Part shown: positions 1 through 50,838 of the stretch, one piece after another
Position numbering within the stretch: the first letter of the stretch is position 1
Layout: the number at the start of each line of letters is the position of its first letter
Origin: a virus
DNA length: 50,838 nucleotides
Virus record (IMG/VR): IMGVR_UViG_3300013117_000086
Span: 1-50,838 of that record
Strand: one strand, 5' to 3'
Made by a program: the position numbers and the translations under genes
The notes under the pieces: model-generated
Database searches by the model: none
What the model was told of the DNA's origin: nothing
Seen by the model: the letters and a program-made list of their open reading frames with translations, nothing else

Positions 1-18
1 TTTGTTTTTATAATAAGC
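1..18. repeat. Terminal overlap of a circular contig (left copy)
   Basis: The first 18 bases are identical to bases 50821-50838. The primase-helicase frame reads through the joined ends, so this is assembly overlap of a circular or circularly permuted molecule rather than a biological terminal repeat. The unit genome is then 50,820 bp. Confidence 0.9.
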
Positions 19-1203
19 ACCTAATGTGAGGTTGAATACTTCTGATTCTAAATAAACATAACAGTTGAAATTTGTATCGTAATAATATATGGCTCCGTGA
101 ACTACTAAAACAAACTTGAAAAGAGCTGTCATATGATATAATATAAAATCTTCTATCATATCCTGTTTAGTGTTCTTTTCTTTTGTGGGCTTAACTAAAG
201 CACCTATTTTATTAAGTCGTTTCCGTGCATCTGAACCCAAAATAATAGTATCATTTCTGTAAAGCTCTAACCATTTTTCAGGATATTTCGCCCACTGCTT
301 ATAATACCTATCATCATACTGACTTATGTTTTTTAAAAATTCCTCATTTTTTTCAAATAAAACCATAACAGGCATAATATTATGCCTGATATAGTCGTAT
401 GTACTAGATCTACTTATTTTATCCCAGTCCCTATTGGTAGATCCGCTTATAAAGTTTTCGTACTCTGTCCAGTCTCTTATAATTTTCTTAAAAGCACTAT
501 TATCGAAAACAAAGTCCTCTTTTATCTGTATTTTGTTATCTAATTCTTTTATATCTTCCTCTTTATTGAATTTAAGGCAAAAATGATCTAGGTCTATATT
601 TGACATGTATAAATCTGTACAATGCATTAAATCCACGCAATTGTAATCAGATTTTAAAGGTTTATAACCTATAGAGGGTGCCATAGCTATAAACCTATTA
701 CTTGAAAATATTTCTATTTCTATACCTGTTTCTATAAAAAGTTTTTTCTGCGGATACACATTATTAGATGTTAAAAAGATGTGATAACCACCAGAAACGG
801 TTTGTTCTGATAAAGCTAATATTATATCTCTATCTATTTTTAAAGTATCTACTAAATAATCTACTACATCGTCAAAAACTTCTTTACCCTTAACCGGGTC
901 TTTTTTACAATCTATATCGATAACTATAATTTTTTTATCCGTTATCGATATTCCCGTACCTTTTTTTAATATAAAACCTACCAGCGGGTACGGCACAGTA
1001 GAAGGTTTTAAAATAGCTTTTTTGGCCATAACCCGGTTACACACCATCGACGAAGGCTCTGTAAAATCTTTAGCTTCTTGGATAGGTATTTTCATTACCT
1101 TACCTTTTTTATCCTTTTTATTTATAGCAAATAAATAATCAAATTTCAGCATTTTTTGTAACAATAAAAAATTAGTTAAGTCTATAGTAGTTATGCCCGC
1201 CAT
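1..1203 (-). CDS. Primase-helicase, N-terminal Prim-Pol half (gene crosses the contig join)
   Basis: These are the first 401 codons of a 796-residue protein; the frame stays open through base 1 and continues at base 50820. The N-terminal half looks like an archaeo-eukaryotic primase (Prim-Pol) domain, which makes primers for DNA synthesis. Visible motifs are the metal-binding acidic pair in IIVIDIDC (D96, D98), SGGYHIFL (His141, nucleotide-binding motif) and RFIAMAPSIGY (about 170-180, matching the family's PPS motif). ATG 1203 follows a GGGG-type ribosome site and lies 7 bp after the polymerase stop, so it is the last gene of the ligase-polymerase operon. The fusion to a D5/P4-type helicase at the C-terminus is a common phage and plasmid layout. 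Confidence is high for the domain and for continuity across the join. Confidence 0.9.
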   Translation of the reverse strand, partial: MAGITTIDLTNFLLLQKMLKFDYLFAINKKDKKGKVMKIPIQEAKDFTEPSSMVCNRVMAKKAILKPSTVPYPLVGFILKKGTGISITDKKIIVIDIDCKKDPVKGKEVFDDVVDYLVDTLKIDRDIILALSEQTVSGGYHIFLTSNNVYPQKKLFIETGIEIEIFSSNRFIAMAPSIGYKPLKSDYNCVDLMHCTDLYMSNIDLDHFCLKFNKEEDIKELDNKIQIKEDFVFDNSAFKKIIRDWTEYENFISGSTNRDWDKISRSSTYDYIRHNIMPVMVLFEKNEEFLKNISQYDDRYYKQWAKYPEKWLELYRNDTIILGSDARKRLNKIGALVKPTKEKNTKQDMIEDFILYHMTALFKFVLVVHGAIYYYDTNFNCYVYLESEVFNLTLGAYYKNK

Positions 1204-1210
1204 GTGTTTA

Positions 1211-3376
1211 TTACCCCTTTTTTACTTTCTCTGCCCATTCATAATAGTCATATTTATCAGCCCAGCCGTTACTATCACCTATATTAAAAACGTCGTGAGG
1301 ATCAGCTATTTCTGGTTCAGCCAAATGACTAACTAGCTGCTGCTCTGTTATATCTTTCTCCATACATTCTTTTAATTTTGAAACTATAGAGTTAATATCA
1401 TCTACAGAGATATCTGTTACATTTATTTCGAAAGCTATTTCATCATGTATAGTAGCTACTAATTTTACTTTACTTATATCGAGTGAACCGTCTATGTAAC
1501 TGTCATAGATCCTATTAAGAGCCATTTTAGTTACGTCAGCTGCAGTACCTTGTATCGGCGTATTTCTAGCTTTTCTTTCATCAGAATATTTAAGAAAATC
1601 GTCTTTACTATTTATTCTATACAAAGGTCTACGATAACCTAACATCGTTTCTACGTAACCGGTATCCTCAGCGAATTTTACAATGTTTTCCGCAAAATCC
1701 TCCATACCTGGATACGCATGGGACAAAGAATCTATCCTTTGTTGACAGGTTTTTTTAGGTAAATAAATACCACTCTCTTTATATTTAGTTTGTAAAGCAG
1801 CTCCACCTCCTCCATACGAGGCTGTAAAGTAAATAGGCTTGGCAGGGTTTCTATACTCTTTACTGACCTTACTACCGTCTGTCAAATCGATATCCAGACC
1901 GAATGCACTTTTCGCAGTAAAGCTGTGCATATCCCAGCCCTTTTTAATGATATTTATCATAGTATCATCTTTAAATAATTCCGCTGCAATCCTAACTTCT
2001 TGTGCGGCGTAATCTATCAATACTAATATGTTTCCAGGGGCTGGCTGATACAGATTTCTTACTTTCAGTTTATCATTAGCTACGTTAGGTATGTTCTGGG
2101 CATTAGGTTTTGAACTGTTAAACCGGCTAGTTTCTGTATACATGAAATAATTGCTATGGATTCTTTTAGTAACTATATTTAAATGTTTAAGTCTCCCATC
2201 TATATGTGAGTTTATCATAGTGCCGTTTTTCTGTACTACCGATATAGCATTTAATAAAACTATTAAATCATCTTTGAAGGGGTGCGGCTCACCTAAATCT
2301 TTTTTCATAGTTTTATAAGTCTCTCCGCAATACAATTCTTTCTTGTTAGTTAGATTGTTCTCTAACATGTGGATCATATCTGATATGGATTCAGCGTCCA
2401 AAGAAGGTTCACCGGTTTTTCCTGATACGTTAGATACAGGACAATTTAATAATCTGAATAACAGATCTTTTACCACCTTAGTTTTACCGGTCTTACCTAC
2501 TTTATCTTTACCGTCTAAAGTAAATTTTCTACCATGTTTAGCAGCTATGTATATAATTTTTTCTTTAGCTTCCAGCTGTTCATATAAGGCTTTATTTTTC
2601 CTTGAATCTGCATCTAATGTATTATAGTATAATCCGTTATACTCCATCAAACCAATTGATTTTATCGCAGGCATTTCTACGTTATGTAAAAATTCCCAGT
2701 AATTTTTATAAGGTCTAGGACCTATATGCATACCGTTGCATAGTTCAGGTATTTTTATATCTTCTAAAAGTTTTTTATATACCTTAAACAGTTTTAAAGC
2801 CTGTATAGTATCGTCAGCTACATAATCAGCTGATACTTCTATATCAGTGTCATTGAAATGACCTTCACCCACAGTATCAGAGAATTCTAACATAGTGTGG
2901 TTGAAATGTTCTAACGCCATGGTTTTCAGGCCTAACCCTTTAAGGATAAACCCGTTATCTAAAAGATTAGGTTTTTCTATCTGTCGATATCTCACTATCA
3001 TATGCATAGGATCAGCGACATTTTTAAACAGAGAACCAAATCTAAAACACTGTTTCTGTTCGAAAGCTAGGTTGTAAGCTATTTTAGTTATGTCTTTGTC
3101 TTTGAAAATATCATGAAAAATTTCAAAGACTTCTTTACCTGTTATGTCTATATTTTTTCCTACTTTATGTGTTATCGGCACCACATAAGATATAGTTTCA
3201 TCGAAACAAAAAGCTATAGTGGTTATATCCGATTTATGTGGGTCTAAAGCTGCTTTCGGGAATTCCCTGAATCGTTCTAAAGGGCTAGTTTCTAAATCAA
3301 AAGAAAAAACTGTACCTCTGTTTTCTAAAACTTCTAGTAATCTTTTTTTAGTATAAATTATTTCTCGTTTTACCAT
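1211..3376 (-). CDS. polA: DNA polymerase I-like (family A), 3'-5' exonuclease plus polymerase
   Basis: Replicative DNA polymerase of family A, about 721 residues, lacking the 5'-3' exonuclease domain, which is a separate gene at 38741-39619. The N-terminus has a DEDD-type proofreading motif (FSFDLETSP). Polymerase motif A is LVLIDYAAQEVRIAAEL, motif B is RNPAKPIYFTASYGG and motif C is VATIHDEIAFE. The O-helix keeps the Arg, Lys, Phe and Tyr positions; Phe rather than Tyr at the E. coli 762 position predicts discrimination against dideoxynucleotides. The ATG at 3376 is preferred over the upstream GTG (3385) because the GGGAG site lies 8 nt before it. Primase-helicase and ligase are in the same operon. 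Confidence 0.95.
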   Translation of the reverse strand: MVKREIIYTKKRLLEVLENRGTVFSFDLETSPLERFREFPKAALDPHKSDITTIAFCFDETISYVVPITHKVGKNIDITGKEVFEIFHDIFKDKDITKIAYNLAFEQKQCFRFGSLFKNVADPMHMIVRYRQIEKPNLLDNGFILKGLGLKTMALEHFNHTMLEFSDTVGEGHFNDTDIEVSADYVADDTIQALKLFKVYKKLLEDIKIPELCNGMHIGPRPYKNYWEFLHNVEMPAIKSIGLMEYNGLYYNTLDADSRKNKALYEQLEAKEKIIYIAAKHGRKFTLDGKDKVGKTGKTKVVKDLLFRLLNCPVSNVSGKTGEPSLDAESISDMIHMLENNLTNKKELYCGETYKTMKKDLGEPHPFKDDLIVLLNAISVVQKNGTMINSHIDGRLKHLNIVTKRIHSNYFMYTETSRFNSSKPNAQNIPNVANDKLKVRNLYQPAPGNILVLIDYAAQEVRIAAELFKDDTMINIIKKGWDMHSFTAKSAFGLDIDLTDGSKVSKEYRNPAKPIYFTASYGGGGAALQTKYKESGIYLPKKTCQQRIDSLSHAYPGMEDFAENIVKFAEDTGYVETMLGYRRPLYRINSKDDFLKYSDERKARNTPIQGTAADVTKMALNRIYDSYIDGSLDISKVKLVATIHDEIAFEINVTDISVDDINSIVSKLKECMEKDITEQQLVSHLAEPEIADPHDVFNIGDSNGWADKYDYYEWAEKVKKG

Positions 3377-3389
3377 GAGTTCCACTCCC

Positions 3390-3971
3390 CTATAATATAT
3401 TGTTCAAAAACCATGTTTTTACACTAGCTTTCAGACCTTTTAATAAATACATAGTAGATACAGTCCCCTGATATACCAGATATTCATTATCACTTAATTT
3501 TTTTACGGCTAATATATTTTCCACCGATACTTTACCTGTTTTTCTTACTTTTATGTGTCCGTAGAGATCATCATATATTTTTATATAATAAGTTCCTCCA
3601 TTTCTTAAAACATCAAAATCGTTTATTTTAGTATATTCTTGATGTAAAAAATAAACCTCCTGTTTCGAGAAAAAATTTAAGGCCGAATCTCTCACCTCTT
3701 CTATGAATTCTAAATCTATGTAAGATTTAACGTACTCGGCTAACGGTACTGCGTCTTTTAGTTGGACTTCATTGGTAGACTTTAAAGGAATTTCATTAGC
3801 TTTTTCGTCTAATTCAATAGGTTTAACTCTGTAACATATTACATCTAAACTACGATTATCAGCCATCTCATCGTTTTTCTTTCTTACATAAGCAGTAGCT
3901 GTTTTTTTATTACTGAAAATAAAAATATCAGGTTCTTTTATATTGCCACCCATTACCGAAAATAATTTCAT
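3390..3971 (-). CDS. Hypothetical protein (193 aa)
   Basis: I do not recognise this protein. It is mixed alpha/beta, with no signal peptide, membrane segment or cysteine cluster. The start is well defined (AAAGGAG, then ATG 3971) and it lies directly upstream of the DNA polymerase in the same operon, so an early role around replication is possible but only by association. An N-terminal stretch (SNKKTATAYVRKK) resembles a short helical segment in the 74-residue protein at 41425-41649, but the similarity is too brief to trust. Confidence 0.75.
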   Translation of the reverse strand: MKLFSVMGGNIKEPDIFIFSNKKTATAYVRKKNDEMADNRSLDVICYRVKPIELDEKANEIPLKSTNEVQLKDAVPLAEYVKSYIDLEFIEEVRDSALNFFSKQEVYFLHQEYTKINDFDVLRNGGTYYIKIYDDLYGHIKVRKTGKVSVENILAVKKLSDNEYLVYQGTVSTMYLLKGLKASVKTWFLNNIL

Positions 3972-3995
3972 CTTAAATCTCCTTTATAATACTTT

Positions 3996-4094
3996 TTAAC
4001 TCTTTGTCAGTTTACTTATAGTATAAATATTACAAATATTAACTATTATCGTCGCTATATTAACACATACAAGTAATTTCTCTGTAATTGTCAT
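3996..4094 (-). CDS. Micro-protein with a hydrophobic segment (32 aa)
   Basis: A short ORF with ATG 4094 placed 6 nt after a very strong GAGGAGG site and directly abutting the stop of the upstream gene (TAA-ATG), a sign of translational coupling. The peptide has a hydrophobic core (LLVCVNIATIIVNICNIY), long enough for one membrane pass, and a basic C-terminus (SKLTKS). Function unknown. The ribosome site and coupling are the main evidence that it is translated. Confidence 0.55.
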   Translation of the reverse strand: MTITEKLLVCVNIATIIVNICNIYTISKLTKS

Positions 4095-4865
4095 TTAATC
4101 CTCCTCAAATCTGTTTTTAAATTTTTTAAGGTTTCTTTTAGATAACCCGCTAGATTTATTTTTAAATTTTTCTTTTTTTCTTCTTTTCTTTTCTCTGATA
4201 ACATCCGTTTTTGTATTAAAATGATTTACTAATTCACTTCTTAATTTTATGAATTTATTCAAAACTTTCTTAAAGTAAACCTGGTCATTTTTAGACAATT
4301 CATTTTCGTGTATAACGTCTTTTAATATCTCAGTAGCTAAAATTATGTCGTAAACGATAGAGCTTTCCTGTTTAGTCAAGAACCATAGATCTCGTCCTTC
4401 AGTAAATACTCCTAAATCTATTTCCTTAGCTTTTTTCTCATAAAGATCAGTAATAAATTTACGTTGAGTGTCTGGAAAAACTTTATTTTCGTAAGCAGCT
4501 ATTCTATTGGACATGTTTTTTATCCAAGTATAATTTTTATCGTAAAATTTTCTTATAATATTATACGAAACATTATTATCAGAATCTCCTCTTACTTCTT
4601 TTAATTTATCCTCAGCACCTTTTTTATACCTATTAAAAACACTATCAGGTAAGTATGAAAATATTTCTTTATTAAACTCACCCACAAAGTAACAAACTGC
4701 TACTAAAATGTTAGTGTAGACACCATCAATTATATTGATAGTATCTACAGTAGATAATTCTTGAGTTACCTTTGCTTTTTCTAGAAATACTTTCTTTTGT
4801 ACTTTTTTAGTTAACTTAGATTTATTTTTTCGTTTTCTTTTCTCAGAGTCCAACTTTCTGACCAT
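4095..4865 (-). CDS. Hypothetical highly basic protein (256 aa)
   Basis: Both ends are very rich in lysine and arginine (N-terminus KLDSEKRKRKNKSKLTKK; C-terminus KKRRKKEKFKNKSS and KRNLKKFKNRF); the centre is predicted helical. Such charge suggests nucleic-acid binding, but no known domain is visible. ATG 4865 follows a GAGGAG site located inside the end of the preceding 57-residue gene, whose stop is 2 bp upstream. It belongs to the ligase-polymerase operon. Confidence 0.75.
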   Translation of the reverse strand: MVRKLDSEKRKRKNKSKLTKKVQKKVFLEKAKVTQELSTVDTINIIDGVYTNILVAVCYFVGEFNKEIFSYLPDSVFNRYKKGAEDKLKEVRGDSDNNVSYNIIRKFYDKNYTWIKNMSNRIAAYENKVFPDTQRKFITDLYEKKAKEIDLGVFTEGRDLWFLTKQESSIVYDIILATEILKDVIHENELSKNDQVYFKKVLNKFIKLRSELVNHFNTKTDVIREKKRRKKEKFKNKSSGLSKRNLKKFKNRFEED

Positions 4866-4867
4866 GG

Positions 4868-5041
4868 TTACTCCTCTAGACCGAAGAATTGATATCTATT
4901 ACACCTGCTACACATAGTTTCTCTGCCTTTATGTCTGCATACATTACATAATTTACTAGACAAGACTTTAATAAGCTTATTTCTTTTTACTATTTCCTGC
5001 AGTAATCTCCTGTTCTCCAGTCTTAAATTAGTTTCCTTCAT
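4868..5041 (-). CDS. Small zinc-ribbon-like protein (57 aa)
   Basis: A helical, basic N-terminus (about residues 1-30) is followed by CNVCRHKGRETMCSRC, two CxxC pairs 7 residues apart, which is a typical metal-binding knuckle. The start overlaps the end of the upstream gene by 14 bp and the stop lies 2 bp before the next ATG. Its own GAGGAG sequence serves as ribosome site for the next gene. Probably a small zinc-binding nucleic-acid or adaptor protein; the exact role is unknown. Confidence 0.65.
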   Translation of the reverse strand: MKETNLRLENRRLLQEIVKRNKLIKVLSSKLCNVCRHKGRETMCSRCNRYQFFGLEE

Positions 5042-5291
5042 TTAAAGCCTCCAAAATTTTAGCTTTTAATCTTTGCGCCAGCATATTAGCCGACTTAGTA
5101 ACACTATCCCCGTCAAATATATCATCTATAAACAGACCGAAACCAATTTCACATAAACACGATAGACTATAAAAAGCCTCTACGGGTTGTACTCTGTTAC
5201 AATCTATGTTCTCGATATCAACTATAAGTTCCTTGTTAGTTTTTGTAGAATCCTTTATAGTTAAAACTATGTTATCCTCTTCTTTTTCCAC
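5028..5291 (-). CDS. Hypothetical protein (87 aa, GTG start)
   Basis: No family recognised. The protein is acidic, with a short amphipathic C-terminal helix (SANMLAQRLKAKILEALNEG). The GTG at 5291 is preceded by GGAGGACTGATTTTA, a good ribosome site located in the end of the upstream gene. It overlaps the 57-residue zinc-ribbon gene by 14 bp, consistent with tight packing in one operon. Confidence 0.7.
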   Translation of the reverse strand: MEKEEDNIVLTIKDSTKTNKELIVDIENIDCNRVQPVEAFYSLSCLCEIGFGLFIDDIFDGDSVTKSANMLAQRLKAKILEALNEGN

Positions 5292-5296
5292 TAAAA

Positions 5297-5566
5297 TCAG
5301 TCCTCCAGTTTTTTAAAATACAGTATTTTTACTAATGTTTTAGATAGCATTTCCTCTATTCTTATTACATTTTTTAAATCAGCTTCTAAATCACCTTTCT
5401 TAACTTTTATAAATTCAGTTTTAATATTTGTAGTCACTAAATAAGTATTTATTTCAATTTCTTCTTTTTCTTCTATTTTTTTACTTTCTTCTATCTGTTT
5501 AATTTCTTCTATCTGTTTAATTTCTTCTAGCACGTCATGGATTATTTTTTTACTTTCTTCTAACAT
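5297..5566 (-). CDS. Hypothetical coiled-coil protein (89 aa)
   Basis: The first half is a charged helix with short internal repeats (IEEIKQ and IEESKK units), a likely coiled coil; the second half is a small alpha/beta segment. The second ATG (5566) is chosen because AAGGAGG abuts the first ATG (5575) but lies 9 nt before the second. Function unknown; it sits in the ligase-polymerase operon. The repeated codons may allow copy-number change of the repeat. Confidence 0.7.
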   Translation of the reverse strand: MLEESKKIIHDVLEEIKQIEEIKQIEESKKIEEKEEIEINTYLVTTNIKTEFIKVKKGDLEADLKNVIRIEEMLSKTLVKILYFKKLED

Positions 5567-5615
5567 TTTAACCATCCTCCTTAGATTCAGTAGTAATTTC
5601 CTGGACCATGTTAGA

Positions 5616-6989
5616 CTACTTTAAACTCATAGCCATAATTTCATTATCTTTTATTTCATCGAAATTATCCGCTTTATCTAAATCATGCCTAAAATCATCA
5701 AACCTCGCATACAGCAAGCTTTTATTACCATGCTTATCTTCTGATATACCGTTGCATTTTACATCAACTAATGTGTATAAATAACTAGCCTGATTATCCC
5801 ATATCTTTTTTCTTAGTGCATCACTTACGCCAGCTGCTGCTGTTTTAACTATACCGTCATAGGATTCCAGAATAAGGGAACCTAAATTATGTTTATATTT
5901 ATTTTTACCTTCTTTGTAACCTACTATTTTAAGTGTGCATTTCATTTCTAATTTCATTTTCACCTGATAGCTAGGTTTCCCATCCTTCCATTTACCGTCG
6001 AAAGTTTTCAGAACTGCTCCCTCTTCTCCTCTTACTAGGTAATCTTTAAAAACTTTCATAGCTTCTTCTTTTGAATTAACTATCTCGTACCCTGTCTGAA
6101 TTATAGATCCTCTAGTGTTAACTGCGTTTAATGTATCTTCTAGCAGCTTCAATCTACTCTGTCTATCAGAAATACCTTTTTTCAGAAGAAACTCATCCAA
6201 GGGTATTACATCCCAAGCTATTATATATAACTTATCTTCCACAGATCCCGTTGTCATCTGATAATTATTATAAAAATCTTTATAAGTTTCTCCGCTTCCA
6301 TCCTCATTAGTTTCTATTAAACTAGCTATTATTCCATTAGCTGTTTTTCTTTCAAAACCTTCTAACATTAACTCACCGTTTAAAACCATGTCCTGCCCTA
6401 CATGTTTTCGTAATCTCTTTAACACGTTTAGAAGCGGACCTTCTATAGTTTGTAGATGACCTGACCTGCTCTGCAAGAAAGGTTTTTCTGTTATATAAGC
6501 GTTTGTATACATTCCGTCGTTTTTTACCTCGCAATAAGCGGGATATTTAAAATTCTGTATTAATTTTTTAGTGTAAGACTTGCAGCCCATATAAGGAGCT
6601 AAGAAAATCTCGTCATACAGCTCAACAACATTGTTGTATCCTTTAGCACCTATACCTAGTTTAAGTGCGTTACACACTATTTTTTCAGCTATATCGTTAT
6701 TTTCAGGTAATAAATTTACAAACTTTTTTATACTGGCTATATTATTATCAGTTATTTCCATAGTATTCATAAACTGCAACACATGATCTAAATCTTCGAA
6801 TTTAGTAAAACAGTGACTATCTACTTTTTTGTATCGTTTTTCTCCTATCCCTGTTACTATCAAAGGGTTTAGTATAAATTTAAGTAAAGACACAAAACTA
6901 CTGTTTGTCTTATGTTTTGATATAAAACCCTCCTTATTTTTTGATCCTTTAAGTTCTTTTAATTCTTTTAACATTTGCAATCTTTTCAT
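5616..6989 (-). CDS. ATP-dependent DNA ligase
   Basis: Seals nicks in duplex DNA through an enzyme-AMP intermediate; 457 residues, about the size of the T4 gp30 type. Motif I (EVKNDGMYTNAY) holds the catalytic lysine of KxDG. Further motifs are NGELML (III), EEGAVLKTFDG (IV) and a VKMKLEM segment (V) before the OB-fold. ATG 6989 is preceded by AGGAGGCGTTA and overlaps the stop of the upstream gene (TAATG). Together with the phage's own polymerase, primase-helicase and 5'-3' exonuclease it gives a nearly self-sufficient system for Okazaki-fragment maturation. Confidence 0.92.
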   Translation of the reverse strand: MKRLQMLKELKELKGSKNKEGFISKHKTNSSFVSLLKFILNPLIVTGIGEKRYKKVDSHCFTKFEDLDHVLQFMNTMEITDNNIASIKKFVNLLPENNDIAEKIVCNALKLGIGAKGYNNVVELYDEIFLAPYMGCKSYTKKLIQNFKYPAYCEVKNDGMYTNAYITEKPFLQSRSGHLQTIEGPLLNVLKRLRKHVGQDMVLNGELMLEGFERKTANGIIASLIETNEDGSGETYKDFYNNYQMTTGSVEDKLYIIAWDVIPLDEFLLKKGISDRQSRLKLLEDTLNAVNTRGSIIQTGYEIVNSKEEAMKVFKDYLVRGEEGAVLKTFDGKWKDGKPSYQVKMKLEMKCTLKIVGYKEGKNKYKHNLGSLILESYDGIVKTAAAGVSDALRKKIWDNQASYLYTLVDVKCNGISEDKHGNKSLLYARFDDFRHDLDKADNFDEIKDNEIMAMSLK

Positions 6990-7243
6990 TAACGCCTCCT
7001 ATTTTTTCTTCTACTTTTTTTCTGTATTTTTTCTTTAGATTTCTTTTTACTAGATCTTCTGTTTTTAACTATTTTTACACCGTCCCTGAAATAGCTTACT
7101 TCTTTAGTTAAATCCTCAACAGAGCCGTGAACAGCTTCTAAATCCTTTAAAGACTCTTTTAAATTACCTACTATATTTTCGGCGGTTTTAGTGCACTCAC
7201 GCCCTGACGCAAATTTTCTGATTTTTATTTTATCTTGATCCAT
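6989..7243 (-). CDS. Hypothetical protein with lysine/arginine-rich tail (84 aa)
   Basis: Unrecognised. Residues 1-60 are mixed, with a likely helix (AENIVGNLKESLKDLEAVHG). The last 25 residues are almost entirely basic (SSKKKSKEKIQKKSRRKN), suggesting contact with DNA or RNA. It overlaps its neighbours on both sides by TAATG junctions (start 7243, stop 6989), so it is translationally coupled between the DUF2786-like gene and the DNA ligase. Confidence 0.7.
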   Translation of the reverse strand: MDQDKIKIRKFASGRECTKTAENIVGNLKESLKDLEAVHGSVEDLTKEVSYFRDGVKIVKNRRSSKKKSKEKIQKKSRRKNRRR

Positions 7244-7925
7244 TAATCTACTACCTCCTCTATTTTTATTCCGTAAATCTCTCCTTCCTTATGACCTTCT
7301 TCAAAACCTTCATTGTTTTCTATACACATCTCTACCTGATTTTTAGGTATATCTAACTCATCGTAAGCATTTTGAACCTGTTTAGGAGTGTTGAGAACCA
7401 TTAGTTCCGTACCGGTCATGGTTTTCTTTTCTTCTGCAAACTTCTTAGCTAAACCAGAAGAAAAACCCAAGCAGTAGCTAAAGATGAAACCCTTATTGTT
7501 ACCGGGCCTGAACAGAGAATTAAACCGGGCTTTATCATAAGATTTTTTAGCTGTTTTTCTAATGTAAGGTATCAGAATCTCTAACATCTGATCTACTATC
7601 TTTATATGTGTTTCTAGTCCGATTAAACAAGGTTTATTTTTTTCTTACCAGAAACTGACTGATAAACTACCTTACATTTAAAATTTTCAGATAAAACCCG
7701 TACTAAGGTTAGTACCCAGCTATCTGGTTTGAAAGAATACTTATCGAGAACTGCAGTTAGGACCTCTGCGTTTAACTCTTCCAGGTCCTTATCTGATATG
7801 TCATGAGCTAACATAAGTTTCTGCGCTAACGCAGCTGCCGCCATAACCTCAGTTTCAGGAGAACCATTTTCTATAGTCTTGTTTAATAGATTTTTTATCT
7901 TTTTGGCTACTTTCGCTTTACTCAT
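7243..7925 (-). pseudogene. DUF2786-like protein, interrupted by an apparent frameshift at a 7-A run
   Basis: Two adjacent frames together make one family-like protein. The first (7925-7623) carries the DUF2786-type N-terminus (KIKNLLNKT...AAAALAQKLMLAHDI). The second (open from about 7658 to 7243) gives LIGLETHIKIVDQMLEIL and CLGFSSGLAKKFAEE, which match the usual second domain of these proteins. The frames meet at AAG followed by seven A's (plus strand T7 at about 7638-7644). One extra A would give a continuous protein of 227 residues. Possible causes are a real deletion, transcript slippage, or a homopolymer sequencing error. The role of DUF2786 proteins is not known. Confidence 0.7.
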
Positions 7926-8130
7926 TTGAACCTCCTATTTCTTTTAATATATAATATCTACCTTGTGAAAAACTGTAAAACTGGTTAGGGTTCAGTATAC
8001 CCCGTTTACAGTTTTTCAAAGCTTCTTCGCAGGCTTTCTTTAAAGATTCTAAATCAATTGTGCCTTCGATTCTTTTAATAAGTATGTCGTTATATCCCGG
8101 ACCTGTGACCATAAAATCGAATACTAACAT
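7918..8130 (-). CDS. Hypothetical protein (70 aa), first gene of the ligase-polymerase operon
   Basis: Unrecognised small protein, probably alpha/beta, without membrane segment or metal motif. It starts at ATG 8130, about 10 nt after a GGAG site, and its end overlaps the start of the DUF2786-like gene by 8 bp. The promoter at 8187-8215 lies just upstream, so it is the first product of this leftward operon. Confidence 0.65.
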   Translation of the reverse strand: MLVFDFMVTGPGYNDILIKRIEGTIDLESLKKACEEALKNCKRGILNPNQFYSFSQGRYYILKEIGGSNE

Positions 8131-8186
8131 ATCATAAACACTCCTTTTATAACTTAAAATAAGTTACGTACACTTTTAGTATATAC

Positions 8187-8242
8187 AGTATATCATATAA
8201 AAAGTTTTATGTATACACTTTTTTTAACTTTTTTTAACTTTT
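8187..8242 (-). promoter_or_regulatory. Leftward early promoter with phased A-tracts (operon 8.1 kb to primase)
   Basis: Read on the minus strand: two full 10-bp CTTTTTTTAA units plus a partial one (8218-8242), then -35 TATACA (8210-8215), an exact 17-bp spacer and -10 TATACT (8187-8192). The same layout recurs at 11420, 43700 and 49527. The T7/A7 runs are spaced by one helical turn, which should bend DNA and act as an UP element. Confidence 0.8.
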
Positions 8243-8263
8243 CACTTACCTAATTCAGTAACT

Positions 8264-8327
8264 AAAAAAAGAATTTTGTACTTTTAGGTAACTGACCTAT
8301 CGATAAAAGTATACAAAAATTCTTTTT
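8264..8327 (-). terminator. Probable terminator ending the 11.4-8.3 kb operon
   Basis: A long imperfect stem: the left arm (8264-8286) holds AAAAAGAATTTTGTACTTTTA and the right arm (8304-8327) its near complement with a 3-nt bulge. On the minus strand the stem ends in a run of U. It lies just after the stop of the 8339 gene and before the next leftward promoter. Confidence 0.5.
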
Positions 8328-8338
8328 AAAATTTAATC

Positions 8339-8545
8339 TTACTCACATGTGTCTTTTTCTCCGCAGCATTCGCAGCATATTTCTTTATCGCAACTGCTGT
8401 AGATAGCTGCTACGGGTTCTATATTTTTTCCACAACATTTACATTCCATGCTAACCTCCTTTGTACTCTCGCCTGATATCGTTACATATATCACTATAAT
8501 TAATAGGTATACTACAAACCATGGTATCTTACGGTTATCTATCAT
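8339..8545 (-). CDS. Micro zinc-knuckle protein with optional membrane-anchored form (68 or 36 aa)
   Basis: One frame with two plausible starts. From ATG 8545, coupled by an ATGA-type overlap to the upstream gene, the product begins with one membrane segment (WFVVYLLIIVIYVTI) and runs into a cysteine-rich domain. From ATG 8449, 5 nt after a strong AAAGGAGG, only the 36-residue cysteine domain is made: CKCC at the start and CDKEICCECC near the end. That pattern is shared with the 41-residue protein at 49368-49493, so they are probably paralogues. The better ribosome site favours the short form, but the open membrane-coding extension is hard to explain by chance. Confidence 0.6.
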   Translation of the reverse strand: MIDNRKIPWFVVYLLIIVIYVTISGESTKEVSMECKCCGKNIEPVAAIYSSCDKEICCECCGEKDTCE

Positions 8546-8780
8546 TTTCTTTAGAATTTCTTCTCTTTAGACTTTCTTCTCTCTGTGCTCTCCAATCTTT
8601 TGCACAAAAGTTACCAGGCAAAAACATCTTTGTGCCATAAATTTCTTCTTTAAAATTATAAAATTTTATAAACTCGATTCTAAGTTCCTCCGAAGTATCT
8701 TCAGATAAAAGAAGTTCGTCGGTTTCTTTATCTAAAACCAGCTCCACAAATTTACCTCCATTTATATGATATCTACCCAT
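8535..8780 (-). CDS. Hypothetical protein (81 aa)
   Basis: Unrecognised. It has an acidic, beta-rich N-terminus (MGRYHINGGKFVELVLDKET) and a basic C-terminus (AQREESLKRRNSKENDR). ATG 8780 is preferred because GGAGG lies 8 nt upstream; the GTG at 8795 would sit inside that site. The start overlaps the preceding 57-residue gene by 8 bp and the stop overlaps the next start, so the three are coupled. Confidence 0.65.
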   Translation of the reverse strand: MGRYHINGGKFVELVLDKETDELLLSEDTSEELRIEFIKFYNFKEEIYGTKMFLPGNFCAKDWRAQREESLKRRNSKENDR

Positions 8781-8946
8781 TATCATCACCTCCACTAATA
8801 ACAGGGTTTTCGTAATCTAACAGTGCTTTAATTTCTCCACATCTACATACAGGTAGACCGCATCCGCAGTCGTAGTCGTCCATTCCATGATCTTCAGCAG
8901 CTGCTCCTATATTCTCTTCATGCTCTTCGCTGTCTGTACTATACAT
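8773..8946 (-). CDS. Small acidic CxC-CxC protein (57 aa)
   Basis: ATG 8944-8946 follows a near-perfect AAGGAGGTATAATA site. The protein is acidic (STDSEEHEENIGAAAEDHG) and has a compact cluster CGCGLPVCRCG that could bind a metal. The stop lies inside the next gene, giving an 8-bp overlap. It is one of several tiny cysteine-rich proteins in the leftward operons. Function unknown. Confidence 0.6.
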   Translation of the reverse strand: MYSTDSEEHEENIGAAAEDHGMDDYDCGCGLPVCRCGEIKALLDYENPVISGGDDNG

Positions 8947-9016
8947 TATTATACCTCCTTATTAAACTAACTGTTAACTACTGTCTTAATTTCGATCCTA
9001 TAAAGATTTTAGTAGT

Positions 9017-9048
9017 ACCATATACCTACGAAATCGTAGGTATATGGT
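9017..9048. repeat. Perfect inverted repeat (15-bp arms, 2-nt loop)
   Basis: The arm ACCATATACCTACGA (9017-9031) is followed by AA and its exact complement (9034-9048). The stop codon of the leftward 165-residue gene lies within it. No long U-run follows on either strand, so it may be a weak terminator, an RNA-processing hairpin or a protein-binding palindrome. Confidence 0.75.
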
Positions 9049-9523
9049 CAGAAAAGTACTTCATGGAAATTTTTTCGAGGTGCCTCAAATCGCTATACCC
9101 ACCCTTTGTGTACGTTACATTGAGCTCCTCCACAGGAGTGATTATCTCAGTAGCAGGATCTACATGTACTGCTATTTTATTCACTACATCATAATAGTAA
9201 TACCCATATCCTAACTTTTTCACCGACGTGATTGCAGCTTGCTTATTAGCGGCTATTTTTACAAGGTTACTGTCTGGTATTTTATGGAAGGGTTTCTTTA
9301 AACGATTGAGTATATCGGAGTCAGTCGTTAACCTGCTGCTTTCTTCTTTGTGAATAATATAATCAAATAGATACGTCTGTAACTCAGAGTCAAGCACAAA
9401 TGTATCATCCCACATATCATATCCGTCAGCGTAGTCATCCGCACCGAATAGATCCCCCATAAATCCTGGCATACTGTACTCAGGAGTACTTAGGAGTACT
9501 CCCGCAAGGTACCAAACTTCCAT
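9026..9523 (-). CDS. Hypothetical protein (165 aa)
   Basis: No family recognised. The N-terminal third is acidic and aromatic (GADDYADGYDMWDDTF); the centre has KKLGYGYYYYDVVNKIAVHVDP, probably a beta hairpin. The start has only a weak AAGG site (ATG 9523), and its last codons run into a perfect 32-bp palindrome. It sits in the 8.3-11.4 kb accessory cluster, whose genes look less well conserved than those of the replication operons. Confidence 0.6.
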   Translation of the reverse strand: MEVWYLAGVLLSTPEYSMPGFMGDLFGADDYADGYDMWDDTFVLDSELQTYLFDYIIHKEESSRLTTDSDILNRLKKPFHKIPDSNLVKIAANKQAAITSVKKLGYGYYYYDVVNKIAVHVDPATEIITPVEELNVTYTKGGYSDLRHLEKISMKYFSDHIPTIS

Positions 9524-9547
9524 AACGCCTTTATACGTATGGTCGTC

Positions 9548-9673
9548 CTATATATAGACGTTGTAATCTTCTTCATTTTGATACTCACCGTCGTAATATA
9601 ATACATACTGTATAATCAAAGTGTTTTGTGTTATTGCCTTCTTGATTCTTCTTTTAAGTCTGTTTCTTTTTAC
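9548..9673 (-). other. Open frame without a canonical start (possible gene remnant)
   Basis: Of the 41 sense codons between two stops, the middle and end look protein-like: basic KRRIKKAITQN, then LIIQYVLYYDGEYQNEEDY. A strong GGAGG site lies just upstream (about 9690), but no ATG, GTG or TTG stands in frame at the right distance; the nearest is an internal TTG. It may be a small gene whose start was lost or frameshifted. The rest of the 9524-9698 gap holds nothing else I can support. Confidence 0.3.
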
Positions 9674-9698
9674 CTATGATAACTTTACCTCCTCAGTA

Positions 9699-9969
9699 TT
9701 ATAAATCTAAAATTCTGTACTTAGAATCTACGTAAAATTTAGAACCTAAAAGTTCAAACAAGTGTAATGTTATTGGGTAACAATCGTAGATACTGTTAGG
9801 TATGTGGTCTATATGTACTACAGCGATAATGTTGTCTTTTCTCACTTTTTTGAACATATTAGTTATGTATTCAACTTCTTTTTCATCATCTATGTCCATC
9901 ATCTATGTCCACACTTGTTATGTCATAGTTAGATAAACATGTCTCAACCATGCTTTTCTGTCCTGCCAT
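9699..9969 (-). pseudogene. Small gene interrupted by a 13-bp tandem duplication
   Basis: From ATG 9969 the frame reads MAGQKSMVETCLSNYDITSV-DIDD and then stops after GHR (9886). From 9899 the same DIDD peptide starts again in another frame and runs on to 9699 as DIDDEKEVEYITNMFKKV. The break is a perfect 13-bp tandem duplication at 9884-9909. Removing one copy gives a single 85-residue protein. The downstream ATG pair has no ribosome site, whereas ATG 9969 is coupled to the end of the upstream gene. The product is unrecognised. The duplication could be a mutation or a reversible switch. Confidence 0.7.
9884..9909. repeat. 13-bp tandem duplication (2 copies)
   Basis: Two adjacent exact copies of CATCATCTATGTC on the plus strand, followed by a partial CA. 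Because 13 is not a multiple of 3, the duplication changes the reading frame of the leftward gene. Confidence 0.95.
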
Positions 9970-9970
9970 C

Positions 9971-10180
9971 CTATCCTGGGCAAAAGGTATACCCGTTTTT
10001 TTCTTTTAATATATCAATTAATTTGTAATCCATATCGATTTTGATAATTTCCTTTTTCGATTCACGTATTAAATATATCGAATTCCTAATATAATGCTGC
10101 ATCCTACGAGTTTCAAGATTTACAGCCACTTGCGTCCAATCTTCGTCAAACCTCTGTTCTAATATCTTTGTATTTTTCAT
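9971..10180 (-). CDS. Hypothetical protein (69 aa)
   Basis: Unrecognised small alpha/beta protein. ATG 10180 follows a good GGAGGTAAAGAG site. The stop lies one base before the ATG of the interrupted gene downstream, implying coupled translation. It contains a basic patch (ETRRMQHYIRNS) but no clear domain. Member of the leftward accessory operon starting at 11.4 kb. Confidence 0.6.
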   Translation of the reverse strand: MKNTKILEQRFDEDWTQVAVNLETRRMQHYIRNSIYLIRESKKEIIKIDMDYKLIDILKEKNGYTFCPG

Positions 10181-10209
10181 CTCTTTACCTCCATTTTATA
10201 GTATTAATT

Positions 10210-10419
10210 CTATAAACTTTCAGCTTTTATTATATACAGCTCAGCTCTTTCAGCTGCTGTACTTGACAATGCTTTTCTTCTGAAATCATCCTCTCCTTTT
10301 ACTGCAGCTGCCCATAGTTCCGATTCTTCCAGATGTGTTTTAGCTATAGCTATCAATCTAGTAGCCTCGTTTCTCTGACCTTCATACTTTTTCTCTAATG
10401 CCTCGATTCTGTTATCCAT
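10210..10419 (-). CDS. Hypothetical helical protein (69 aa)
   Basis: Predicted to be almost entirely helical (RIEALEKKYEGQRNEATRL; DDFRRKALSSTAAERAELYI), possibly a short coiled coil. ATG 10419 is chosen because it sits 8 nt after AGGAGG; the longer frame upstream lacks a ribosome site and is rich in unlikely residues. Function unknown. Confidence 0.6.
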   Translation of the reverse strand: MDNRIEALEKKYEGQRNEATRLIAIAKTHLEESELWAAAVKGEDDFRRKALSSTAAERAELYIIKAESL

Positions 10420-10493
10420 TATTATACCTCCTAAGGCTATCTCTTCAGTACAAGGAGCCAACCCTTGCAGACTGCCGCAGCGGTTTCGAAATT

Positions 10494-10595
10494 TTAGTAA
10501 TCTATAAAAGTATTAAACATTCTTTTATACGCTTCAGCTAGCTTATCATGATTATGTTTAACAAAATCCATTACGTTGCATGGAAGGTATGTCAT
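10494..10595 (-). CDS. Possible micro-protein (33 aa), start uncertain
   Basis: The peptide MTYLPCNVMDFVKHNHDKLA... is open from ATG 10595 to TAA 10494 and looks protein-like (helical C-terminus AEAYKRMFNTFIDY). The strong AAAGGAGG site here is best placed for a different ATG at 10608, whose frame ends after 16 codons. Either the true start is ATG 10595 at long spacing, or a small frameshift separates the two. Low confidence. Confidence 0.35.
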   Translation of the reverse strand: MTYLPCNVMDFVKHNHDKLAEAYKRMFNTFIDY

Positions 10596-10639
10596 ATTTA
10601 GTTAACATGGCTACCTCCTTTAATTTCTGTAATATTTAT

Positions 10640-10668
10640 GGTTAGGGTACAGCCCTTGTACCCTAACC
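10640..10668. repeat. Perfect 12-bp inverted repeat (hairpin)
   Basis: GGTTAGGGTACA (10640-10651), loop GCCCT, then the exact complement (10657-10668). It is GC-richer than its surroundings and lies between two small leftward genes. No U-run follows on the minus strand, so transcript processing or partial termination is more likely than a strong terminator. Confidence 0.75.
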
Positions 10669-10696
10669 CTTTACCTGTTACCCGTTACAAACATAA

Positions 10697-10957
10697 TCAG
10701 GTAAGTCTGTTATATTCCTTTAATTCAGCACCCTTGATCTGTGCTGCGAACCAGTTAAGCTCTTGGATACTTTCTTTTACGTAGTACTCTTTACACTCTA
10801 TATCATACTCTGAATAATCATTCTCTATAGCTTCTATGTAATCAGATAATACATGTATAATATCTGATACTTTAAATCTAAAACATTGCTTTATACTCGC
10901 TCTCTTCTCTCTGTAAATTTCTAACAATTCTTTTAATGGTCTTATTTCTCTAGTCAT
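10697..10957 (-). CDS. Hypothetical helical protein (86 aa)
   Basis: Unrecognised, predicted all-helical (PLKELLEIYREKRASIKQ; DIIHVLSDYIEAIENDY). ATG 10957 follows an AAGGAGTGATCGAAA site. It lies in the accessory operon driven from 11.42 kb. No membrane or metal motif is present. Confidence 0.6.
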   Translation of the reverse strand: MTREIRPLKELLEIYREKRASIKQCFRFKVSDIIHVLSDYIEAIENDYSEYDIECKEYYVKESIQELNWFAAQIKGAELKEYNRLT

Positions 10958-10970
10958 TTTCGATCACTCC

Positions 10971-11162
10971 TTAGAATTTTAAGTTATTAAGTTTTGATAA
11001 TTCAGTAGCGGTTAACTCTCTTACAGGTTCTTCTTTTCGCTCTTTTTTACTGTAGTCTACGTCATCAAATTCCACCACACCATCAAGTATGAATATCGAT
11101 ACTCCTCTATCTTTCGCCTGTTGAACTCTTTCCTCTCTAGTCATTATAGTTAATTTAGTCAT
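10971..11162 (-). CDS. Hypothetical protein (about 63 aa, start uncertain)
   Basis: The conserved-looking part begins MTREERVQQAKDRGVSIFIL, a helix followed by a beta strand, then an acidic stretch. Three starts are possible: ATG 11219 would overlap the previous gene by 38 bp and lacks a ribosome site; ATG 11162 directly abuts GGAG; ATG 11144 is 18 nt from GGAG. None is ideal, so the N-terminus is open. Function unknown. Confidence 0.5.
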   Translation of the reverse strand: MTKLTIMTREERVQQAKDRGVSIFILDGVVEFDDVDYSKKERKEEPVRELTATELSKLNNLKF

Positions 11163-11181
11163 CTCCTTTATAGGTTTCGGA

Positions 11182-11394
11182 TTAATTATTTTCCATAAAC
11201 TGATGTATTTCGTCAGCATTGAAATCTTTGAACATATGATACTGCTTTCTTGAAAGATCTCTCATACTGCTCTCGATAAATTTACACCATTCTATGATTA
11301 GATTGAAATCCAACTGCGTCTTGATTTCATACATTTGACTTAACATATTATAACTCATCATAAATCTTTCTTTTAATCTACCTGTTTTTACCAC
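11182..11394 (-). CDS. Hypothetical protein (70 aa, GTG start), first gene of the accessory operon
   Basis: Helical protein (MSYNMLSQMYEIKTQLDFN; IEWCKFIESSMRDLSRKQY). It starts with GTG 11394, 8 nt after GAGG, and is the first gene after the promoter at 11420-11448. First genes of early phage operons are often host-takeover proteins, but nothing in this sequence identifies such a role. Confidence 0.6.
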   Translation of the reverse strand: MVKTGRLKERFMMSYNMLSQMYEIKTQLDFNLIIEWCKFIESSMRDLSRKQYHMFKDFNADEIHQFMENN

Positions 11395-11419
11395 TTATAT
11401 CACCTCTTGATCTGATATA

Positions 11420-11496
11420 AGTATAGCATAGAAATATAAAAAAGTCTACACTTTTTTTAACTTTTTTTAACTTTTTTTAACTTTTTTTAACTTTTT
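11420..11496 (-). promoter_or_regulatory. Leftward early promoter with four phased A-tract units
   Basis: Minus-strand order: four perfect CTTTTTTTAA units (11451-11490) plus a partial fifth, then -35 TAGACT (11443-11448), 17-bp spacer and -10 TATACT (11420-11425). It drives the 11.4-8.3 kb cluster. The A-tract array lies back to back with the rightward structural promoter and may serve both. Confidence 0.8.
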
Positions 11497-11503
11497 ATGG
11501 ATA

Positions 11504-11532
11504 TTAACATTTTACTTGAATTATGTTAAACT
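11504..11532 (+). promoter_or_regulatory. Rightward structural-operon promoter
   Basis: -35 TTAACA (11504-11509), 17-bp spacer, -10 TAAACT (11527-11532), 28 bp before the terminase small subunit start. The -10 is weaker than in the leftward promoters and lies within a perfect palindrome, which suggests that an activator or repressor times late expression. Confidence 0.55.
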
Positions 11533-11546
11533 TAATTTAAGTTTAA
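11526..11546. promoter_or_regulatory. Palindromic candidate operator over the rightward -10
   Basis: Perfect dyad: TTAAACTTAA, central T, TTAAGTTTAA. It covers the -10 and the transcription start of the rightward promoter and ends before the ribosome site (AGGAGTG) of the first gene. A dimeric DNA-binding protein, such as the helix-turn-helix product of 39640-39915, could bind here. Confidence 0.55.
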
Positions 11547-11560
11547 ACAGGAGTGATATT

Positions 11561-12532
11561 ATGAGTAAAGACAATAAGAAAAAGCAAGCTAGAAAATTAT
11601 ATGAAAGTCCTGATAACTCTCTATATACTTTAGAGGATGTAGCAGATCATTTAGACTGTTCTGTAAGTTGTATAAAAAAATATGCAGCTGAAGACAGTAG
11701 AAACGGTCATAAATGGAAAAAAGTACCTAGATTAAGAAATAGCAAGAAACAAAATGATAATAGTTTTGAAAAAGATGTGCTGAAGGGTAACCATAGACAG
11801 CCTGCCTCGTCTAACCATTCTGACGGTAAAGTAACTGTCAGAAAAACATACGTAGACGGCGAGGCTGTCAAGGACATTCTAGGGTTTAACCCCCTAGACG
11901 AGACTTTTAAAGCCCCCGATCTAACAGATAGAGAGAAAATGTTCTGTTATTTCTTTTTAGAAACTTTCAGTGTGAAAAATGCTGCTGTAAAAGCAGGTTA
12001 TGCACCTAAAAATGCAGCTATAATGGGGGCTAGGGTTATGTCTAGACCAGCCGTCACCGCTGAAATTAACAGACTAAAAGAAATAATAGCTCACAATTGT
12101 TTTGTAAGCATAGACAGAATTATAAACAAACACGCATCTATAGCCTTCAGTGATCTATCAGATTACGTAGACTACGGACATAAATCAGAATTAGTAGAGG
12201 TCTATGATGAGGACGGTAATGTGGTAGACTATGAAGAGAAAAAAGTGGGGTATTTCAATATAAAACCGTTAGCAGAGGTAGACGGATCTATTATAAAAGA
12301 AGTTAAGCAAGGGAAATACGGTATGGAAATTAAATTAGAGGATAGACAGAAATCATTGGATTTCTTAGCTAACTTTATAGCCGTACCTAAAAAAATCGAT
12401 CAGGATAAACTGGATATAGTTAAAGCCAAATTGAACTTAGATAAGGAGACTACTTTAGAAGAAATGCTTGAAATGGTAAGAAATTTATCAGACGACGGTA
12501 TGGAGGAGTTTATCAATGGGTTACAAGAATAA
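11561..12532 (+). CDS. terS: Terminase small subunit
   Basis: Recognises phage DNA and guides the large terminase in packaging. The N-terminal 45 residues form a helix-turn-helix-like module (YTLEDVADHLDCSVSCIKKY), as in gpP-type terminase ATPase-associated domains. Residues about 125-180 match the Terminase_2 pattern (LTDREKMFCYFFLET...NAAVKAGYAPKNAA...VMSRPAV). The start is ATG 11561 after AGGAGTGATATT; the longer frame upstream begins in the promoter. The end overlaps the large subunit start by 17 bp, so the two are translationally coupled. First gene of the rightward operon. Confidence 0.9.
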   Translation: MSKDNKKKQARKLYESPDNSLYTLEDVADHLDCSVSCIKKYAAEDSRNGHKWKKVPRLRNSKKQNDNSFEKDVLKGNHRQPASSNHSDGKVTVRKTYVDGEAVKDILGFNPLDETFKAPDLTDREKMFCYFFLETFSVKNAAVKAGYAPKNAAIMGARVMSRPAVTAEINRLKEIIAHNCFVSIDRIINKHASIAFSDLSDYVDYGHKSELVEVYDEDGNVVDYEEKKVGYFNIKPLAEVDGSIIKEVKQGKYGMEIKLEDRQKSLDFLANFIAVPKKIDQDKLDIVKAKLNLDKETTLEEMLEMVRNLSDDGMEEFINGLQE

Positions 12533-13982
12533 CTTACATAAATTAGCTGTATTTAGTAACAATTATCTAAAAGAGAGAAAACAGGCTAGAACTAGTTTCA
12601 AGCATTATATAATTTTCATGAAAAAACATACATATGAGATGTCGTGGTTTCATGAGGTTATAATAGATGAATTAAATGATTTTATATTAAATGACGTAAA
12701 AAAACTAATGTTGTTTGCACCTCCGCAACATGGTAAAAGCGAACTATCGTCGAGGCTGGCACCTAGTTTCATATTAGGTGTTAACCCATCCTTGAAATTA
12801 GCGATAGTTTGCTATGCCAAAACAATTGCAGAGGATTTCAGTAGTGATGTACAAGAGATAATAAGCTCGCAGAAGTATGGAGAACTTTTCCCTAACACAA
12901 AAATCGATGGTGTCAGAGGGGTAAAAAGAGGGACTCTAAAGAGAAACAATTATATAGTAAAAACTTCTGAGGGTGGTTATTTGATATCGGTAGGGGTGGG
13001 CGGTCCGCTAACCTCAAAATCGGTAGATATCGCTATTATAGATGATTTATACAAGTCAAAAGAGGACGCCTGGTCGTCACTCTACAGAAACAAAGTATGG
13101 AACTGGTATTTCTATGTTTTAGAAAGAAGATTACATAGAAACAGTAAAATACTGATTCTATACACCAGGTGGCATGAGGAAGATTTGGCCGGTAAGCTGT
13201 TAGCCAGAGAGCAGGAAAACTGGCGAAAAGTTGTTTTCGAGATACTGAAAACCGGTAAAATAACAGATAAAAGAGACGTTAGAGAAGTAGGGGAGGCCCT
13301 ATGGCCTACTAAACACACAAAAGAGTCTGCTGAAAGATGGAAAAAACTTGACCCTATAAGCTTTGAGGGTCTGGGTCAACAAAATCCTAAACTCGAAAAA
13401 GGTAAGATGTATCCTCGGCATAAGGTATATGTTGAGTTGCCTGATTTTTCGGATTATCATCATATATACAAGGCCTATGGGGATACAGCCGATGAAGGGG
13501 CCGACTACCTGGCAACTGGATCTTACATAGAGTGTGATGGTTACTGTTATATAACAGAGATATTATACACTCAAGATCCTATGGAAGTTACAGAACCTTT
13601 AACAGCAGCTTTGTATGACAGGAATAATGTGAAACAGGCTTTGATAGAAAGCAATAATGGTGGTAAAGGTTTCGCTAGAGAGGTTAGAAGACATCTAAAA
13701 ACCGACCATAGCAATAATGACTGTGCGGTCAATTGGTTTCATCAAAGCGATAATAAACAGGCTCGTATCTGGTCAAATGCTGCGAAAGTAATGAATCGTG
13801 TAATCTTTCCGGACGGTTGGAAAGACAAATATCCAGACGCTTACGCCAGTTTTGTGAACTTTATGAGGGTGGGAAAAAATGAACATGACGATTTTCAGGA
13901 CTTTTTAACCGGTATAGTAGAGAATATAGAGACTATACCAGATGATGATATAGGGGTATATTTTGATAATGAAATGGTATAA
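12516..13982 (+). CDS. terL: Terminase large subunit (packaging ATPase/nuclease)
   Basis: Motor that pumps DNA into the prohead and cuts concatemers. The N-terminal ATPase has Walker A (FAPPQHGKSE, about residue 70), Walker B (DIAIIDDLYKS) and the coupling motif in ILYTRWHEEDLAG. The C-terminal RNase H-like nuclease shows acidic YGDTADEGADY and the late DDFQDFLTG. Length 488 aa is typical. ATG 12516 follows GGAGTTTATCA inside the end of the small subunit gene. Directly downstream, where the portal normally follows, lies the 488-bp inverted-repeat element. Confidence 0.93.
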   Translation: MGYKNNLHKLAVFSNNYLKERKQARTSFKHYIIFMKKHTYEMSWFHEVIIDELNDFILNDVKKLMLFAPPQHGKSELSSRLAPSFILGVNPSLKLAIVCYAKTIAEDFSSDVQEIISSQKYGELFPNTKIDGVRGVKRGTLKRNNYIVKTSEGGYLISVGVGGPLTSKSVDIAIIDDLYKSKEDAWSSLYRNKVWNWYFYVLERRLHRNSKILILYTRWHEEDLAGKLLAREQENWRKVVFEILKTGKITDKRDVREVGEALWPTKHTKESAERWKKLDPISFEGLGQQNPKLEKGKMYPRHKVYVELPDFSDYHHIYKAYGDTADEGADYLATGSYIECDGYCYITEILYTQDPMEVTEPLTAALYDRNNVKQALIESNNGGKGFAREVRRHLKTDHSNNDCAVNWFHQSDNKQARIWSNAAKVMNRVIFPDGWKDKYPDAYASFVNFMRVGKNEHDDFQDFLTGIVENIETIPDDDIGVYFDNEMV

Positions 13983-13988
13983 TATTAC

Positions 13989-14476
13989 TTTATTTTTTCG
14001 AAAAAAGTCGCCCTCAGAGAAAACGATCTTGTTGTGCGTAAGGAGACGCCGGTATTGAAAGGTATTTAGATAGTAGATTTTACAAGTTCTTTCGAAGAGG
14101 CTTGCGCCGGTGGTTAACAATTGTTAGTTATTTGCATTCCTGGTGACTCAAGGAAATGGTTTTTAGATTATTATAACTGTTATTTAATGTATTCCAGCTA
14201 ACTCAAGGAAATGGTTTAGATATATTTCAGGTACATTATTTTTATACATTTTCATTTCCTTGAGTCACCAGAAACGTAAATATACTATGTATATATTATT
14301 ACAAAACCATTTCCTTGAGTCACCAGGAACACAAAGAAATAATTGTTAACCACATTGGTACTTACAGGTCCAGGATTTTAAGGATTTTTAGGGCAAAATA
14401 TAAGGTTCAGACCCGGCGTCTCCTTACGCACAACAAGATCGTTTTCTCTGAGGGCGACTTTTTTCGAAAAAATAAA
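13989..14476. repeat. Nested inverted-repeat element between terL and portal
   Basis: Outer arms of 64 bp are perfect inverted copies (13989-14052 and 14413-14476). Moving inward: a 13-bp pair built on GTGGTTAACAATT (14110-14122 / 14341-14353), a perfect 27-bp pair containing TGACTCAAGGAAATGG (14137-14163 / 14303-14329), and a third, diverged pair with the same core (14192-14218 / 14253-14274). The CTCAAGGAAATG core thus occurs four times, two in each direction. Each outer arm contains the palindrome TTTTTTCGAAAAAA. The element starts 7 bp after the terL stop and ends about 30 bp before the portal ribosome site. I see no convincing coding frame in it. Origin, packaging signal, mobile MITE-like insertion and RNA-processing signal are all possible. 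Confidence 0.95.
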
Positions 14477-14520
14477 TATATATTAAAATACAGTACTTTT
14501 GTAAGTGGGAGGTGATAAAG

Positions 14521-15804
14521 ATTTTTAAAAAAATTAGAAAAGCAGTTTCGGAAGCTTTAAAAAAACCTTGGGGTATGGTCAGAACCTCTACTTATCAGCA
14601 GTATAGTGTGAACTTTGAAGCCTTTAAGAAAGAAGCATATAACAACCCTTTTTTCGCTGCACCCATCAATGAAATAGTAAGAACATTTAATGCAGCAGAA
14701 ATAGGTGTCTATAGAAAGGTAAAGACATCTGAAGGTGGTACTAAACTAGAAAAGGTTGAGAATCACAAGGTCAACAAATGGTTAAAAAAACCTAATTCAG
14801 GTCTTACTCAATCGACTTTTCAGAAATACTACCTGGTATGGAAGTATATCCAAGGGGGATGTCTACTTTACAAGTCTCTAGGGGTAGAAACTAGACAATT
14901 GTATATATATTCACCTGATTCTTTTAAGATAAAAAGAGACACTAATAATTTTATGATAACAGGTATCAAAATAGGTGAGAATACCATCACTGATCCTGAC
15001 GAGTTAGCTCAATATCATTTAGTAAGGGAATTTAACATCAATGATAAAATAGCGGGGCTAGACGAGAAGTTCGCGCCTGTTATATCTCCTCTAGCTAAAG
15101 TAGGTGATATGAGTAACTTTGGTTTTACCCACCAAAACTCACAACTTGCTAATTCAGGTAAAAGGGTAGGTATAGTAGAGTATAAGAAAAACCTAGGAGA
15201 GGCTAAAGCTGAGGAGTTAAACAGAAAGTTTAATGAATTAGGTAAAGGTGCGGATAACGCGGGTAACGTAGCTACAGTACATGGAGAGGATTTTAAGTTT
15301 ACTCCTATGGATGTAACCCCTCAAGAAATGGACTGGTTATCTTCTATGAAATTTGTTAGGGAGTTAATAGCCTCTACGATAGGGGTTCCTGTGCAGCTAA
15401 TATCTACGGAAGGTACTACTTATAACAATGTAAAAGAATTTAAGAAAAAACTGTATTCAGACATAACTGAGCCAGAATTAAAAGCATACAGCCAAGATAT
15501 GACAGCATTTTTAGTTGATGACCTATCAGACGACGAATTTATCTGGTACGACTTATCAGGAGTAGAAGAATTGAAAACTAATGCAGCCGATATCGTAGAG
15601 CAGCTTAACAAGGCTTTAGAGGGTAAAGTGACTATTAACGAGTTCAGAAACATAGTAAACACACTGTTAGGAGAATCTATTCAGGTTAAGCTAGAACCTA
15701 TCCCTGATAAACTAGCTGATCAGGTTTTAGTGTCTACGTCCTTGATGCCTTTATCTGATTTAGGTATATCACTAGGTACGGACGGTCCAACCGATGAAGA
15801 TTAA
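14521..15804 (+). CDS. Portal protein (HK97 type), possible AUU start
   Basis: Forms the dodecameric ring at the capsid vertex through which DNA passes. The protein starts FKKIRKAVSEALKKPW, has AYNNPFFAAPINEIVRTFN near residue 40 and the stem/wing region VRELIASTIGVPVQLIS...TYNNVKEFKK, all typical of the HK97 portal family. Start choice is unusual: GGGAGG lies exactly 8 nt before an ATT codon (14521), while the only conventional start (GTG 14512) overlaps the ribosome site itself. The C-terminus overlaps the minor head gene by 11 bp. Confidence 0.85.
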   Translation: MFKKIRKAVSEALKKPWGMVRTSTYQQYSVNFEAFKKEAYNNPFFAAPINEIVRTFNAAEIGVYRKVKTSEGGTKLEKVENHKVNKWLKKPNSGLTQSTFQKYYLVWKYIQGGCLLYKSLGVETRQLYIYSPDSFKIKRDTNNFMITGIKIGENTITDPDELAQYHLVREFNINDKIAGLDEKFAPVISPLAKVGDMSNFGFTHQNSQLANSGKRVGIVEYKKNLGEAKAEELNRKFNELGKGADNAGNVATVHGEDFKFTPMDVTPQEMDWLSSMKFVRELIASTIGVPVQLISTEGTTYNNVKEFKKKLYSDITEPELKAYSQDMTAFLVDDLSDDEFIWYDLSGVEELKTNAADIVEQLNKALEGKVTINEFRNIVNTLLGESIQVKLEPIPDKLADQVLVSTSLMPLSDLGISLGTDGPTDED

Positions 15805-16534
15805 AGGTAATCAATTGAAATTCGTTAAAAGAAGAGCAGCTAGAATAGTAGCTGCTAAGGACAGGGAATATAACAAATTACAAAAGAGACTAGAAAATGT
15901 GTATAAATTGTGGATAAACAAAGAGTTTGATCAAATAAATAAGATAACTATAAATTCATTTGCGTGGAAGCAGCTTGAAAAAGTTATTACAGATACAGTA
16001 TTATCAGACTCCAGAATATTTGTTAGAAATACAATTAATTTTCTAAATTCTTACGAGGGCTACGGATTGACTCCACTACAGGTCGAAGTATTGACTACAA
16101 GGGTGTTAGGCAGAACTCAAGAAACTCTTAAAAAAGACGCTGCCAGGAATGTCAATACTATGAAAAAGAATATAGGTAAAGTGATAAATGCAGCAGGAGA
16201 GATAACTGAGGAGGAGCTGGCACAGCTGCTAAGAGATAAAATGATCAAACAGTCTGTGACTAGATCGAAAGCCTTGGCTTTTCCAGCAGCAGGATCTTTA
16301 AATAGTATATCTTACGACGCAACAGCTAAAAAAGCCCGTAGAGATATGAAGATATGGATCTATACTTTTTTAGCCAGAACGCCTCGACCCGGTCATTTAG
16401 CTTTAGATGGAGAGGCTATTAAACTGAATGAGAAATTTGATGTAAACGGTTATCAGGCGAGATATCCGCACGACGCCCAAAACTTACCTATCAGTGAACG
16501 GGCTAACTGTCATTGTGTAGTATATTACGCTTAG
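15794..16534 (+). CDS. Minor head protein (Mu gpF / SPP1 gp7-like)
   Basis: Head morphogenesis protein of the Mu F/SPP1 gp7 family. The C-terminal signature is clear: RTPRPGHLALDGEAIKLNEKF, then QARYPHDAQNLPISERANCHCVVYY with the conserved Cys-x-Cys. The N-terminal two thirds are helical. It overlaps the portal by 11 bp and has no strong ribosome site of its own, so translation is probably coupled. In SPP1 the equivalent protein binds the portal and influences DNA ejection. Confidence 0.85.
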   Translation: MKIKGNQLKFVKRRAARIVAAKDREYNKLQKRLENVYKLWINKEFDQINKITINSFAWKQLEKVITDTVLSDSRIFVRNTINFLNSYEGYGLTPLQVEVLTTRVLGRTQETLKKDAARNVNTMKKNIGKVINAAGEITEEELAQLLRDKMIKQSVTRSKALAFPAAGSLNSISYDATAKKARRDMKIWIYTFLARTPRPGHLALDGEAIKLNEKFDVNGYQARYPHDAQNLPISERANCHCVVYYA

Positions 16535-16556
16535 AATAAAAATGGAGGTATGTAAA

Positions 16557-17087
16557 TTGAGTAAATTAACCAAAGACGAATTATTGTTAGAAAATGAAGA
16601 ACTAAGTAAAAAGAATGAATTACTGAAAGCAGAAAAAGAAGGCTTAAAATCAGAGAATGAAAAGTACGCTGCTGAAAGAGAAGAATTAAAAAAAGAGAAC
16701 ACTGAACTAAAAGATAATATAGCTGAGTATGAAGATATAGAATCTATGTACGCAGCTTATAAGGAAGCTACTGATAAGAGGATAAAGGATCTGGAAGAAC
16801 AAATAAAACCAGTAGAGGAAAAGACACAACTATCTTTTAACGATGTAGTGCAGCTGCTTCAGGACAGTGAAGAAAAAGAAGGGTTAGCATATACCAGACC
16901 TAATTGGCCTAAAAACAAGAAAGTTGTAAAGAGAAAAAGCAGGGTCATGATCATGGAGAACGGTAGATATTCATTCTTCAGCGACACTACTGGAGAGATT
17001 ACTAAAAAAGATTGGGTTAAATGGGAGTCACCTAGAAAAAAATTAACTAAAAAATTAGCTGGTGTAGTAAAGACAGTAGAGGGGTAG
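16557..17087 (+). CDS. Coiled-coil protein, possibly scaffold-related (TTG start)
   Basis: Residues about 5-90 form an uninterrupted charged coiled coil (ENEELSKKNELLKAEKEGLK). The C-terminal half is basic, with a small conserved-looking segment (YTRPNWPKNKKVVKRKSRV...). TTG 16557 is chosen because GGAGG lies 8 nt upstream; ATG 16542 precedes that site. Its location just before the protease-capsid gene fits a scaffold or capsid-assembly role, but there is no family match, so this is inference from position. Confidence 0.6.
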   Translation: MSKLTKDELLLENEELSKKNELLKAEKEGLKSENEKYAAEREELKKENTELKDNIAEYEDIESMYAAYKEATDKRIKDLEEQIKPVEEKTQLSFNDVVQLLQDSEEKEGLAYTRPNWPKNKKVVKRKSRVMIMENGRYSFFSDTTGEITKKDWVKWESPRKKLTKKLAGVVKTVEG

Positions 17088-17096
17088 TGATTTTAA

Positions 17097-18872
17097 ATGC
17101 CGAAAAAAGTAGCTGATATATTCAGCAAATCATTCAATTTGATACACAAATCTGACTCTGATATATATGAATTCGAGGGAGTAGCCACAGAAGAAGGCAC
17201 TGCGGATAAAGCAGGTGAGGTCTTCGCTATAGGTGCTTTCAATGATCAAATAGGCAAGACCGTAGTAGTACAAGTTATGCACAAAGGTATATCTACTATC
17301 ATAGGATCAGGGGTATTAAGTAAAAACGGTAGCAGAGTGATGATTAAAGGTAAATTATACAAAGAAGTAGAAGCAGCAAAGGCGATAGCTTTAGCTAAAT
17401 CAGACGGAGCACAATTTAATTTAAGTATAGGCGGTAAGCGGTTGGAATGGTCCTGGGTGACTGACGATGCTTCAGGTGCTACTTACTTAAAAACTGAAAA
17501 AGCAAGCATTAGAGAGGTAAGTTTTACAGGAGAAGATCAGCAAGCACATCCAGATGCAATAGTAACTAAAACAGACAAGGGAGAGGATAACATGGACAAA
17601 GCAATGGAAGAACTGTTAAAAGCGATATTAGAAGGTACTAAAAATACATCAGTTTCAATCGGGGATTTAGCTAAAAATCTAGAGTCAGCTGATTTAGATG
17701 AAGTAAAAAAATCTGTAGGTTCAGTAAAAGAGGACCTAACAAAAGTAAACCAACTGGTAGCAGATAGCGAAGAAAAATTTGCAAAAGTAGATGAGTTAAA
17801 AGAAGTAAAAGAAACTTTAGTTAAAATGGATGCAATAGTTAATAAATTGTCAGGACCTGCTAGGGGGGTTAACAATCTAGAGAAAACTATGGATGAGAGT
17901 GTGGAAGCTTTCAACAAGTATTTAAAAGCTGGTAAGTTACAGTACTTAAAAGCTGGAGAAGAGTTAAACGAATTCTCTGCGGACTATAAGAAAACTATCT
18001 CTACTGACACTGCTTCAGCAGGTTATTTAATTCCACAGATCTTAGAAAGAGAAATCCTAAAAGATCTTAAAGAAAACAACAGCTTCTTTGCGGATGCTAA
18101 AATGTATACAGGAAAAGGTAAGTCAATAGACATCCCTGTAAGAGATGCATGGACTAACACCGTACTAAATGCCACTGAAGGTAGTGGAGTTACAAATGGT
18201 GACATCACATGGTCGTTAATTACTTTAGAAGCTGGTATACTTCAGTCTCAAATTCCTATCACGGACGAAATCAGAGACGACGCAGCATTTGATGTAGCTG
18301 CGGAAGTTATGGAAGCTGTATCAGAAGATTTTAACGCTAAAATATCTGAAGATATCGTAAACGGTGTCGTAGCTGCTGATCAGAAGTTCGAAGGATTCAC
18401 AACAAATGCTACATTAATAGCTAACGCTATAGAATCAGTAAATGCCGTAGGTGGAGGAACATTAGTTCTTACATACAATGATTTCGTTAACCTGGAAATA
18501 GCTCTTAAAAAACATGATAGAAAGAATGCAAAGTTTTATGTTTCTAGAGACGCTTATAGAGCTATGAAATTAATGCAAGACAACGAAGGTAGACCATTAT
18601 GGCTGCAAGGTTTAACATCTTCTGCTCCGTCAACATTTATGGGTTATCCAGTAGAAGAGGTATTCAACATGGATGACTTATCTACAGCAGGTAACTACCC
18701 AGTATTATTTGCTAACTTCGGTAAAATGTACGGAATATTCGATAGAAAAGGTATCATGTCTGAAATTGATAGACAAGTAGCTAACAGAATCGATTTACAC
18801 GTTACAAATGCTAGAATGGGGGGTAAAACTATCAGACCATGGGCAGGGGTTATGTTAGAAGCGAAAGCTTAA
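17097..18872 (+). CDS. Prohead protease - major capsid protein fusion
   Basis: A 591-residue polyprotein. Residues about 1-165 are a prohead protease of the HK97 (herpesvirus assemblin-like) type, with the His of VQVMHKGISTIIGSG and the Ser of FNLSIGG. Residues about 166-260 are a helical delta/scaffold region, and about 280-591 form the HK97-fold capsid (GYLIPQILEREILKDLKENN, LEAGILQSQIPITDEIRDD, C-terminal RIDLHVTNARMGG). An internal ATG at 17592 (residue 166) is preceded by GGGAGAGG with good spacing and could make a protease-free capsid precursor, which would solve the stoichiometry problem. In most relatives the two are separate genes. Confidence 0.88.
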   Translation: MPKKVADIFSKSFNLIHKSDSDIYEFEGVATEEGTADKAGEVFAIGAFNDQIGKTVVVQVMHKGISTIIGSGVLSKNGSRVMIKGKLYKEVEAAKAIALAKSDGAQFNLSIGGKRLEWSWVTDDASGATYLKTEKASIREVSFTGEDQQAHPDAIVTKTDKGEDNMDKAMEELLKAILEGTKNTSVSIGDLAKNLESADLDEVKKSVGSVKEDLTKVNQLVADSEEKFAKVDELKEVKETLVKMDAIVNKLSGPARGVNNLEKTMDESVEAFNKYLKAGKLQYLKAGEELNEFSADYKKTISTDTASAGYLIPQILEREILKDLKENNSFFADAKMYTGKGKSIDIPVRDAWTNTVLNATEGSGVTNGDITWSLITLEAGILQSQIPITDEIRDDAAFDVAAEVMEAVSEDFNAKISEDIVNGVVAADQKFEGFTTNATLIANAIESVNAVGGGTLVLTYNDFVNLEIALKKHDRKNAKFYVSRDAYRAMKLMQDNEGRPLWLQGLTSSAPSTFMGYPVEEVFNMDDLSTAGNYPVLFANFGKMYGIFDRKGIMSEIDRQVANRIDLHVTNARMGGKTIRPWAGVMLEAKA

Positions 18873-18882
18873 TTATAAATTA

Positions 18883-18907
18883 GAACAGAGACCTTAGGTC
18901 TCTGTTC
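18883..18907 (+). terminator. Hairpin after the capsid gene (weak or attenuating terminator)
   Basis: Perfect 11-bp stem GAACAGAGACC / GGTCTCTGTTC with loop TTA. Only TTG follows, not a U-run, so full termination is unlikely. Its position right after the most highly expressed gene suggests 3'-end stabilisation of capsid mRNA or partial termination. Confidence 0.6.
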
Positions 18908-18925
18908 TTGAACGTGAGGTGCTAA

Positions 18926-19495
18926 ATGAGTAACTTGTTACTTGACCCAGTTATACAAACTAAAATAGAAAGCCTTTTAGGTTATATACCCTCTGACGAG
19001 TGGTTAGATGTAGCCTGGAGTTTTCTAAAAAATATACTAGGTTACGATCCTTCTTTCGGAAGTAAATTAGACAAGAAATATGGAAACAATAGTGATGTAT
19101 TATATCTAACCTCAAGACCGGTAAAAACTCTTAATTCTGTTACTATAAGTGAATCAGTGAAAGATATAAACGATTTTGACATTAAGGATGAGAGAGCTGT
19201 AGAGTATCTTACCTCTAAATTCTATAAAAATCCTGTATGCCAGTCGGTTTCTCTAATCGGATTAACTCCGCGTTATCGGACAGACAGGATTATTGTAGAT
19301 TATGACGCAGGATATACAGCTGAAGAGTTTCCTGACGATATGTTATATGCAGTTATCCGAATGGTAACTAGCCTGACTCAGACTATCGACAAGGGTCACG
19401 TTGAGCAGTACAAAATAGATGAACTTAGTTACAAATTAAAATCAGATATGGTTTTTAAAAAAAGTATAGAAGATATGCTTTATAACTATATTTAA
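18926..19495 (+). CDS. Head-tail connector / DNA-packaging adaptor (HK97 gp6-like)
   Basis: 189-residue, mainly helical protein with an N-terminal helix (DPVIQTKIESLLGYIPSDEW) and a C-terminal segment (VDYDAGYTAEEFPDDMLYAVIRMV) whose pattern is common in gp6/gp15-type adaptors that form a ring below the portal. Position directly after the capsid gene agrees. ATG 18926 has a TGAGGTG site. The family assignment is by pattern and order, not by search. Confidence 0.7.
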   Translation: MSNLLLDPVIQTKIESLLGYIPSDEWLDVAWSFLKNILGYDPSFGSKLDKKYGNNSDVLYLTSRPVKTLNSVTISESVKDINDFDIKDERAVEYLTSKFYKNPVCQSVSLIGLTPRYRTDRIIVDYDAGYTAEEFPDDMLYAVIRMVTSLTQTIDKGHVEQYKIDELSYKLKSDMVFKKSIEDMLYNYI

Positions 19496-19506
19496 GGGGT
19501 GGTAGT

Positions 19507-19842
19507 ATGGACGAATATATATTAGTTTTTAAGTTAGTTAATACAGTCACTGTATATACCCCAGGAACTACCGACCCTGATTACGGAAAAAAATCTAATT
19601 TTACTAACGCACCTGCGAAATGTAGGATATTTGGTAAAAGGGATAGACTGCAGATAACCGGTCCGAAGGTGGATTATGATTATAAGATTTATATGAAAAC
19701 AGCACCTAGTGAAGATTCTAGAATTTATATCGGAGAGACAGCTGAGACAGATCCTGATAAGGTGAAAGCTGCTGCTATTAAGTTTATAAAACCGTTATTC
19801 GGTATCAGCGGGGCTATAGAAGGCTATAAGGTGCATATATAA
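19507..19842 (+). CDS. Probable head closure / stopper protein
   Basis: 111 residues, predicted beta-rich. Its position between the adaptor and the gp10-like protein, its size, and phrases such as VTVYTPGTTDPDYGKKSNFTNAPAKC fit head-tail stopper proteins (SPP1 gp16-like). The evidence is mainly gene order. Its stop overlaps the next ATG (TAATG). Confidence 0.55.
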   Translation: MDEYILVFKLVNTVTVYTPGTTDPDYGKKSNFTNAPAKCRIFGKRDRLQITGPKVDYDYKIYMKTAPSEDSRIYIGETAETDPDKVKAAAIKFIKPLFGISGAIEGYKVHI

Positions 19843-20255
19843 TGGGGCGAGATGTAGAAATGACTTTCGATAATCTAGGTATAATCCTAGATAACGTAGC
19901 CGACATACCTGATAAAGTAGAAATGGAGTCAGTCAGGGCTTTAGCTAGAGTTGTAAGAACAGCTTTAAAAGACGATATAATACCTGTCACCCCTATGTCA
20001 CCACCTGATTCAGGCACTTCTGGAAATTTAAGAAGATCCGGTAAGGTTAGAGTCGAAAGAAACAATTATAAAGTAGATGGAATAATAAGCTTTGGTAACG
20101 CAGAGGTAAATTATGCCAGTTACGTCCATGAAATGCCTGACAGCACAAATTGGACGACACCCGGTACAGGTAACAAATATGTTGAAAAACCTCTGCGAAT
20201 TCACAGTACCAAATACATGAAAATGATAGCAGATTGGTTAAGGAGGTCTTTGTAA
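19842..20255 (+). CDS. HK97 gp10-like neck / tail completion protein
   Basis: 137 residues with the typical layout of this family: an N-terminal helix (ESVRALARVVRTALKDDI), a central PVTPMSPPDSGTSGNLRRSG loop, a GNAEVNYASYVHE motif and a C-terminal helix (MKMIADWLRRSL). Such proteins sit at the head-tail interface. The start overlaps the preceding stop and the stop overlaps the next start. Confidence 0.75.
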   Translation: MGRDVEMTFDNLGIILDNVADIPDKVEMESVRALARVVRTALKDDIIPVTPMSPPDSGTSGNLRRSGKVRVERNNYKVDGIISFGNAEVNYASYVHEMPDSTNWTTPGTGNKYVEKPLRIHSTKYMKMIADWLRRSL

Positions 20256-20707
20256 TGAATGTATATAAAGATACAAAAGATTATTTACTTTATTATCTAG
20301 GTAATCCTATAACCTTTGAGACATTCAGTACGTTCGAGGAATACAACTCATTCGGGCAGAATGATTCTGATATAGATTTTGTGATACAAATAGGCCGGCA
20401 ACCAGACAAAGAGAACTCAGTAACATTGATACCTACCGCGGGATTAGGTACTGACGAGGGCCGGGGCGGTACTAAAAGGTCAGGTTTACAGATATTAGTA
20501 AATCATTCAGACTATGCTAAATGTCTAGATATTATAGAGCAAATAGATTTTATATTAGATAACACCAGAGGAGATAATTTAAAGGTAGTTAAACCTGATT
20601 CTAAAGTATACGGTTATAGATTAACTGGAAGCGCTATCGATTTAGGTGAGGATTCCAACGATAGAACTACTATGTCAGTAAATTATCTTATATATCAGAA
20701 TAAATAA
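20255..20707 (+). CDS. Probable tail terminator protein
   Basis: 150-residue alpha/beta protein located just before the tail tube gene, where the tail terminator normally sits. The middle (DYAKCLDIIEQIDFILDN) and the end (TMSVNYLIYQN) match the minor-tail/terminator size and pattern. ATG 20255 overlaps the upstream TAA and follows AGGAGGTCTTTGTA; the longer frame upstream lies within the previous gene. Confidence 0.65.
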   Translation: MNVYKDTKDYLLYYLGNPITFETFSTFEEYNSFGQNDSDIDFVIQIGRQPDKENSVTLIPTAGLGTDEGRGGTKRSGLQILVNHSDYAKCLDIIEQIDFILDNTRGDNLKVVKPDSKVYGYRLTGSAIDLGEDSNDRTTMSVNYLIYQNK

Positions 20708-20717
20708 GGAGGCACAA

Positions 20718-21152
20718 ATGAATGATAATAATGCAAGAAGAGCACAGGACATAGTAAAACTTTCTATAGCAGATTCAGTAGGAGGAACACTAGCGGCCGT
20801 AGTTCACTGGACAGATATTCAAAGAAACAGTAACAGAGGGAGTATTTCTGTTAGGGATGCCCAATCAGGCGGTTATGATGATAGTATAGCAGGAGATGAA
20901 AAAATTACTTATACTATTACATTAAATTATCAGGATGATAACGGAGCAGATGCCGGGGCTGACAACTTGATGGCTATTTCGCAGTCAGGGATTAAAACTG
21001 ATTACGAATATATAAAAGAATTAGGTGCCGGCTTACCAGTAGAAACTGGAGAGGGTTTCATAACTCAAGCTACGGATTCTAACGGAGATCCTGTTTCAGA
21101 AAGTTATACGTTAGAGGTTAGATGTAAACCTACCTACAGGGTACAAGTTTAA
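20718..21152 (+). CDS. Major tail (tube) protein
   Basis: 144 residues, beta-rich, acidic and glycine-rich (NYQDDNGADAGADNLMA), preceded by a strong AGGAGG site as expected for an abundant structural protein. It lies between the terminator and chaperone genes, the standard place of the tail tube in siphoviruses. I see no additional Ig-like domain. The call rests on order, size and composition. Confidence 0.7.
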   Translation: MNDNNARRAQDIVKLSIADSVGGTLAAVVHWTDIQRNSNRGSISVRDAQSGGYDDSIAGDEKITYTITLNYQDDNGADAGADNLMAISQSGIKTDYEYIKELGAGLPVETGEGFITQATDSNGDPVSESYTLEVRCKPTYRVQV

Positions 21153-21180
21153 TAATTGAAAGCATGCGGAGGTGCGAATA

Positions 21181-21630
21181 TTGAGTAAAGAAAAAATAAA
21201 AAATTTGGAAGAAATGCAGGATAAAATAACTAAAGAAAATGAAGCTATAATAAATTCAATAAAAAAAGACGTAAACGGAAACGTGTTAGTAACCTTAGCA
21301 GACGGAGACCATACTTTAGTTTATGATTACAATGCTATAGCTACGGCGGAAGAAATGTCAGGTCAGACTATATTTCAACTGATAGATAGGACAGAGAAGA
21401 ATTCACTAGATTTCATAGCTATGAGACATTTATTAGCAGCTGGTTTGTGTCATGAGAGGATAGTTAAAGAAGAACCTGAGTATTCTATAGTAGAAATAAA
21501 GAAAATGTTAGTAGGGATAAATCCTTTTAAGGTTATGACCGCGGTAGGTTTAGCAGTGGGAAAGCTTATAACCCAATTCCTCACAGATACCCAGAATACA
21601 AAAACCCTAGAAATTCAAGACAAAAAATAG
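21181..21630 (+). CDS. Tail assembly chaperone, upstream frame (gpG-like)
   Basis: 149-residue protein with a beta-hairpin N-terminal half and a helical end, located between tail tube and tape measure as lambda gpG is. TTG 21181 is chosen, 8 nt after GGAGG (the GTG at 21172 overlaps that site). The last codons are GAC AAA AAA TAG, and the -1 frame is open through this point into the next ORF, so a part of ribosomes may shift to make a longer product. Confidence 0.7.
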   Translation: MSKEKIKNLEEMQDKITKENEAIINSIKKDVNGNVLVTLADGDHTLVYDYNAIATAEEMSGQTIFQLIDRTEKNSLDFIAMRHLLAAGLCHERIVKEEPEYSIVEIKKMLVGINPFKVMTAVGLAVGKLITQFLTDTQNTKTLEIQDKK

Positions 21631-21641
21631 ATTGGGGTAAC

Positions 21642-21962
21642 TTGTTAATAAAGGCTTTCAGCCTTGGAATAACTGAAAAAGAATTCTGGTCGATGACTCC
21701 TTTTAAATTTTACTTACGTTCGAGAGGTTTCGAAGAGAAGGTAAGACTGGAATCAGCAGTTAATCTATTACTGGTAAACACAGTTAGAAGTCTAGGGAAA
21801 AATAACGCTCCTATACAGTTTGAAGAACTATTAGGGGTAATGACTTTGAAGGATATGAATTTTAAAACTAGAAAACATTTCTTTAAAGATGGTAAAACTG
21901 ACTGGGAGGGTTGGCATAATTATGTAAAAACAGTAATAAATCCTTGGAAAGAAGGGAGGTAA
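21642..21962 (+). CDS. Tail assembly chaperone, downstream frame (gpT-like)
   Basis: The sequence LLIKAFSLGITEKEFWSMTP matches the typical start of the gpT-like second chaperone domain. The frame is -1 relative to the upstream gene and is open across its stop, giving KIDWGNLLIKAFSLGITEKEFW after the C AAA AAA TAG site (21621-21630). Independent initiation at TTG 21642 is also possible, but only a poor GGGG site is present. The chaperone pair would coat the tape measure during tail assembly. Confidence 0.7.
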   Translation: MLIKAFSLGITEKEFWSMTPFKFYLRSRGFEEKVRLESAVNLLLVNTVRSLGKNNAPIQFEELLGVMTLKDMNFKTRKHFFKDGKTDWEGWHNYVKTVINPWKEGR

Positions 21963-21965
21963 CCA

Positions 21966-24173
21966 ATGGCAGAACAGGTAGGTACGTTAGAAGGTCGTAT
22001 AAGATTACGTACCGACAGGTTACGGGATGATACCCGGAGAGCTTCTGGGATGTTCCGGAACTTAAGTAATTCAGGTAGAATGTCTGCTAGAAATATGTCA
22101 GCAGGTTTTAAGGCTGCCTTAGTAGCTATCACAGTAGCTTTAGTTAAACTAGGTAAAGAACTTATAGAAATAGCGAGCGATGCCGAGGAAACTAGAAACA
22201 AGTTTCTTACTGCGTTTAAAGGTATAGAGGATAAGGCCTTAGCGACAGCGAGGACGCTAGCACAAGCTTATAAAATGTCTAAACTGGAAGCCGAAAAGCT
22301 TTTAGCAGGCACCGGAGATCTGCTAAAAGGTTTCGGTTTTTCTTCTGAATCAGCCTTGCAATTATCTTTTCATGTACAGGCTTTAGCCGCTGACCTTGCG
22401 AGTTACAATAATCTACAAGGTGGAACGGCTAGAGCTAGTGAGATACTTACTAAAGCACTATTAGGGGAAAGAGACTCATTAGTAGCTTTAGGTGTTAAAT
22501 TATCTGAAGCAGATGTAAAAGCTAAATTGTTAGAAATGGGTATGGATAAGTTAGAAGGTCAAGCACTATTAGCAGCGAAAGCCCAAGCTACTTATGCACT
22601 TGTTTTAGAACAAACTGGAGATGCACAAGGTGATATCGCCCGATCAGGTGAGTCTTACGCTAATCAGATGAAAGAATTTAAAGCTAATGTTAATGATTTA
22701 GCGGTGGCGTTAGGTAAAAATCTTTTACCTGTGGCAAATGCAGTAGTAAAAAGTTTTAACAATATGTTTCAGTTCTTTGAAGATAGACGAATAAACAGCT
22801 TACAGAGCAGGTTAGAAGCTTTAACGGAGCAACAAAGACGATGGAATCGTGAACTAATCGGATTTAAGCAGAAAGGTTTAGAACAATCGGTACAAATCGT
22901 TTTACGGAATTTAGACCGTGTAGGCACTGAATTAAAAGAAGTTCAGGATGAGTTAAAAGATGCTAAAAAAGATGCAGAGACTGTAGAGATAGAGCCTATA
23001 GAATTCGAGTTAGTAGCCAATGTGGATACCATAGTAAGTGATACGGAGGAATCTTTGAAAGATGCCTTCAAAGGATTTAGGCTAGAACCTGGTTTATTCG
23101 AAGGATTTAGAACAGGTTTCAAAGAGATCTTTGGTAAAACACCTGGCGAAGATATAGCGGAAGCTACTATAAGAGGTGTATCAGGTGCCGGAGGCGGTGG
23201 GTTCGCTGAAGCGGTAGGAGGTACTGAACCGTTGCGTGATTTCGTGCAGGTTGTAGAGCAGGTAAACGAAACTTCGCGTGATTTGGATTCTGAACTAAAA
23301 GAAGTCGAAGAATCTGCTAAAAAAGCTGCTGAAGCTAACTTCAGATACAGCGTGGCTACTTTCGGGGTAGAGGATGCTATAAAACAGTTTACTGGAGAAA
23401 TTATAAACAGTTTACCCTTCGTTTCCGAGTTCACTACAGGCATGAAAGCGGCTAGGGACCGAGAAGCAGAGAGAGTAACTAAATTAGCTTTAGGTGCTGG
23501 ATTAGGTGAAGAAGCTGCTGCAGAGAAAGGCGAAGAAGCTGCTAAATCACTGTCAGTGTTAAAAACCGTAGCCTCTGGAGCGGCCTCTGTTCTGTCCAAC
23601 ATGGTACAGAATTCTGTATCTTTCAGTAAGTTTATGGAGGATATATCACCTTCTTTAGAATCTATAACAGATATTATAGGTAACACCTTAACTCCAGTTT
23701 TCGGTATCTTAGAAATAACATTAGAAACATTCGCTCGTATCATAGGTTGGATAAATGACACCGTTTTAGTACCTGTAGGTAATATCTTCATAGACCTATT
23801 TAATGCAGTAGCGGATATCATAAAAACTATTACGTTCGGTGCAGTTAAAATAGGGAAATTAGACGCTTTCAGAACTACTGAAGAACTACGGGAACTTAGA
23901 GAAGAAACTAGCAAAACTACGGAAGCTATGTCAGGTTTAGGTAATATATCTGATGTAGGTCTAGCTGCTATCAGACAGTCTACTGTAACAGGTAGTTTAA
24001 GTAGTAGCCCTAGAAACAGGTTACCTGCAGGGGAACACCCTATGTTAGCTAAAAGAGGACCTAATCAGGTTATAGTACAAAATGTATCATTACCTAATGT
24101 ACAAAACGGAGATCAATTTGTTAATCAATTGTTGAATAGAAGTGTGAATAAATTTGGAGTATTAGGAGGTTAG
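21966..24173 (+). CDS. Tail tape measure protein
   Basis: 735 residues, the second-longest tail gene, in the standard place after the chaperones. The N-terminal part is helical and basic (DRLRDDTRRASGMFRNLS); hydrophobic segments occur near 40-60 (AALVAITVALVKLGKEL) and 570-640 (FARIIGWINDTVLVPVGN); the central part is alanine-rich with coiled coils. Its length sets the tail length and it is ejected with the DNA. There is no lytic transglycosylase or peptidase domain that I recognise. Strong GGGAGG site before ATG 21966. Confidence 0.85.
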   Translation: MAEQVGTLEGRIRLRTDRLRDDTRRASGMFRNLSNSGRMSARNMSAGFKAALVAITVALVKLGKELIEIASDAEETRNKFLTAFKGIEDKALATARTLAQAYKMSKLEAEKLLAGTGDLLKGFGFSSESALQLSFHVQALAADLASYNNLQGGTARASEILTKALLGERDSLVALGVKLSEADVKAKLLEMGMDKLEGQALLAAKAQATYALVLEQTGDAQGDIARSGESYANQMKEFKANVNDLAVALGKNLLPVANAVVKSFNNMFQFFEDRRINSLQSRLEALTEQQRRWNRELIGFKQKGLEQSVQIVLRNLDRVGTELKEVQDELKDAKKDAETVEIEPIEFELVANVDTIVSDTEESLKDAFKGFRLEPGLFEGFRTGFKEIFGKTPGEDIAEATIRGVSGAGGGGFAEAVGGTEPLRDFVQVVEQVNETSRDLDSELKEVEESAKKAAEANFRYSVATFGVEDAIKQFTGEIINSLPFVSEFTTGMKAARDREAERVTKLALGAGLGEEAAAEKGEEAAKSLSVLKTVASGAASVLSNMVQNSVSFSKFMEDISPSLESITDIIGNTLTPVFGILEITLETFARIIGWINDTVLVPVGNIFIDLFNAVADIIKTITFGAVKIGKLDAFRTTEELRELREETSKTTEAMSGLGNISDVGLAAIRQSTVTGSLSSSPRNRLPAGEHPMLAKRGPNQVIVQNVSLPNVQNGDQFVNQLLNRSVNKFGVLGG

Positions 24174-24175
24174 AA

Positions 24176-24535
24176 ATGTCAGCTTTAGGTTATATTATAA
24201 GATCGTATGATCAGGAAAAACTGTATTTAACGGGTAAATTTACGACTGATGTTACAGACGTAGTACCTAATGTCGCCAGAACGGCCGGTAGAGTAGCTAG
24301 GAGGTCTGTTATAGACGGATCACCTACTATACATGTACTTGAATTTAGGCCGAGAGAAATTAAAGATTTTAAAAGAATCTATAATTACTTAAAATCTAAA
24401 GCCTGGGGTCCTGAGGAAATTTTCCTAGAATTCTATAACGGGGTAAGAACCTATTATCCTTTAATAGAGAGTGATCAGAATTTAGGCGGACTAGAAAATA
24501 GACAGAACTATAGATTAGTTTTAGAGGAGGTGTAA
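24176..24535 (+). CDS. Minor tail protein (119 aa), function unknown
   Basis: Compact protein following the tape measure, where distal tail components normally start. The segment HVLEFRPREIKDFKRIYNYLK and the C-terminal ENRQNYRLVLEEV suggest a small alpha/beta tail protein. No family recognised. Strong AGGAGG site; stop and next start are nearly adjacent. Confidence 0.6.
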   Translation: MSALGYIIRSYDQEKLYLTGKFTTDVTDVVPNVARTAGRVARRSVIDGSPTIHVLEFRPREIKDFKRIYNYLKSKAWGPEEIFLEFYNGVRTYYPLIESDQNLGGLENRQNYRLVLEEV

Positions 24536-24536
24536 A

Positions 24537-25367
24537 GTGGGCAGACAAAAAGTGAACTGGTCAGCTAATGACAAAATTTTAATAGATGCTAGAGCAGATT
24601 TGTATGATATATTAACTGAACTTGGCGTTCAAGAAACCGGGGACGTATCTTTTGTTACTACGTCTGGTGCAGCTAACAGTTTAGTTAGAACCGGAGCCTC
24701 TGGCGAACTAGTGTTATTAGGCGCTAGTGTATCTAGGTATGCAGGTAACGCTGGCCAGGTATTTTTATCCAGACAGAGCGACGGTCTAAAAAATATAGGT
24801 ATACGATGTAAAGCAGCGGAAAATACCCTAGACTTCGTTAATCAGAGTGGTGGAGGTTCTTTTACTTGGGGGGACGGAACTACTGATATAATGAGCTTAA
24901 ACGGGTTAAACGGTAACCTAGGCATAAACGGCGGGCTTACCGCAGGCGGAGATTCTTTGATCAAAGTTACATCATCTAGTGCTTTTAAAGTGCAGAATGG
25001 CGCAGGCATTGACATTTTAAAAGTAGATACTACTAACGAGTTAATAAAGTTTAATAGAAAAACCGCTAGCAGCGACTTAACAGAGTTAACAATTTTTGCG
25101 GGATCTATAGATATAACCGGAGACTGGCATGTTATAGATACTCAAGATAATCTCGCCACTGATGAACTAGATACAATCAATGGCGGAGTTAATGGTCAGA
25201 CTTTATACTTAACTCAGGTGTCACCTTCAAGAGTGACCACTTTTAAGAGTGGCACTGGAAACATGATACTTTCTGGAGGATCTGATTACACTCCTTCTGT
25301 AGAAAAAGAAATATTAACACTTAAATTCACTGGCTCAAACTGGTACGAAGTTAGTAGAGGAGTTTAA
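24537..25367 (+). CDS. Tail fibre-like protein (276 aa, GTG start)
   Basis: Glycine- and serine-rich, repetitive beta structure (LNGLNGNLGINGGLTAGGDS) with a final compact domain ending TLKFTGSNWYEVSRGV, typical of trimeric phage fibres. The N-terminal 30 residues (SANDKILIDARADLYDIL) may attach to the tail. GTG 24537 follows AGGAGGTGTAAA. It may be a short side fibre; the receptor is unknown. Confidence 0.65.
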   Translation: MGRQKVNWSANDKILIDARADLYDILTELGVQETGDVSFVTTSGAANSLVRTGASGELVLLGASVSRYAGNAGQVFLSRQSDGLKNIGIRCKAAENTLDFVNQSGGGSFTWGDGTTDIMSLNGLNGNLGINGGLTAGGDSLIKVTSSSAFKVQNGAGIDILKVDTTNELIKFNRKTASSDLTELTIFAGSIDITGDWHVIDTQDNLATDELDTINGGVNGQTLYLTQVSPSRVTTFKSGTGNMILSGGSDYTPSVEKEILTLKFTGSNWYEVSRGV

Positions 25368-25384
25368 AACTAAAGGAGGGTATA

Positions 25385-25654
25385 ATGGGTTTAAAGTTAA
25401 AAGATAAAGATGTTTTTATGCAGGACATAGAATATTGGAAGATAGATTATTTCGAATACGTAAAAGGAAAACTTAGAATCAAACTGGATGGTTATAAAAA
25501 TAGAAAGTCTAGTATAGAAGGCGCAGAACCTAGCGATAAAGAGATTATAACTATCGCTTACGATAAAACTTCTGTAAGTTTTAAACAATTGTATAAAGCT
25601 GTTAAAAAGATAACTAAATTCACTACGGCAGAAGATGTAATAGAAGAAAAATGA
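25385..25654 (+). CDS. Hypothetical small tail-region protein (89 aa)
   Basis: Basic, mixed alpha/beta protein (FEYVKGKLRIKLDGYKNRKS) with no recognised domain, between two fibre-like genes. AAAGGAGGG precedes ATG 25385. It could be a fibre chaperone or small tail component; this is inference from location only. Confidence 0.6.
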   Translation: MGLKLKDKDVFMQDIEYWKIDYFEYVKGKLRIKLDGYKNRKSSIEGAEPSDKEIITIAYDKTSVSFKQLYKAVKKITKFTTAEDVIEEK

Positions 25655-25664
25655 GGGGGCCGGT

Positions 25665-28600
25665 ATGCTATTTGATAAATATGAACAAAGGGTCCATCAG
25701 ACGCGGTTAATAGTATACCGCGCTGATGGAACACTGGTTGAAATCACTGAATTTGTAAAAAACTGGTCAGTGGATTTAGGTAACACCGCAGGTTTAGGTA
25801 ATACAGGGGCTGACGGAGTAGTACAGCAGCTAAATTTAGTTTTATATAATGATATTTACAATAGTTTAGCTCCTAAGGTTAAAAAAGGTGTCTTAGTTCC
25901 TGAAATGATTAGTTTTACAGGTGACGGCGGAAGCTCTTACCCTAATTATAAAACTGACATACTACCTAGAACAGTAGCTTTACAGGATATATATAAAACA
26001 GTAGCTTTTAATAGTTACTCTACTTTTTCTGATTTTTCAACCTTCGGTGAAGTTTTAGCAGAGGCTACGAACGACGCAGATTTTGATATAAGATTAAGCT
26101 CAGATAAATCTAACTTTTTAACTAGTAGACCTATCGATACAAGAGATACCGTTTTAGTGGGTTATTCGAGATGGGATATCACTCAGCTTAATAGTTGGAA
26201 CTGGCATAATGGAGTTTACGAACCATTGTTAAAAGATGATGCTAAGATAGAATTTTATCTTAGTGTAGAGAATATAGGCGAAGATACTCAACTTATAGTT
26301 AGTGACGGTAGTTTACGTTACTCAGTGACGACTAGTGATAGTATTTTACCTAGAACTCCTGCAGTTATAGAGCATATAGCGGTAGATCCTTTAGAAAATA
26401 ACACACATTTTCCGGATGTTTTATATGATGTAGATACTAATGAATGGGTTTTCACTTCTAACATAGACCCTGGAGAGAGCTACCTGATAGGTTTTTCCTC
26501 TTTTACTCAAGAACCTGAGTTACTTTTTTCAGGTTATTTAGGTGATGATATAAACTTATCTACTGATAACTTAGAAATAAGTATATCGTGCAGAGACAAG
26601 AGTAAAATATTGATGGAAACATATTTAGAGGGTGATGACTATGCTTTAAGAAGTTACCCTTCTGCTGATATAAACGTAGTTACTTTCATACAAAATAGTT
26701 TAGATGATACCTTAGGTACAGGTCTAGTGGTTTTCAAAAACCCTGACGGAATATCTTATGATATAAAGTTAGCTGCTGATATCTACATAGGTAGATCACT
26801 TCATGATATGATACAGCAGCAGATAAGTCTTAAAGGAGACTGGGCGGGTTACGAATACAATGAGACTACAAATGATTTTGAACTAACCGGTAGAATTATC
26901 CCCCGAGATAACACAGACACATCTTTTGAGATAGATTATTCTACTGACATGTATCTTATGAGTCAAAAGTATTCTTCTCTGACTAAGTACAATGTTATAA
27001 ATGTTTTGTATTACGAAGATAATGGAACAGGTGAAGCAGAATTAAAAAGAGTAAAATATCCGGAAGATACTTCGGGTATAGTAGGAAGAATTAGGCCCGG
27101 GGTCGTACCAGCTGAGGAGACTATGGGTATAAATACCCCTGAGTTAGCTCTAGATATGGCACAAAAAATATGGAAAGATCTACAGAGGGTGAAAGACGGT
27201 ACAAAAGTAGTGACGCCTTTGTTTTTTAAAAACCCGGATACAGGTGATAGATTAAGACTGTTTGATAGGTTTACTATTAATAATCCTTATATAACTGACG
27301 GAGCTGAATTTTATTCAATTAATTCTATCCGGTATTCTGGTAACAATGAGACTTTGGAATTTAACACTGAAATAGGGGCTGACGTAGATTCAGTAGTAGG
27401 AGGGATCTATAAATGGCAAGGTTCAGTTATAAGGCCAGGATCTTACAGACAAATAACAGCCCGGAAATTAAATAATATACAGAGGTTACCGAAAGTAACT
27501 AATCTTACAGTTACTTCTACAGGTTTAACAGCTCAGAATCTAGCCCCTAGGGCCTTCGCTGTACTTGAGTGGGAAAGACCTGACGGTGAATATCCATACG
27601 AGTATGGTTTAGAGGTCACAGAGACCTCTGATACGGAATATGCAGATGCTGAGTACTACAGCGTGAAGGCTAAAACGGTTTCTGGTGCTGAAGTTAGTAA
27701 TAGAAAAGTAATTTTAGACCCTCAAAAAAGTTACATATGGCAGGTAACCGCTATTAGTATAGAAAATCTAAAAGGGGAGGTGAGCGATGAAGGCACAATC
27801 AGTCAAATTGGTGATAGTACTATACCTGACCCTCCTAGTAGCCTGTCAGTAATAGGCCTGAATGAAAGTTTACAAGTAGACTTCGATCCTGGGCCAGACG
27901 CAGACATATTAGGTTACGTAATATATGCTAGAAAAGATAATCCGCCTGTGCCAGATAGCTCTTTTGGCGCAAAAGATGGTACGTATGACAAAAGAAAGCA
28001 AACGGGGTCTTTAACTACGGTCTTATCAGGCCTAGGTACAGATCCTGGGGTTTACTATGTAGGGGTGTCTAGCTACGATACTAGTGGAAATGAAAGTATA
28101 ATGACCTCTGCGGTTAGTATAGAGATATCACCAAAGTTAGTTTTAAGAACGCAGCAGCAGGTAGATAGCTGGTTAGCAGAAGTAGTAAGTGCTACCGCAG
28201 TAATTCCTGATTATGAAACAGCACACGTTTGGGCTGGAGATTATAATCTAGGATCTGCTGTCAGTAAACTGGATAACCCTATAAATATATCTAAAAAGAA
28301 GTTCAGACTGATAGGTATCGGGGATGTAAAATTTAACGTTTACAGCGAAAAAGCTGACTTAATAGTGATGAATTCTAATGATTTTATACTTGACAATATA
28401 GATGTAGATATGATAGATGTAGATGAACCTGTAATAAACGTAGTAACTGTCAAGGGTTATGATTCTTCCGTAGGACGTTACGAAATAAGAAACTGTAATA
28501 TCTTTGGTACTAATAAACCTACAACCTTGTTTTCTCATGGCATAGACCCAGTGGATCTGACTAACAAAGATGTTAGAATAAAGAACTGTTATATTGACGG

Positions 28601-29315
28601 ATCTGATGCAGCTGTATATATCTATAATACTTTTCGAAAAATAGTTATAGACAATTTGGATATAAATATGTATTCTAGTAAGTACATATCTATGCAATTT
28701 TTTGCGGCTAAATCTAAAAATCTAGATATAAAGAACTGTAGATTAACTAATGGGTATATCTGGATTAATGGCGCTGATAATACTCGTATAAACAATAACG
28801 ATTTCGTTTATAATACAGACATATCCACCCTGTTTACAGAACTTATAAGAGTAGTCGGAGCAGATGTATTAGACAATTTCGAGGCTAGCGGTAATACCAT
28901 TAGCTATGATCCAGGATCTATAACCAATGGATTAACGTTTATTAGTCCGTTCCAAGTAGGTACAGCAGTGACTATCACCAATAATAAGGTGAAAGGTTTG
29001 ATTTTATCTAGTTACAATATTATAGAAAGATGGACGTATGATTCATTGTTAGGCGGGTCTGACGTAATAACCGTAGCAGGTACCACTGTAACTGGTGTAG
29101 GTACTACATTCTTAGCTACTTATAACATAGGAGATACTGTATTACTTACCACAGGTGGTGTAGCTCCTTACGCTACTAGGAAGGTTAGAAACATATTAAG
29201 TAATACTAATATAGAATTAGATTTCGCAGTTACTATAGCAGCTACTACAATGATATCTTTCAGCCCTGAATTGACAGTTAACAATAATTCAGTATCTAAG
29301 TATCAGGAGAACTAA
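25665..29315 (+). CDS. Large tail tip/spike protein with FN3 and beta-helix domains
   Basis: 1216 residues. Residues about 1-600 look like a tail-associated baseplate-hub type protein (early DGTLVEITEFVKNW; later DRLRLFDRFTINNPYI). Two fibronectin type III domains follow (about 605-710, beginning PKVTNLTVTS, and 720-815, beginning PDPPSSLSVIGLNESL). About 880-1120 is a right-handed parallel beta helix (turns such as RYEIRNCNIFG, VRIKNCYIDGSDAAVYIYN, LDIKNCRLTNGYIWI), and the last domain has GTTVTGVGTTF. Such helices often bind or cleave surface polysaccharide, so this is the prime host-recognition candidate. Whether it is enzymatic cannot be read from the sequence. Confidence 0.85.
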   Translation: MLFDKYEQRVHQTRLIVYRADGTLVEITEFVKNWSVDLGNTAGLGNTGADGVVQQLNLVLYNDIYNSLAPKVKKGVLVPEMISFTGDGGSSYPNYKTDILPRTVALQDIYKTVAFNSYSTFSDFSTFGEVLAEATNDADFDIRLSSDKSNFLTSRPIDTRDTVLVGYSRWDITQLNSWNWHNGVYEPLLKDDAKIEFYLSVENIGEDTQLIVSDGSLRYSVTTSDSILPRTPAVIEHIAVDPLENNTHFPDVLYDVDTNEWVFTSNIDPGESYLIGFSSFTQEPELLFSGYLGDDINLSTDNLEISISCRDKSKILMETYLEGDDYALRSYPSADINVVTFIQNSLDDTLGTGLVVFKNPDGISYDIKLAADIYIGRSLHDMIQQQISLKGDWAGYEYNETTNDFELTGRIIPRDNTDTSFEIDYSTDMYLMSQKYSSLTKYNVINVLYYEDNGTGEAELKRVKYPEDTSGIVGRIRPGVVPAEETMGINTPELALDMAQKIWKDLQRVKDGTKVVTPLFFKNPDTGDRLRLFDRFTINNPYITDGAEFYSINSIRYSGNNETLEFNTEIGADVDSVVGGIYKWQGSVIRPGSYRQITARKLNNIQRLPKVTNLTVTSTGLTAQNLAPRAFAVLEWERPDGEYPYEYGLEVTETSDTEYADAEYYSVKAKTVSGAEVSNRKVILDPQKSYIWQVTAISIENLKGEVSDEGTISQIGDSTIPDPPSSLSVIGLNESLQVDFDPGPDADILGYVIYARKDNPPVPDSSFGAKDGTYDKRKQTGSLTTVLSGLGTDPGVYYVGVSSYDTSGNESIMTSAVSIEISPKLVLRTQQQVDSWLAEVVSATAVIPDYETAHVWAGDYNLGSAVSKLDNPINISKKKFRLIGIGDVKFNVYSEKADLIVMNSNDFILDNIDVDMIDVDEPVINVVTVKGYDSSVGRYEIRNCNIFGTNKPTTLFSHGIDPVDLTNKDVRIKNCYIDGSDAAVYIYNTFRKIVIDNLDINMYSSKYISMQFFAAKSKNLDIKNCRLTNGYIWINGADNTRINNNDFVYNTDISTLFTELIRVVGADVLDNFEASGNTISYDPGSITNGLTFISPFQVGTAVTITNNKVKGLILSSYNIIERWTYDSLLGGSDVITVAGTTVTGVGTTFLATYNIGDTVLLTTGGVAPYATRKVRNILSNTNIELDFAVTIAATTMISFSPELTVNNNSVSKYQEN

Positions 29316-29330
29316 AGGGGTGATGAACAT

Positions 29331-29867
29331 ATGAATGCGGAAATGATGCAAGCCCCTTTAGGTGCTTTAGGGATTTTTGCAGTAATGACTATAATAAAGC
29401 AATTGTTTGATTATTTTAAAAAGGATAAGGCATCTGACAATGCTATACTAGAGAAGGTGCTAGACGAAATATCTAAAAGCAATAAAAGCGAAAGTAAGTT
29501 AGTAGGTGAGCTGATGCGATCTAATGTAAACAATGTGAACGCTTTGTCCAGTAAGATAGACAAACTGGTGGGGACTATACAAGAAAATAACGTAGTTTTG
29601 GCCCAAATGGTGGTTAAAGAAGATCAAACTAAAACACTGCTAATGCAGGGTTTTGCTGATACTAAATCCAGCTTATTACATATTACAGAAAAATGGGATA
29701 AAAACATTTCAAAAATACATGACAGGTTAGATAATGTAGCTGAGAAAGACCGCTTCGATCAGGTTATTGAAAATATACAGTATATTAAGGTGGCTATGGA
29801 AGAATGCCGGGCTAACTCATTAGATAAAGTTAGTCAGGAGGATATAGACAGAATCGTTAAGGGTTAA
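29331..29867 (+). CDS. Membrane-anchored coiled-coil protein (possible holin-like)
   Basis: One N-terminal membrane segment (LGALGIFAVMTIIKQLFDYF, about 10-30) followed by about 140 residues of charged coiled coil. It stands directly before the lysozyme gene, which suggests a lysis role, for example a single-pass holin (BhlA-like) or inner-membrane spanin-like component. I see no second membrane segment or lipobox. The function is therefore uncertain. Confidence 0.6.
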   Translation: MNAEMMQAPLGALGIFAVMTIIKQLFDYFKKDKASDNAILEKVLDEISKSNKSESKLVGELMRSNVNNVNALSSKIDKLVGTIQENNVVLAQMVVKEDQTKTLLMQGFADTKSSLLHITEKWDKNISKIHDRLDNVAEKDRFDQVIENIQYIKVAMEECRANSLDKVSQEDIDRIVKG

Positions 29868-29881
29868 TAAGGGGGTTTCAT

Positions 29882-30481
29882 ATGTCATTCGAATTGGCTT
29901 TTCAGAAAACTATTATGGAGCATGAGGGCGGCTCTAAAGTAACAGATTATAAATACGACGGTCACATAACTAAGTATGGAATAACTCAATACTTGTTAGA
30001 TAGTTATAAAATAAATAGATCTGTAAAAGATTTTACAAAACATGACGCTAAAAATTTTTATAAGGAATTTTTCTGGACTAAACTTAGATGTTATCGAATA
30101 ATAAATTTTAACATAGCTTACTCCTTGTTTGACTTCGCGGTTAACCAAGGTCACAAAACAGCTGTGAAAAGAATTCAAGAATCTGTTAACGAGTTTAAGA
30201 AAAGAAATGTATTAAAAGTAGACGGCATTATAGGTCACAATACTGAAAAAGCTATAAACGATATAATAGATTATACTGGATTTTGTAAAATATATTCTAA
30301 ATATAAGTTATATGAATACAATAAAGATTTAACTAATAGATTACTTAACAAAATAGATTCTATTATGTCTAATGACTTATTAAATAATAATGAAAAACAG
30401 GTTATGCTAGAAAAAAACACTAAAAAATGGTTTAATATACACATAGGTTGGATAAACAGGACCTACGACACTATATGCTGA
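29882..30481 (+). CDS. Endolysin, GH108-type N-acetylmuramidase
   Basis: Cuts peptidoglycan at the end of infection. The catalytic glutamate is in IMEHEGGS (E15), followed by the family pattern YDGHITKYGITQYLL and later FDFAVNQGHKTAVKRIQ. The C-terminal half holds a peptidoglycan-binding-like stretch (VLKVDGIIGHNTEKAIND). The 199-residue length is typical. No signal peptide is visible, so it probably needs a holin for export. Strong GGGGG-rich ribosome site. GH108 enzymes occur mostly in phages of Gram-negative hosts. Confidence 0.88.
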   Translation: MSFELAFQKTIMEHEGGSKVTDYKYDGHITKYGITQYLLDSYKINRSVKDFTKHDAKNFYKEFFWTKLRCYRIINFNIAYSLFDFAVNQGHKTAVKRIQESVNEFKKRNVLKVDGIIGHNTEKAINDIIDYTGFCKIYSKYKLYEYNKDLTNRLLNKIDSIMSNDLLNNNEKQVMLEKNTKKWFNIHIGWINRTYDTIC

Positions 30482-30495
30482 AAGGAGGAATTGAA

Positions 30496-30714
30496 ATGAA
30501 ATTTAAAAAATTATTAAAAGGTGCCAGTACTGTATGGGAATTATCCAGAACTACTCTAGATAAAAAGAAAATAGTATCCTATGTAAAAGGAGTAAACCCT
30601 TTGTATGTACCTTTTGTGGAAAAGATTTTGAACGATGTAGATGAAAACAGCGACGGTAAATTGTCAATGATAGAAATAGCCAAATATTTAGTAGAAAAAT
30701 TTAAAAAAGACTAG
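30496..30714 (+). CDS. Micro-protein with an EF-hand calcium-binding loop (72 aa)
   Basis: Begins at ATG 30496, 7 nt after AGGAGG; the longer frame from 30448 lies inside the endolysin gene. The basic N-terminus is followed by a segment (KGVNPLYVPFVEKIL), and near the C-terminus the 12-residue loop DENSDGKLSMIE fits the canonical EF-hand pattern: ligands at positions 1, 3, 5 and 9, Gly at 6, a hydrophobic residue at 8 and Glu at 12. Flanking helices are present (EKILNDV before, IAKYLVEKF after). Position after the endolysin suggests a role in lysis control or a structural component. Calcium binding is predicted only. Confidence 0.7.
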   Translation: MKFKKLLKGASTVWELSRTTLDKKKIVSYVKGVNPLYVPFVEKILNDVDENSDGKLSMIEIAKYLVEKFKKD

Positions 30715-30727
30715 GAGGTTTTTCAAT

Positions 30728-31009
30728 ATGAGAGAATTTGACGTGTACGACCAGGGGGTTAACACTGATGATCCAGCCCCTTTAGATTATTCAGCTGTAA
30801 AAAAGAATCTAAAAAAACTATCTCTACAAAATTTTTCTAGTGATAAAACGTTCACAGTAGAGATAGTTTGCCATAACGGTGCTACTTTTACATGGAAGTG
30901 TACTGAGTCAGCAGGGTTAAATAGTAGAACTTACCCGGATATAGCTACTTTAACTATAAACAATAGTGGTGGTGCTGAGTATGGGTTCATACTAGAAGAA
31001 TTAATTTAG
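30728..31009 (+). CDS. Hypothetical beta-rich protein (93 aa)
   Basis: Unrecognised. After an acidic, proline-containing N-terminus it looks like a small beta sandwich (TFTVEIVCHNGATFTWKC...YPDIATLTINNSGGAEYGF). AGGAGG precedes ATG 30728. Position between lysis and fibre genes suggests a virion or tail accessory protein. A hairpin follows the gene. Confidence 0.6.
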   Translation: MREFDVYDQGVNTDDPAPLDYSAVKKNLKKLSLQNFSSDKTFTVEIVCHNGATFTWKCTESAGLNSRTYPDIATLTINNSGGAEYGFILEELI

Positions 31010-31013
31010 CACT

Positions 31014-31039
31014 ATAGAGCGTAGAAATTTACGCTCTAT
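31014..31039 (+). terminator. Stem-loop between small protein and tail fibre genes
   Basis: Perfect 10-bp stem ATAGAGCGTA / TACGCTCTAT with loop GAAATT, followed by TTCAATT. The U-run is poor, so partial termination or mRNA processing is more likely than a full stop. It lies in the only sizeable gap in this part of the operon. Confidence 0.55.
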
Positions 31040-31061
31040 TTCAATTAAAAAGGAGGTTTTT

Positions 31062-33074
31062 ATGGGTAATCCGTTTACAAGTCCTAACATAATACCGGTA
31101 CCTGATCTTTATGACGCAGCGGTCAAAGGCGAGAATTTAACTATCTTTCCGAGTCCTTCAGGTGCTATAGGTATACCTAGTGCAGGTGATTTCGATCCTC
31201 AATCATTACCGTTCTCAGCCTGGTATAATATAGAAGAAGCGTCTACTGTAGATAATACCACTGATTTAGTAGTACAGGATTTTAGCGGAAAAGCTGACGG
31301 TCCTGCCACATTCCTGCAAGCTGATAAGCCTACATATGAGAATGACGGTCTAACTTTTAACGGTTCTAGTAACTGGGGTAGCTTACCCGCTAACTGTAAA
31401 GGAGCAGCGTTTTATATCGTATATGAAAATATAGGTAACGGATATGAGCCTTTCCTGTCAGCGAATGACACCGTGAATTTCAAACAGGTGGACGTGGCTA
31501 GAGGTAGTGCTACTGCCTTATCATTAGATGGTACCTGGTTTAACGATAATATACAAGGTCGTGGTCTTGTGTCCGGTGGGAAAATGTCCACTGTTGATAA
31601 TGATCCTACTATAGCTACTTCAGGAGACTATGAAAGAACTGATAACGCAAAGTGGATGTATGCTGATTATAGCCTGGATGATTCACCAGCCTACAGTGAC
31701 TATTTAGACTTTGGTGAGATAGGTCGTCGTTATGGAGGCGCTGGTGGGCAGTATTTTGAAGGTCATATAAAACAAATAATGATTTTTGAAAGACCCCTGA
31801 CAGAAACAGAGCTAAGAAATTTAATGTGCTGGTACGAAGAACAAAGAAACTGGTTATCGGTATGTGTGTTAGGTAGCTCAGTAGCGGTCGGAGTAGCTAC
31901 CACTAATGGTAATCAAAGTTGGGCATGGCATGCTTACGGTAATAAATCAGATGTTATTTACAGTAATATAGGTGATCCAGGTAAAGGTACCCAACATTGG
32001 ATAGATAACGTAGATTTAGCTTTAGAAAGATATGTGCAAACTATTCATATGTCACTAGGTTTAGGGAATGACTCAGAAAATACAACTACTTATCTAGCAA
32101 ATACTGCAATATTATTACAATTGTTAAGCAATAGAAAGGTAGTTTTATCTAATAATTATTGTAAAAGAGGCGCTGGAAATGATCAAAGAAGATTTGATAC
32201 CAATAAAACCATGGATATAGATTTTAGTGATCAGTACTTAGTGGTCAATATGATGGGTCAGTGGGCTACTAACAGTGATGATTTTATAGCAGCTCTGAAC
32301 AGTAATACTAACCCTACTTATGATGATGACGGTACTCACGGAAACGACAATGCTAATATACAAACAGGTAAAACTATAAGTGTAACACAGATTAAAAACT
32401 ACCAGTACGGAATATTATCCGCTAGTAAGTTACCTAACTCTGTAGTAAATACATCTAGTTCTTTCTATAAACCTGACGCAACTACACTAAATCCACTATT
32501 GGTAACTACTAGAGATTTACCAGCTACGTGTACTGAGTTTAGACTAGCTTGTACAAGTGATTTAACCGGTAAAGTATTAGCTAGTTTTAATAATACAGGT
32601 TTAACATGGGAGATGTTTTTAGACGCGGATAATATAGTTAAGGTCACGGATGGTACCGACACTTTCAGTACTAGTATAACTAACTTAACTTTAGATAACA
32701 GAAATGTCTACTCTTTCAATCTCAATGACTGGAGGGCTTTAGATGTTTGGGTTAATGGAGTTAAAGAAATTACATTTGACTATACATCCCCTGGTAACAA
32801 AACGCTTTCAGGTAACAGTAACATAGTTTTGGGTGGTAAATACGGAGATAACTCCAATGACGCTGTAGACGTTTACGTAGATAACATAATATTACACGCT
32901 GCACCTAATGACCCTGATAGGTTAGCTGAATCAGGTGTAGATGGTTTTATAGTGGCTGCTTCTATGGACTTATATGTAACAGGTGACAATCTAGTTATCG
33001 ATAACCTAGCACAAAACCCCGATAATATCGCAGTAATCAATGATAATAATATAACAATACAAAATCAAGTGTAG
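31062..33074 (+). CDS. Tail fibre/spike with LamG - SGNH hydrolase - LamG layout
   Basis: 670 residues. About 45-245 look like a concanavalin/LamG lectin fold (GLTFNGSSNWGSLPANCKG, EIGRRYGGAGGQYFEGHIKQ, IFERPLTETELRNLMCWYEE). About 262-440 show SGNH-hydrolase blocks: VCVLGSSVAVG (block I, GSS instead of GDS), SLGLGND (block III) and DGTHGN (block V). A second LamG-like domain follows at about 480-640 (NIVLGGKYGDNSNDAVDVYVDNI). This suggests a lectin-guided esterase that deacetylates host surface glycans. Strong AAGGAGG site. The enzyme call depends on three short motifs. Confidence 0.7.
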   Translation: MGNPFTSPNIIPVPDLYDAAVKGENLTIFPSPSGAIGIPSAGDFDPQSLPFSAWYNIEEASTVDNTTDLVVQDFSGKADGPATFLQADKPTYENDGLTFNGSSNWGSLPANCKGAAFYIVYENIGNGYEPFLSANDTVNFKQVDVARGSATALSLDGTWFNDNIQGRGLVSGGKMSTVDNDPTIATSGDYERTDNAKWMYADYSLDDSPAYSDYLDFGEIGRRYGGAGGQYFEGHIKQIMIFERPLTETELRNLMCWYEEQRNWLSVCVLGSSVAVGVATTNGNQSWAWHAYGNKSDVIYSNIGDPGKGTQHWIDNVDLALERYVQTIHMSLGLGNDSENTTTYLANTAILLQLLSNRKVVLSNNYCKRGAGNDQRRFDTNKTMDIDFSDQYLVVNMMGQWATNSDDFIAALNSNTNPTYDDDGTHGNDNANIQTGKTISVTQIKNYQYGILSASKLPNSVVNTSSSFYKPDATTLNPLLVTTRDLPATCTEFRLACTSDLTGKVLASFNNTGLTWEMFLDADNIVKVTDGTDTFSTSITNLTLDNRNVYSFNLNDWRALDVWVNGVKEITFDYTSPGNKTLSGNSNIVLGGKYGDNSNDAVDVYVDNIILHAAPNDPDRLAESGVDGFIVAASMDLYVTGDNLVIDNLAQNPDNIAVINDNNITIQNQV

Positions 33075-33083
33075 GAGGAGTTT

Positions 33084-34049
33084 ATGAAAAAACTAATATT
33101 ATTTTTACTGGTGTCACTAAATGTATTCGCTTACAATATTAATCAGTATGCACCGAAATCAGGTAGAATACTAAAAGAAGACAATACTATCGTGAATCAG
33201 GCTGATATAATGAGAAACATGGAGTATACCACTTTTAAGTTAAGGGTGGCTACTTTCCAAATACCTGGGTATTCTTGGATAGATAAATTTGGAAAAAATC
33301 CAGATTTAGACACCGCAGACCAGCCGGAAGAGATATGGGAACTAGGCGGCGAGTATCCTTGGGGCAATGACTTAGGTGAGACCTTATATGTGTCTAGTTC
33401 AGATGATTTAGATAATCAGGAAATAGAATTCTCTTGCTTAACGATTGACGGGAATGGGAATTGGAACAAAGAAACTTTTACGCAGGTGATAAATGGTCAA
33501 ACAAAGACTGCTTTAATTCCGCCGTCTGGTAACCCTGTCGTAAGATGCAATCGTATGGAGAGTTTAGCTAATTTCGGTGATGACATTCTAGGAATAGTTT
33601 ATGCTTATTACGACACTACGGTTAGCTCAGGTACGCCAGACGATATAACTAAAGTTTTATCTGCTATAGTTAATGGGTCTAACCAAACAAAACAATTAAC
33701 TTACACGGTGCCTACAGGCTACGTAGGTTTTCTTATGCGGGGAGAGGCTGGGATAGGCCGAGGTTCTGGTACTGATCAGGTAGATATGGCGTACAAAAGT
33801 CGTAGATTTGGTAAGGTTTTTAAAAGCAAAAAAGATTTTACTCTTATGACCTCGGGTAATTCTACCTATAAGGACGAAAGAATGGTATGGGATCCAGTGC
33901 CGTCTAGAACAGATTTGTCTGTACAAAGCACTCTAGTAACTGGCAATAATATGACTTCGTGGGGCACGTTTGATATATTATTGATAGAAGAGGATTATTT
34001 ATCGGATGCATTTTTAGCGATTATTGGACAAGTTAAAAGAGTTGACTGA
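33084..34049 (+). CDS. Virion-protein-like product with an N-terminal signal peptide
   Basis: The N-terminus MKKLILFLLVSLNVFAYN is a textbook Sec signal with cleavage after FA. The rest contains IDKFGKNPDLDTADQPEEIW and ELGGEYPWGNDLGETLYVSSS, then a beta-rich body (IDGNGNWNKETFTQVINGQT). To my recollection similar bodies without a signal occur in phage structural proteins. Two readings: a structural protein whose N-terminus happens to be hydrophobic, or an exported surface protein acting in superinfection exclusion. It is the last gene of the rightward operon, just before a strong terminator. Confidence 0.65.
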   Translation: MKKLILFLLVSLNVFAYNINQYAPKSGRILKEDNTIVNQADIMRNMEYTTFKLRVATFQIPGYSWIDKFGKNPDLDTADQPEEIWELGGEYPWGNDLGETLYVSSSDDLDNQEIEFSCLTIDGNGNWNKETFTQVINGQTKTALIPPSGNPVVRCNRMESLANFGDDILGIVYAYYDTTVSSGTPDDITKVLSAIVNGSNQTKQLTYTVPTGYVGFLMRGEAGIGRGSGTDQVDMAYKSRRFGKVFKSKKDFTLMTSGNSTYKDERMVWDPVPSRTDLSVQSTLVTGNNMTSWGTFDILLIEEDYLSDAFLAIIGQVKRVD

Positions 34050-34075
34050 AAAAGGACTCCATAGGAGTCCTTTTT
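34049..34075. terminator. Bidirectional rho-independent terminator between convergent operons
   Basis: AAAAAGGACTCC, loop ATA, GGAGTCCTTTTT: a perfect 12-bp stem with A-run and T-run on the two sides, so it works on both strands. It ends the rightward structural operon and the leftward 43.7-34.1 kb operon. Confidence 0.93.
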
Positions 34076-34078
34076 ATT

Positions 34079-34492
34079 TTATAAACCTCTTCCAGAAGAG
34101 TTACATTTACTGTCTTTTCTATCGTTTATTATTTCGGGGACGAATTCAGCTCGTATGAAACTTTTTATAACCAGCTGACACAATCTATCACCTTTTTCAC
34201 ATATTATAGAGTGATCTTTTACATTATGGATAAAAACTGAAATCTCGCCTGTATACCCTGGGTCTATAGGCGGATTACATACTACAATACCATCCAGCAG
34301 ACAACCTGTTCTGGACCTTAGCTGACCTTCGAAACCATGGGGTATTTCTATAGAAATACCTAAAGGAACTACGTTTATACCGGGTTCTAAGATGATGTCC
34401 TCAGGTATAGGAATATCAGCCCCTACATCCATATCCTTGCTGTACACAGGGGTGTAAGATGATTCTTTAATCTTAGTTATTTTTATTTTCAA
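34079..34492 (-). CDS. dut: dUTP diphosphatase (dUTPase)
   Basis: Hydrolyses dUTP to dUMP, keeping uracil out of phage DNA. All five trimeric dUTPase motifs are visible: DVGADIP (1), LRSRTGC (2), PIDPGYTGEISV (3), GDRLCQLVI (4) and a C-terminal SSGRGL (5, slightly reduced). 137 residues is normal. TTG 34492 is used, following GAGGTGATATT. It is the last gene of its operon, 4 bp from the terminator. Confidence 0.92.
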   Translation of the reverse strand: MKIKITKIKESSYTPVYSKDMDVGADIPIPEDIILEPGINVVPLGISIEIPHGFEGQLRSRTGCLLDGIVVCNPPIDPGYTGEISVFIHNVKDHSIICEKGDRLCQLVIKSFIRAEFVPEIINDRKDSKCNSSGRGL

Positions 34493-34503
34493 AATATCAC
34501 CTC

Positions 34504-34992
34504 TTAAACTTTCGAAACTGTATGAAATGATCTTTTTCTCTGTTGCAGTTCAAAACCTAGAAGTTCCCATACCTTAGATTCTATTTTGTCTAAACATATT
34601 CTGATCCCTAATGCTTCATCATAATTAGCAGGGTCTACGCAGCTGGATGATTCTACTATTTCAAATCCATTTCTTAACCTAGCTTTTATTATAGTAGTTT
34701 TAGGGCCTGACTGTATTTTCTCCCAGCCAGCTATATTATCGATAATAGCATCTTTTGTGACTTTGTTAGGTATCTCAGTAACTTTTATGATAGCTACATC
34801 ATTAGGTTTATGAATTAATTTCATATCTTCATTATAATTATCTAAATAATATTTCAATTTATTTTTAATAGAATGATTAAAATTAAATATAATTTCAGGA
34901 AGTGAATTACCTTTAATTAAAACTTGCACTTCCATATCAGAACCATTTTTCAGAATTTTTCCTACCTGTTTTTTAAAAATTTCTTTTCTCAA
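34504..34992 (-). CDS. Hypothetical protein (162 aa, TTG start)
   Basis: Unrecognised alpha/beta protein with a basic N-terminal helix (RKEIFKKQVGKILKNGSD). TTG 34992 follows AAAGGAG with a 9-nt spacer; the longer frame (ATG 35037) would overlap the upstream micro-protein and has no ribosome site. It precedes dUTPase in the operon. Confidence 0.65.
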   Translation of the reverse strand: MRKEIFKKQVGKILKNGSDMEVQVLIKGNSLPEIIFNFNHSIKNKLKYYLDNYNEDMKLIHKPNDVAIIKVTEIPNKVTKDAIIDNIAGWEKIQSGPKTTIIKARLRNGFEIVESSSCVDPANYDEALGIRICLDKIESKVWELLGFELQQRKRSFHTVSKV

Positions 34993-35104
34993 TTTTCTGA
35001 TTCTCCTTTTTATTATTTTTATCACCATATATAGCATCTGTTATTATCTTAGTAATAACTACTGCAGTTAAACATATAGTACATAGTATCGCGTATATTA
35101 ACAT
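34973..35104 (-). CDS. Single-pass membrane micro-protein (43 aa)
   Basis: ATG 35104 with a modest AAAGGG site. The N-terminal half is hydrophobic (LIYAILCTICLTAVVITKII), a clear membrane span; the C-terminal half is lysine-rich and cytoplasmic by the positive-inside rule. Its end overlaps the next start by 20 bp and includes that gene's ribosome site. Function unknown. Confidence 0.5.
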   Translation of the reverse strand: MLIYAILCTICLTAVVITKIITDAIYGDKNNKKENQKIEKRNF

Positions 35105-35112
35105 ATAACCCT

Positions 35113-35241
35113 TTATTTTAACTCTATGAGTAACCCCTGCCCATTAATAGTATAAGCAGTGTCGCAACTGAAACAGTAAAAATATGTTCCTTCTATCCCT
35201 AGATCTGTACCACATTTAGTGCATAAATCTTTTTTATTCAT
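35113..35241 (-). CDS. Micro zinc-ribbon protein (42 aa)
   Basis: ATG 35241 follows GAGGTGTTT. The sequence has DLCTKCGTDL and, 12 residues after the first pair, YCFSCDTA: two CxxC pairs in the spacing of a classical zinc ribbon. It lies between the kinase-like gene and the membrane micro-protein. Such tiny ribbons may bind nucleic acid or bridge to host RNA polymerase; no direct evidence here. Confidence 0.65.
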   Translation of the reverse strand: MNKKDLCTKCGTDLGIEGTYFYCFSCDTAYTINGQGLLIELK

Positions 35242-35252
35242 AAACACCTCTT

Positions 35253-35723
35253 TCATTGATATTTTATATATAAAATATTCACTATAGCCTTAGTTCGGTG
35301 CAAAACAGGTTCGTACAAAGTATCTAGTATACTCCTGTAATGCCCTTGTTTATGTTTAACTATCTCAGTATTAACAGTTGCATTACTAGATTCGTATGAT
35401 TTCCAGTTTGATATAAAACTGAAGTAAACCCGGCTAATATCTTCGCTTAATAGTTTTCTTAATTCAAACATAGAAATAGCTGGTTTTCTATCTGTATTAC
35501 CGTATATATAGCCAGCCAGTAAATTACAAAATAAAAGTATATCTACTTTAAGATTTTTATATTTTTCAATAACCGTTTTAAACCAGTTGTACCCGTGTGT
35601 TTCTTCCGGTTCTAGATAGACTACCTCTACTTTAAAACCATATTTTTCGTATCTTTCACGATCTCTGCTAACTCTATTCAATTTACCTGTATTTTCTACA
35701 CCTTCATAAACTTCCACCAGCAT
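35253..35723 (-). CDS. Divergent P-loop nucleotide kinase-like protein
   Basis: The N-terminus MLVEVYEGVENTGKLNRVSR resembles the thymidylate-kinase start (EGxDGxGKST), but the Ser/Thr after GK is replaced by Leu-Asn, so ATP binding may be reduced or lost. The central LLFCNLLAGYIYGNTDRK resembles the helix of the same fold. 156 residues is shorter than dTMP kinases. The dUTPase two coding genes downstream makes a dTTP-supply role plausible, but a degenerate or new activity is equally possible. Confidence 0.45.
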   Translation of the reverse strand: MLVEVYEGVENTGKLNRVSRDRERYEKYGFKVEVVYLEPEETHGYNWFKTVIEKYKNLKVDILLFCNLLAGYIYGNTDRKPAISMFELRKLLSEDISRVYFSFISNWKSYESSNATVNTEIVKHKQGHYRSILDTLYEPVLHRTKAIVNILYIKYQ

Positions 35724-35733
35724 TGAGTACCTC

Positions 35734-37227
35734 CTAAAACAGACCTGGAAACATTTTATCTAGATACTCGTCTGTATTTACTTTAGCTTTTTTAGATACT
35801 TTTATACCTAATCGCTTATACACCTTGCTTCTAGAATACCATTGACTTTTCAGTATTCCGTTATCGTAATCTACGTAATCGTAGACCGTAGCCACCTTAC
35901 CCGGGTTAGCAGGGTCATACCTCATAACACGCCCTATTTCCTGTTCTATAGCTGCACCATCTTTATTCTTACCGGTGTCACCTCGCTTCGGAGTAATCAG
36001 GTATAATTGATTCAGGTTAGGTAGGTCCAAACCTTCCCTAGCCAGTTTAGTAGCTAGCAGTAAATCTATTTTGTTTTCAGCGAAGTCTTTTAATATAGAA
36101 GCTCTTTCTTTTTTATTTACTTTACCGTGAATGAATTCTATTCTAGCTGTTCTGTTCAGTACTTTTTCTAAAGTAGCTTTTATTTTTTCTCCGTATGCTA
36201 CCCATTCCACTAATGCTAGTGATTTCTTACCTTTATAAGTATTTATTATATCATTCACTATGTATTCTAGTCTATCCTCGCAACTAGTCAGTAACTCAAC
36301 TAGTTTATGCCAATCGGAACCGTCACCACCTATATCTACTGATTTAGTATCTTCGAAAGCTGTAGATTTCTTGAAAGGTGTGTATCTTACTTCTAGCTGA
36401 GGTATTACTAGTTTTTTAGTGTTATATAATATAGATCTGTCTATCTCAATCAGTTTAGGCCCGATACTGGCGTACATGATAGCCTGTAAACCATCCTTTC
36501 TGTCCGGTGTAGCGGTTAGACCTATTTTTCTAAAAGGTTTTAAACCGTTCAAAACTTTATCAAACATAGAAGACGGTACATGATGTGATTCATCTACTAT
36601 AACTAAACCTACATCATTAAATTCTTTTAAAAGATCTGGATTTCTGACTAGAGTTTGTACCGTAGCTATAGTCAGGTTTCGGCCTAATTGTTTTTTACCG
36701 TCTCCTATAAAACCAGATGTAGTATTTAAACATTGTTCAGCTCTTTCCGCCGACTGGTACATTAAATCCTTAGTATGGGTTAACCACAGAGTTTTTACCC
36801 CCATTTTCTTTATGATGTTCATACCTATTATAGTTTTACCGCCTCCAGCTGGTACTACTATACAACCTGATTTTTCTAAACCTTTAGAAACGCAATCCTC
36901 CTGGTAATCCCTTAATTTAAACTTTTCATTCCATTTATATGTAACTCTAAAACCTGAATTTAACGAGTTTAAAACCTTATATAGTACATTAAGTTCTTCT
37001 AATGAGTTTAAAACGTCATTTAACTGACCTGTATCAAAAGTTAGATCTTTGTTTTCTGATAATTTAAACAGGTATAATATTTTAGGTGTACCGAAGGTTT
37101 TTAATTTTAATCTCTGTTTTTTTATATAAACTGGATTAGGTATCCAGAATTTTTTACAGCAGTGGGTTACCAGGTTTTTAGGAGCGTCTTTTACTATAAG
37201 TTTTTTACCTAACATAACATGGGTCAT
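35734..37227 (-). CDS. SF2 DNA helicase (UvsW/XPB-like)
   Basis: Duplex-DNA translocase of superfamily 2. Motifs: DYQEDCV (Q-like), VVPAGGGKTIIG (I, Walker A), LTHTKDLMYQ (Ia), VDESHH (II), GLTATPDRKDG (III), LLATKLAREGLDLP (V) and QEIGRVMRYDP (VI). 497 residues matches UvsW-type phage helicases, which remodel forks and recombination intermediates. The RecU-like resolvase lies directly upstream (4 bp), which supports a recombination-repair function. ATG 37227 follows AGGAGTGATTAA. Confidence 0.9.
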   Translation of the reverse strand: MTHVMLGKKLIVKDAPKNLVTHCCKKFWIPNPVYIKKQRLKLKTFGTPKILYLFKLSENKDLTFDTGQLNDVLNSLEELNVLYKVLNSLNSGFRVTYKWNEKFKLRDYQEDCVSKGLEKSGCIVVPAGGGKTIIGMNIIKKMGVKTLWLTHTKDLMYQSAERAEQCLNTTSGFIGDGKKQLGRNLTIATVQTLVRNPDLLKEFNDVGLVIVDESHHVPSSMFDKVLNGLKPFRKIGLTATPDRKDGLQAIMYASIGPKLIEIDRSILYNTKKLVIPQLEVRYTPFKKSTAFEDTKSVDIGGDGSDWHKLVELLTSCEDRLEYIVNDIINTYKGKKSLALVEWVAYGEKIKATLEKVLNRTARIEFIHGKVNKKERASILKDFAENKIDLLLATKLAREGLDLPNLNQLYLITPKRGDTGKNKDGAAIEQEIGRVMRYDPANPGKVATVYDYVDYDNGILKSQWYSRSKVYKRLGIKVSKKAKVNTDEYLDKMFPGLF

Positions 37228-37231
37228 TTAA

Positions 37232-37693
37232 TCACTCCTTAGTTTTTAATTCGTATAGAAATTCCTCAAACCGGCTTAAATCGTATAAACCATCTATCAT
37301 ATCAGCGAAAAAAACACATTTTAACTTAGGTATATCACTAAAATATAGATTAGACGTATTATTTTTCTTGCAATAATCTAATAAATCGTATAATCGTACT
37401 ATTATAGCTGATTTATACATAAAAAATTCTATAGACACCAATCCGTAGCAGTCGGTGAATTTCTTTTCGAATTCTATAAGTGATTTCATTTGATGAGGTT
37501 TAATATTACGTATGTTAAAGTAATCAGCCGCAGTACTTTTAAGCTCATTAAAAACCCTAAAATCTTTAAAATCTATCCGCTCGTCTGCGGGTCTTTCCGC
37601 GCCAGTATCCACTAGATTAGCTCTGATTAGATTTATATTTGAGGCGGCCCAGCTTTTCGCCAGTACCGCCTCAAATTTTTTACCTATATTCAT
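37232..37693 (-). CDS. RecU-like Holliday junction resolvase
   Basis: 153 residues with the nuclease pattern of the RecU family: N-terminal NIGKKFEAVLAKSW, a central acidic DERIDFKDFRVFNELKST (D...E-x-K) and IKPHQMKSLIEFEKKFTDCYGLVSIEF, matching the hQ...L motif. It would cut four-way junctions made by recombination or fork reversal. The start follows the upstream stop directly (TAA-ATG) without a separate ribosome site, so translation is coupled. Confidence 0.8.
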   Translation of the reverse strand: MNIGKKFEAVLAKSWAASNINLIRANLVDTGAERPADERIDFKDFRVFNELKSTAADYFNIRNIKPHQMKSLIEFEKKFTDCYGLVSIEFFMYKSAIIVRLYDLLDYCKKNNTSNLYFSDIPKLKCVFFADMIDGLYDLSRFEEFLYELKTKE

Positions 37694-38098
37694 TTACTTA
37701 ATTATTACACTCAGCATTTGAGCTTTTATTTGCTGAGCCTGGTTAACGATTTCCGCAGCTTTAGTTTCCTGTTCTGCTATATATTTTTTCAATAAAAGTT
37801 TATTCATATCAATATCATTTAATATATTACTAGCTTTGTTTTTTACTGTATCTAAATCTGTTTTTATTTGTACTATCTCAGCTGATTCTTTTTTAGTCTC
37901 ACTAGCTATCAAAGCTTTTCTTTCGTCAGCATTTTTAGCTTTGATATCTCCTTTTGCTATTTTAACAGTGATATCTGTTTCCCTGTTCATCAGGTTGAAT
38001 TTAGCTTGCGACATTTTTCTGTTAAGTATATCAGACTCACAGTTCAACTTGTTTAATTCTTCATAACATAATCTTATATCTCTTTCAAATGTTTGCAT
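37694..38098 (-). CDS. Hypothetical coiled-coil protein (134 aa)
   Basis: Nearly all helical and heptad-like (QTFERDIRLCYEELNKLN; SEIVQ-type charged segments; LLKKYIAEQETKAAEIVNQA). No known family. It lies between the RecU-like resolvase and a conserved replication-region protein. GGAGG stands 9 nt before ATG 38098. It may be a small accessory or scaffold protein of the replication machinery. Confidence 0.65.
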   Translation of the reverse strand: MQTFERDIRLCYEELNKLNCESDILNRKMSQAKFNLMNRETDITVKIAKGDIKAKNADERKALIASETKKESAEIVQIKTDLDTVKNKASNILNDIDMNKLLLKKYIAEQETKAAEIVNQAQQIKAQMLSVIIK

Positions 38099-38126
38099 TT
38101 ATATTTTCCTCCGTTTTTATTTTAAA

Positions 38127-38741
38127 TTAAATTTTTTCTATAAGTTCAAATGATACCGCGTTCCAGTGGTTTTTTTCATATGACATAGCTACTGTAGAGA
38201 TTCTAGTTAAAACTTCTTGAAGTCCTAGATCTTTATCTAAGTAAATAGATTTACTGTATTTACCGAAATTTTTCTTACTGCTTTTACTCATGTTAACAGC
38301 ATATAGTTTACCCTCTGCAGTCATGAAAGTAATGATATATCTTTGTGCTATATCAGATTTATCGTATAACTGTCCAAACATCTCTACTGATCCATTAGCG
38401 GCTATTTCTTCGAACTGTTCCTCTGCTTCTTCTTGAGTCTTTTGTGATATTAATAATTTACCTTCTTCAGGAGTTTCTTCTTTCCCCCATAAAACAAATT
38501 GAGGTTCCCCTGAAACTATTACTGCATCTAACGAGTCATAAATCTTTTTATCGTCATCTGCTTCGTAAAATTGACCCTTAGAATTGATTTTTAAGTATGT
38601 TCCCATATCTACATAATCTAAATCAAATCCCTTGTTCTTTTCCTTAAAATCTTTCATTTTTGCTGCGTAATCGAAATTACTGATTACTGTTACCTCTTTT
38701 GCCGGTGATAAAGCCAAGTCCATTTTAGTTTCCTGTGTCAT
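38127..38741 (-). CDS. Conserved phage replication-region protein (204 aa)
   Basis: Pattern I associate with proteins beside phage replication genes: VDMGTYLKINSKGQFYEADD, DAVIVSGEPQFVLWGKEETP and a C-terminal VLTRISTVAMSYEKNHWNAVSFELIE. The mixed beta structure could be a single-strand DNA-binding or processivity-type protein, but I do not recognise an OB-fold signature. Its ATG overlaps the stop of the exonuclease gene (TAATG). Function unproven. Confidence 0.7.
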   Translation of the reverse strand: MTQETKMDLALSPAKEVTVISNFDYAAKMKDFKEKNKGFDLDYVDMGTYLKINSKGQFYEADDDKKIYDSLDAVIVSGEPQFVLWGKEETPEEGKLLISQKTQEEAEEQFEEIAANGSVEMFGQLYDKSDIAQRYIITFMTAEGKLYAVNMSKSSKKNFGKYSKSIYLDKDLGLQEVLTRISTVAMSYEKNHWNAVSFELIEKI

Positions 38742-39619
38742 TAATAATCTCCTCCATTTTCTTTTTTGTATTCTTTTATTATTGAATTAAATTGTAACTG
38801 CTGTATTAAAGTAAAAAATTCCTGTTTAGGTTCAGTAACTTCTGCATCTTTTAAATCTAACTTTAAATCTATATTAGAATACAAATAAGTCAATTGTCTA
38901 CTAATAAAAGCATCCTGATAACCGGCTTGCATCTTTTCTTTAAGTTTTCCTTTTAAACAATTTACGTTCTTATAAATATTTTCTAAAGTACCGTACTCGC
39001 TAAGAAGTTTTAAAGCTGTTTTTACTCCCACGCCTTTTACACCCGGTATTCCATCTGAAGCATCACCCATTAACCCGAAAAGGTCCGGTATAACTTCAGG
39101 GGTCACTCCTATGTAATTATATACCTCTTCATGATTAGATATTTTAATTACATTATCTTTTCTTAAAAGCAAAGCTGTAACACTGTTTTCTTCATTTATC
39201 AGTTGTAAAAGATCTTTATCACCTGTTACAATGAATTTTTCATAATCTTTATCTAGGACATTTGTAACTAAGGTAGCTATCACATCATCTGCCTCGTAAC
39301 CTTCCGAAGTTAGATAAGGTACGTTAAGGTACTTCATCATTGTTTTTATGGTAGCTAACTGGTCTAAAAGTTCCTCAGGTGTTTCTTTTCTTCCAGATTT
39401 GTAATTTTCATATACATCTTTTCTTTTTAACCTAGCTTTCAGGTCAGATGCAGCTATCACGTAATCAGGGTTAACGTCTTTTAACATCTTTCTATACGTT
39501 TTTAAAAACCCGTAGATAGCCCCTGTCGGTATCCCTCCAGTTGTGGCCATCATCCTTAAAGGAAAATAACTACGATAAGCTATAGCGTTTACATCTAATA
39601 TTAATATTTTTTTACTCAA
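38741..39619 (-). CDS. 5'-3' exonuclease (FEN-like, Pol I 5'-nuclease type)
   Basis: Removes RNA primers and 5' flaps. Motifs: KILILDVNAIAYRSYF (first Asp), ASDLKARLKRKDVYENYKSGR, GYEADDVIATL (paired acidic residues), FIVTGDKDLLQL (second metal site) and a helix-hairpin-helix GDASDGIPGVKGVGVKTALK. This supplies in trans the domain missing from the family A polymerase at 1211-3376. TTG 39619 is used, 8 nt after GGAGG; 292 residues. Confidence 0.93.
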   Translation of the reverse strand: MSKKILILDVNAIAYRSYFPLRMMATTGGIPTGAIYGFLKTYRKMLKDVNPDYVIAASDLKARLKRKDVYENYKSGRKETPEELLDQLATIKTMMKYLNVPYLTSEGYEADDVIATLVTNVLDKDYEKFIVTGDKDLLQLINEENSVTALLLRKDNVIKISNHEEVYNYIGVTPEVIPDLFGLMGDASDGIPGVKGVGVKTALKLLSEYGTLENIYKNVNCLKGKLKEKMQAGYQDAFISRQLTYLYSNIDLKLDLKDAEVTEPKQEFFTLIQQLQFNSIIKEYKKENGGDY

Positions 39620-39639
39620 GTTTTGCACCTCCACATGCT

Positions 39640-39915
39640 TTACGAGTATTCTTCTATAAGAGCTTTTCTTATAAATTGTTTTCTAATTTTAATATGTTTC
39701 CATTTTTCTTCACCCTCTTTTGTGTACTTTATTTCTTTCTTTTTCAAAAGAGAAGGTACTGTATGGTAACTTACTCCGAATATTTCAGCGATATTTTTTC
39801 TAGTTAAAATTTCATCATAATCTTTTAATATATCGTCTACTATTATTTCTACTTCTGTAAGCTCATTAACCTCACCTGTTACTAGTTTATTTTCTTCTAT
39901 CACATTCTCCTCCAT
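39640..39915 (-). CDS. Helix-turn-helix regulator (91 aa)
   Basis: After an acidic N-terminus there is a clear helix-turn-helix (ILTRKNIAEIFGVSYHTVPS, about 40-60) and a basic wing (KKKEIKYTKEGEEKWKHIK). It has its own promoter 32 bp upstream, and so could act as an autoregulated switch within the replication operon. It is the most obvious transcription-factor-like protein in the genome, so it is a candidate for binding the palindrome at 11526-11546 or the iterons near 44.1 kb. The targets are not known. Confidence 0.75.
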   Translation of the reverse strand: MEENVIEENKLVTGEVNELTEVEIIVDDILKDYDEILTRKNIAEIFGVSYHTVPSLLKKKEIKYTKEGEEKWKHIKIRKQFIRKALIEEYS

Positions 39916-39946
39916 GGTATAATATCACCTCCTAAATATAGTACAT

Positions 39947-39975
39947 ATTATACCATATTTTCATAGTTTTGTATA
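39947..39975 (-). promoter_or_regulatory. Internal leftward promoter before the helix-turn-helix gene
   Basis: -35 TATACA (39970-39975), 17-bp spacer, -10 TATAAT (39947-39952) on the minus strand. A7 and A6 runs lie upstream in place of the full 10-bp repeat array. It is the fifth member of the promoter set and has the best -10. Confidence 0.75.
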
Positions 39976-39990
39976 GTTTTTTTAAGTTTT

Positions 39991-40878
39991 TTACAGTTTT
40001 ATATATTCTAAAACTTTAGTCTTAATATTACCAGGTACTCCATGTTTTTTAAATATATAATTCACTACTTCTTCAGAAGTAAATATATCTGACATACTAC
40101 CTAAAGTATCGTCCATGATCTGTTTTATATTTTCTTTTTTCTTTTCTATTAATTCTTTGTCGAAAGAATCTCTTAAATTTAAATTTATCCTTTCCAACAT
40201 GTTTGTATTAGTTTCGTAAATACCTACCTCTACTTCTCTGCCCATATCGTCTTTAGCAGCGGTCAGCCGTATCAGTGCCCCAGGGTTATAGATAATAGTA
40301 TTAGATTTCGAGGTAACTAAAAACTTATTATGGTTATGCCCTGTTATTATTAAATCGGCCTGAGATACTACATCTTTAGCCAAGGATGTATCAAACATTT
40401 CAACGTTTTCTGATATCATAGTATGCGTTAATATTATATTTCTTTGCATACCCATCAAATCCATATCGAAATTATTATTTCCGTAAGCGTTGAATTTAGT
40501 TACTACATCTTTAGAAATTACCTTATTTTTATTTATTATAACTTTTAAGTTAGGTACGAGTTTATCTAGTATAGCTAAACTTGTATTTTCGTAAGAATTC
40601 AATGAGTTACCTATCATATCATGATTACCTACTACAGTATATATAGTAGAGTCTGTCGGAAACATGTTCAGACATTTTTTAGCTAACAATAGTGTTTCGT
40701 TGGGTACTTTGGATTTGTCGAAAACATCACCTGTTAAAAATATAGTTTTTACTCTTTTTTCATCTAAAATCTCTGATACCTGTGTAAATTTTTCTATAAA
40801 AGTTTCTTTGATGTCATCTAATCTACTGACAGGGGTATTGATTCTGAAATGAATATCACCTATTATACCTATCTTCAT
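39991..40878 (-). CDS. sbcD: SbcD/Mre11-like nuclease subunit
   Basis: Metallophosphoesterase of the SbcD/Mre11 type, 295 residues. Metal-binding motifs in order: GIIGDIHF (DxH), FLTGDVFDK (GDxxD), VVGNHDM (GNHD), ILTHTM and ITGHNH (GHxH). With the SbcC/Rad50-like products upstream it should process DNA ends, hairpins and palindromes, as T4 gp47/gp46 do. Strong GGAGG before ATG 40878. Confidence 0.9.
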   Translation of the reverse strand: MKIGIIGDIHFRINTPVSRLDDIKETFIEKFTQVSEILDEKRVKTIFLTGDVFDKSKVPNETLLLAKKCLNMFPTDSTIYTVVGNHDMIGNSLNSYENTSLAILDKLVPNLKVIINKNKVISKDVVTKFNAYGNNNFDMDLMGMQRNIILTHTMISENVEMFDTSLAKDVVSQADLIITGHNHNKFLVTSKSNTIIYNPGALIRLTAAKDDMGREVEVGIYETNTNMLERINLNLRDSFDKELIEKKKENIKQIMDDTLGSMSDIFTSEEVVNYIFKKHGVPGNIKTKVLEYIKL

Positions 40879-41182
40879 TTTTTACCTCCGTCTTTGTTAG
40901 TGTTATGCTTCTAGAATTCTGCTCTCTTATAAGCCTGCACATAGTATCATCCGATAAAGTATTCAACAGGTCTTTAGATATTTCAGGATAGTCAGGAGTT
41001 AATTTCACTAAATAGTGGATATCTCTTTGTACAGTAGTTAAATCACGGCGATGTACACTGTATTTATCCTGTAAGTCGTAGTACTGTTTCTTATAAGTTT
41101 CTATATCTTTTTTTAACGGTAATCTACCTAAAAAATAAAAAACTAAAGCTATTAAAGCGTGAGTCAGTATCATGTTAATCAT
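40856..41182 (-). CDS. Membrane-anchored hypothetical protein (108 aa)
   Basis: N-terminal membrane segment (MILTHALIALVFYFLGRL) followed by a helical, charged domain (KKQYYDLQDKYSVHRRDL). It overlaps SbcD by 23 bp and the previous gene by 8 bp. Placement inside the SbcCD set is surprising for a membrane protein; it could tether the complex or be unrelated. Confidence 0.6.
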   Translation of the reverse strand: MINMILTHALIALVFYFLGRLPLKKDIETYKKQYYDLQDKYSVHRRDLTTVQRDIHYLVKLTPDYPEISKDLLNTLSDDTMCRLIREQNSRSITLTKTEVKNEDRYNR

Positions 41183-41435
41183 AAGAATCGCCTAAAAAAT
41201 CATCGGGAACTATAATACGCAGATTATCTATCTCTTGTATTTTTTCTACTACTTTACACAACAGTTTAACCAGGTTTTTAACTGATTTTCTTTTATCTCT
41301 TTTTAATTTCTCTAAAACATAACTTATTTCCTGGTTCAATATAGTGTCAGATCGTAACGGAACTAACATTTCTAAGTATTCTTTTTTCTCTCGAACTAAC
41401 CTCTCTCTTTCCTTATGTATTTTTTCAAATGTCAT
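41175..41435 (-). CDS. Hypothetical helical protein (86 aa)
   Basis: Charged helices (KIHKERERLVREKKEYLEM; YVLEKLKRDKRKSVKNLVK) and no recognised domain. AAGGAGG precedes ATG 41435 by about 9 nt. It overlaps both neighbours. Function unknown; it lies within the recombination operon. Confidence 0.6.
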   Translation of the reverse strand: MTFEKIHKERERLVREKKEYLEMLVPLRSDTILNQEISYVLEKLKRDKRKSVKNLVKLLCKVVEKIQEIDNLRIIVPDDFLGDSYD

Positions 41436-41649
41436 CTCTCAGAACCTCCTTAGATAAAAGGTTGACTGAGTCATCTTTTATCTCGAAAAATTCAAATCTA
41501 ACGGTTTCTAGTTGACCTTCAAAACCTGATAAAGAAAGTTTTTCAGCTTCTTTTTTAGTATACAGTTTATTAAGAACTTCAGAATCTTTCTGCCAACCAC
41601 CGAATGTTTTTCTATTTACTTTTTTAACAGCCAGTATATTTTTAATCAT
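41425..41649 (-). CDS. Hypothetical protein (74 aa)
   Basis: Small alpha/beta protein (NILAVKKVNRKTFGGWQKD, then a helix TKKEAEKLSLSGFEGQ). The start follows GAGGATTAAAA. It stands between the SbcC C-terminal ORF and the helical protein, overlapping the latter by 11 bp. No family recognised. Confidence 0.6.
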   Translation of the reverse strand: MIKNILAVKKVNRKTFGGWQKDSEVLNKLYTKKEAEKLSLSGFEGQLETVRFEFFEIKDDSVNLLSKEVLRDDI

Positions 41650-41651
41650 TT

Positions 41652-42269
41652 TTAATCCTCCATTCTCATAATATTTATTTTATTTGTTAATTTGTCGGTT
41701 CTGTAATCGTATTTTTTATGAGATATTAAAAGTATCTGTATATTTTTTTCTTCGGAAAATCTTTTTAAAAATTCTAAAAACCTGGTAGAGGCTTCTAGAT
41801 CTACCATTTTCATAGTCTCGTCTAGTAATATGATCTTCTGTCTCTGTATATATACAGCAGATAGGTATAACAATAAACCTATGATAGTTATAATACCCCC
41901 TCCGTCTCCCTTGAAAGGATGTTTTAGGAGTAATTCATTTAAATAAAAGTCAGGTTCTATCTTACCCCTTTTCAAAACAAAGTCCATAGAGAACTTTAAT
42001 TCTTTTTCGGGATAAGTGTATTTCAGGCCTGAATTAACTATATTTTCTAACATAAAAATCTCTTGTTTTTTATAGTTAGAGATTTCCAGTATAATTTTCT
42101 TGGCTTCTTCTAAACTGTCTAGTTCTAAGCTATCTTTTAAAATTACCCTAGCCAGAGACTTTACAGACCCTTTGATAGAGTTAATTCTGAAATCTCTCTG
42201 CATAATTATAGTATTAACTCTAGCTATGCAATCACATATCGACTTTTCTAAGTATTTCTTCTGATTCAT
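41652..42269 (-). CDS. sbcC: SbcC/Rad50-like C-terminal ATPase half (separate ORF)
   Basis: Carries the C-terminal part of an SMC/Rad50 ATPase: a helical arm (to about residue 80), a signature-loop position KGDGGGIITIIGLLL (usual form LSGGE, here altered), Walker B KIILLDETMKMVD and H-loop LLISHKKYD. The Walker A half is two ORFs upstream. ATG 42269 has a GGAG site 10 nt upstream and overlaps the preceding ORF by 38 bp. This is the last of three ORFs that together equal one SbcC. Confidence 0.8.
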   Translation of the reverse strand: MNQKKYLEKSICDCIARVNTIIMQRDFRINSIKGSVKSLARVILKDSLELDSLEEAKKIILEISNYKKQEIFMLENIVNSGLKYTYPEKELKFSMDFVLKRGKIEPDFYLNELLLKHPFKGDGGGIITIIGLLLYLSAVYIQRQKIILLDETMKMVDLEASTRFLEFLKRFSEEKNIQILLISHKKYDYRTDKLTNKINIMRMED

Positions 42270-42495
42270 CTAAATCACTCTCCAACTTAGTTAAAGAATC
42301 CTCTAAAAGCTTTTCCTGCTCCAAAATAACCTCATCTATATTATCGCCGGTTACATGTATGTTTTTAGCTGCTAGAAGGTCTATTATCTCCTCAGCTTCT
42401 ATCTGCTTCTGCTTCTGTAATGTTTTGGCTTGGATGATCCTCTCGTTAATCTGATCCTTTCTTTTTAACAGCTGTTGTATCTTTTCTTCTGTCAT
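42232..42495 (-). CDS. SbcC/Rad50-like returning coiled-coil segment (87 aa, separate ORF)
   Basis: Entirely coiled coil (EEKIQQLLKRKDQINERI; LEDSLTKLESDLDESEEIL), with ATG 42495 directly after a GGGGG-type site and 2 bp from the upstream stop. In an intact SbcC this would be the strand returning from the zinc hook to the C-terminal ATPase half. Its end overlaps the next ORF by 38 bp in another frame. Confidence 0.7.
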   Translation of the reverse strand: MTEEKIQQLLKRKDQINERIIQAKTLQKQKQIEAEEIIDLLAAKNIHVTGDNIDEVILEQEKLLEDSLTKLESDLDESEEILRKVDM

Positions 42496-42497
42496 TG

Positions 42498-43670
42498 TTA
42501 ACCCCCTATTTGTTTTTTACACAAAGGACATGCCTGTCCTTTTAATTCATTGTCTATGTCAGATAATTCATCCGAATAACCTGATAGTTCATCCTCTGAT
42601 GCATGGTACATATTTATTTTCTTTTTTAAATTTCTAAGTGTTTTCACACTATCATAGATATCGCTAGATGAATCAGTTATTTTAGTTACTTCTATATTGC
42701 AATGTAAAAGTTTTTCTTTGTATTCTTTAAGTTTTTCTAATGTAAAATATTCTGCTGTAGAATTAATTCTATGTAAAGTAAAATCATATTTATTCAGACT
42801 TTTCAACTGGTTTAACATAGATAAAGACTTGTATATGCTTTCACAGTCAGTAGACAATGAGTCTAGTAGTTTTATAGCATTTAGACTTATTTTTTCCTTA
42901 TACCTGATAAGTTCTTTTAGTACAGATCGAATATCGTTAAGTTTAGCTACAGTGACTTTGCAGGTTAAATCTTTTATACTAGATAGAAATTTTATGTCTA
43001 CAGACAGTCTATATAACCTGCTGAATATAGTAACGTCGTAATCTAGTTTATCAGGTATCACATGCTGTATTACTTTTAGATTTTTTAACAATAAATGCAA
43101 ATTGTTTGATACTTCTAGTTCGCTTTTTATGATAGACCCGTCTAGGGTTATTTTCGATAAAGCGTCTAAATCATCTAATTTAGAATCTAACTTAACCTGA
43201 TTACTATCTACAGAAGATTTGAGTGATGTTATATCTTTTGATATGTCGGATAAACCTTTCTCTATATTCTCTATATCAAATAACTCGTTTAGTATGTTTA
43301 TCCTCTCTCCAGGTTTATCTGATAACAGATAAATACTATCAAACTGACTATACAAAACTAATTTTAAGTCTATTCTAATTAAATTTTCCAGAGGTTCTTT
43401 CGTGGTACCGACCTCTTTACCATCGAGATACACAAAATATTTAGTACCTTTGCAGTATCTTTCTACGGTAAACTTTTCAGTGATTATTTTTACAGAGCTT
43501 GAGTTCTCTCCGTCAGTGATAAAATTATTCTTACCGCCATGTATAAGCCAATGGATCGCATGGAAGATAGCTGATTTACCGGAACCGTTAGTTCCTGTTA
43601 GAACAGCTAAACTGCTAAATGATATATCTAAGTTTCTGTGACACATGTAATTTTTTATAAGTATCTTCAT
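42498..43670 (-). CDS. sbcC: SbcC/Rad50-like N-terminal ATPase half ending at the zinc hook
   Basis: 390 residues. Walker A is LTGTNGSGKSAIFHAI (about residue 30), the Q-loop region is VLYSQFDSIYLL, followed by about 220 residues of coiled coil. The protein stops 6 residues after CPLCKKQ, the CxxC zinc hook that in normal SbcC lies in the middle of the chain. First gene of its operon, with a strong AGGAGG and the promoter at 43700. The stop is followed at once by the coiled-coil ORF, so this is a clean split rather than random truncation. Confidence 0.85.
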   Translation of the reverse strand: MKILIKNYMCHRNLDISFSSLAVLTGTNGSGKSAIFHAIHWLIHGGKNNFITDGENSSSVKIITEKFTVERYCKGTKYFVYLDGKEVGTTKEPLENLIRIDLKLVLYSQFDSIYLLSDKPGERINILNELFDIENIEKGLSDISKDITSLKSSVDSNQVKLDSKLDDLDALSKITLDGSIIKSELEVSNNLHLLLKNLKVIQHVIPDKLDYDVTIFSRLYRLSVDIKFLSSIKDLTCKVTVAKLNDIRSVLKELIRYKEKISLNAIKLLDSLSTDCESIYKSLSMLNQLKSLNKYDFTLHRINSTAEYFTLEKLKEYKEKLLHCNIEVTKITDSSSDIYDSVKTLRNLKKKINMYHASEDELSGYSDELSDIDNELKGQACPLCKKQIGG

Positions 43671-43699
43671 TTTTACTAATCACCTCCTAACAGTGAGTT

Positions 43700-43764
43700 A
43701 TTTTAACATAAAAAAGACTGTTTGTCTACACTTTTTTTAACTTTTTTTAACTTTTTTTAACTTA
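43700..43764 (-). promoter_or_regulatory. Leftward early promoter of the recombination/replication operon
   Basis: Minus strand: three perfect CTTTTTTTAA units (43731-43760), -35 TAGACA (43723-43728), 17-bp spacer, -10 TAAAAT (43700-43705). Same architecture as at 8187, 11420 and 49527. It drives the SbcC-to-dUTPase operon. Confidence 0.8.
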
Positions 43765-44259
43765 ACTACTCTTTCGTTTAGCAATTGTAAGTATACTTAT
43801 TTTTTTTTTTTTTTATTTATTTTTTCATTCCCTTGAGTCAATAGAAATGTATTATATTAAGTATATATGAAATATATGATACATATAGTAAAAGTGTAAA
43901 TAATTTATAAAAAGTTAAGAAAAGTGTTTCTGTCGTTGAGTACATGTTTTTTACCTTTTTTAATTTTTTACTTTTTAAAACTTTTTTTTCTGGAAAAACT
44001 GGTACACAGATTTTCGAAGTTTAAGAAAAGTTAACAAAAGTTATAAAAACTATTCGTAAAAAGTTAATAAAAGTGTAAAAATACAGTAAAAGTGTGTACC
44101 ACCTATGTACCACCTATGTACCACTTAGCTTTAAAATGTACCAGTTTTGAGGGTAAATGTACCACTTATTAGACCGGTTTACTAAAAAACTGCGAGATCG
44201 TGAAAACGGGTGCGAACCCAACGACATTTTTGTTATATATGAAATATATGATAGAACCT
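43765..44259. other. Origin-like intergenic region with iterons and repeats
   Basis: A 495-bp AT-rich non-coding region. It contains a T14 run (43801-43814), a diverged copy of the TTGAGTCA core of the 14-kb element (43826-43850), AAAAGTTA/AAAAGTGTAA-type short repeats, an inverted TGGTACA (44000-44006), five direct TGTACCA iterons at 44095, 44106, 44117, 44137 and 44158 (spacings 11, 11, 20, 21), and an exact 20-bp direct repeat (43862-43881 and 44234-44253) framing most of it. Phased iterons, AT-rich DNA and position between early operons suggest a replication origin; a regulator-binding array is the alternative. Confidence 0.6.
44095..44164 (+). repeat. TGTACCA iteron array (5 copies)
   Basis: The first three copies form a tandem repeat with 11-bp unit TGTACCACCTA (44095-44127, last unit one mismatch); two more stand 20 and 21 bp further on. 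All five face one side of the helix. A sixth, inverted copy is at 44000-44006. Confidence 0.85.
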
Positions 44260-45168
44260 TTACATAAATGGTGTTATAAATAACCAACTTCCATCACTTA
44301 ATTTTTTTATCATACGGTCATATGTGTAATATGTAGTTTCTTCACACACAATAAAACCCAATTGATCTCGAGTATATACTTTAAATGAATCCATCATAAC
44401 AGATAAGTCTTTGTTATGTTTGTAAACTAGATATTTTCTCTCTTCTGGCGATTTTTCTGGCTCTGTTTTTACATTTATGTAGATATCTATATTCTTTTTT
44501 ACAATATTAAATATTTCTTTTTGTAATTCAAAACTAGTGATACCAGCACTGTTCAATTTATTCAATATAGTTTTGAACAGGTTGTAGGTGTACACTTTAG
44601 TTTTTAACTCATTAACTATAGTAGAACTGCTTTTCGCGTAGAATTTACTAATCTGTCCATAATCTTTTATGACAGCAGTAATGAATAAATTAGATATTTT
44701 AATATCTTCCTCTGTTAATAGTTCTGGATTCATACTACATAATCTATCAATATTAGAAACCTTTGTATACAAATATTTTTCACCCTGCAGTATAATACTA
44801 TACCATCCGTTCAAATGTGATTTATTTTCTTTAACAGTTTCTAAACGTACTAACATTCCTGGTTTTAACTCGCCCGGCTCTTTAACTACTATATATTTTC
44901 TAATATAATCCTCAGAATCTTCTTCCGGTAAATCTTCTTCCGGTAAATCTTCTTCCGGTAAATCTTCTTCCGGTAAATCTTCTTCCGGAAGAAATAAACT
45001 ACCGTGAATTACTGGAAATTCAAAAGTAAATCCGTCTTTCATTCTTAAACTAGCTACTGATCTATTTTCCGATAATATAACCTTTTCTACATCATCTAAC
45101 CTATACTTTGTAGGTTTCTTTTTACGTTCCAGCAAAAGAAACGCGGCTAACCTTTCCATATTAGTCAT
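44260..45168 (-). CDS. Hypothetical protein with DLPEE repeats (302 aa)
   Basis: A basic N-terminal domain (MTNMERLAAFLLLERKKK) is followed by an acidic linker of five DLPEE/DLPEED units, a beta-rich domain (VVKEPGELKPGMLVRLETV...LNGWYSIILQG) and a C-terminal helical domain. The SH3-like segment is similar in style to proteins at 45590-46330. ATG 45168 follows GAGGAGGGTAAC; the longer upstream frame overlaps the zinc-ribbon gene that is read in another frame. Function unknown. The repeat number is likely to vary. Confidence 0.7.
   Translation of the reverse strand: MTNMERLAAFLLLERKKKPTKYRLDDVEKVILSENRSVASLRMKDGFTFEFPVIHGSLFLPEEDLPEEDLPEEDLPEEDLPEEDSEDYIRKYIVVKEPGELKPGMLVRLETVKENKSHLNGWYSIILQGEKYLYTKVSNIDRLCSMNPELLTEEDIKISNLFITAVIKDYGQISKFYAKSSSTIVNELKTKVYTYNLFKTILNKLNSAGITSFELQKEIFNIVKKNIDIYINVKTEPEKSPEERKYLVYKHNKDLSVMMDSFKVYTRDQLGFIVCEETTYYTYDRMIKKLSDGSWLFITPFM
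44921..44990. repeat. 15-bp coding tandem repeat (DLPEE)
   Basis: Four perfect copies of TCTTCCGGTAAATCT plus a partial fifth, coding on the minus strand for DLPEE. The unit is a multiple of 3, so copy-number change keeps the frame and alters only linker length. Confidence 0.95.
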
Positions 45169-45280
45169 TGTTACCCTCCTCTGATTTTTCATCCTTGCAG
45201 CTACAGTCAGAACACATACCCTCGTAGTATATAAACTCACTGTTAGGTATTATCTTTTTACATTTCTTACATAAACGCAT
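45161..45280 (-). CDS. Micro zinc-ribbon protein (39 aa)
   Basis: MRLCKKCKKIIPNSEF then MCSDCSCKDEKSEE: two CxxC pairs with zinc-ribbon spacing and an acidic tail. ATG 45280 follows AAGGAG. The stop overlaps the next ATG by 8 bp, and its last codons contain that gene's GAGGAGGG ribosome site. One of about seven cysteine-rich mini-proteins in this genome. Confidence 0.65.
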   Translation of the reverse strand: MRLCKKCKKIIPNSEFIYYEGMCSDCSCKDEKSEEGNND

Positions 45281-45299
45281 AGTTTAACTCCTTCTGTAT

Positions 45300-45575
45300 T
45301 TAAGTTTCGTCTTTTATTAGTTCTCCAGATCGTATTTTATATTCTATTATTTTATTTATATATGCCGTAACATAAGCTAATGCAAACATAGCTAAAGTTA
45401 TGTTTAACCAGGGTATACATAAAAATACAGTCATTATACTTCTTCTTAATTTTTTTCTTTCTGTGATAGGATTAGCTTTTTTCAGGTTTCTGTTACCGTA
45501 CTCCTCCTCTAAATATTCTGTTATTCTTCGAGTACAGATACCTGTAATTATTATATGAACTATAAACGTTAGCAT
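45300..45575 (-). CDS. Hypothetical two-span membrane protein (91 aa)
   Basis: Two hydrophobic segments (LTFIVHIIITGICTRRI at the N-terminus; VFLCIPWLNITLAMFALAYV in the middle) with a basic loop between (KKANPITERKKLRRS). AAGGAG precedes ATG 45575. It could be an inner-membrane protein of early infection, for example exclusion or takeover; nothing specific can be seen. Confidence 0.65.
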   Translation of the reverse strand: MLTFIVHIIITGICTRRITEYLEEEYGNRNLKKANPITERKKLRRSIMTVFLCIPWLNITLAMFALAYVTAYINKIIEYKIRSGELIKDET

Positions 45576-45589
45576 AAGTTATATTCTCC

Positions 45590-46330
45590 TTACAAGTAAT
45601 TTTTTAGATTTTCTATAGTTTCTGATACCTGTGAATCAGACAAACCGTAAACATTAACTAGCTCACTCATTATCCGGTCTGTCAATTCTCTTAGATCTAC
45701 TTTTACTTCAGATCTATATATCACTTTTTCCTCTGCCTTTTCACCTCTAAGAATTCGTATCACCTGGTCAGGTTTTTCTACTATACTTTTTATAGTGTAA
45801 AGCTTATTATCATCACTTTCTAGTTCATCAGCTTGAAAAGTATGGTCTGTAGCTGGTGGGCATAAATATGAAGTTTTTACTTTACCGTAAACATTTACGC
45901 CTTCGAAACACTGTTTAATATAGTACCCATGATCGTCTCCTTCAAGTTCTTTTCTTTGTATGACTTTAACTATTTGACCTATCTCTACATAGACCTTTTC
46001 GTTTTTCTTGAATGAAAGTACATTACCTATCCTTGCCATATTCTTTTTAACCTCCTGTTTTTCTTTTAAGTTAGTTATAAATTCTGTAACCGCGTAAGCT
46101 CCTGTAATAGATCTGACTATCTTTAGATCAGACCTATCATATGTATTATTCCTGTCTAATACCTTAGATTTTATCTGGTAACCTGTTTTAGGGTTTTTGT
46201 CTAAATCAGCTATGATAGCGTAAATCTGCTTACCACAGTCACCTCTTAATTTTATGTAGTAGCCTTCTCGGCTGCTCTTTTTATATTTACCCTGTATCTC
46301 CACTATTTCGCCCTGATAAGGTGTTGTCAT
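45590..46330 (-). CDS. Hypothetical protein with two GYYIK/SH3-like repeats (246 aa)
   Basis: Two related beta modules: residues about 5-40 (GEIVEIQGKYKKSSREGYYI then K-L-R-G-D) and about 110-150 (EIGQIVKVIQRKELEG then DDHGYYIKQCFEG). Each has an isoleucine-rich strand, a basic loop and the GYYIK motif. A third single copy is in the 70-residue protein at 47955-48167. The C-terminus is helical (LREL-type, then VSETIENLKNYL). AGGAGG precedes ATG 46330. It follows the ClpX-like gene by 9 bp. Confidence 0.65.
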   Translation of the reverse strand: MTTPYQGEIVEIQGKYKKSSREGYYIKLRGDCGKQIYAIIADLDKNPKTGYQIKSKVLDRNNTYDRSDLKIVRSITGAYAVTEFITNLKEKQEVKKNMARIGNVLSFKKNEKVYVEIGQIVKVIQRKELEGDDHGYYIKQCFEGVNVYGKVKTSYLCPPATDHTFQADELESDDNKLYTIKSIVEKPDQVIRILRGEKAEEKVIYRSEVKVDLRELTDRIMSELVNVYGLSDSQVSETIENLKNYL

Positions 46331-46339
46331 GATATCCTC

Positions 46340-47154
46340 CTATAAATCCAAAGTTTCCTGAAATGTGACATCTTCAGCATCTTCTACCCCGAGTTTACCG
46401 CCTTTAATAAAATACTGGTGGATCAGAGTGTTTATGCTTCTAGCACCTACAGTATTATTGTCATAGTTTTTAGTTATAAAATCTTTTACCGTTTCTATAA
46501 CTTCAGTTTTGTTTACTTTACTGAATATTTTTAAGTAATCATTTAGTAAACTGCTATTATCTAAAATCTCACATAGATCTTTAAGCGATAGTTTTTCTGT
46601 ATTGTAAATAAGACCTACTCGGCCTAAAAACTCAGTTTTAACTCCAAATTTTCTTAATTTATCTAAATTTATGTGCGGATCATTATTAAAAGCCCCTGCG
46701 AAAATAAACAGTGTTTTACTTATATCTATATCATTGTATTTACCGTAGTCTCCGAAAACCTGCGTGGTAGGTGCCTCTAAGAGTTTCAAAAACTCATTTT
46801 GCACTCCTGTGGTTACCTCATTAGCTAACTCCCCGTTGTTACCCGATATATAAAGTTTATCCCATTCATCTACGAATATGATCAGCGGCAATCCTGTATA
46901 CTTTCCAGCTGAAGCTAAAACTTTACTCAAACTATTACCGGAAGTACCTTCCTTGGTTATTTGTGCTGCATTTATTTCTATATAAGGTAGTTTTTTAGCT
47001 GCACAACATTCTTTAGTTATATATATGTTTTACCTGACCCAGATGGTCCTGCTAGTACGAAATGAGGTCTTACCGCACCCTTACCAGCTTTAAAAATATC
47101 TAAAACCCTGTTTAATTCCTCTGTTAATTTTTCCTGCCCTATCACTGTTTTCAT
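46340..47154 (-). pseudogene. ClpX-like AAA+ ATPase, interrupted at a TA repeat
   Basis: From ATG 47154 the frame gives VIGQEKLTEELNRVLDIF and Walker A (LAGPSGSGKTYI), then stops at 47017. The -1 frame continues ITKECCAAKKLPYIEIN, Walker B (LIIFVDEWDKL), sensor 1 (TLFIFAGAFN), arginine finger (KTEFLGRVG) and sensor 2 (VGARSINTL), to 46340. The break is in a TATATATAT run (47018-47026). Deleting one TA joins both into a 270-residue ClpX-like protein without the N-terminal zinc domain. It might redirect ClpP or remodel a phage complex. Mutation, phase variation and sequencing error cannot be separated here. Confidence 0.8.
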
Positions 47155-47184
47155 AAATTTTCTCCTTCAAAATTATTTTATAGT

Positions 47185-47589
47185 TTATTTAATCATATTC
47201 CTAATGTTTTCTTTTATGTCTTTAGCGCCTTCATCGTAAGCATTCAGTAGTATCTCAACTACATTTTTACCATTTAAAATCCTGTTTATAGCATGGTCTG
47301 AAAAATGTTTAGATAACTTTTTTCTTAGTTCCAGTAAGTTTATCACAGTAATTAAATTAGTATCTATCTCCCGCCAATGTTCCACATTACCAATCACCTG
47401 TATAGTAAGTTCTACCTCAGAGCCTGTAGAGTAGAACTCCCGGAATCCGTTACAATCACTGCTAGGAACATCACCTAGATTTTCGTCCTCAGAAAATCCT
47501 TTTACGATAGTAATTTCAGTTGATTCTTTCTCTAAAAGATTATACAAAGAACCTGAAATTTTAACTAAACTTTCCTGTTTCTCGTTCAT
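47185..47589 (-). CDS. Hypothetical protein (134 aa)
   Basis: Unrecognised alpha/beta protein (EVELTIQVIGNVEHWREID; C-terminal helix NAYDEGAKDIKENIRNMIK). AAGGAGG stands 6 nt before ATG 47589. It overlaps the stop of the preceding gene and precedes the ClpX-like gene, so it might be a substrate or adaptor of that ATPase, but only position suggests this. Confidence 0.65.
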   Translation of the reverse strand: MNEKQESLVKISGSLYNLLEKESTEITIVKGFSEDENLGDVPSSDCNGFREFYSTGSEVELTIQVIGNVEHWREIDTNLITVINLLELRKKLSKHFSDHAINRILNGKNVVEILLNAYDEGAKDIKENIRNMIK

Positions 47590-47783
47590 TTCTTACCTCC
47601 TTCGTCTGACACACAAATATCTATTTCTTTTAGTGACTTGTCTATATACTCTAGTTTTTTAGTCACTTCTGTTTTCCACTTAATTATACGTCTCTTTCTC
47701 AGTTCAAAAGATTTTCGTACTGCCGGAATATATTTTCTTAATTCCGGCCTAATAAAATGGCGTATAGTTACTTTACCTAACAA
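47586..47783 (-). CDS. Hypothetical basic protein (65 aa, TTG start)
   Basis: Strongly basic (RHFIRPELRKYIPAVRKS; RKRRIIKWKTEVTKKLEY) with an acidic tail. The start TTG 47783 has only a poor AGGAAAAA site, so the N-terminus is uncertain. It overlaps the next gene by 4 bp. It may bind nucleic acid; no family is visible. Confidence 0.5.
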   Translation of the reverse strand: MLGKVTIRHFIRPELRKYIPAVRKSFELRKRRIIKWKTEVTKKLEYIDKSLKEIDICVSDEGGKK

Positions 47784-47807
47784 TTTGTAATTAGTTAGTT
47801 TTTCCTG

Positions 47808-47945
47808 CTACTCTTCTATCAGATCACCCTCTTCTTTTATCTGTTCAGCTAATTCGTATTCCTCGCACAAACAATGATCCATTATTAAATCTTATAGATC
47901 ATCTAAAGCCTCGCTTAGCATAATTTTAAATTCTTTTTCGTTCAT
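47808..47945 (-). pseudogene. Small gene with an in-frame stop
   Basis: ATG 47945 follows a strong AGGAGG. The frame gives MNEKEFKIMLSEALDDL, then TAA (47892-47894), then in the same frame DLIMDHCLCEEYELAEQIKE and EGDLIEE to TAG 47808. Codon use on both sides looks alike, so this may be a 45-residue acidic protein with a nonsense mutation. Alternatively a 17-residue peptide and an unrelated 24-residue frame stand side by side. Confidence 0.4.
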
Positions 47946-47954
47946 AAAAACCTC

Positions 47955-48167
47955 CTAACCCTGATAAGGTTTTATACTCACTTTATCCTGATTATCATTA
48001 TTACCTACATTATTCAAAAGTCCTCTTTCAGGTCCTATATTTACAAAAGAAAATCCGTTAAGTTTACCTTTTATATAATATCCGTGTGTGTAAGTATCAC
48101 CAGCCCATTTTACTGATATTTTAGTACCTACTTCTAGATTATTAGCTTCATTTTGTGTTAAATACAT
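47955..48167 (-). CDS. Small protein with one GYYIK/SH3-like module (70 aa)
   Basis: The sequence VGTKISVKWAGDTYTHGYYI, then KGKLNGFSFVNIG, repeats the strand-loop-GYYIK pattern found twice in the 246-residue protein at 45590-46330. The likely fold is a small beta barrel. AGGAGG lies 7 nt before ATG 48167. The two genes share an operon and perhaps a ligand. Confidence 0.65.
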   Translation of the reverse strand: MYLTQNEANNLEVGTKISVKWAGDTYTHGYYIKGKLNGFSFVNIGPERGLLNNVGNNDNQDKVSIKPYQG

Positions 48168-48178
48168 CTTAAAACCTC

Positions 48179-48436
48179 CTAGTTAAATTCTTCTAGACTA
48201 TTTATTTCTACGTAGCCTTTCCTACGTAGTTTACTTTTATCTTCCTCTAAAAGTATATCTCCAGTTATGTCTTTACCTAACTCTAATATCTGTACTTTAC
48301 CGCAAACAGTACATTTTTTAATCTTATATAGATGCAGGTATTTCATAGACTTAGATATTTCATTTTCTTTTACTATAAAAACCCTCATATCTTTGAAACT
48401 ATGATCACAGAAAACTTTTTTCATAAAATTAATCAT
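48179..48436 (-). CDS. Small zinc-binding protein (85 aa)
   Basis: CDHSF near residue 9 and CTVCGKVQILELG near residue 42 give the Cys/His plus CxxC set often seen in phage proteins of 60-90 residues with one zinc site. The start overlaps the upstream stop (ATGA) and has GGAGG. The C-terminus is charged. Function unknown. Confidence 0.65.
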   Translation of the reverse strand: MINFMKKVFCDHSFKDMRVFIVKENEISKSMKYLHLYKIKKCTVCGKVQILELGKDITGDILLEEDKSKLRRKGYVEINSLEEFN

Positions 48437-49169
48437 AGAATTCCTCCGTAGGTCTGTAGTATACCATTACACCGTTTTTTACATAGATTTTACTATTCAC
48501 AGGTATTAATTCTTCTTTGATAGTTAATTCCGCTGATCCTTCATTACTCACTCCGTGTAAATTTAAAAGTCTTTGAGCTTGAAAAAGCTTATCTTTTTCG
48601 TAAGTAATTATATGCATATCATCGACTATCGTCAAATAAGCGTCCTCTAAAGTTAACTCCTCACCTAAACCCTCTAAGATAGTCGTTTTATCAAACATAA
48701 TACTGTTAGCTATATTTTCAGCGTATGAGGTATACTGTTTCTTACTAGATTCTACGCTAAACTCACTGTATGTAAATTTATTTCTTTTTAATCTTTTTTC
48801 TAAAACCTTATCGTTAGTTTTTAAAAGAACTATTTTTATATCGTAAAATTCTCTAAGACAGTTCAACTGTTCGGCTAACAGATCGAAATGTATTTTAAAA
48901 TCATAATTTTTATAACCTAAATCACAGTAAACTTTTTCTGACACAAAACTTCTATCTAATATAAACTGTGAATTTAAGCTTCTATTAACGTTTATTAAAT
49001 GTAACCATGAAGTGTGATAAAAAAATACATCTGTATCATTACTGTCTTTAGGTAATCCATTCAATCTTAAAAGTGTGCTATGGGGGACATATTCCCTTAA
49101 ATAGTTAGTTAATATAGATTTACCTGACCCCTGCGGACCTTCTACAATTATTAATTTAGGTTTAGCCAT
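48429..49169 (-). CDS. P-loop (deoxy)nucleotide kinase-like protein
   Basis: 246 residues. Walker A is LIIVEGPQGSGKSILTNYL, followed by the DRx motif in FILDRSFVSEKVYCD and a later lid-like KRLKRNKFTYSE, the order found in thymidylate and deoxynucleoside kinases. The C-terminal 70 residues (KEELIPVNSKIYVKNGVM) are an extra beta domain not typical of those enzymes. Probably supplies dNTPs; the substrate cannot be read from the sequence. GGAGG precedes ATG 49169. Confidence 0.75.
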   Translation of the reverse strand: MAKPKLIIVEGPQGSGKSILTNYLREYVPHSTLLRLNGLPKDSNDTDVFFYHTSWLHLINVNRSLNSQFILDRSFVSEKVYCDLGYKNYDFKIHFDLLAEQLNCLREFYDIKIVLLKTNDKVLEKRLKRNKFTYSEFSVESSKKQYTSYAENIANSIMFDKTTILEGLGEELTLEDAYLTIVDDMHIITYEKDKLFQAQRLLNLHGVSNEGSAELTIKEELIPVNSKIYVKNGVMVYYRPTEEFYD

Positions 49170-49359
49170 CTGCTTCCTCCAATTTTCTGTATTTAAATTC
49201 TCTGTAAATTACGCTGCTCTCTGTGATAGCTCTAAATCCAGTAACCTTTGTAGTATATTTAACAGATAAAATATCTTTAAAAACTCGTACAAGTATGTTA
49301 GTACCTGTTATTTTGTAAACTTTATTTTCCGGTAATTTTTTATAATCTTTTAATAACAT
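49162..49359 (-). CDS. Hypothetical beta-rich protein (65 aa)
   Basis: ATG 49359 follows AGGAGG with 4-5 nt spacing; the longer frame from TTG 49383 would place that site inside the gene. The sequence (LPENKVYKITGTNILVRVF...YTTKVTGFRAITESS) is a small beta structure. It overlaps the kinase-like gene by 8 bp. Unrecognised. Confidence 0.6.
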   Translation of the reverse strand: MLLKDYKKLPENKVYKITGTNILVRVFKDILSVKYTTKVTGFRAITESSVIYREFKYRKLEEADG

Positions 49360-49367
49360 ATGTCCTC

Positions 49368-49493
49368 CTATTTTATATCGCAAGTAGCTAGCCCTTGCGA
49401 TTCACAGCATTTGCAGCATATGTTTTTACAGAAATGTTCTTCTTCATGTAAAACTATATCTGCACTACAGTTTTGGCAATTAAATTCTCTCAT
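49368..49493 (-). CDS. Micro zinc-knuckle protein (41 aa), paralogue of the 8.4-kb one
   Basis: MREFNCQNCSADIVLHEEEH, then FCKNICCKCCES and a final Cys. The CxxC...CxxxICCxCC pattern is the same as in the protein at 8339-8449. First gene after the promoter at 49527. ATG 49493 has an AAGGAGCTGATTTAA site. Possibly an early host-interaction protein; no direct evidence. Confidence 0.65.
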   Translation of the reverse strand: MREFNCQNCSADIVLHEEEHFCKNICCKCCESQGLATCDIK

Positions 49494-49526
49494 TTAAATC
49501 AGCTCCTTAATCTTTATTACTCCCAG

Positions 49527-49602
49527 AGTATACCATAAAAGATAGTTTATGTCTACACTTTTTTTAACTTTTTTTAACTTTTTTTAACTTTTTTAACTTT
49601 TT
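49527..49602 (-). promoter_or_regulatory. Leftward early promoter of the 49.5-44.3 kb operon
   Basis: Minus strand: three perfect CTTTTTTTAA units (49558-49587) plus a 9-bp variant, -35 TAGACA (49550-49555), 17-bp spacer, -10 TATACT (49527-49532). It lies between the primase terminator and the first micro-gene, and is the clearest member of the promoter family. Confidence 0.85.
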
Positions 49603-49615
49603 ATTTATTTATAAA

Positions 49616-49644
49616 ATAAAAGCCTGATTATATCAGGCTTTTAT
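49616..49644 (-). terminator. Rho-independent terminator of the primase operon
   Basis: Perfect 13-bp stem ATAAAAGCCTGAT / ATCAGGCTTTTAT with 3-nt loop TAT, followed on the minus strand by TTTTATAAATAAAT. The stop codon of the primase-helicase (49633-49635) lies inside the stem. It separates this operon from the next promoter. Confidence 0.88.
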
Positions 49645-50838
49645 CGTTACCAATCTCGGTCTTTCTCCGTTATCTTTTTGAACTCTTTTCTCTTTTAAAT
49701 TATCTCGACCTAGCAGATATTTTATAAATGTACGCTGCTTTACAGCAGAATATTCTTCATTGTTACACCACTGTTTATATGCTACGAATAAGCTGGTTTT
49801 AGGTACTCCACCTTCTTTTTTAGTACCTTCTTGAATAAACCTTAATCCCTCAAATCCCAACCATTCGTAAACATTAGAATTGAATTCCTGAACTTTAGTT
49901 ATATTATCTTTATAATTAGATAAGTAATAATTACTTAGATCACAAAAATTAAGTTTTATTAACTCCATCAAACCTTGCAGCATAAACCCTACCAAACTAT
50001 CCGTATCATCTGAAAACATCTGTTCATAATCATGTGATGGTAGGTCAGGTCGTGCTATCTCCTCGCTTAAAGGGAAAACCGCCAGCCTTCTAGTTACCCC
50101 ACCGTCGGCAGATATTTTTGGTATGTCGTTAGACATAGCTACATGTTTCGCTAAAGGTATTTCATATCTGTGATTTTCGAATTTAGCTTCTACCTTCCAA
50201 CGTTCCCTAGATATAACCGACTTGAACGCCTCTGAGTTAATCCTGTCATCTAACTCAGTAGTTATATTTAACAGTGCTTTAGACAGACTACCTCCGCCAA
50301 ACTTATCATCTAGAGATGATAAAGGAAACGCCGTTATCATAGAATTAGATCCTATGTCAAATATGTTACTGAGGCTTTTAGCTAAAGTAGATTTTCCCAT
50401 ACTACCTTTATATGAATACAAACATAGCATAATGGATGGACTGTAAGACGGTACTAAAAGATTACCGAAAAATATTTTTATGAATCTTAATGCGTCCTCG
50501 TCAAATTTAGTCTTAAACCAATCTAATATGATCGAATCCTCTTTTATCTTCATGATTTCAGGCCGGAAATTAGTCTGTAAACTGTATAAAGCCTTGTCAT
50601 GAGAGTCAAAATCTTTAGTGAATGTAAAACTAGCATCTTTATTTATGTACATAGTACCATTTTTAAATACTATCGGTATCTTACTATGATAAGTTCTGTC
50701 TCTTATAATATCATAAGATAAATAATTATCGTAAGCGGAGTCATTCGCAAATATTCTTGAATATATATCAAAAGTATCTCTGAGTGTTTTAAAGTCCTCA
50801 GGTTTCAAAACCTTAGCCAATTTGTTTTTATAATAAGC
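49633..50838 (-). CDS. Primase-helicase, C-terminal D5/P4-type helicase half
   Basis: Continuation of the Prim-Pol gene of 1-1203; the last 18 bp repeat the window start. The C-terminal 395 residues are an SF3/D5-like helicase as in P4-type primases: Walker A YKGSMGKSTLAKSLSNIF, Walker B-like ITTELDDRI and the motif MSNDIPKISADGGVTRRLAV. A winged-helix-like end (GGVPKTSLFVAYKQWCNNEE) follows. An apparent TTG start at 50820 is an artefact of the cut; the real start is ATG 1203. The complete protein couples primer synthesis and DNA unwinding. Confidence 0.92.
   Translation of the reverse strand, partial: AYYKNKLAKVLKPEDFKTLRDTFDIYSRIFANDSAYDNYLSYDIIRDRTYHSKIPIVFKNGTMYINKDASFTFTKDFDSHDKALYSLQTNFRPEIMKIKEDSIILDWFKTKFDEDALRFIKIFFGNLLVPSYSPSIMLCLYSYKGSMGKSTLAKSLSNIFDIGSNSMITAFPLSSLDDKFGGGSLSKALLNITTELDDRINSEAFKSVISRERWKVEAKFENHRYEIPLAKHVAMSNDIPKISADGGVTRRLAVFPLSEEIARPDLPSHDYEQMFSDDTDSLVGFMLQGLMELIKLNFCDLSNYYLSNYKDNITKVQEFNSNVYEWLGFEGLRFIQEGTKKEGGVPKTSLFVAYKQWCNNEEYSAVKQRTFIKYLLGRDNLKEKRVQKDNGERPRLVTIKA
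50821..50838. repeat. Terminal overlap of a circular contig (right copy)
   Basis: Identical to bases 1-18; see the left copy. The overlap lies inside the primase-helicase gene. Confidence 0.9.

Follow-up and report, generated by a model that had tools for sequence, protein, structure and literature searches.

The circle-to-concatemer switch is known in detail for few phages. In P4, an element with a primase-helicase, ori and crr are separated cis regions with common short initiator motifs. In phage SPP1, the conserved order of the head genes is broken by a late-region segment containing oriR, which has initiator-bound repeats and an AT-rich element in common with oriL. With its initiator bound, oriR is proposed to stall the replication fork and bring about the switch to concatemers, helped by a resolvase and an exonuclease (PMC6316719, PMC3485210).

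We analyzed a block of DNA between the terL and portal genes of a phage and compared it with these systems. Like SPP1 oriR, the block is late-region and non-coding and interrupts the head gene order, with a 529-bp gap between two genes that are mostly adjacent in relatives. It resembles oriR in part in its AT-rich DNA, its repeated binding-site-like motifs, and a related site in the replication region. The phage, like SPP1, encodes a resolvase and an exonuclease. However, its primase-helicase and replication proteins are of a different type. The block has an AT-rich centre (23% GC) and two direct pairs spaced at 55 bp, but these are set in an inverted-repeat layout. Whereas oriR and oriL resemble each other in organization, here one core site is shared with the region at 43.8 kb and the organization is not common. 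The likeness to P4 is by description only, as two separated cis regions; the P4 motif and its arrangement are unlike those of the block. A further difference lies in the nested inverted repeats and their perfect 64-bp arms; no such arms are described for oriR in the parts of the SPP1 accounts used here. Neither Pfam nor PHROGs named a gp38-type initiator in the scanned proteins, several of which have no family match.

The window (the whole stretch of DNA analyzed) is IMG/VR record IMGVR_UViG_3300013117_000086, 50,838 bases long. Its opening and closing 18 bases are identical, and when these ends are joined a stop-free minus-strand ORF of 802 codons bridges the junction, encoding the primase-helicase (DUF5906 and D5-like match); the genome is therefore a circle of 50,820 bp, and the map looks complete. 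The phage is tailed, unclassified so far, and virulent-looking, and neither an integrase nor a transposase was recognized among the proteins scanned. Its late genes (terS, terL, portal, head, and tail) lie between 11.5 and 34 kb on the plus strand, with the replication genes and small genes on the minus strand. GC skew tracks gene direction only, and an independent origin signal is absent. The replication and recombination set comprises the primase-helicase, PolA, DNA ligase, a RecU-like resolvase, a 5′-3′ exonuclease, and SbcCD-like genes, the last in agreement with the original prediction: an SbcD-like phosphoesterase and a split SbcC-like ATPase are present. The SbcC-like gene (41652-43670) has a small ORF, 42232-42495, between its two halves. 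For TerL, the nearest phages are those of Bacteroides (∼40% identity). The nearest PolA match, in a Bacillus phage (38%), together with the weak RecU match of the resolvase and Shine-Dalgarno-like motifs in 18 of 30 inspected genes, weakly suggests a Firmicutes-like host.

Downstream of the terL stop (13982), the non-coding gap is filled by a mirror-symmetric block of ∼490 bases (506 bp as compared with itself), whose dyad is centred at ∼14232.5 (Table 1). The outer arms are complementary at 64 of 64 positions and, when stretched to 80 bp (13980-14059 and 14406-14485), at 93%. Further in lie a 13-bp pair, GTGGTTAACAATT (14110-14122 and 14341-14353), within blocks B and B′, then the perfect 27-bp pair, and then the diverged third pair. 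The original prediction had described the arms, all three inner pairs, and a block filling a gap where terL and portal are usually adjacent, and each of these observations held. Against its own reverse complement, the 506-bp block is 71% identical; in ten-column steps, the halves agree perfectly across the outer arms, then at about half of the positions, and then again at blocks B and C, inward to the centre. Across the 2.42 Mb of phage-type sequence examined, exact inverted repeats (≥25 bp, within 1 kb) occurred on only one other contig, where they consist of low-complexity AT repeats. The inverted repeat is far beyond chance.

Left and right spacers between the paired blocks match at a near-random level, and their spacing is kept within 2-3 bp. 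Since the spacers have drifted in sequence but hardly in length, the blocks appear to be needed and the spacers not, and the pattern points to an old symmetry with selectively kept blocks. Recent duplication, which had been suggested for the perfect arms beside diverged inner pairs, fits this pattern poorly. An assembly artefact or a sequencing fold-back chimera is also unlikely, given that no spacer is the same in the two halves. Cruciform extrusion from the duplex would be unfavourable, since the 30-40 bases at the centre have no pairing partner; the arms would pair more easily in single strands.

Table 1. Positions of the inverted-repeat block's parts and of other features in the window
Feature	Position	Strand	Remarks
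Outer arm A (left)	13989-14052	+	Perfect, 64 bp; high G+C for the genome
Block B	14110-14125	+	GTGGTTAACAATTGTT
Block C, core site 1	14137-14163	+	TTCCTGGTGACTCAAGGAAATGGTTTT, 27 bp
AT-rich centre	14160-14305		23% GC vs. 34% genome-wide
Block D, core site 2	14192-14213	+	Diverged left half, ∼22 bp
Block D′, core site 3	14253-14274	-	D/D′ pair at 82%
Block C′, core site 4	14303-14329	-	Perfect complement of C
Block B′	14338-14353	-	15/16 match to B
Outer arm A′ (right)	14413-14476	-	Perfect complement of A
SbcD-like phosphoesterase	39991-40878		
SbcC-like ATPase, C-terminal half	41652-42269		Separate ORF
SbcC-like ATPase, N-terminal ATPase half	42498-43670		Separate ORF
Largest non-coding region	43671-44259		589 bp, AT-rich; contains AAAAGTTAA repeats and, at 44094-44169, four ATGTACCACCTAT-type iterons
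Fifth core site	43819-43850 (∼43826)	-	ATTTCTATTGACTCAAGGGAATGAAAA; within the 589-bp region, the one large non-coding stretch besides the terL-portal gap
Intergenic regions with [GTTAAAAAAA]n-GTGTAGAC-like repeats	8191-8267, 11424-11500, 43704-43780, 49531-49607	-	

The core of the block is a 19-bp dyad, TTCCTGGTGACTCAAGGAA, in which the half-sites of TTCCTGGTG-A-CTCAAGGAA agree at 7 of 9 positions as read from the sequence, and which looks operator- or initiator-like. The count of four cores, two per direction, given in the original prediction is right for exact CTCAAGGAAATG matches (14147 and 14202 on the plus strand, 14253 and 14308 on the minus strand, no other in the genome), but it missed a fifth site, and the direction of the sites is less meaningful than it seemed because each core is itself a dyad. 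As 16-mers, the four sites begin at 14143, 14198, 14253, and 14308, in exact 55-bp steps, an evenness not to be over-read because the sites face both directions and their dyad centres step unevenly, by 55, 64, and 55 bp. When the genome was scanned with a matrix derived solely from the element's four sites, the fifth site scored 21.7, compared with 7.9 for the next real site and 19.2 for the best of 200 simulated genomes. Genome-wide, the core has five sites only, four in the element and one at ∼43.83 kb, near replication and recombination genes. The region around this fifth site (43671-44259) is probably the main origin; its iterons (TGTACCA) are missing from the block. What is new here is the core as a 19-bp dyad and its fifth copy beside the probable origin.

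The original prediction offered four interpretations of the block: a second origin, a packaging site, a non-autonomous mobile element, or a long RNase III-processed RNA stem. A second origin or other cis-acting site is the best supported, with the core recurring once in the origin-like region at 43.7-44.2 kb and SPP1 as precedent, and the mobile element is disfavoured; for the packaging site and the RNase III stem, there is position and pairing and no positive evidence beyond these. We favour a DNA site to which a phage protein would bind because the core motif links the block to the origin-like region. Our tentative reading, advanced as a serious possibility, is that the block is a phage-specific cis-acting site with a role in late-region replication control, as a second origin or a fork barrier similar to SPP1 oriR. 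The fifth core site in an iteron-bearing, AT-rich, non-coding region, the low-GC centre of the block, the kept blocks beside drifted spacers, and the circular genome with its replication and recombination set support this replication-control reading. The single shared site, the different primase-helicase and the failure to identify a gp38 homologue among the scanned proteins, the long perfect arms, the lack of iterons in the block, a skew without an origin signal, and TerL relatives lacking the block count against it.

Under the replication-control reading, one phage DNA-binding protein, an initiator or an accessory protein, would bind at both 14.2 and 43.8 kb; candidates are a 91-aa helix-turn-helix protein (39640-39915), the primase-helicase, and TerS. 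At 43.8 kb, it would work together with the main origin. Around the AT-rich DNA at 14.2 kb, where it has four sites, it would either open a second origin or hold an arriving fork. The phage nucleases (RecU-like resolvase, SbcCD-like nuclease, and 5′-3′ exonuclease) would then break or restart the fork and so set off the synthesis of concatemers to be packaged, in line with the proposal for SPP1 oriR, and the arms, able to pair in single-stranded DNA, may help to form or limit the fork structure. In a more specific and improbable version, the block would be a programmed break-and-restart site, at which the interrupted palindrome forms a hairpin at a held fork and is cut by the SbcCD-like and RecU-like nucleases, giving recombination-dependent concatemers beside the packaging genes. 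If the block does control replication, it would be a directly testable example, in a virulent phage, of the passage from circle replication to packaged concatemers, and the phage would be exploiting a long inverted repeat, usually deemed unstable DNA, with a palindrome nuclease that it encodes itself.

Among the alternatives, action at the RNA level survives best, although we consider it unlikely. The late operon traverses the block, and its transcript could fold between terL and portal into a very long stem. Cut by RNase III or limiting read-through, this stem could determine how much terminase is made relative to head proteins. The plus strand folds at -234.6 kcal/mol (z-score of -22.9 vs. 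shuffles), and each outer edge has an outward-facing, weak terminator-like hairpin with T6 after it. However, these hairpins are feeble (-5.9 kcal/mol), the fifth core site belongs to a different transcript and has no nearby partner, and a conserved 19-bp dyad is not required by RNA pairing. No Rfam family reached its gathering cut-off for the block; matches to plant microRNA families, far below gathering scores, arise because the block is a long hairpin and were discarded.

A non-autonomous, MITE-like element inserted between terL and portal, with the arms as terminal inverted repeats, is rather unlikely as well. The arm boundaries are sharp on both the inner and outer sides, arm G+C exceeds that of the phage, TerL relatives have neither the gap nor the element, and TA flanks both TTTTTTCGAAAAAA ends. 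Like TIMEs and other MITEs (PMC4133298), the block is short and non-coding with inverted ends, but the ends of TIMEs, which derive from Tn3, are 38 bp long, starting with GGGG and finishing with TAAG, whereas the block has no GGGG; TIMEs carry a 5-bp target duplication, whereas the flanks of the block, TAATATTAC and TATATATTA, show none. The only flanking direct repeat, TTTTTTCGAAAAAA, is a palindrome and part of the arms. A Tn3-family origin of the arms was also considered and rejected, the similarity to Tn3-family ends being marginal and in different registers. A MITE should have further copies, but searches of phage, plasmid, IMG/VR, and GTDB collections gave, at the sensitivities used, no copy in support of a mobile element: nothing similar was present among 50,697 phage and 72,556 plasmid records, exact 25-mers gave no copy in IMG/VR, and GTDB genomes yielded none. 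Two 17-mer matches were on contigs of 118 and 68 kb; the sole genome-contig match to a 20-mer arose by chance and lacked any surrounding arm. With a relaxed two-site pattern, many spaced matches appeared, which look like coding repeats. The mobile element is disfavoured because no copy was found elsewhere, no target duplication is convincing, and a phage-wide motif lies inside it, recurring at a phage regulatory region; nor did the scanned proteins include a transposase.

We compared 46 loci with related TerL (identity of about 30-45%). The gene after terL mostly starts no more than 50 bp past its stop codon, although a few gaps reach up to 467 bp, and a comparable inverted repeat is absent, the best within 600 bp scoring at most 12, compared with 64 here. 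Searching directly in the source records of the best TerL relatives gave short, chance-level matches only. Relatives were sought through TerL, the major head protein, and TerL alignments, and the closest among the matches listed have TerL at about 40-45%. Because neither the TerL relatives nor the 2.42 Mb hold a counterpart, the block is, within the sampling so far, private to this lineage.

This absence from relatives would also suit a by-product of fold-back template switching, retained without function, since such inverted duplication can yield dyad-symmetric blocks; yet perfect blocks and kept spacing beside near-random spacers are hard to obtain without selection or repeated conversion, and a compact genome should shed a useless block of 490 bp, which makes this quite unlikely. 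A packaging site (pac or cos) with the small terminase bound is very doubtful: the block adjoins terS-terL and an oligomeric protein could sit on its four ordered sites, but the fifth core site lies 21 kb off by the shorter way round the circle, and SPP1 pac overlaps the start of terS and is not in the terL-portal gap (PMC6316719).

Several further features of the genome were observed. The listed GTG start of portal, at 14512, overlaps a strong Shine-Dalgarno motif (GGGAGGTGAT; region 14505-14523), and portal translation may therefore start downstream at a non-ATG codon, such as ATT. The AAA ATPase-like protein encoded at 46340-46930 has 50-58% identity to proteins of N4-like and other Gram-negative-host phages and is much better conserved than TerL, portal, or PolA; as a route to close relatives, it reached only N4-like and other unrelated phages. 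At 44916-44990, a 15-bp tandem repeat codes for an LPEED run in a 326-aa protein without a family match. Finally, the four intergenic regions with [GTTAAAAAAA]n-GTGTAGAC-like repeats in common all sit upstream of minus-strand genes and are probably a class of early phage promoters with A-tract enhancers.

Follow-up and report, generated by a model that had tools for sequence, protein, structure and literature searches.

A non-coding gap with phased TGTACCA repeats is a candidate replication origin in an uncultured phage and shares a site with a distant 506-bp palindrome

The window analysed here is the whole 50,838-nucleotide stretch of the IMG/VR virus record IMGVR_UViG_3300013117_000086. An 18-bp repeat is common to its ends (1-18 and 50821-50838) and a 796-aa primase gene runs on in frame across them; the record was therefore treated as a circular phage genome of 50,820 bp. 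The locus under study is a non-coding gap of 589 bp (43671-44259, GC 0.25), the second longest of the 13 gaps of at least 120 bp that lie between ORFs of at least 70 aa, and it contains the whole of the element described below. Genes run leftwards on both sides of 44 kb, and rightwards for the terminase to tail genes (11.5-34 kb). The gap heads a block of replication genes for sbcC, sbcD, HTH, exonuclease, resolvase and UvsW-like helicase functions, the first of which to be read from a promoter in the gap is the sbcC-like gene (42498-43670, minus strand; PHROG 77, AAA_23). The ORF on the other side (44260-45240) is without a family match. Near 44924 this ORF has an LPEED tandem repeat, and its start looks likelier to be at about 45159, behind AGGAGG, than at the listed GTG. 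Further on, a ClpX-like AAA fragment of 196 aa (46340-46930) has 49-58% identity to proteins of many unrelated phages. An Rfam scan of the window was without a match.

Two proteins of this genome are candidates for binding at the gap. The primase-helicase, the candidate initiator, is encoded on the minus strand, with DUF5906 and Pox_D5 domains in its C-terminal half (49633-50838; the gene continues at 1-1203) and a weak Prim-Pol match, below the cut-off at E 0.038, in its N-terminal half (1-1203). The replication protein combines an SF3-type helicase (DUF5906/Pox_D5) with what is probably a Prim-Pol domain. The candidate alternative binder is a small HTH_17-type protein within the replication block (39640-39915, minus strand, assigned by family match), which also has a weak match to an excisionase family.

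Five TGTACCA repeats are present on the plus strand of the gap (44095-44164), starting at 44095, 44106, 44117, 44137 and 44158, and a motif search finds an inverted copy at 44000-44006 on the minus strand. An earlier note on this DNA had described five direct repeats at spacings of 11, 11, 20 and 21 bp and the inverted copy at 44000, all of which are there. At five copies per 90 bp, TGTACCA is the densest cluster in the window of any 7-mer using all four bases; 60 Markov sequences had at most three copies of such a 7-mer per 90 bp. The only other place in the window with four or more copies of one four-base 7-mer is the repeat-bearing ORF near 44924, making the TGTACCA cluster the strongest of its kind in non-coding DNA. 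The copies keep to a phase of about 10.5 bp, with R = 0.97 and p = 0.004 when compared with random spacings of 9-25 bp. The first three could be the product of one tandem duplication, as their spacers are also shared, and the remaining three, including the inverted copy, are without shared spacers. The gap array thus has the clustered short direct repeats in helical phase that are seen at iteron origins. A 20-bp direct repeat, TATATATGAAATATATGATA, frames the iteron-bearing interval, with identical plus-strand copies at 43862-43881 and 44234-44253 in the repeat search, as the same note had reported. No other place in the window is within three mismatches of it, and none of 100 shuffles had two such places.

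The gap is linked by sequence to a second locus. A palindrome of 506 bp (13980-14485), with the terminase large subunit gene on one side and the portal gene on the other, has 80-nt arms that are 93% complementary and a fold z of -23; in a search limited to 600 bp, no other palindrome in the genome comes near it in size. The TTGAGTCA site has exactly five good copies in the genome, four of which are in this palindrome (14144 and 14199 on the minus strand, 14255 and 14310 on the plus strand) and one of which is in the gap. Each half of the palindrome contains two copies of this 26-bp site, 55 bp apart and facing outwards from the AT-rich centre. When a weight matrix was built from the four 14-kb copies only, the gap copy at 43822 scored 21.1 bits and the next place in the window 5.0. 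None of 1000 dinucleotide shuffles of the gap reached 21.1 bits (best 8.4), and the best score in 30 Markov sequences of the length of the whole window was 17.9.

Local alignment of the two gaps identifies a 62-bp block (43807-43868, plus strand) in common with the right half of the palindrome. It pairs with 14236-14296, at the palindrome centre, with 50 of 63 columns identical and a score of 58, which none of 1000 shuffled gap pairs matched (best 41). The block includes the core TTCCCTTGAGTCA at 43828-43840, and the core copy with flanks like those of the 14-kb copy that had been noted earlier is therefore borne out. The link between the loci is statistically firm, so it is likely, judging from the sequences, that the gap and the 14-kb element are read by one shared recognition protein. 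TGTACCA itself is absent from 13980-14485 by motif search. The 14-kb element had no match among phages by blastn, nor did the TTGAGTCA site pattern in IMG/VR.

The DNA beside the array is easily melted and AT-rich, a further feature of iteron origins. The 400 bp from 43698 to 44097 are the least stable stretch of that length in the circularised genome, and the gap region ranks second at 200 bp and third at 100 bp. The raw GC skew has its minimum near 11.5 kb and its maximum near 34 kb. Both are at gene-strand switches, so an origin at 44 kb cannot be read from the raw skew, and its extremes were dropped as a means of locating one. The cumulative skew had been put forward as a check of the origin; in the leftward genes the third-position skew has no switch across 44 kb for G/C (GC3 p = 0.27) and shifts only weakly for A/T (AT3 p = 0.03, uncorrected). 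DnaA boxes with zero or one mismatch are not found in the gap, and a DnaA-dependent origin was rejected on this basis.

The gap also contains a strong promoter. On the minus strand at 43700-43763, at the edge of the gap and before the sbcC operon, there is an A7GTT array followed by GTGTAGACA, a 17-bp spacer and an extended -10 TAAAAT, and then the ribosome site GGAGGTGAT. A promoter scan lists this same stretch, as TAGACA/TAAAAT with 17 bp between them and TG before. The layout recurs at 49531-49590, 11444-11533 and 8191-8242, such that there are four leftward promoters of the form (A7GTT)n-GTGTAGACA-17 bp-TATAAT-like, with A7GTT units of 10 bp and with GTGTATACA instead at 8.2 kb. Their position before replication genes suggests that they are used early. 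The module of A-tracts plus GTGTTGACA is found in unrelated phages as well, in 12 IMG/VR stretches with TTGACA, the pattern having required a -35-like end.

This bears on the A-tract words, the abundance of which had been taken as part of the origin. There are indeed many: AAAAGTTA has four exact copies on the plus strand of the interval, together with four of AAAAGTGT, and 12 of the 63 genome copies of AAAAGT[TG] fall in the 589-bp gap. Comparison with the promoters changes their meaning, however, as the early promoters of this phage have these words as their upstream module. Those at 43888-44095, often 10 bp apart, are on the plus strand, opposite to that of the promoter, and are without a -35 or -10 behind them.

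Because so strong a promoter lies in the same gap, the main rival explanation is that the gap controls transcription. TGTACCA and the TTGAGTCA site would then be operators of a phage regulator, acting on the sbcC promoter and the 14-kb late genes, and no replication would start here. The strong early promoter, with the A-tract words as its upstream module, is consistent with this. So is the palindrome copy at 14255, where TTGAGT is followed after 17 bp by TACTAT, and where the site could be a -35 box. Some 370 bp, however, separate the promoter from the array upstream of it. The site copy at 43828 faces away from sbcC, and the plus strand of the gap is without the start of any ORF of at least 70 aa. 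The other three early promoters have neither TGTACCA nor the TTGAGTCA site. Control of transcription is a serious possibility, which we consider distinctly less probable than an origin.

Arrays of TGTACCA are found in other phages. In IMG/VR, 15 records have between them 16 stretches with three copies in 11-bp steps, counted as 12 independent stretches because L062/L065 and L067/L068/L074/L075 repeat each other. These arrays (L061-L076) are like the gap in having the same heptamer at 9-11 bp spacing, some with opposed arms around a core, and the protein similarity of the stretches compared to this phage is limited to terminase or portal. They are unlike it in that half of them adjoin tyrosine integrases, 6 of the 12 independent stretches being within about 0.6 kb of a PF00589 gene (L061, L064, L066, L070, L072 and L073). 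The arrays next to integrases are perhaps arm-type or excisionase sites of attP.

Two further arrays have origin-like surroundings. That of L075 (2997-3025) comes directly after a Prim-Pol/DUF5906 primase gene and is followed by a gene with DnaA domain IV. The latter (L075:2454-2861) encodes a 135-aa protein with this domain (PF08299) and comes after the array and the primase gene. The arrays of L069/L109 (L109:4226-4505) flank three DnaA boxes (TGTGGATAA) on both sides, and another array of the same phage (L072) is near the integrase. No neighbour identified at the other four independent stretches was informative, and L076 resembles a coding repeat. DUF5906 was found in 6 of the 15 array records and PF00589 in 7, with both in two. 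The TGTACCA array therefore recurs among phages in two settings or more and is not specific to origins. A literature search for TGTACCA or TGTACC with integrase terms gave no title or abstract naming such an array among the matches listed, a weak negative.

In light of the integrase neighbours, the array in the gap might instead be an attachment or recombination region, with the repeats serving as arm-type or excisionase sites of an integrase that has been lost or is not recognised. The 6 of 12 independent arrays beside PF00589 genes are in keeping with this, as is the weak excisionase-family match of the HTH_17 protein. The window itself, however, has no PF00589 match at E <=1, with the same search positive in 14 of 14 control genomes, which makes this explanation unlikely. 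With no detectable tyrosine integrase here, the replication setting is favoured for the gap array; the origin-like surroundings of the L075 and L109 arrays, and the DUF5906 primase of this phage, also favour the origin.

Phased heptamers of this kind resemble ribbon-helix-helix operators, so that a small phage protein could also bind the array as a packaging site or as a centromere-like partition site. The arrays of L062 and L069 are within about 2.5 kb of terminase matches, as packaging would have it. In this genome, however, the terminase is 30 kb away, and ParA or ParR were not found among the 20 window proteins scanned; a partition or packaging role is accordingly very unlikely.

The DUF5906 primase family was ruled out as a predictor of the arrays, there being TGTACCA pairs in none of 12 other records, 10 of which were chosen by primase similarity, some matching the Prim-Pol part only, and 2 by the replication block. 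The background was one pair each in 2 of 31 unrelated IMG/VR records. The primase of this phage has no detectable relation to those of the TGTACCA phages. HTH_17 is not diagnostic as a common array binder, being over the cut-off in 2 of the 15 array records, and a search of 17 other records gave no match to the HTH protein of the window. Triple TGTACCA was found in 1 of 398 Bacillota genomes, and no viral enrichment is therefore claimed. A broader idea would be that TGTACCA in a phase of about 10.5 bp is one recognition code, used at the origins and integrase attachment regions of unrelated phages with a single type of filament-forming DNA-binding module as its reader, and that it is paired in this phage with a second site tying the origin to the 506-bp palindrome 30 kb away. 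This is speculative and we hold it to be improbable.

Relatives of the phage are distant. The gap region has no nucleotide match in phages or in plasmids, and IMG/VR protein scans with the capsid and polymerase proteins gave no relative. A replication block with the sbcC-like gene, ATPase, sbcD, resolvase, UvsW-like helicase and polA is common to distant relatives at 22-38% protein identity. They comprise two phages, Bacillus phage vB_BboS-125 and one from IMG/VR, together with loci of Paenibacillus, Sutcliffiella and a Firmicutes MAG. Some of them lack a detected copy of one or more of these genes. Seven loci with much of the block were reached via sbcD (L026, L040, L042-L046), and L007 makes eight. 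Phage vB_BboS-125 is like this phage in having all six of these genes and an HTH_17 protein, and unlike it in having no TGTACCA pairs and no detectable primase relative.

None of the eight loci has an iteron cluster near sbcC. Absence of the iterons from close relatives had been named as grounds for abandoning the origin; they are missing from distant ones, which goes part of the way, but at only 22-38% protein identity with the phage these are not the close relatives that were meant. Since the relatives are distant and no primase relative was detected in the two phages of this set that were tested, this absence says little.

Taken together, the best explanation is that the gap is an initiator-bound origin and that the palindrome is a second site of one shared protein, in a layout like that of Bacillus phage SPP1. 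We give this roughly even odds (about 0.5). The origin proposed in the earlier note stands insofar as the iterons, the least stable 400 bp and the long gap heading the replication block fit it best; the TTGAGTCA site, present only here and in the palindrome, is a further point in its favour. It is weakened by the lack of a GC3 skew switch at 44 kb, by the AAAAGTTA words being a promoter module and by the arrays that adjoin integrases. Also counting against it are the lack of DnaA boxes in the gap and of TGTACCA in the palindrome, the absence of such repeats from the distant relatives and from the 10 records with similar primases, and a primase with no detectable relation to those of the TGTACCA phages.

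The gap would be an origin used early in infection. The initiator, which may be the primase-SF3 helicase itself or a small helper, for instance the HTH_17 protein, would bind the phased TGTACCA sites, all on one face of the helix. The least stable 400 bp next to them would melt, and the helicase-primase would load. The TTGAGTCA site and its four copies in the palindrome would be bound by another protein or by a further domain of the initiator; the palindrome itself may be an additional origin or may block forks, as has been proposed for SPP1 oriR.

To our knowledge, uncultured phages that encode primase-SF3 helicase proteins have few known origins. The candidate described here is small, sharply bounded and testable. 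If the site common to the iteron locus and the giant palindrome is a binding site, this would make for a simple model in which one protein starts replication and blocks or restarts forks elsewhere. The recurring TGTACCA arrays provide a sequence handle on similar loci in other phages.

Two known systems are relevant. Origins of the pRN1 type belong to Prim-Pol, SF3 helicase and winged-helix replication proteins. In the description of pRN1, a stem-loop is directly 3' of the replication gene, and Prim-Pol/SF3 proteins assemble at stem-loops (PMC4234260), which provides a second model for the mechanism. This phage is similar in having a replication protein with an SF3-type helicase, probably with Prim-Pol, and a large stem-loop in its genome. 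Unlike in pRN1, the palindrome is about 15 kb from the replication gene on the circle; there is no large stem-loop 3' of the primase gene, arms in 49384-49640 being at most 13 nt. In SPP1, as described in PMC6316719, oriR is in one of the longest gaps and has been proposed as a second origin or fork-blocking site, and the two origins, 12-13 kb apart, have the same direct repeats. The loci compared here differ in being about 29.6 kb apart in a 50.8-kb circle with only the TTGAGTCA site in common; the direct-repeat array is not present at both. The likeness to oriL and oriR (PMC6316719) is in having two distant AT-rich loci, among early and late genes, with direct repeats and a single protein presumed to bind both, and in this phage a single motif, the TTGAGTCA site, is found at both loci and only there, at 14.1-14.3 and 43.8 kb.
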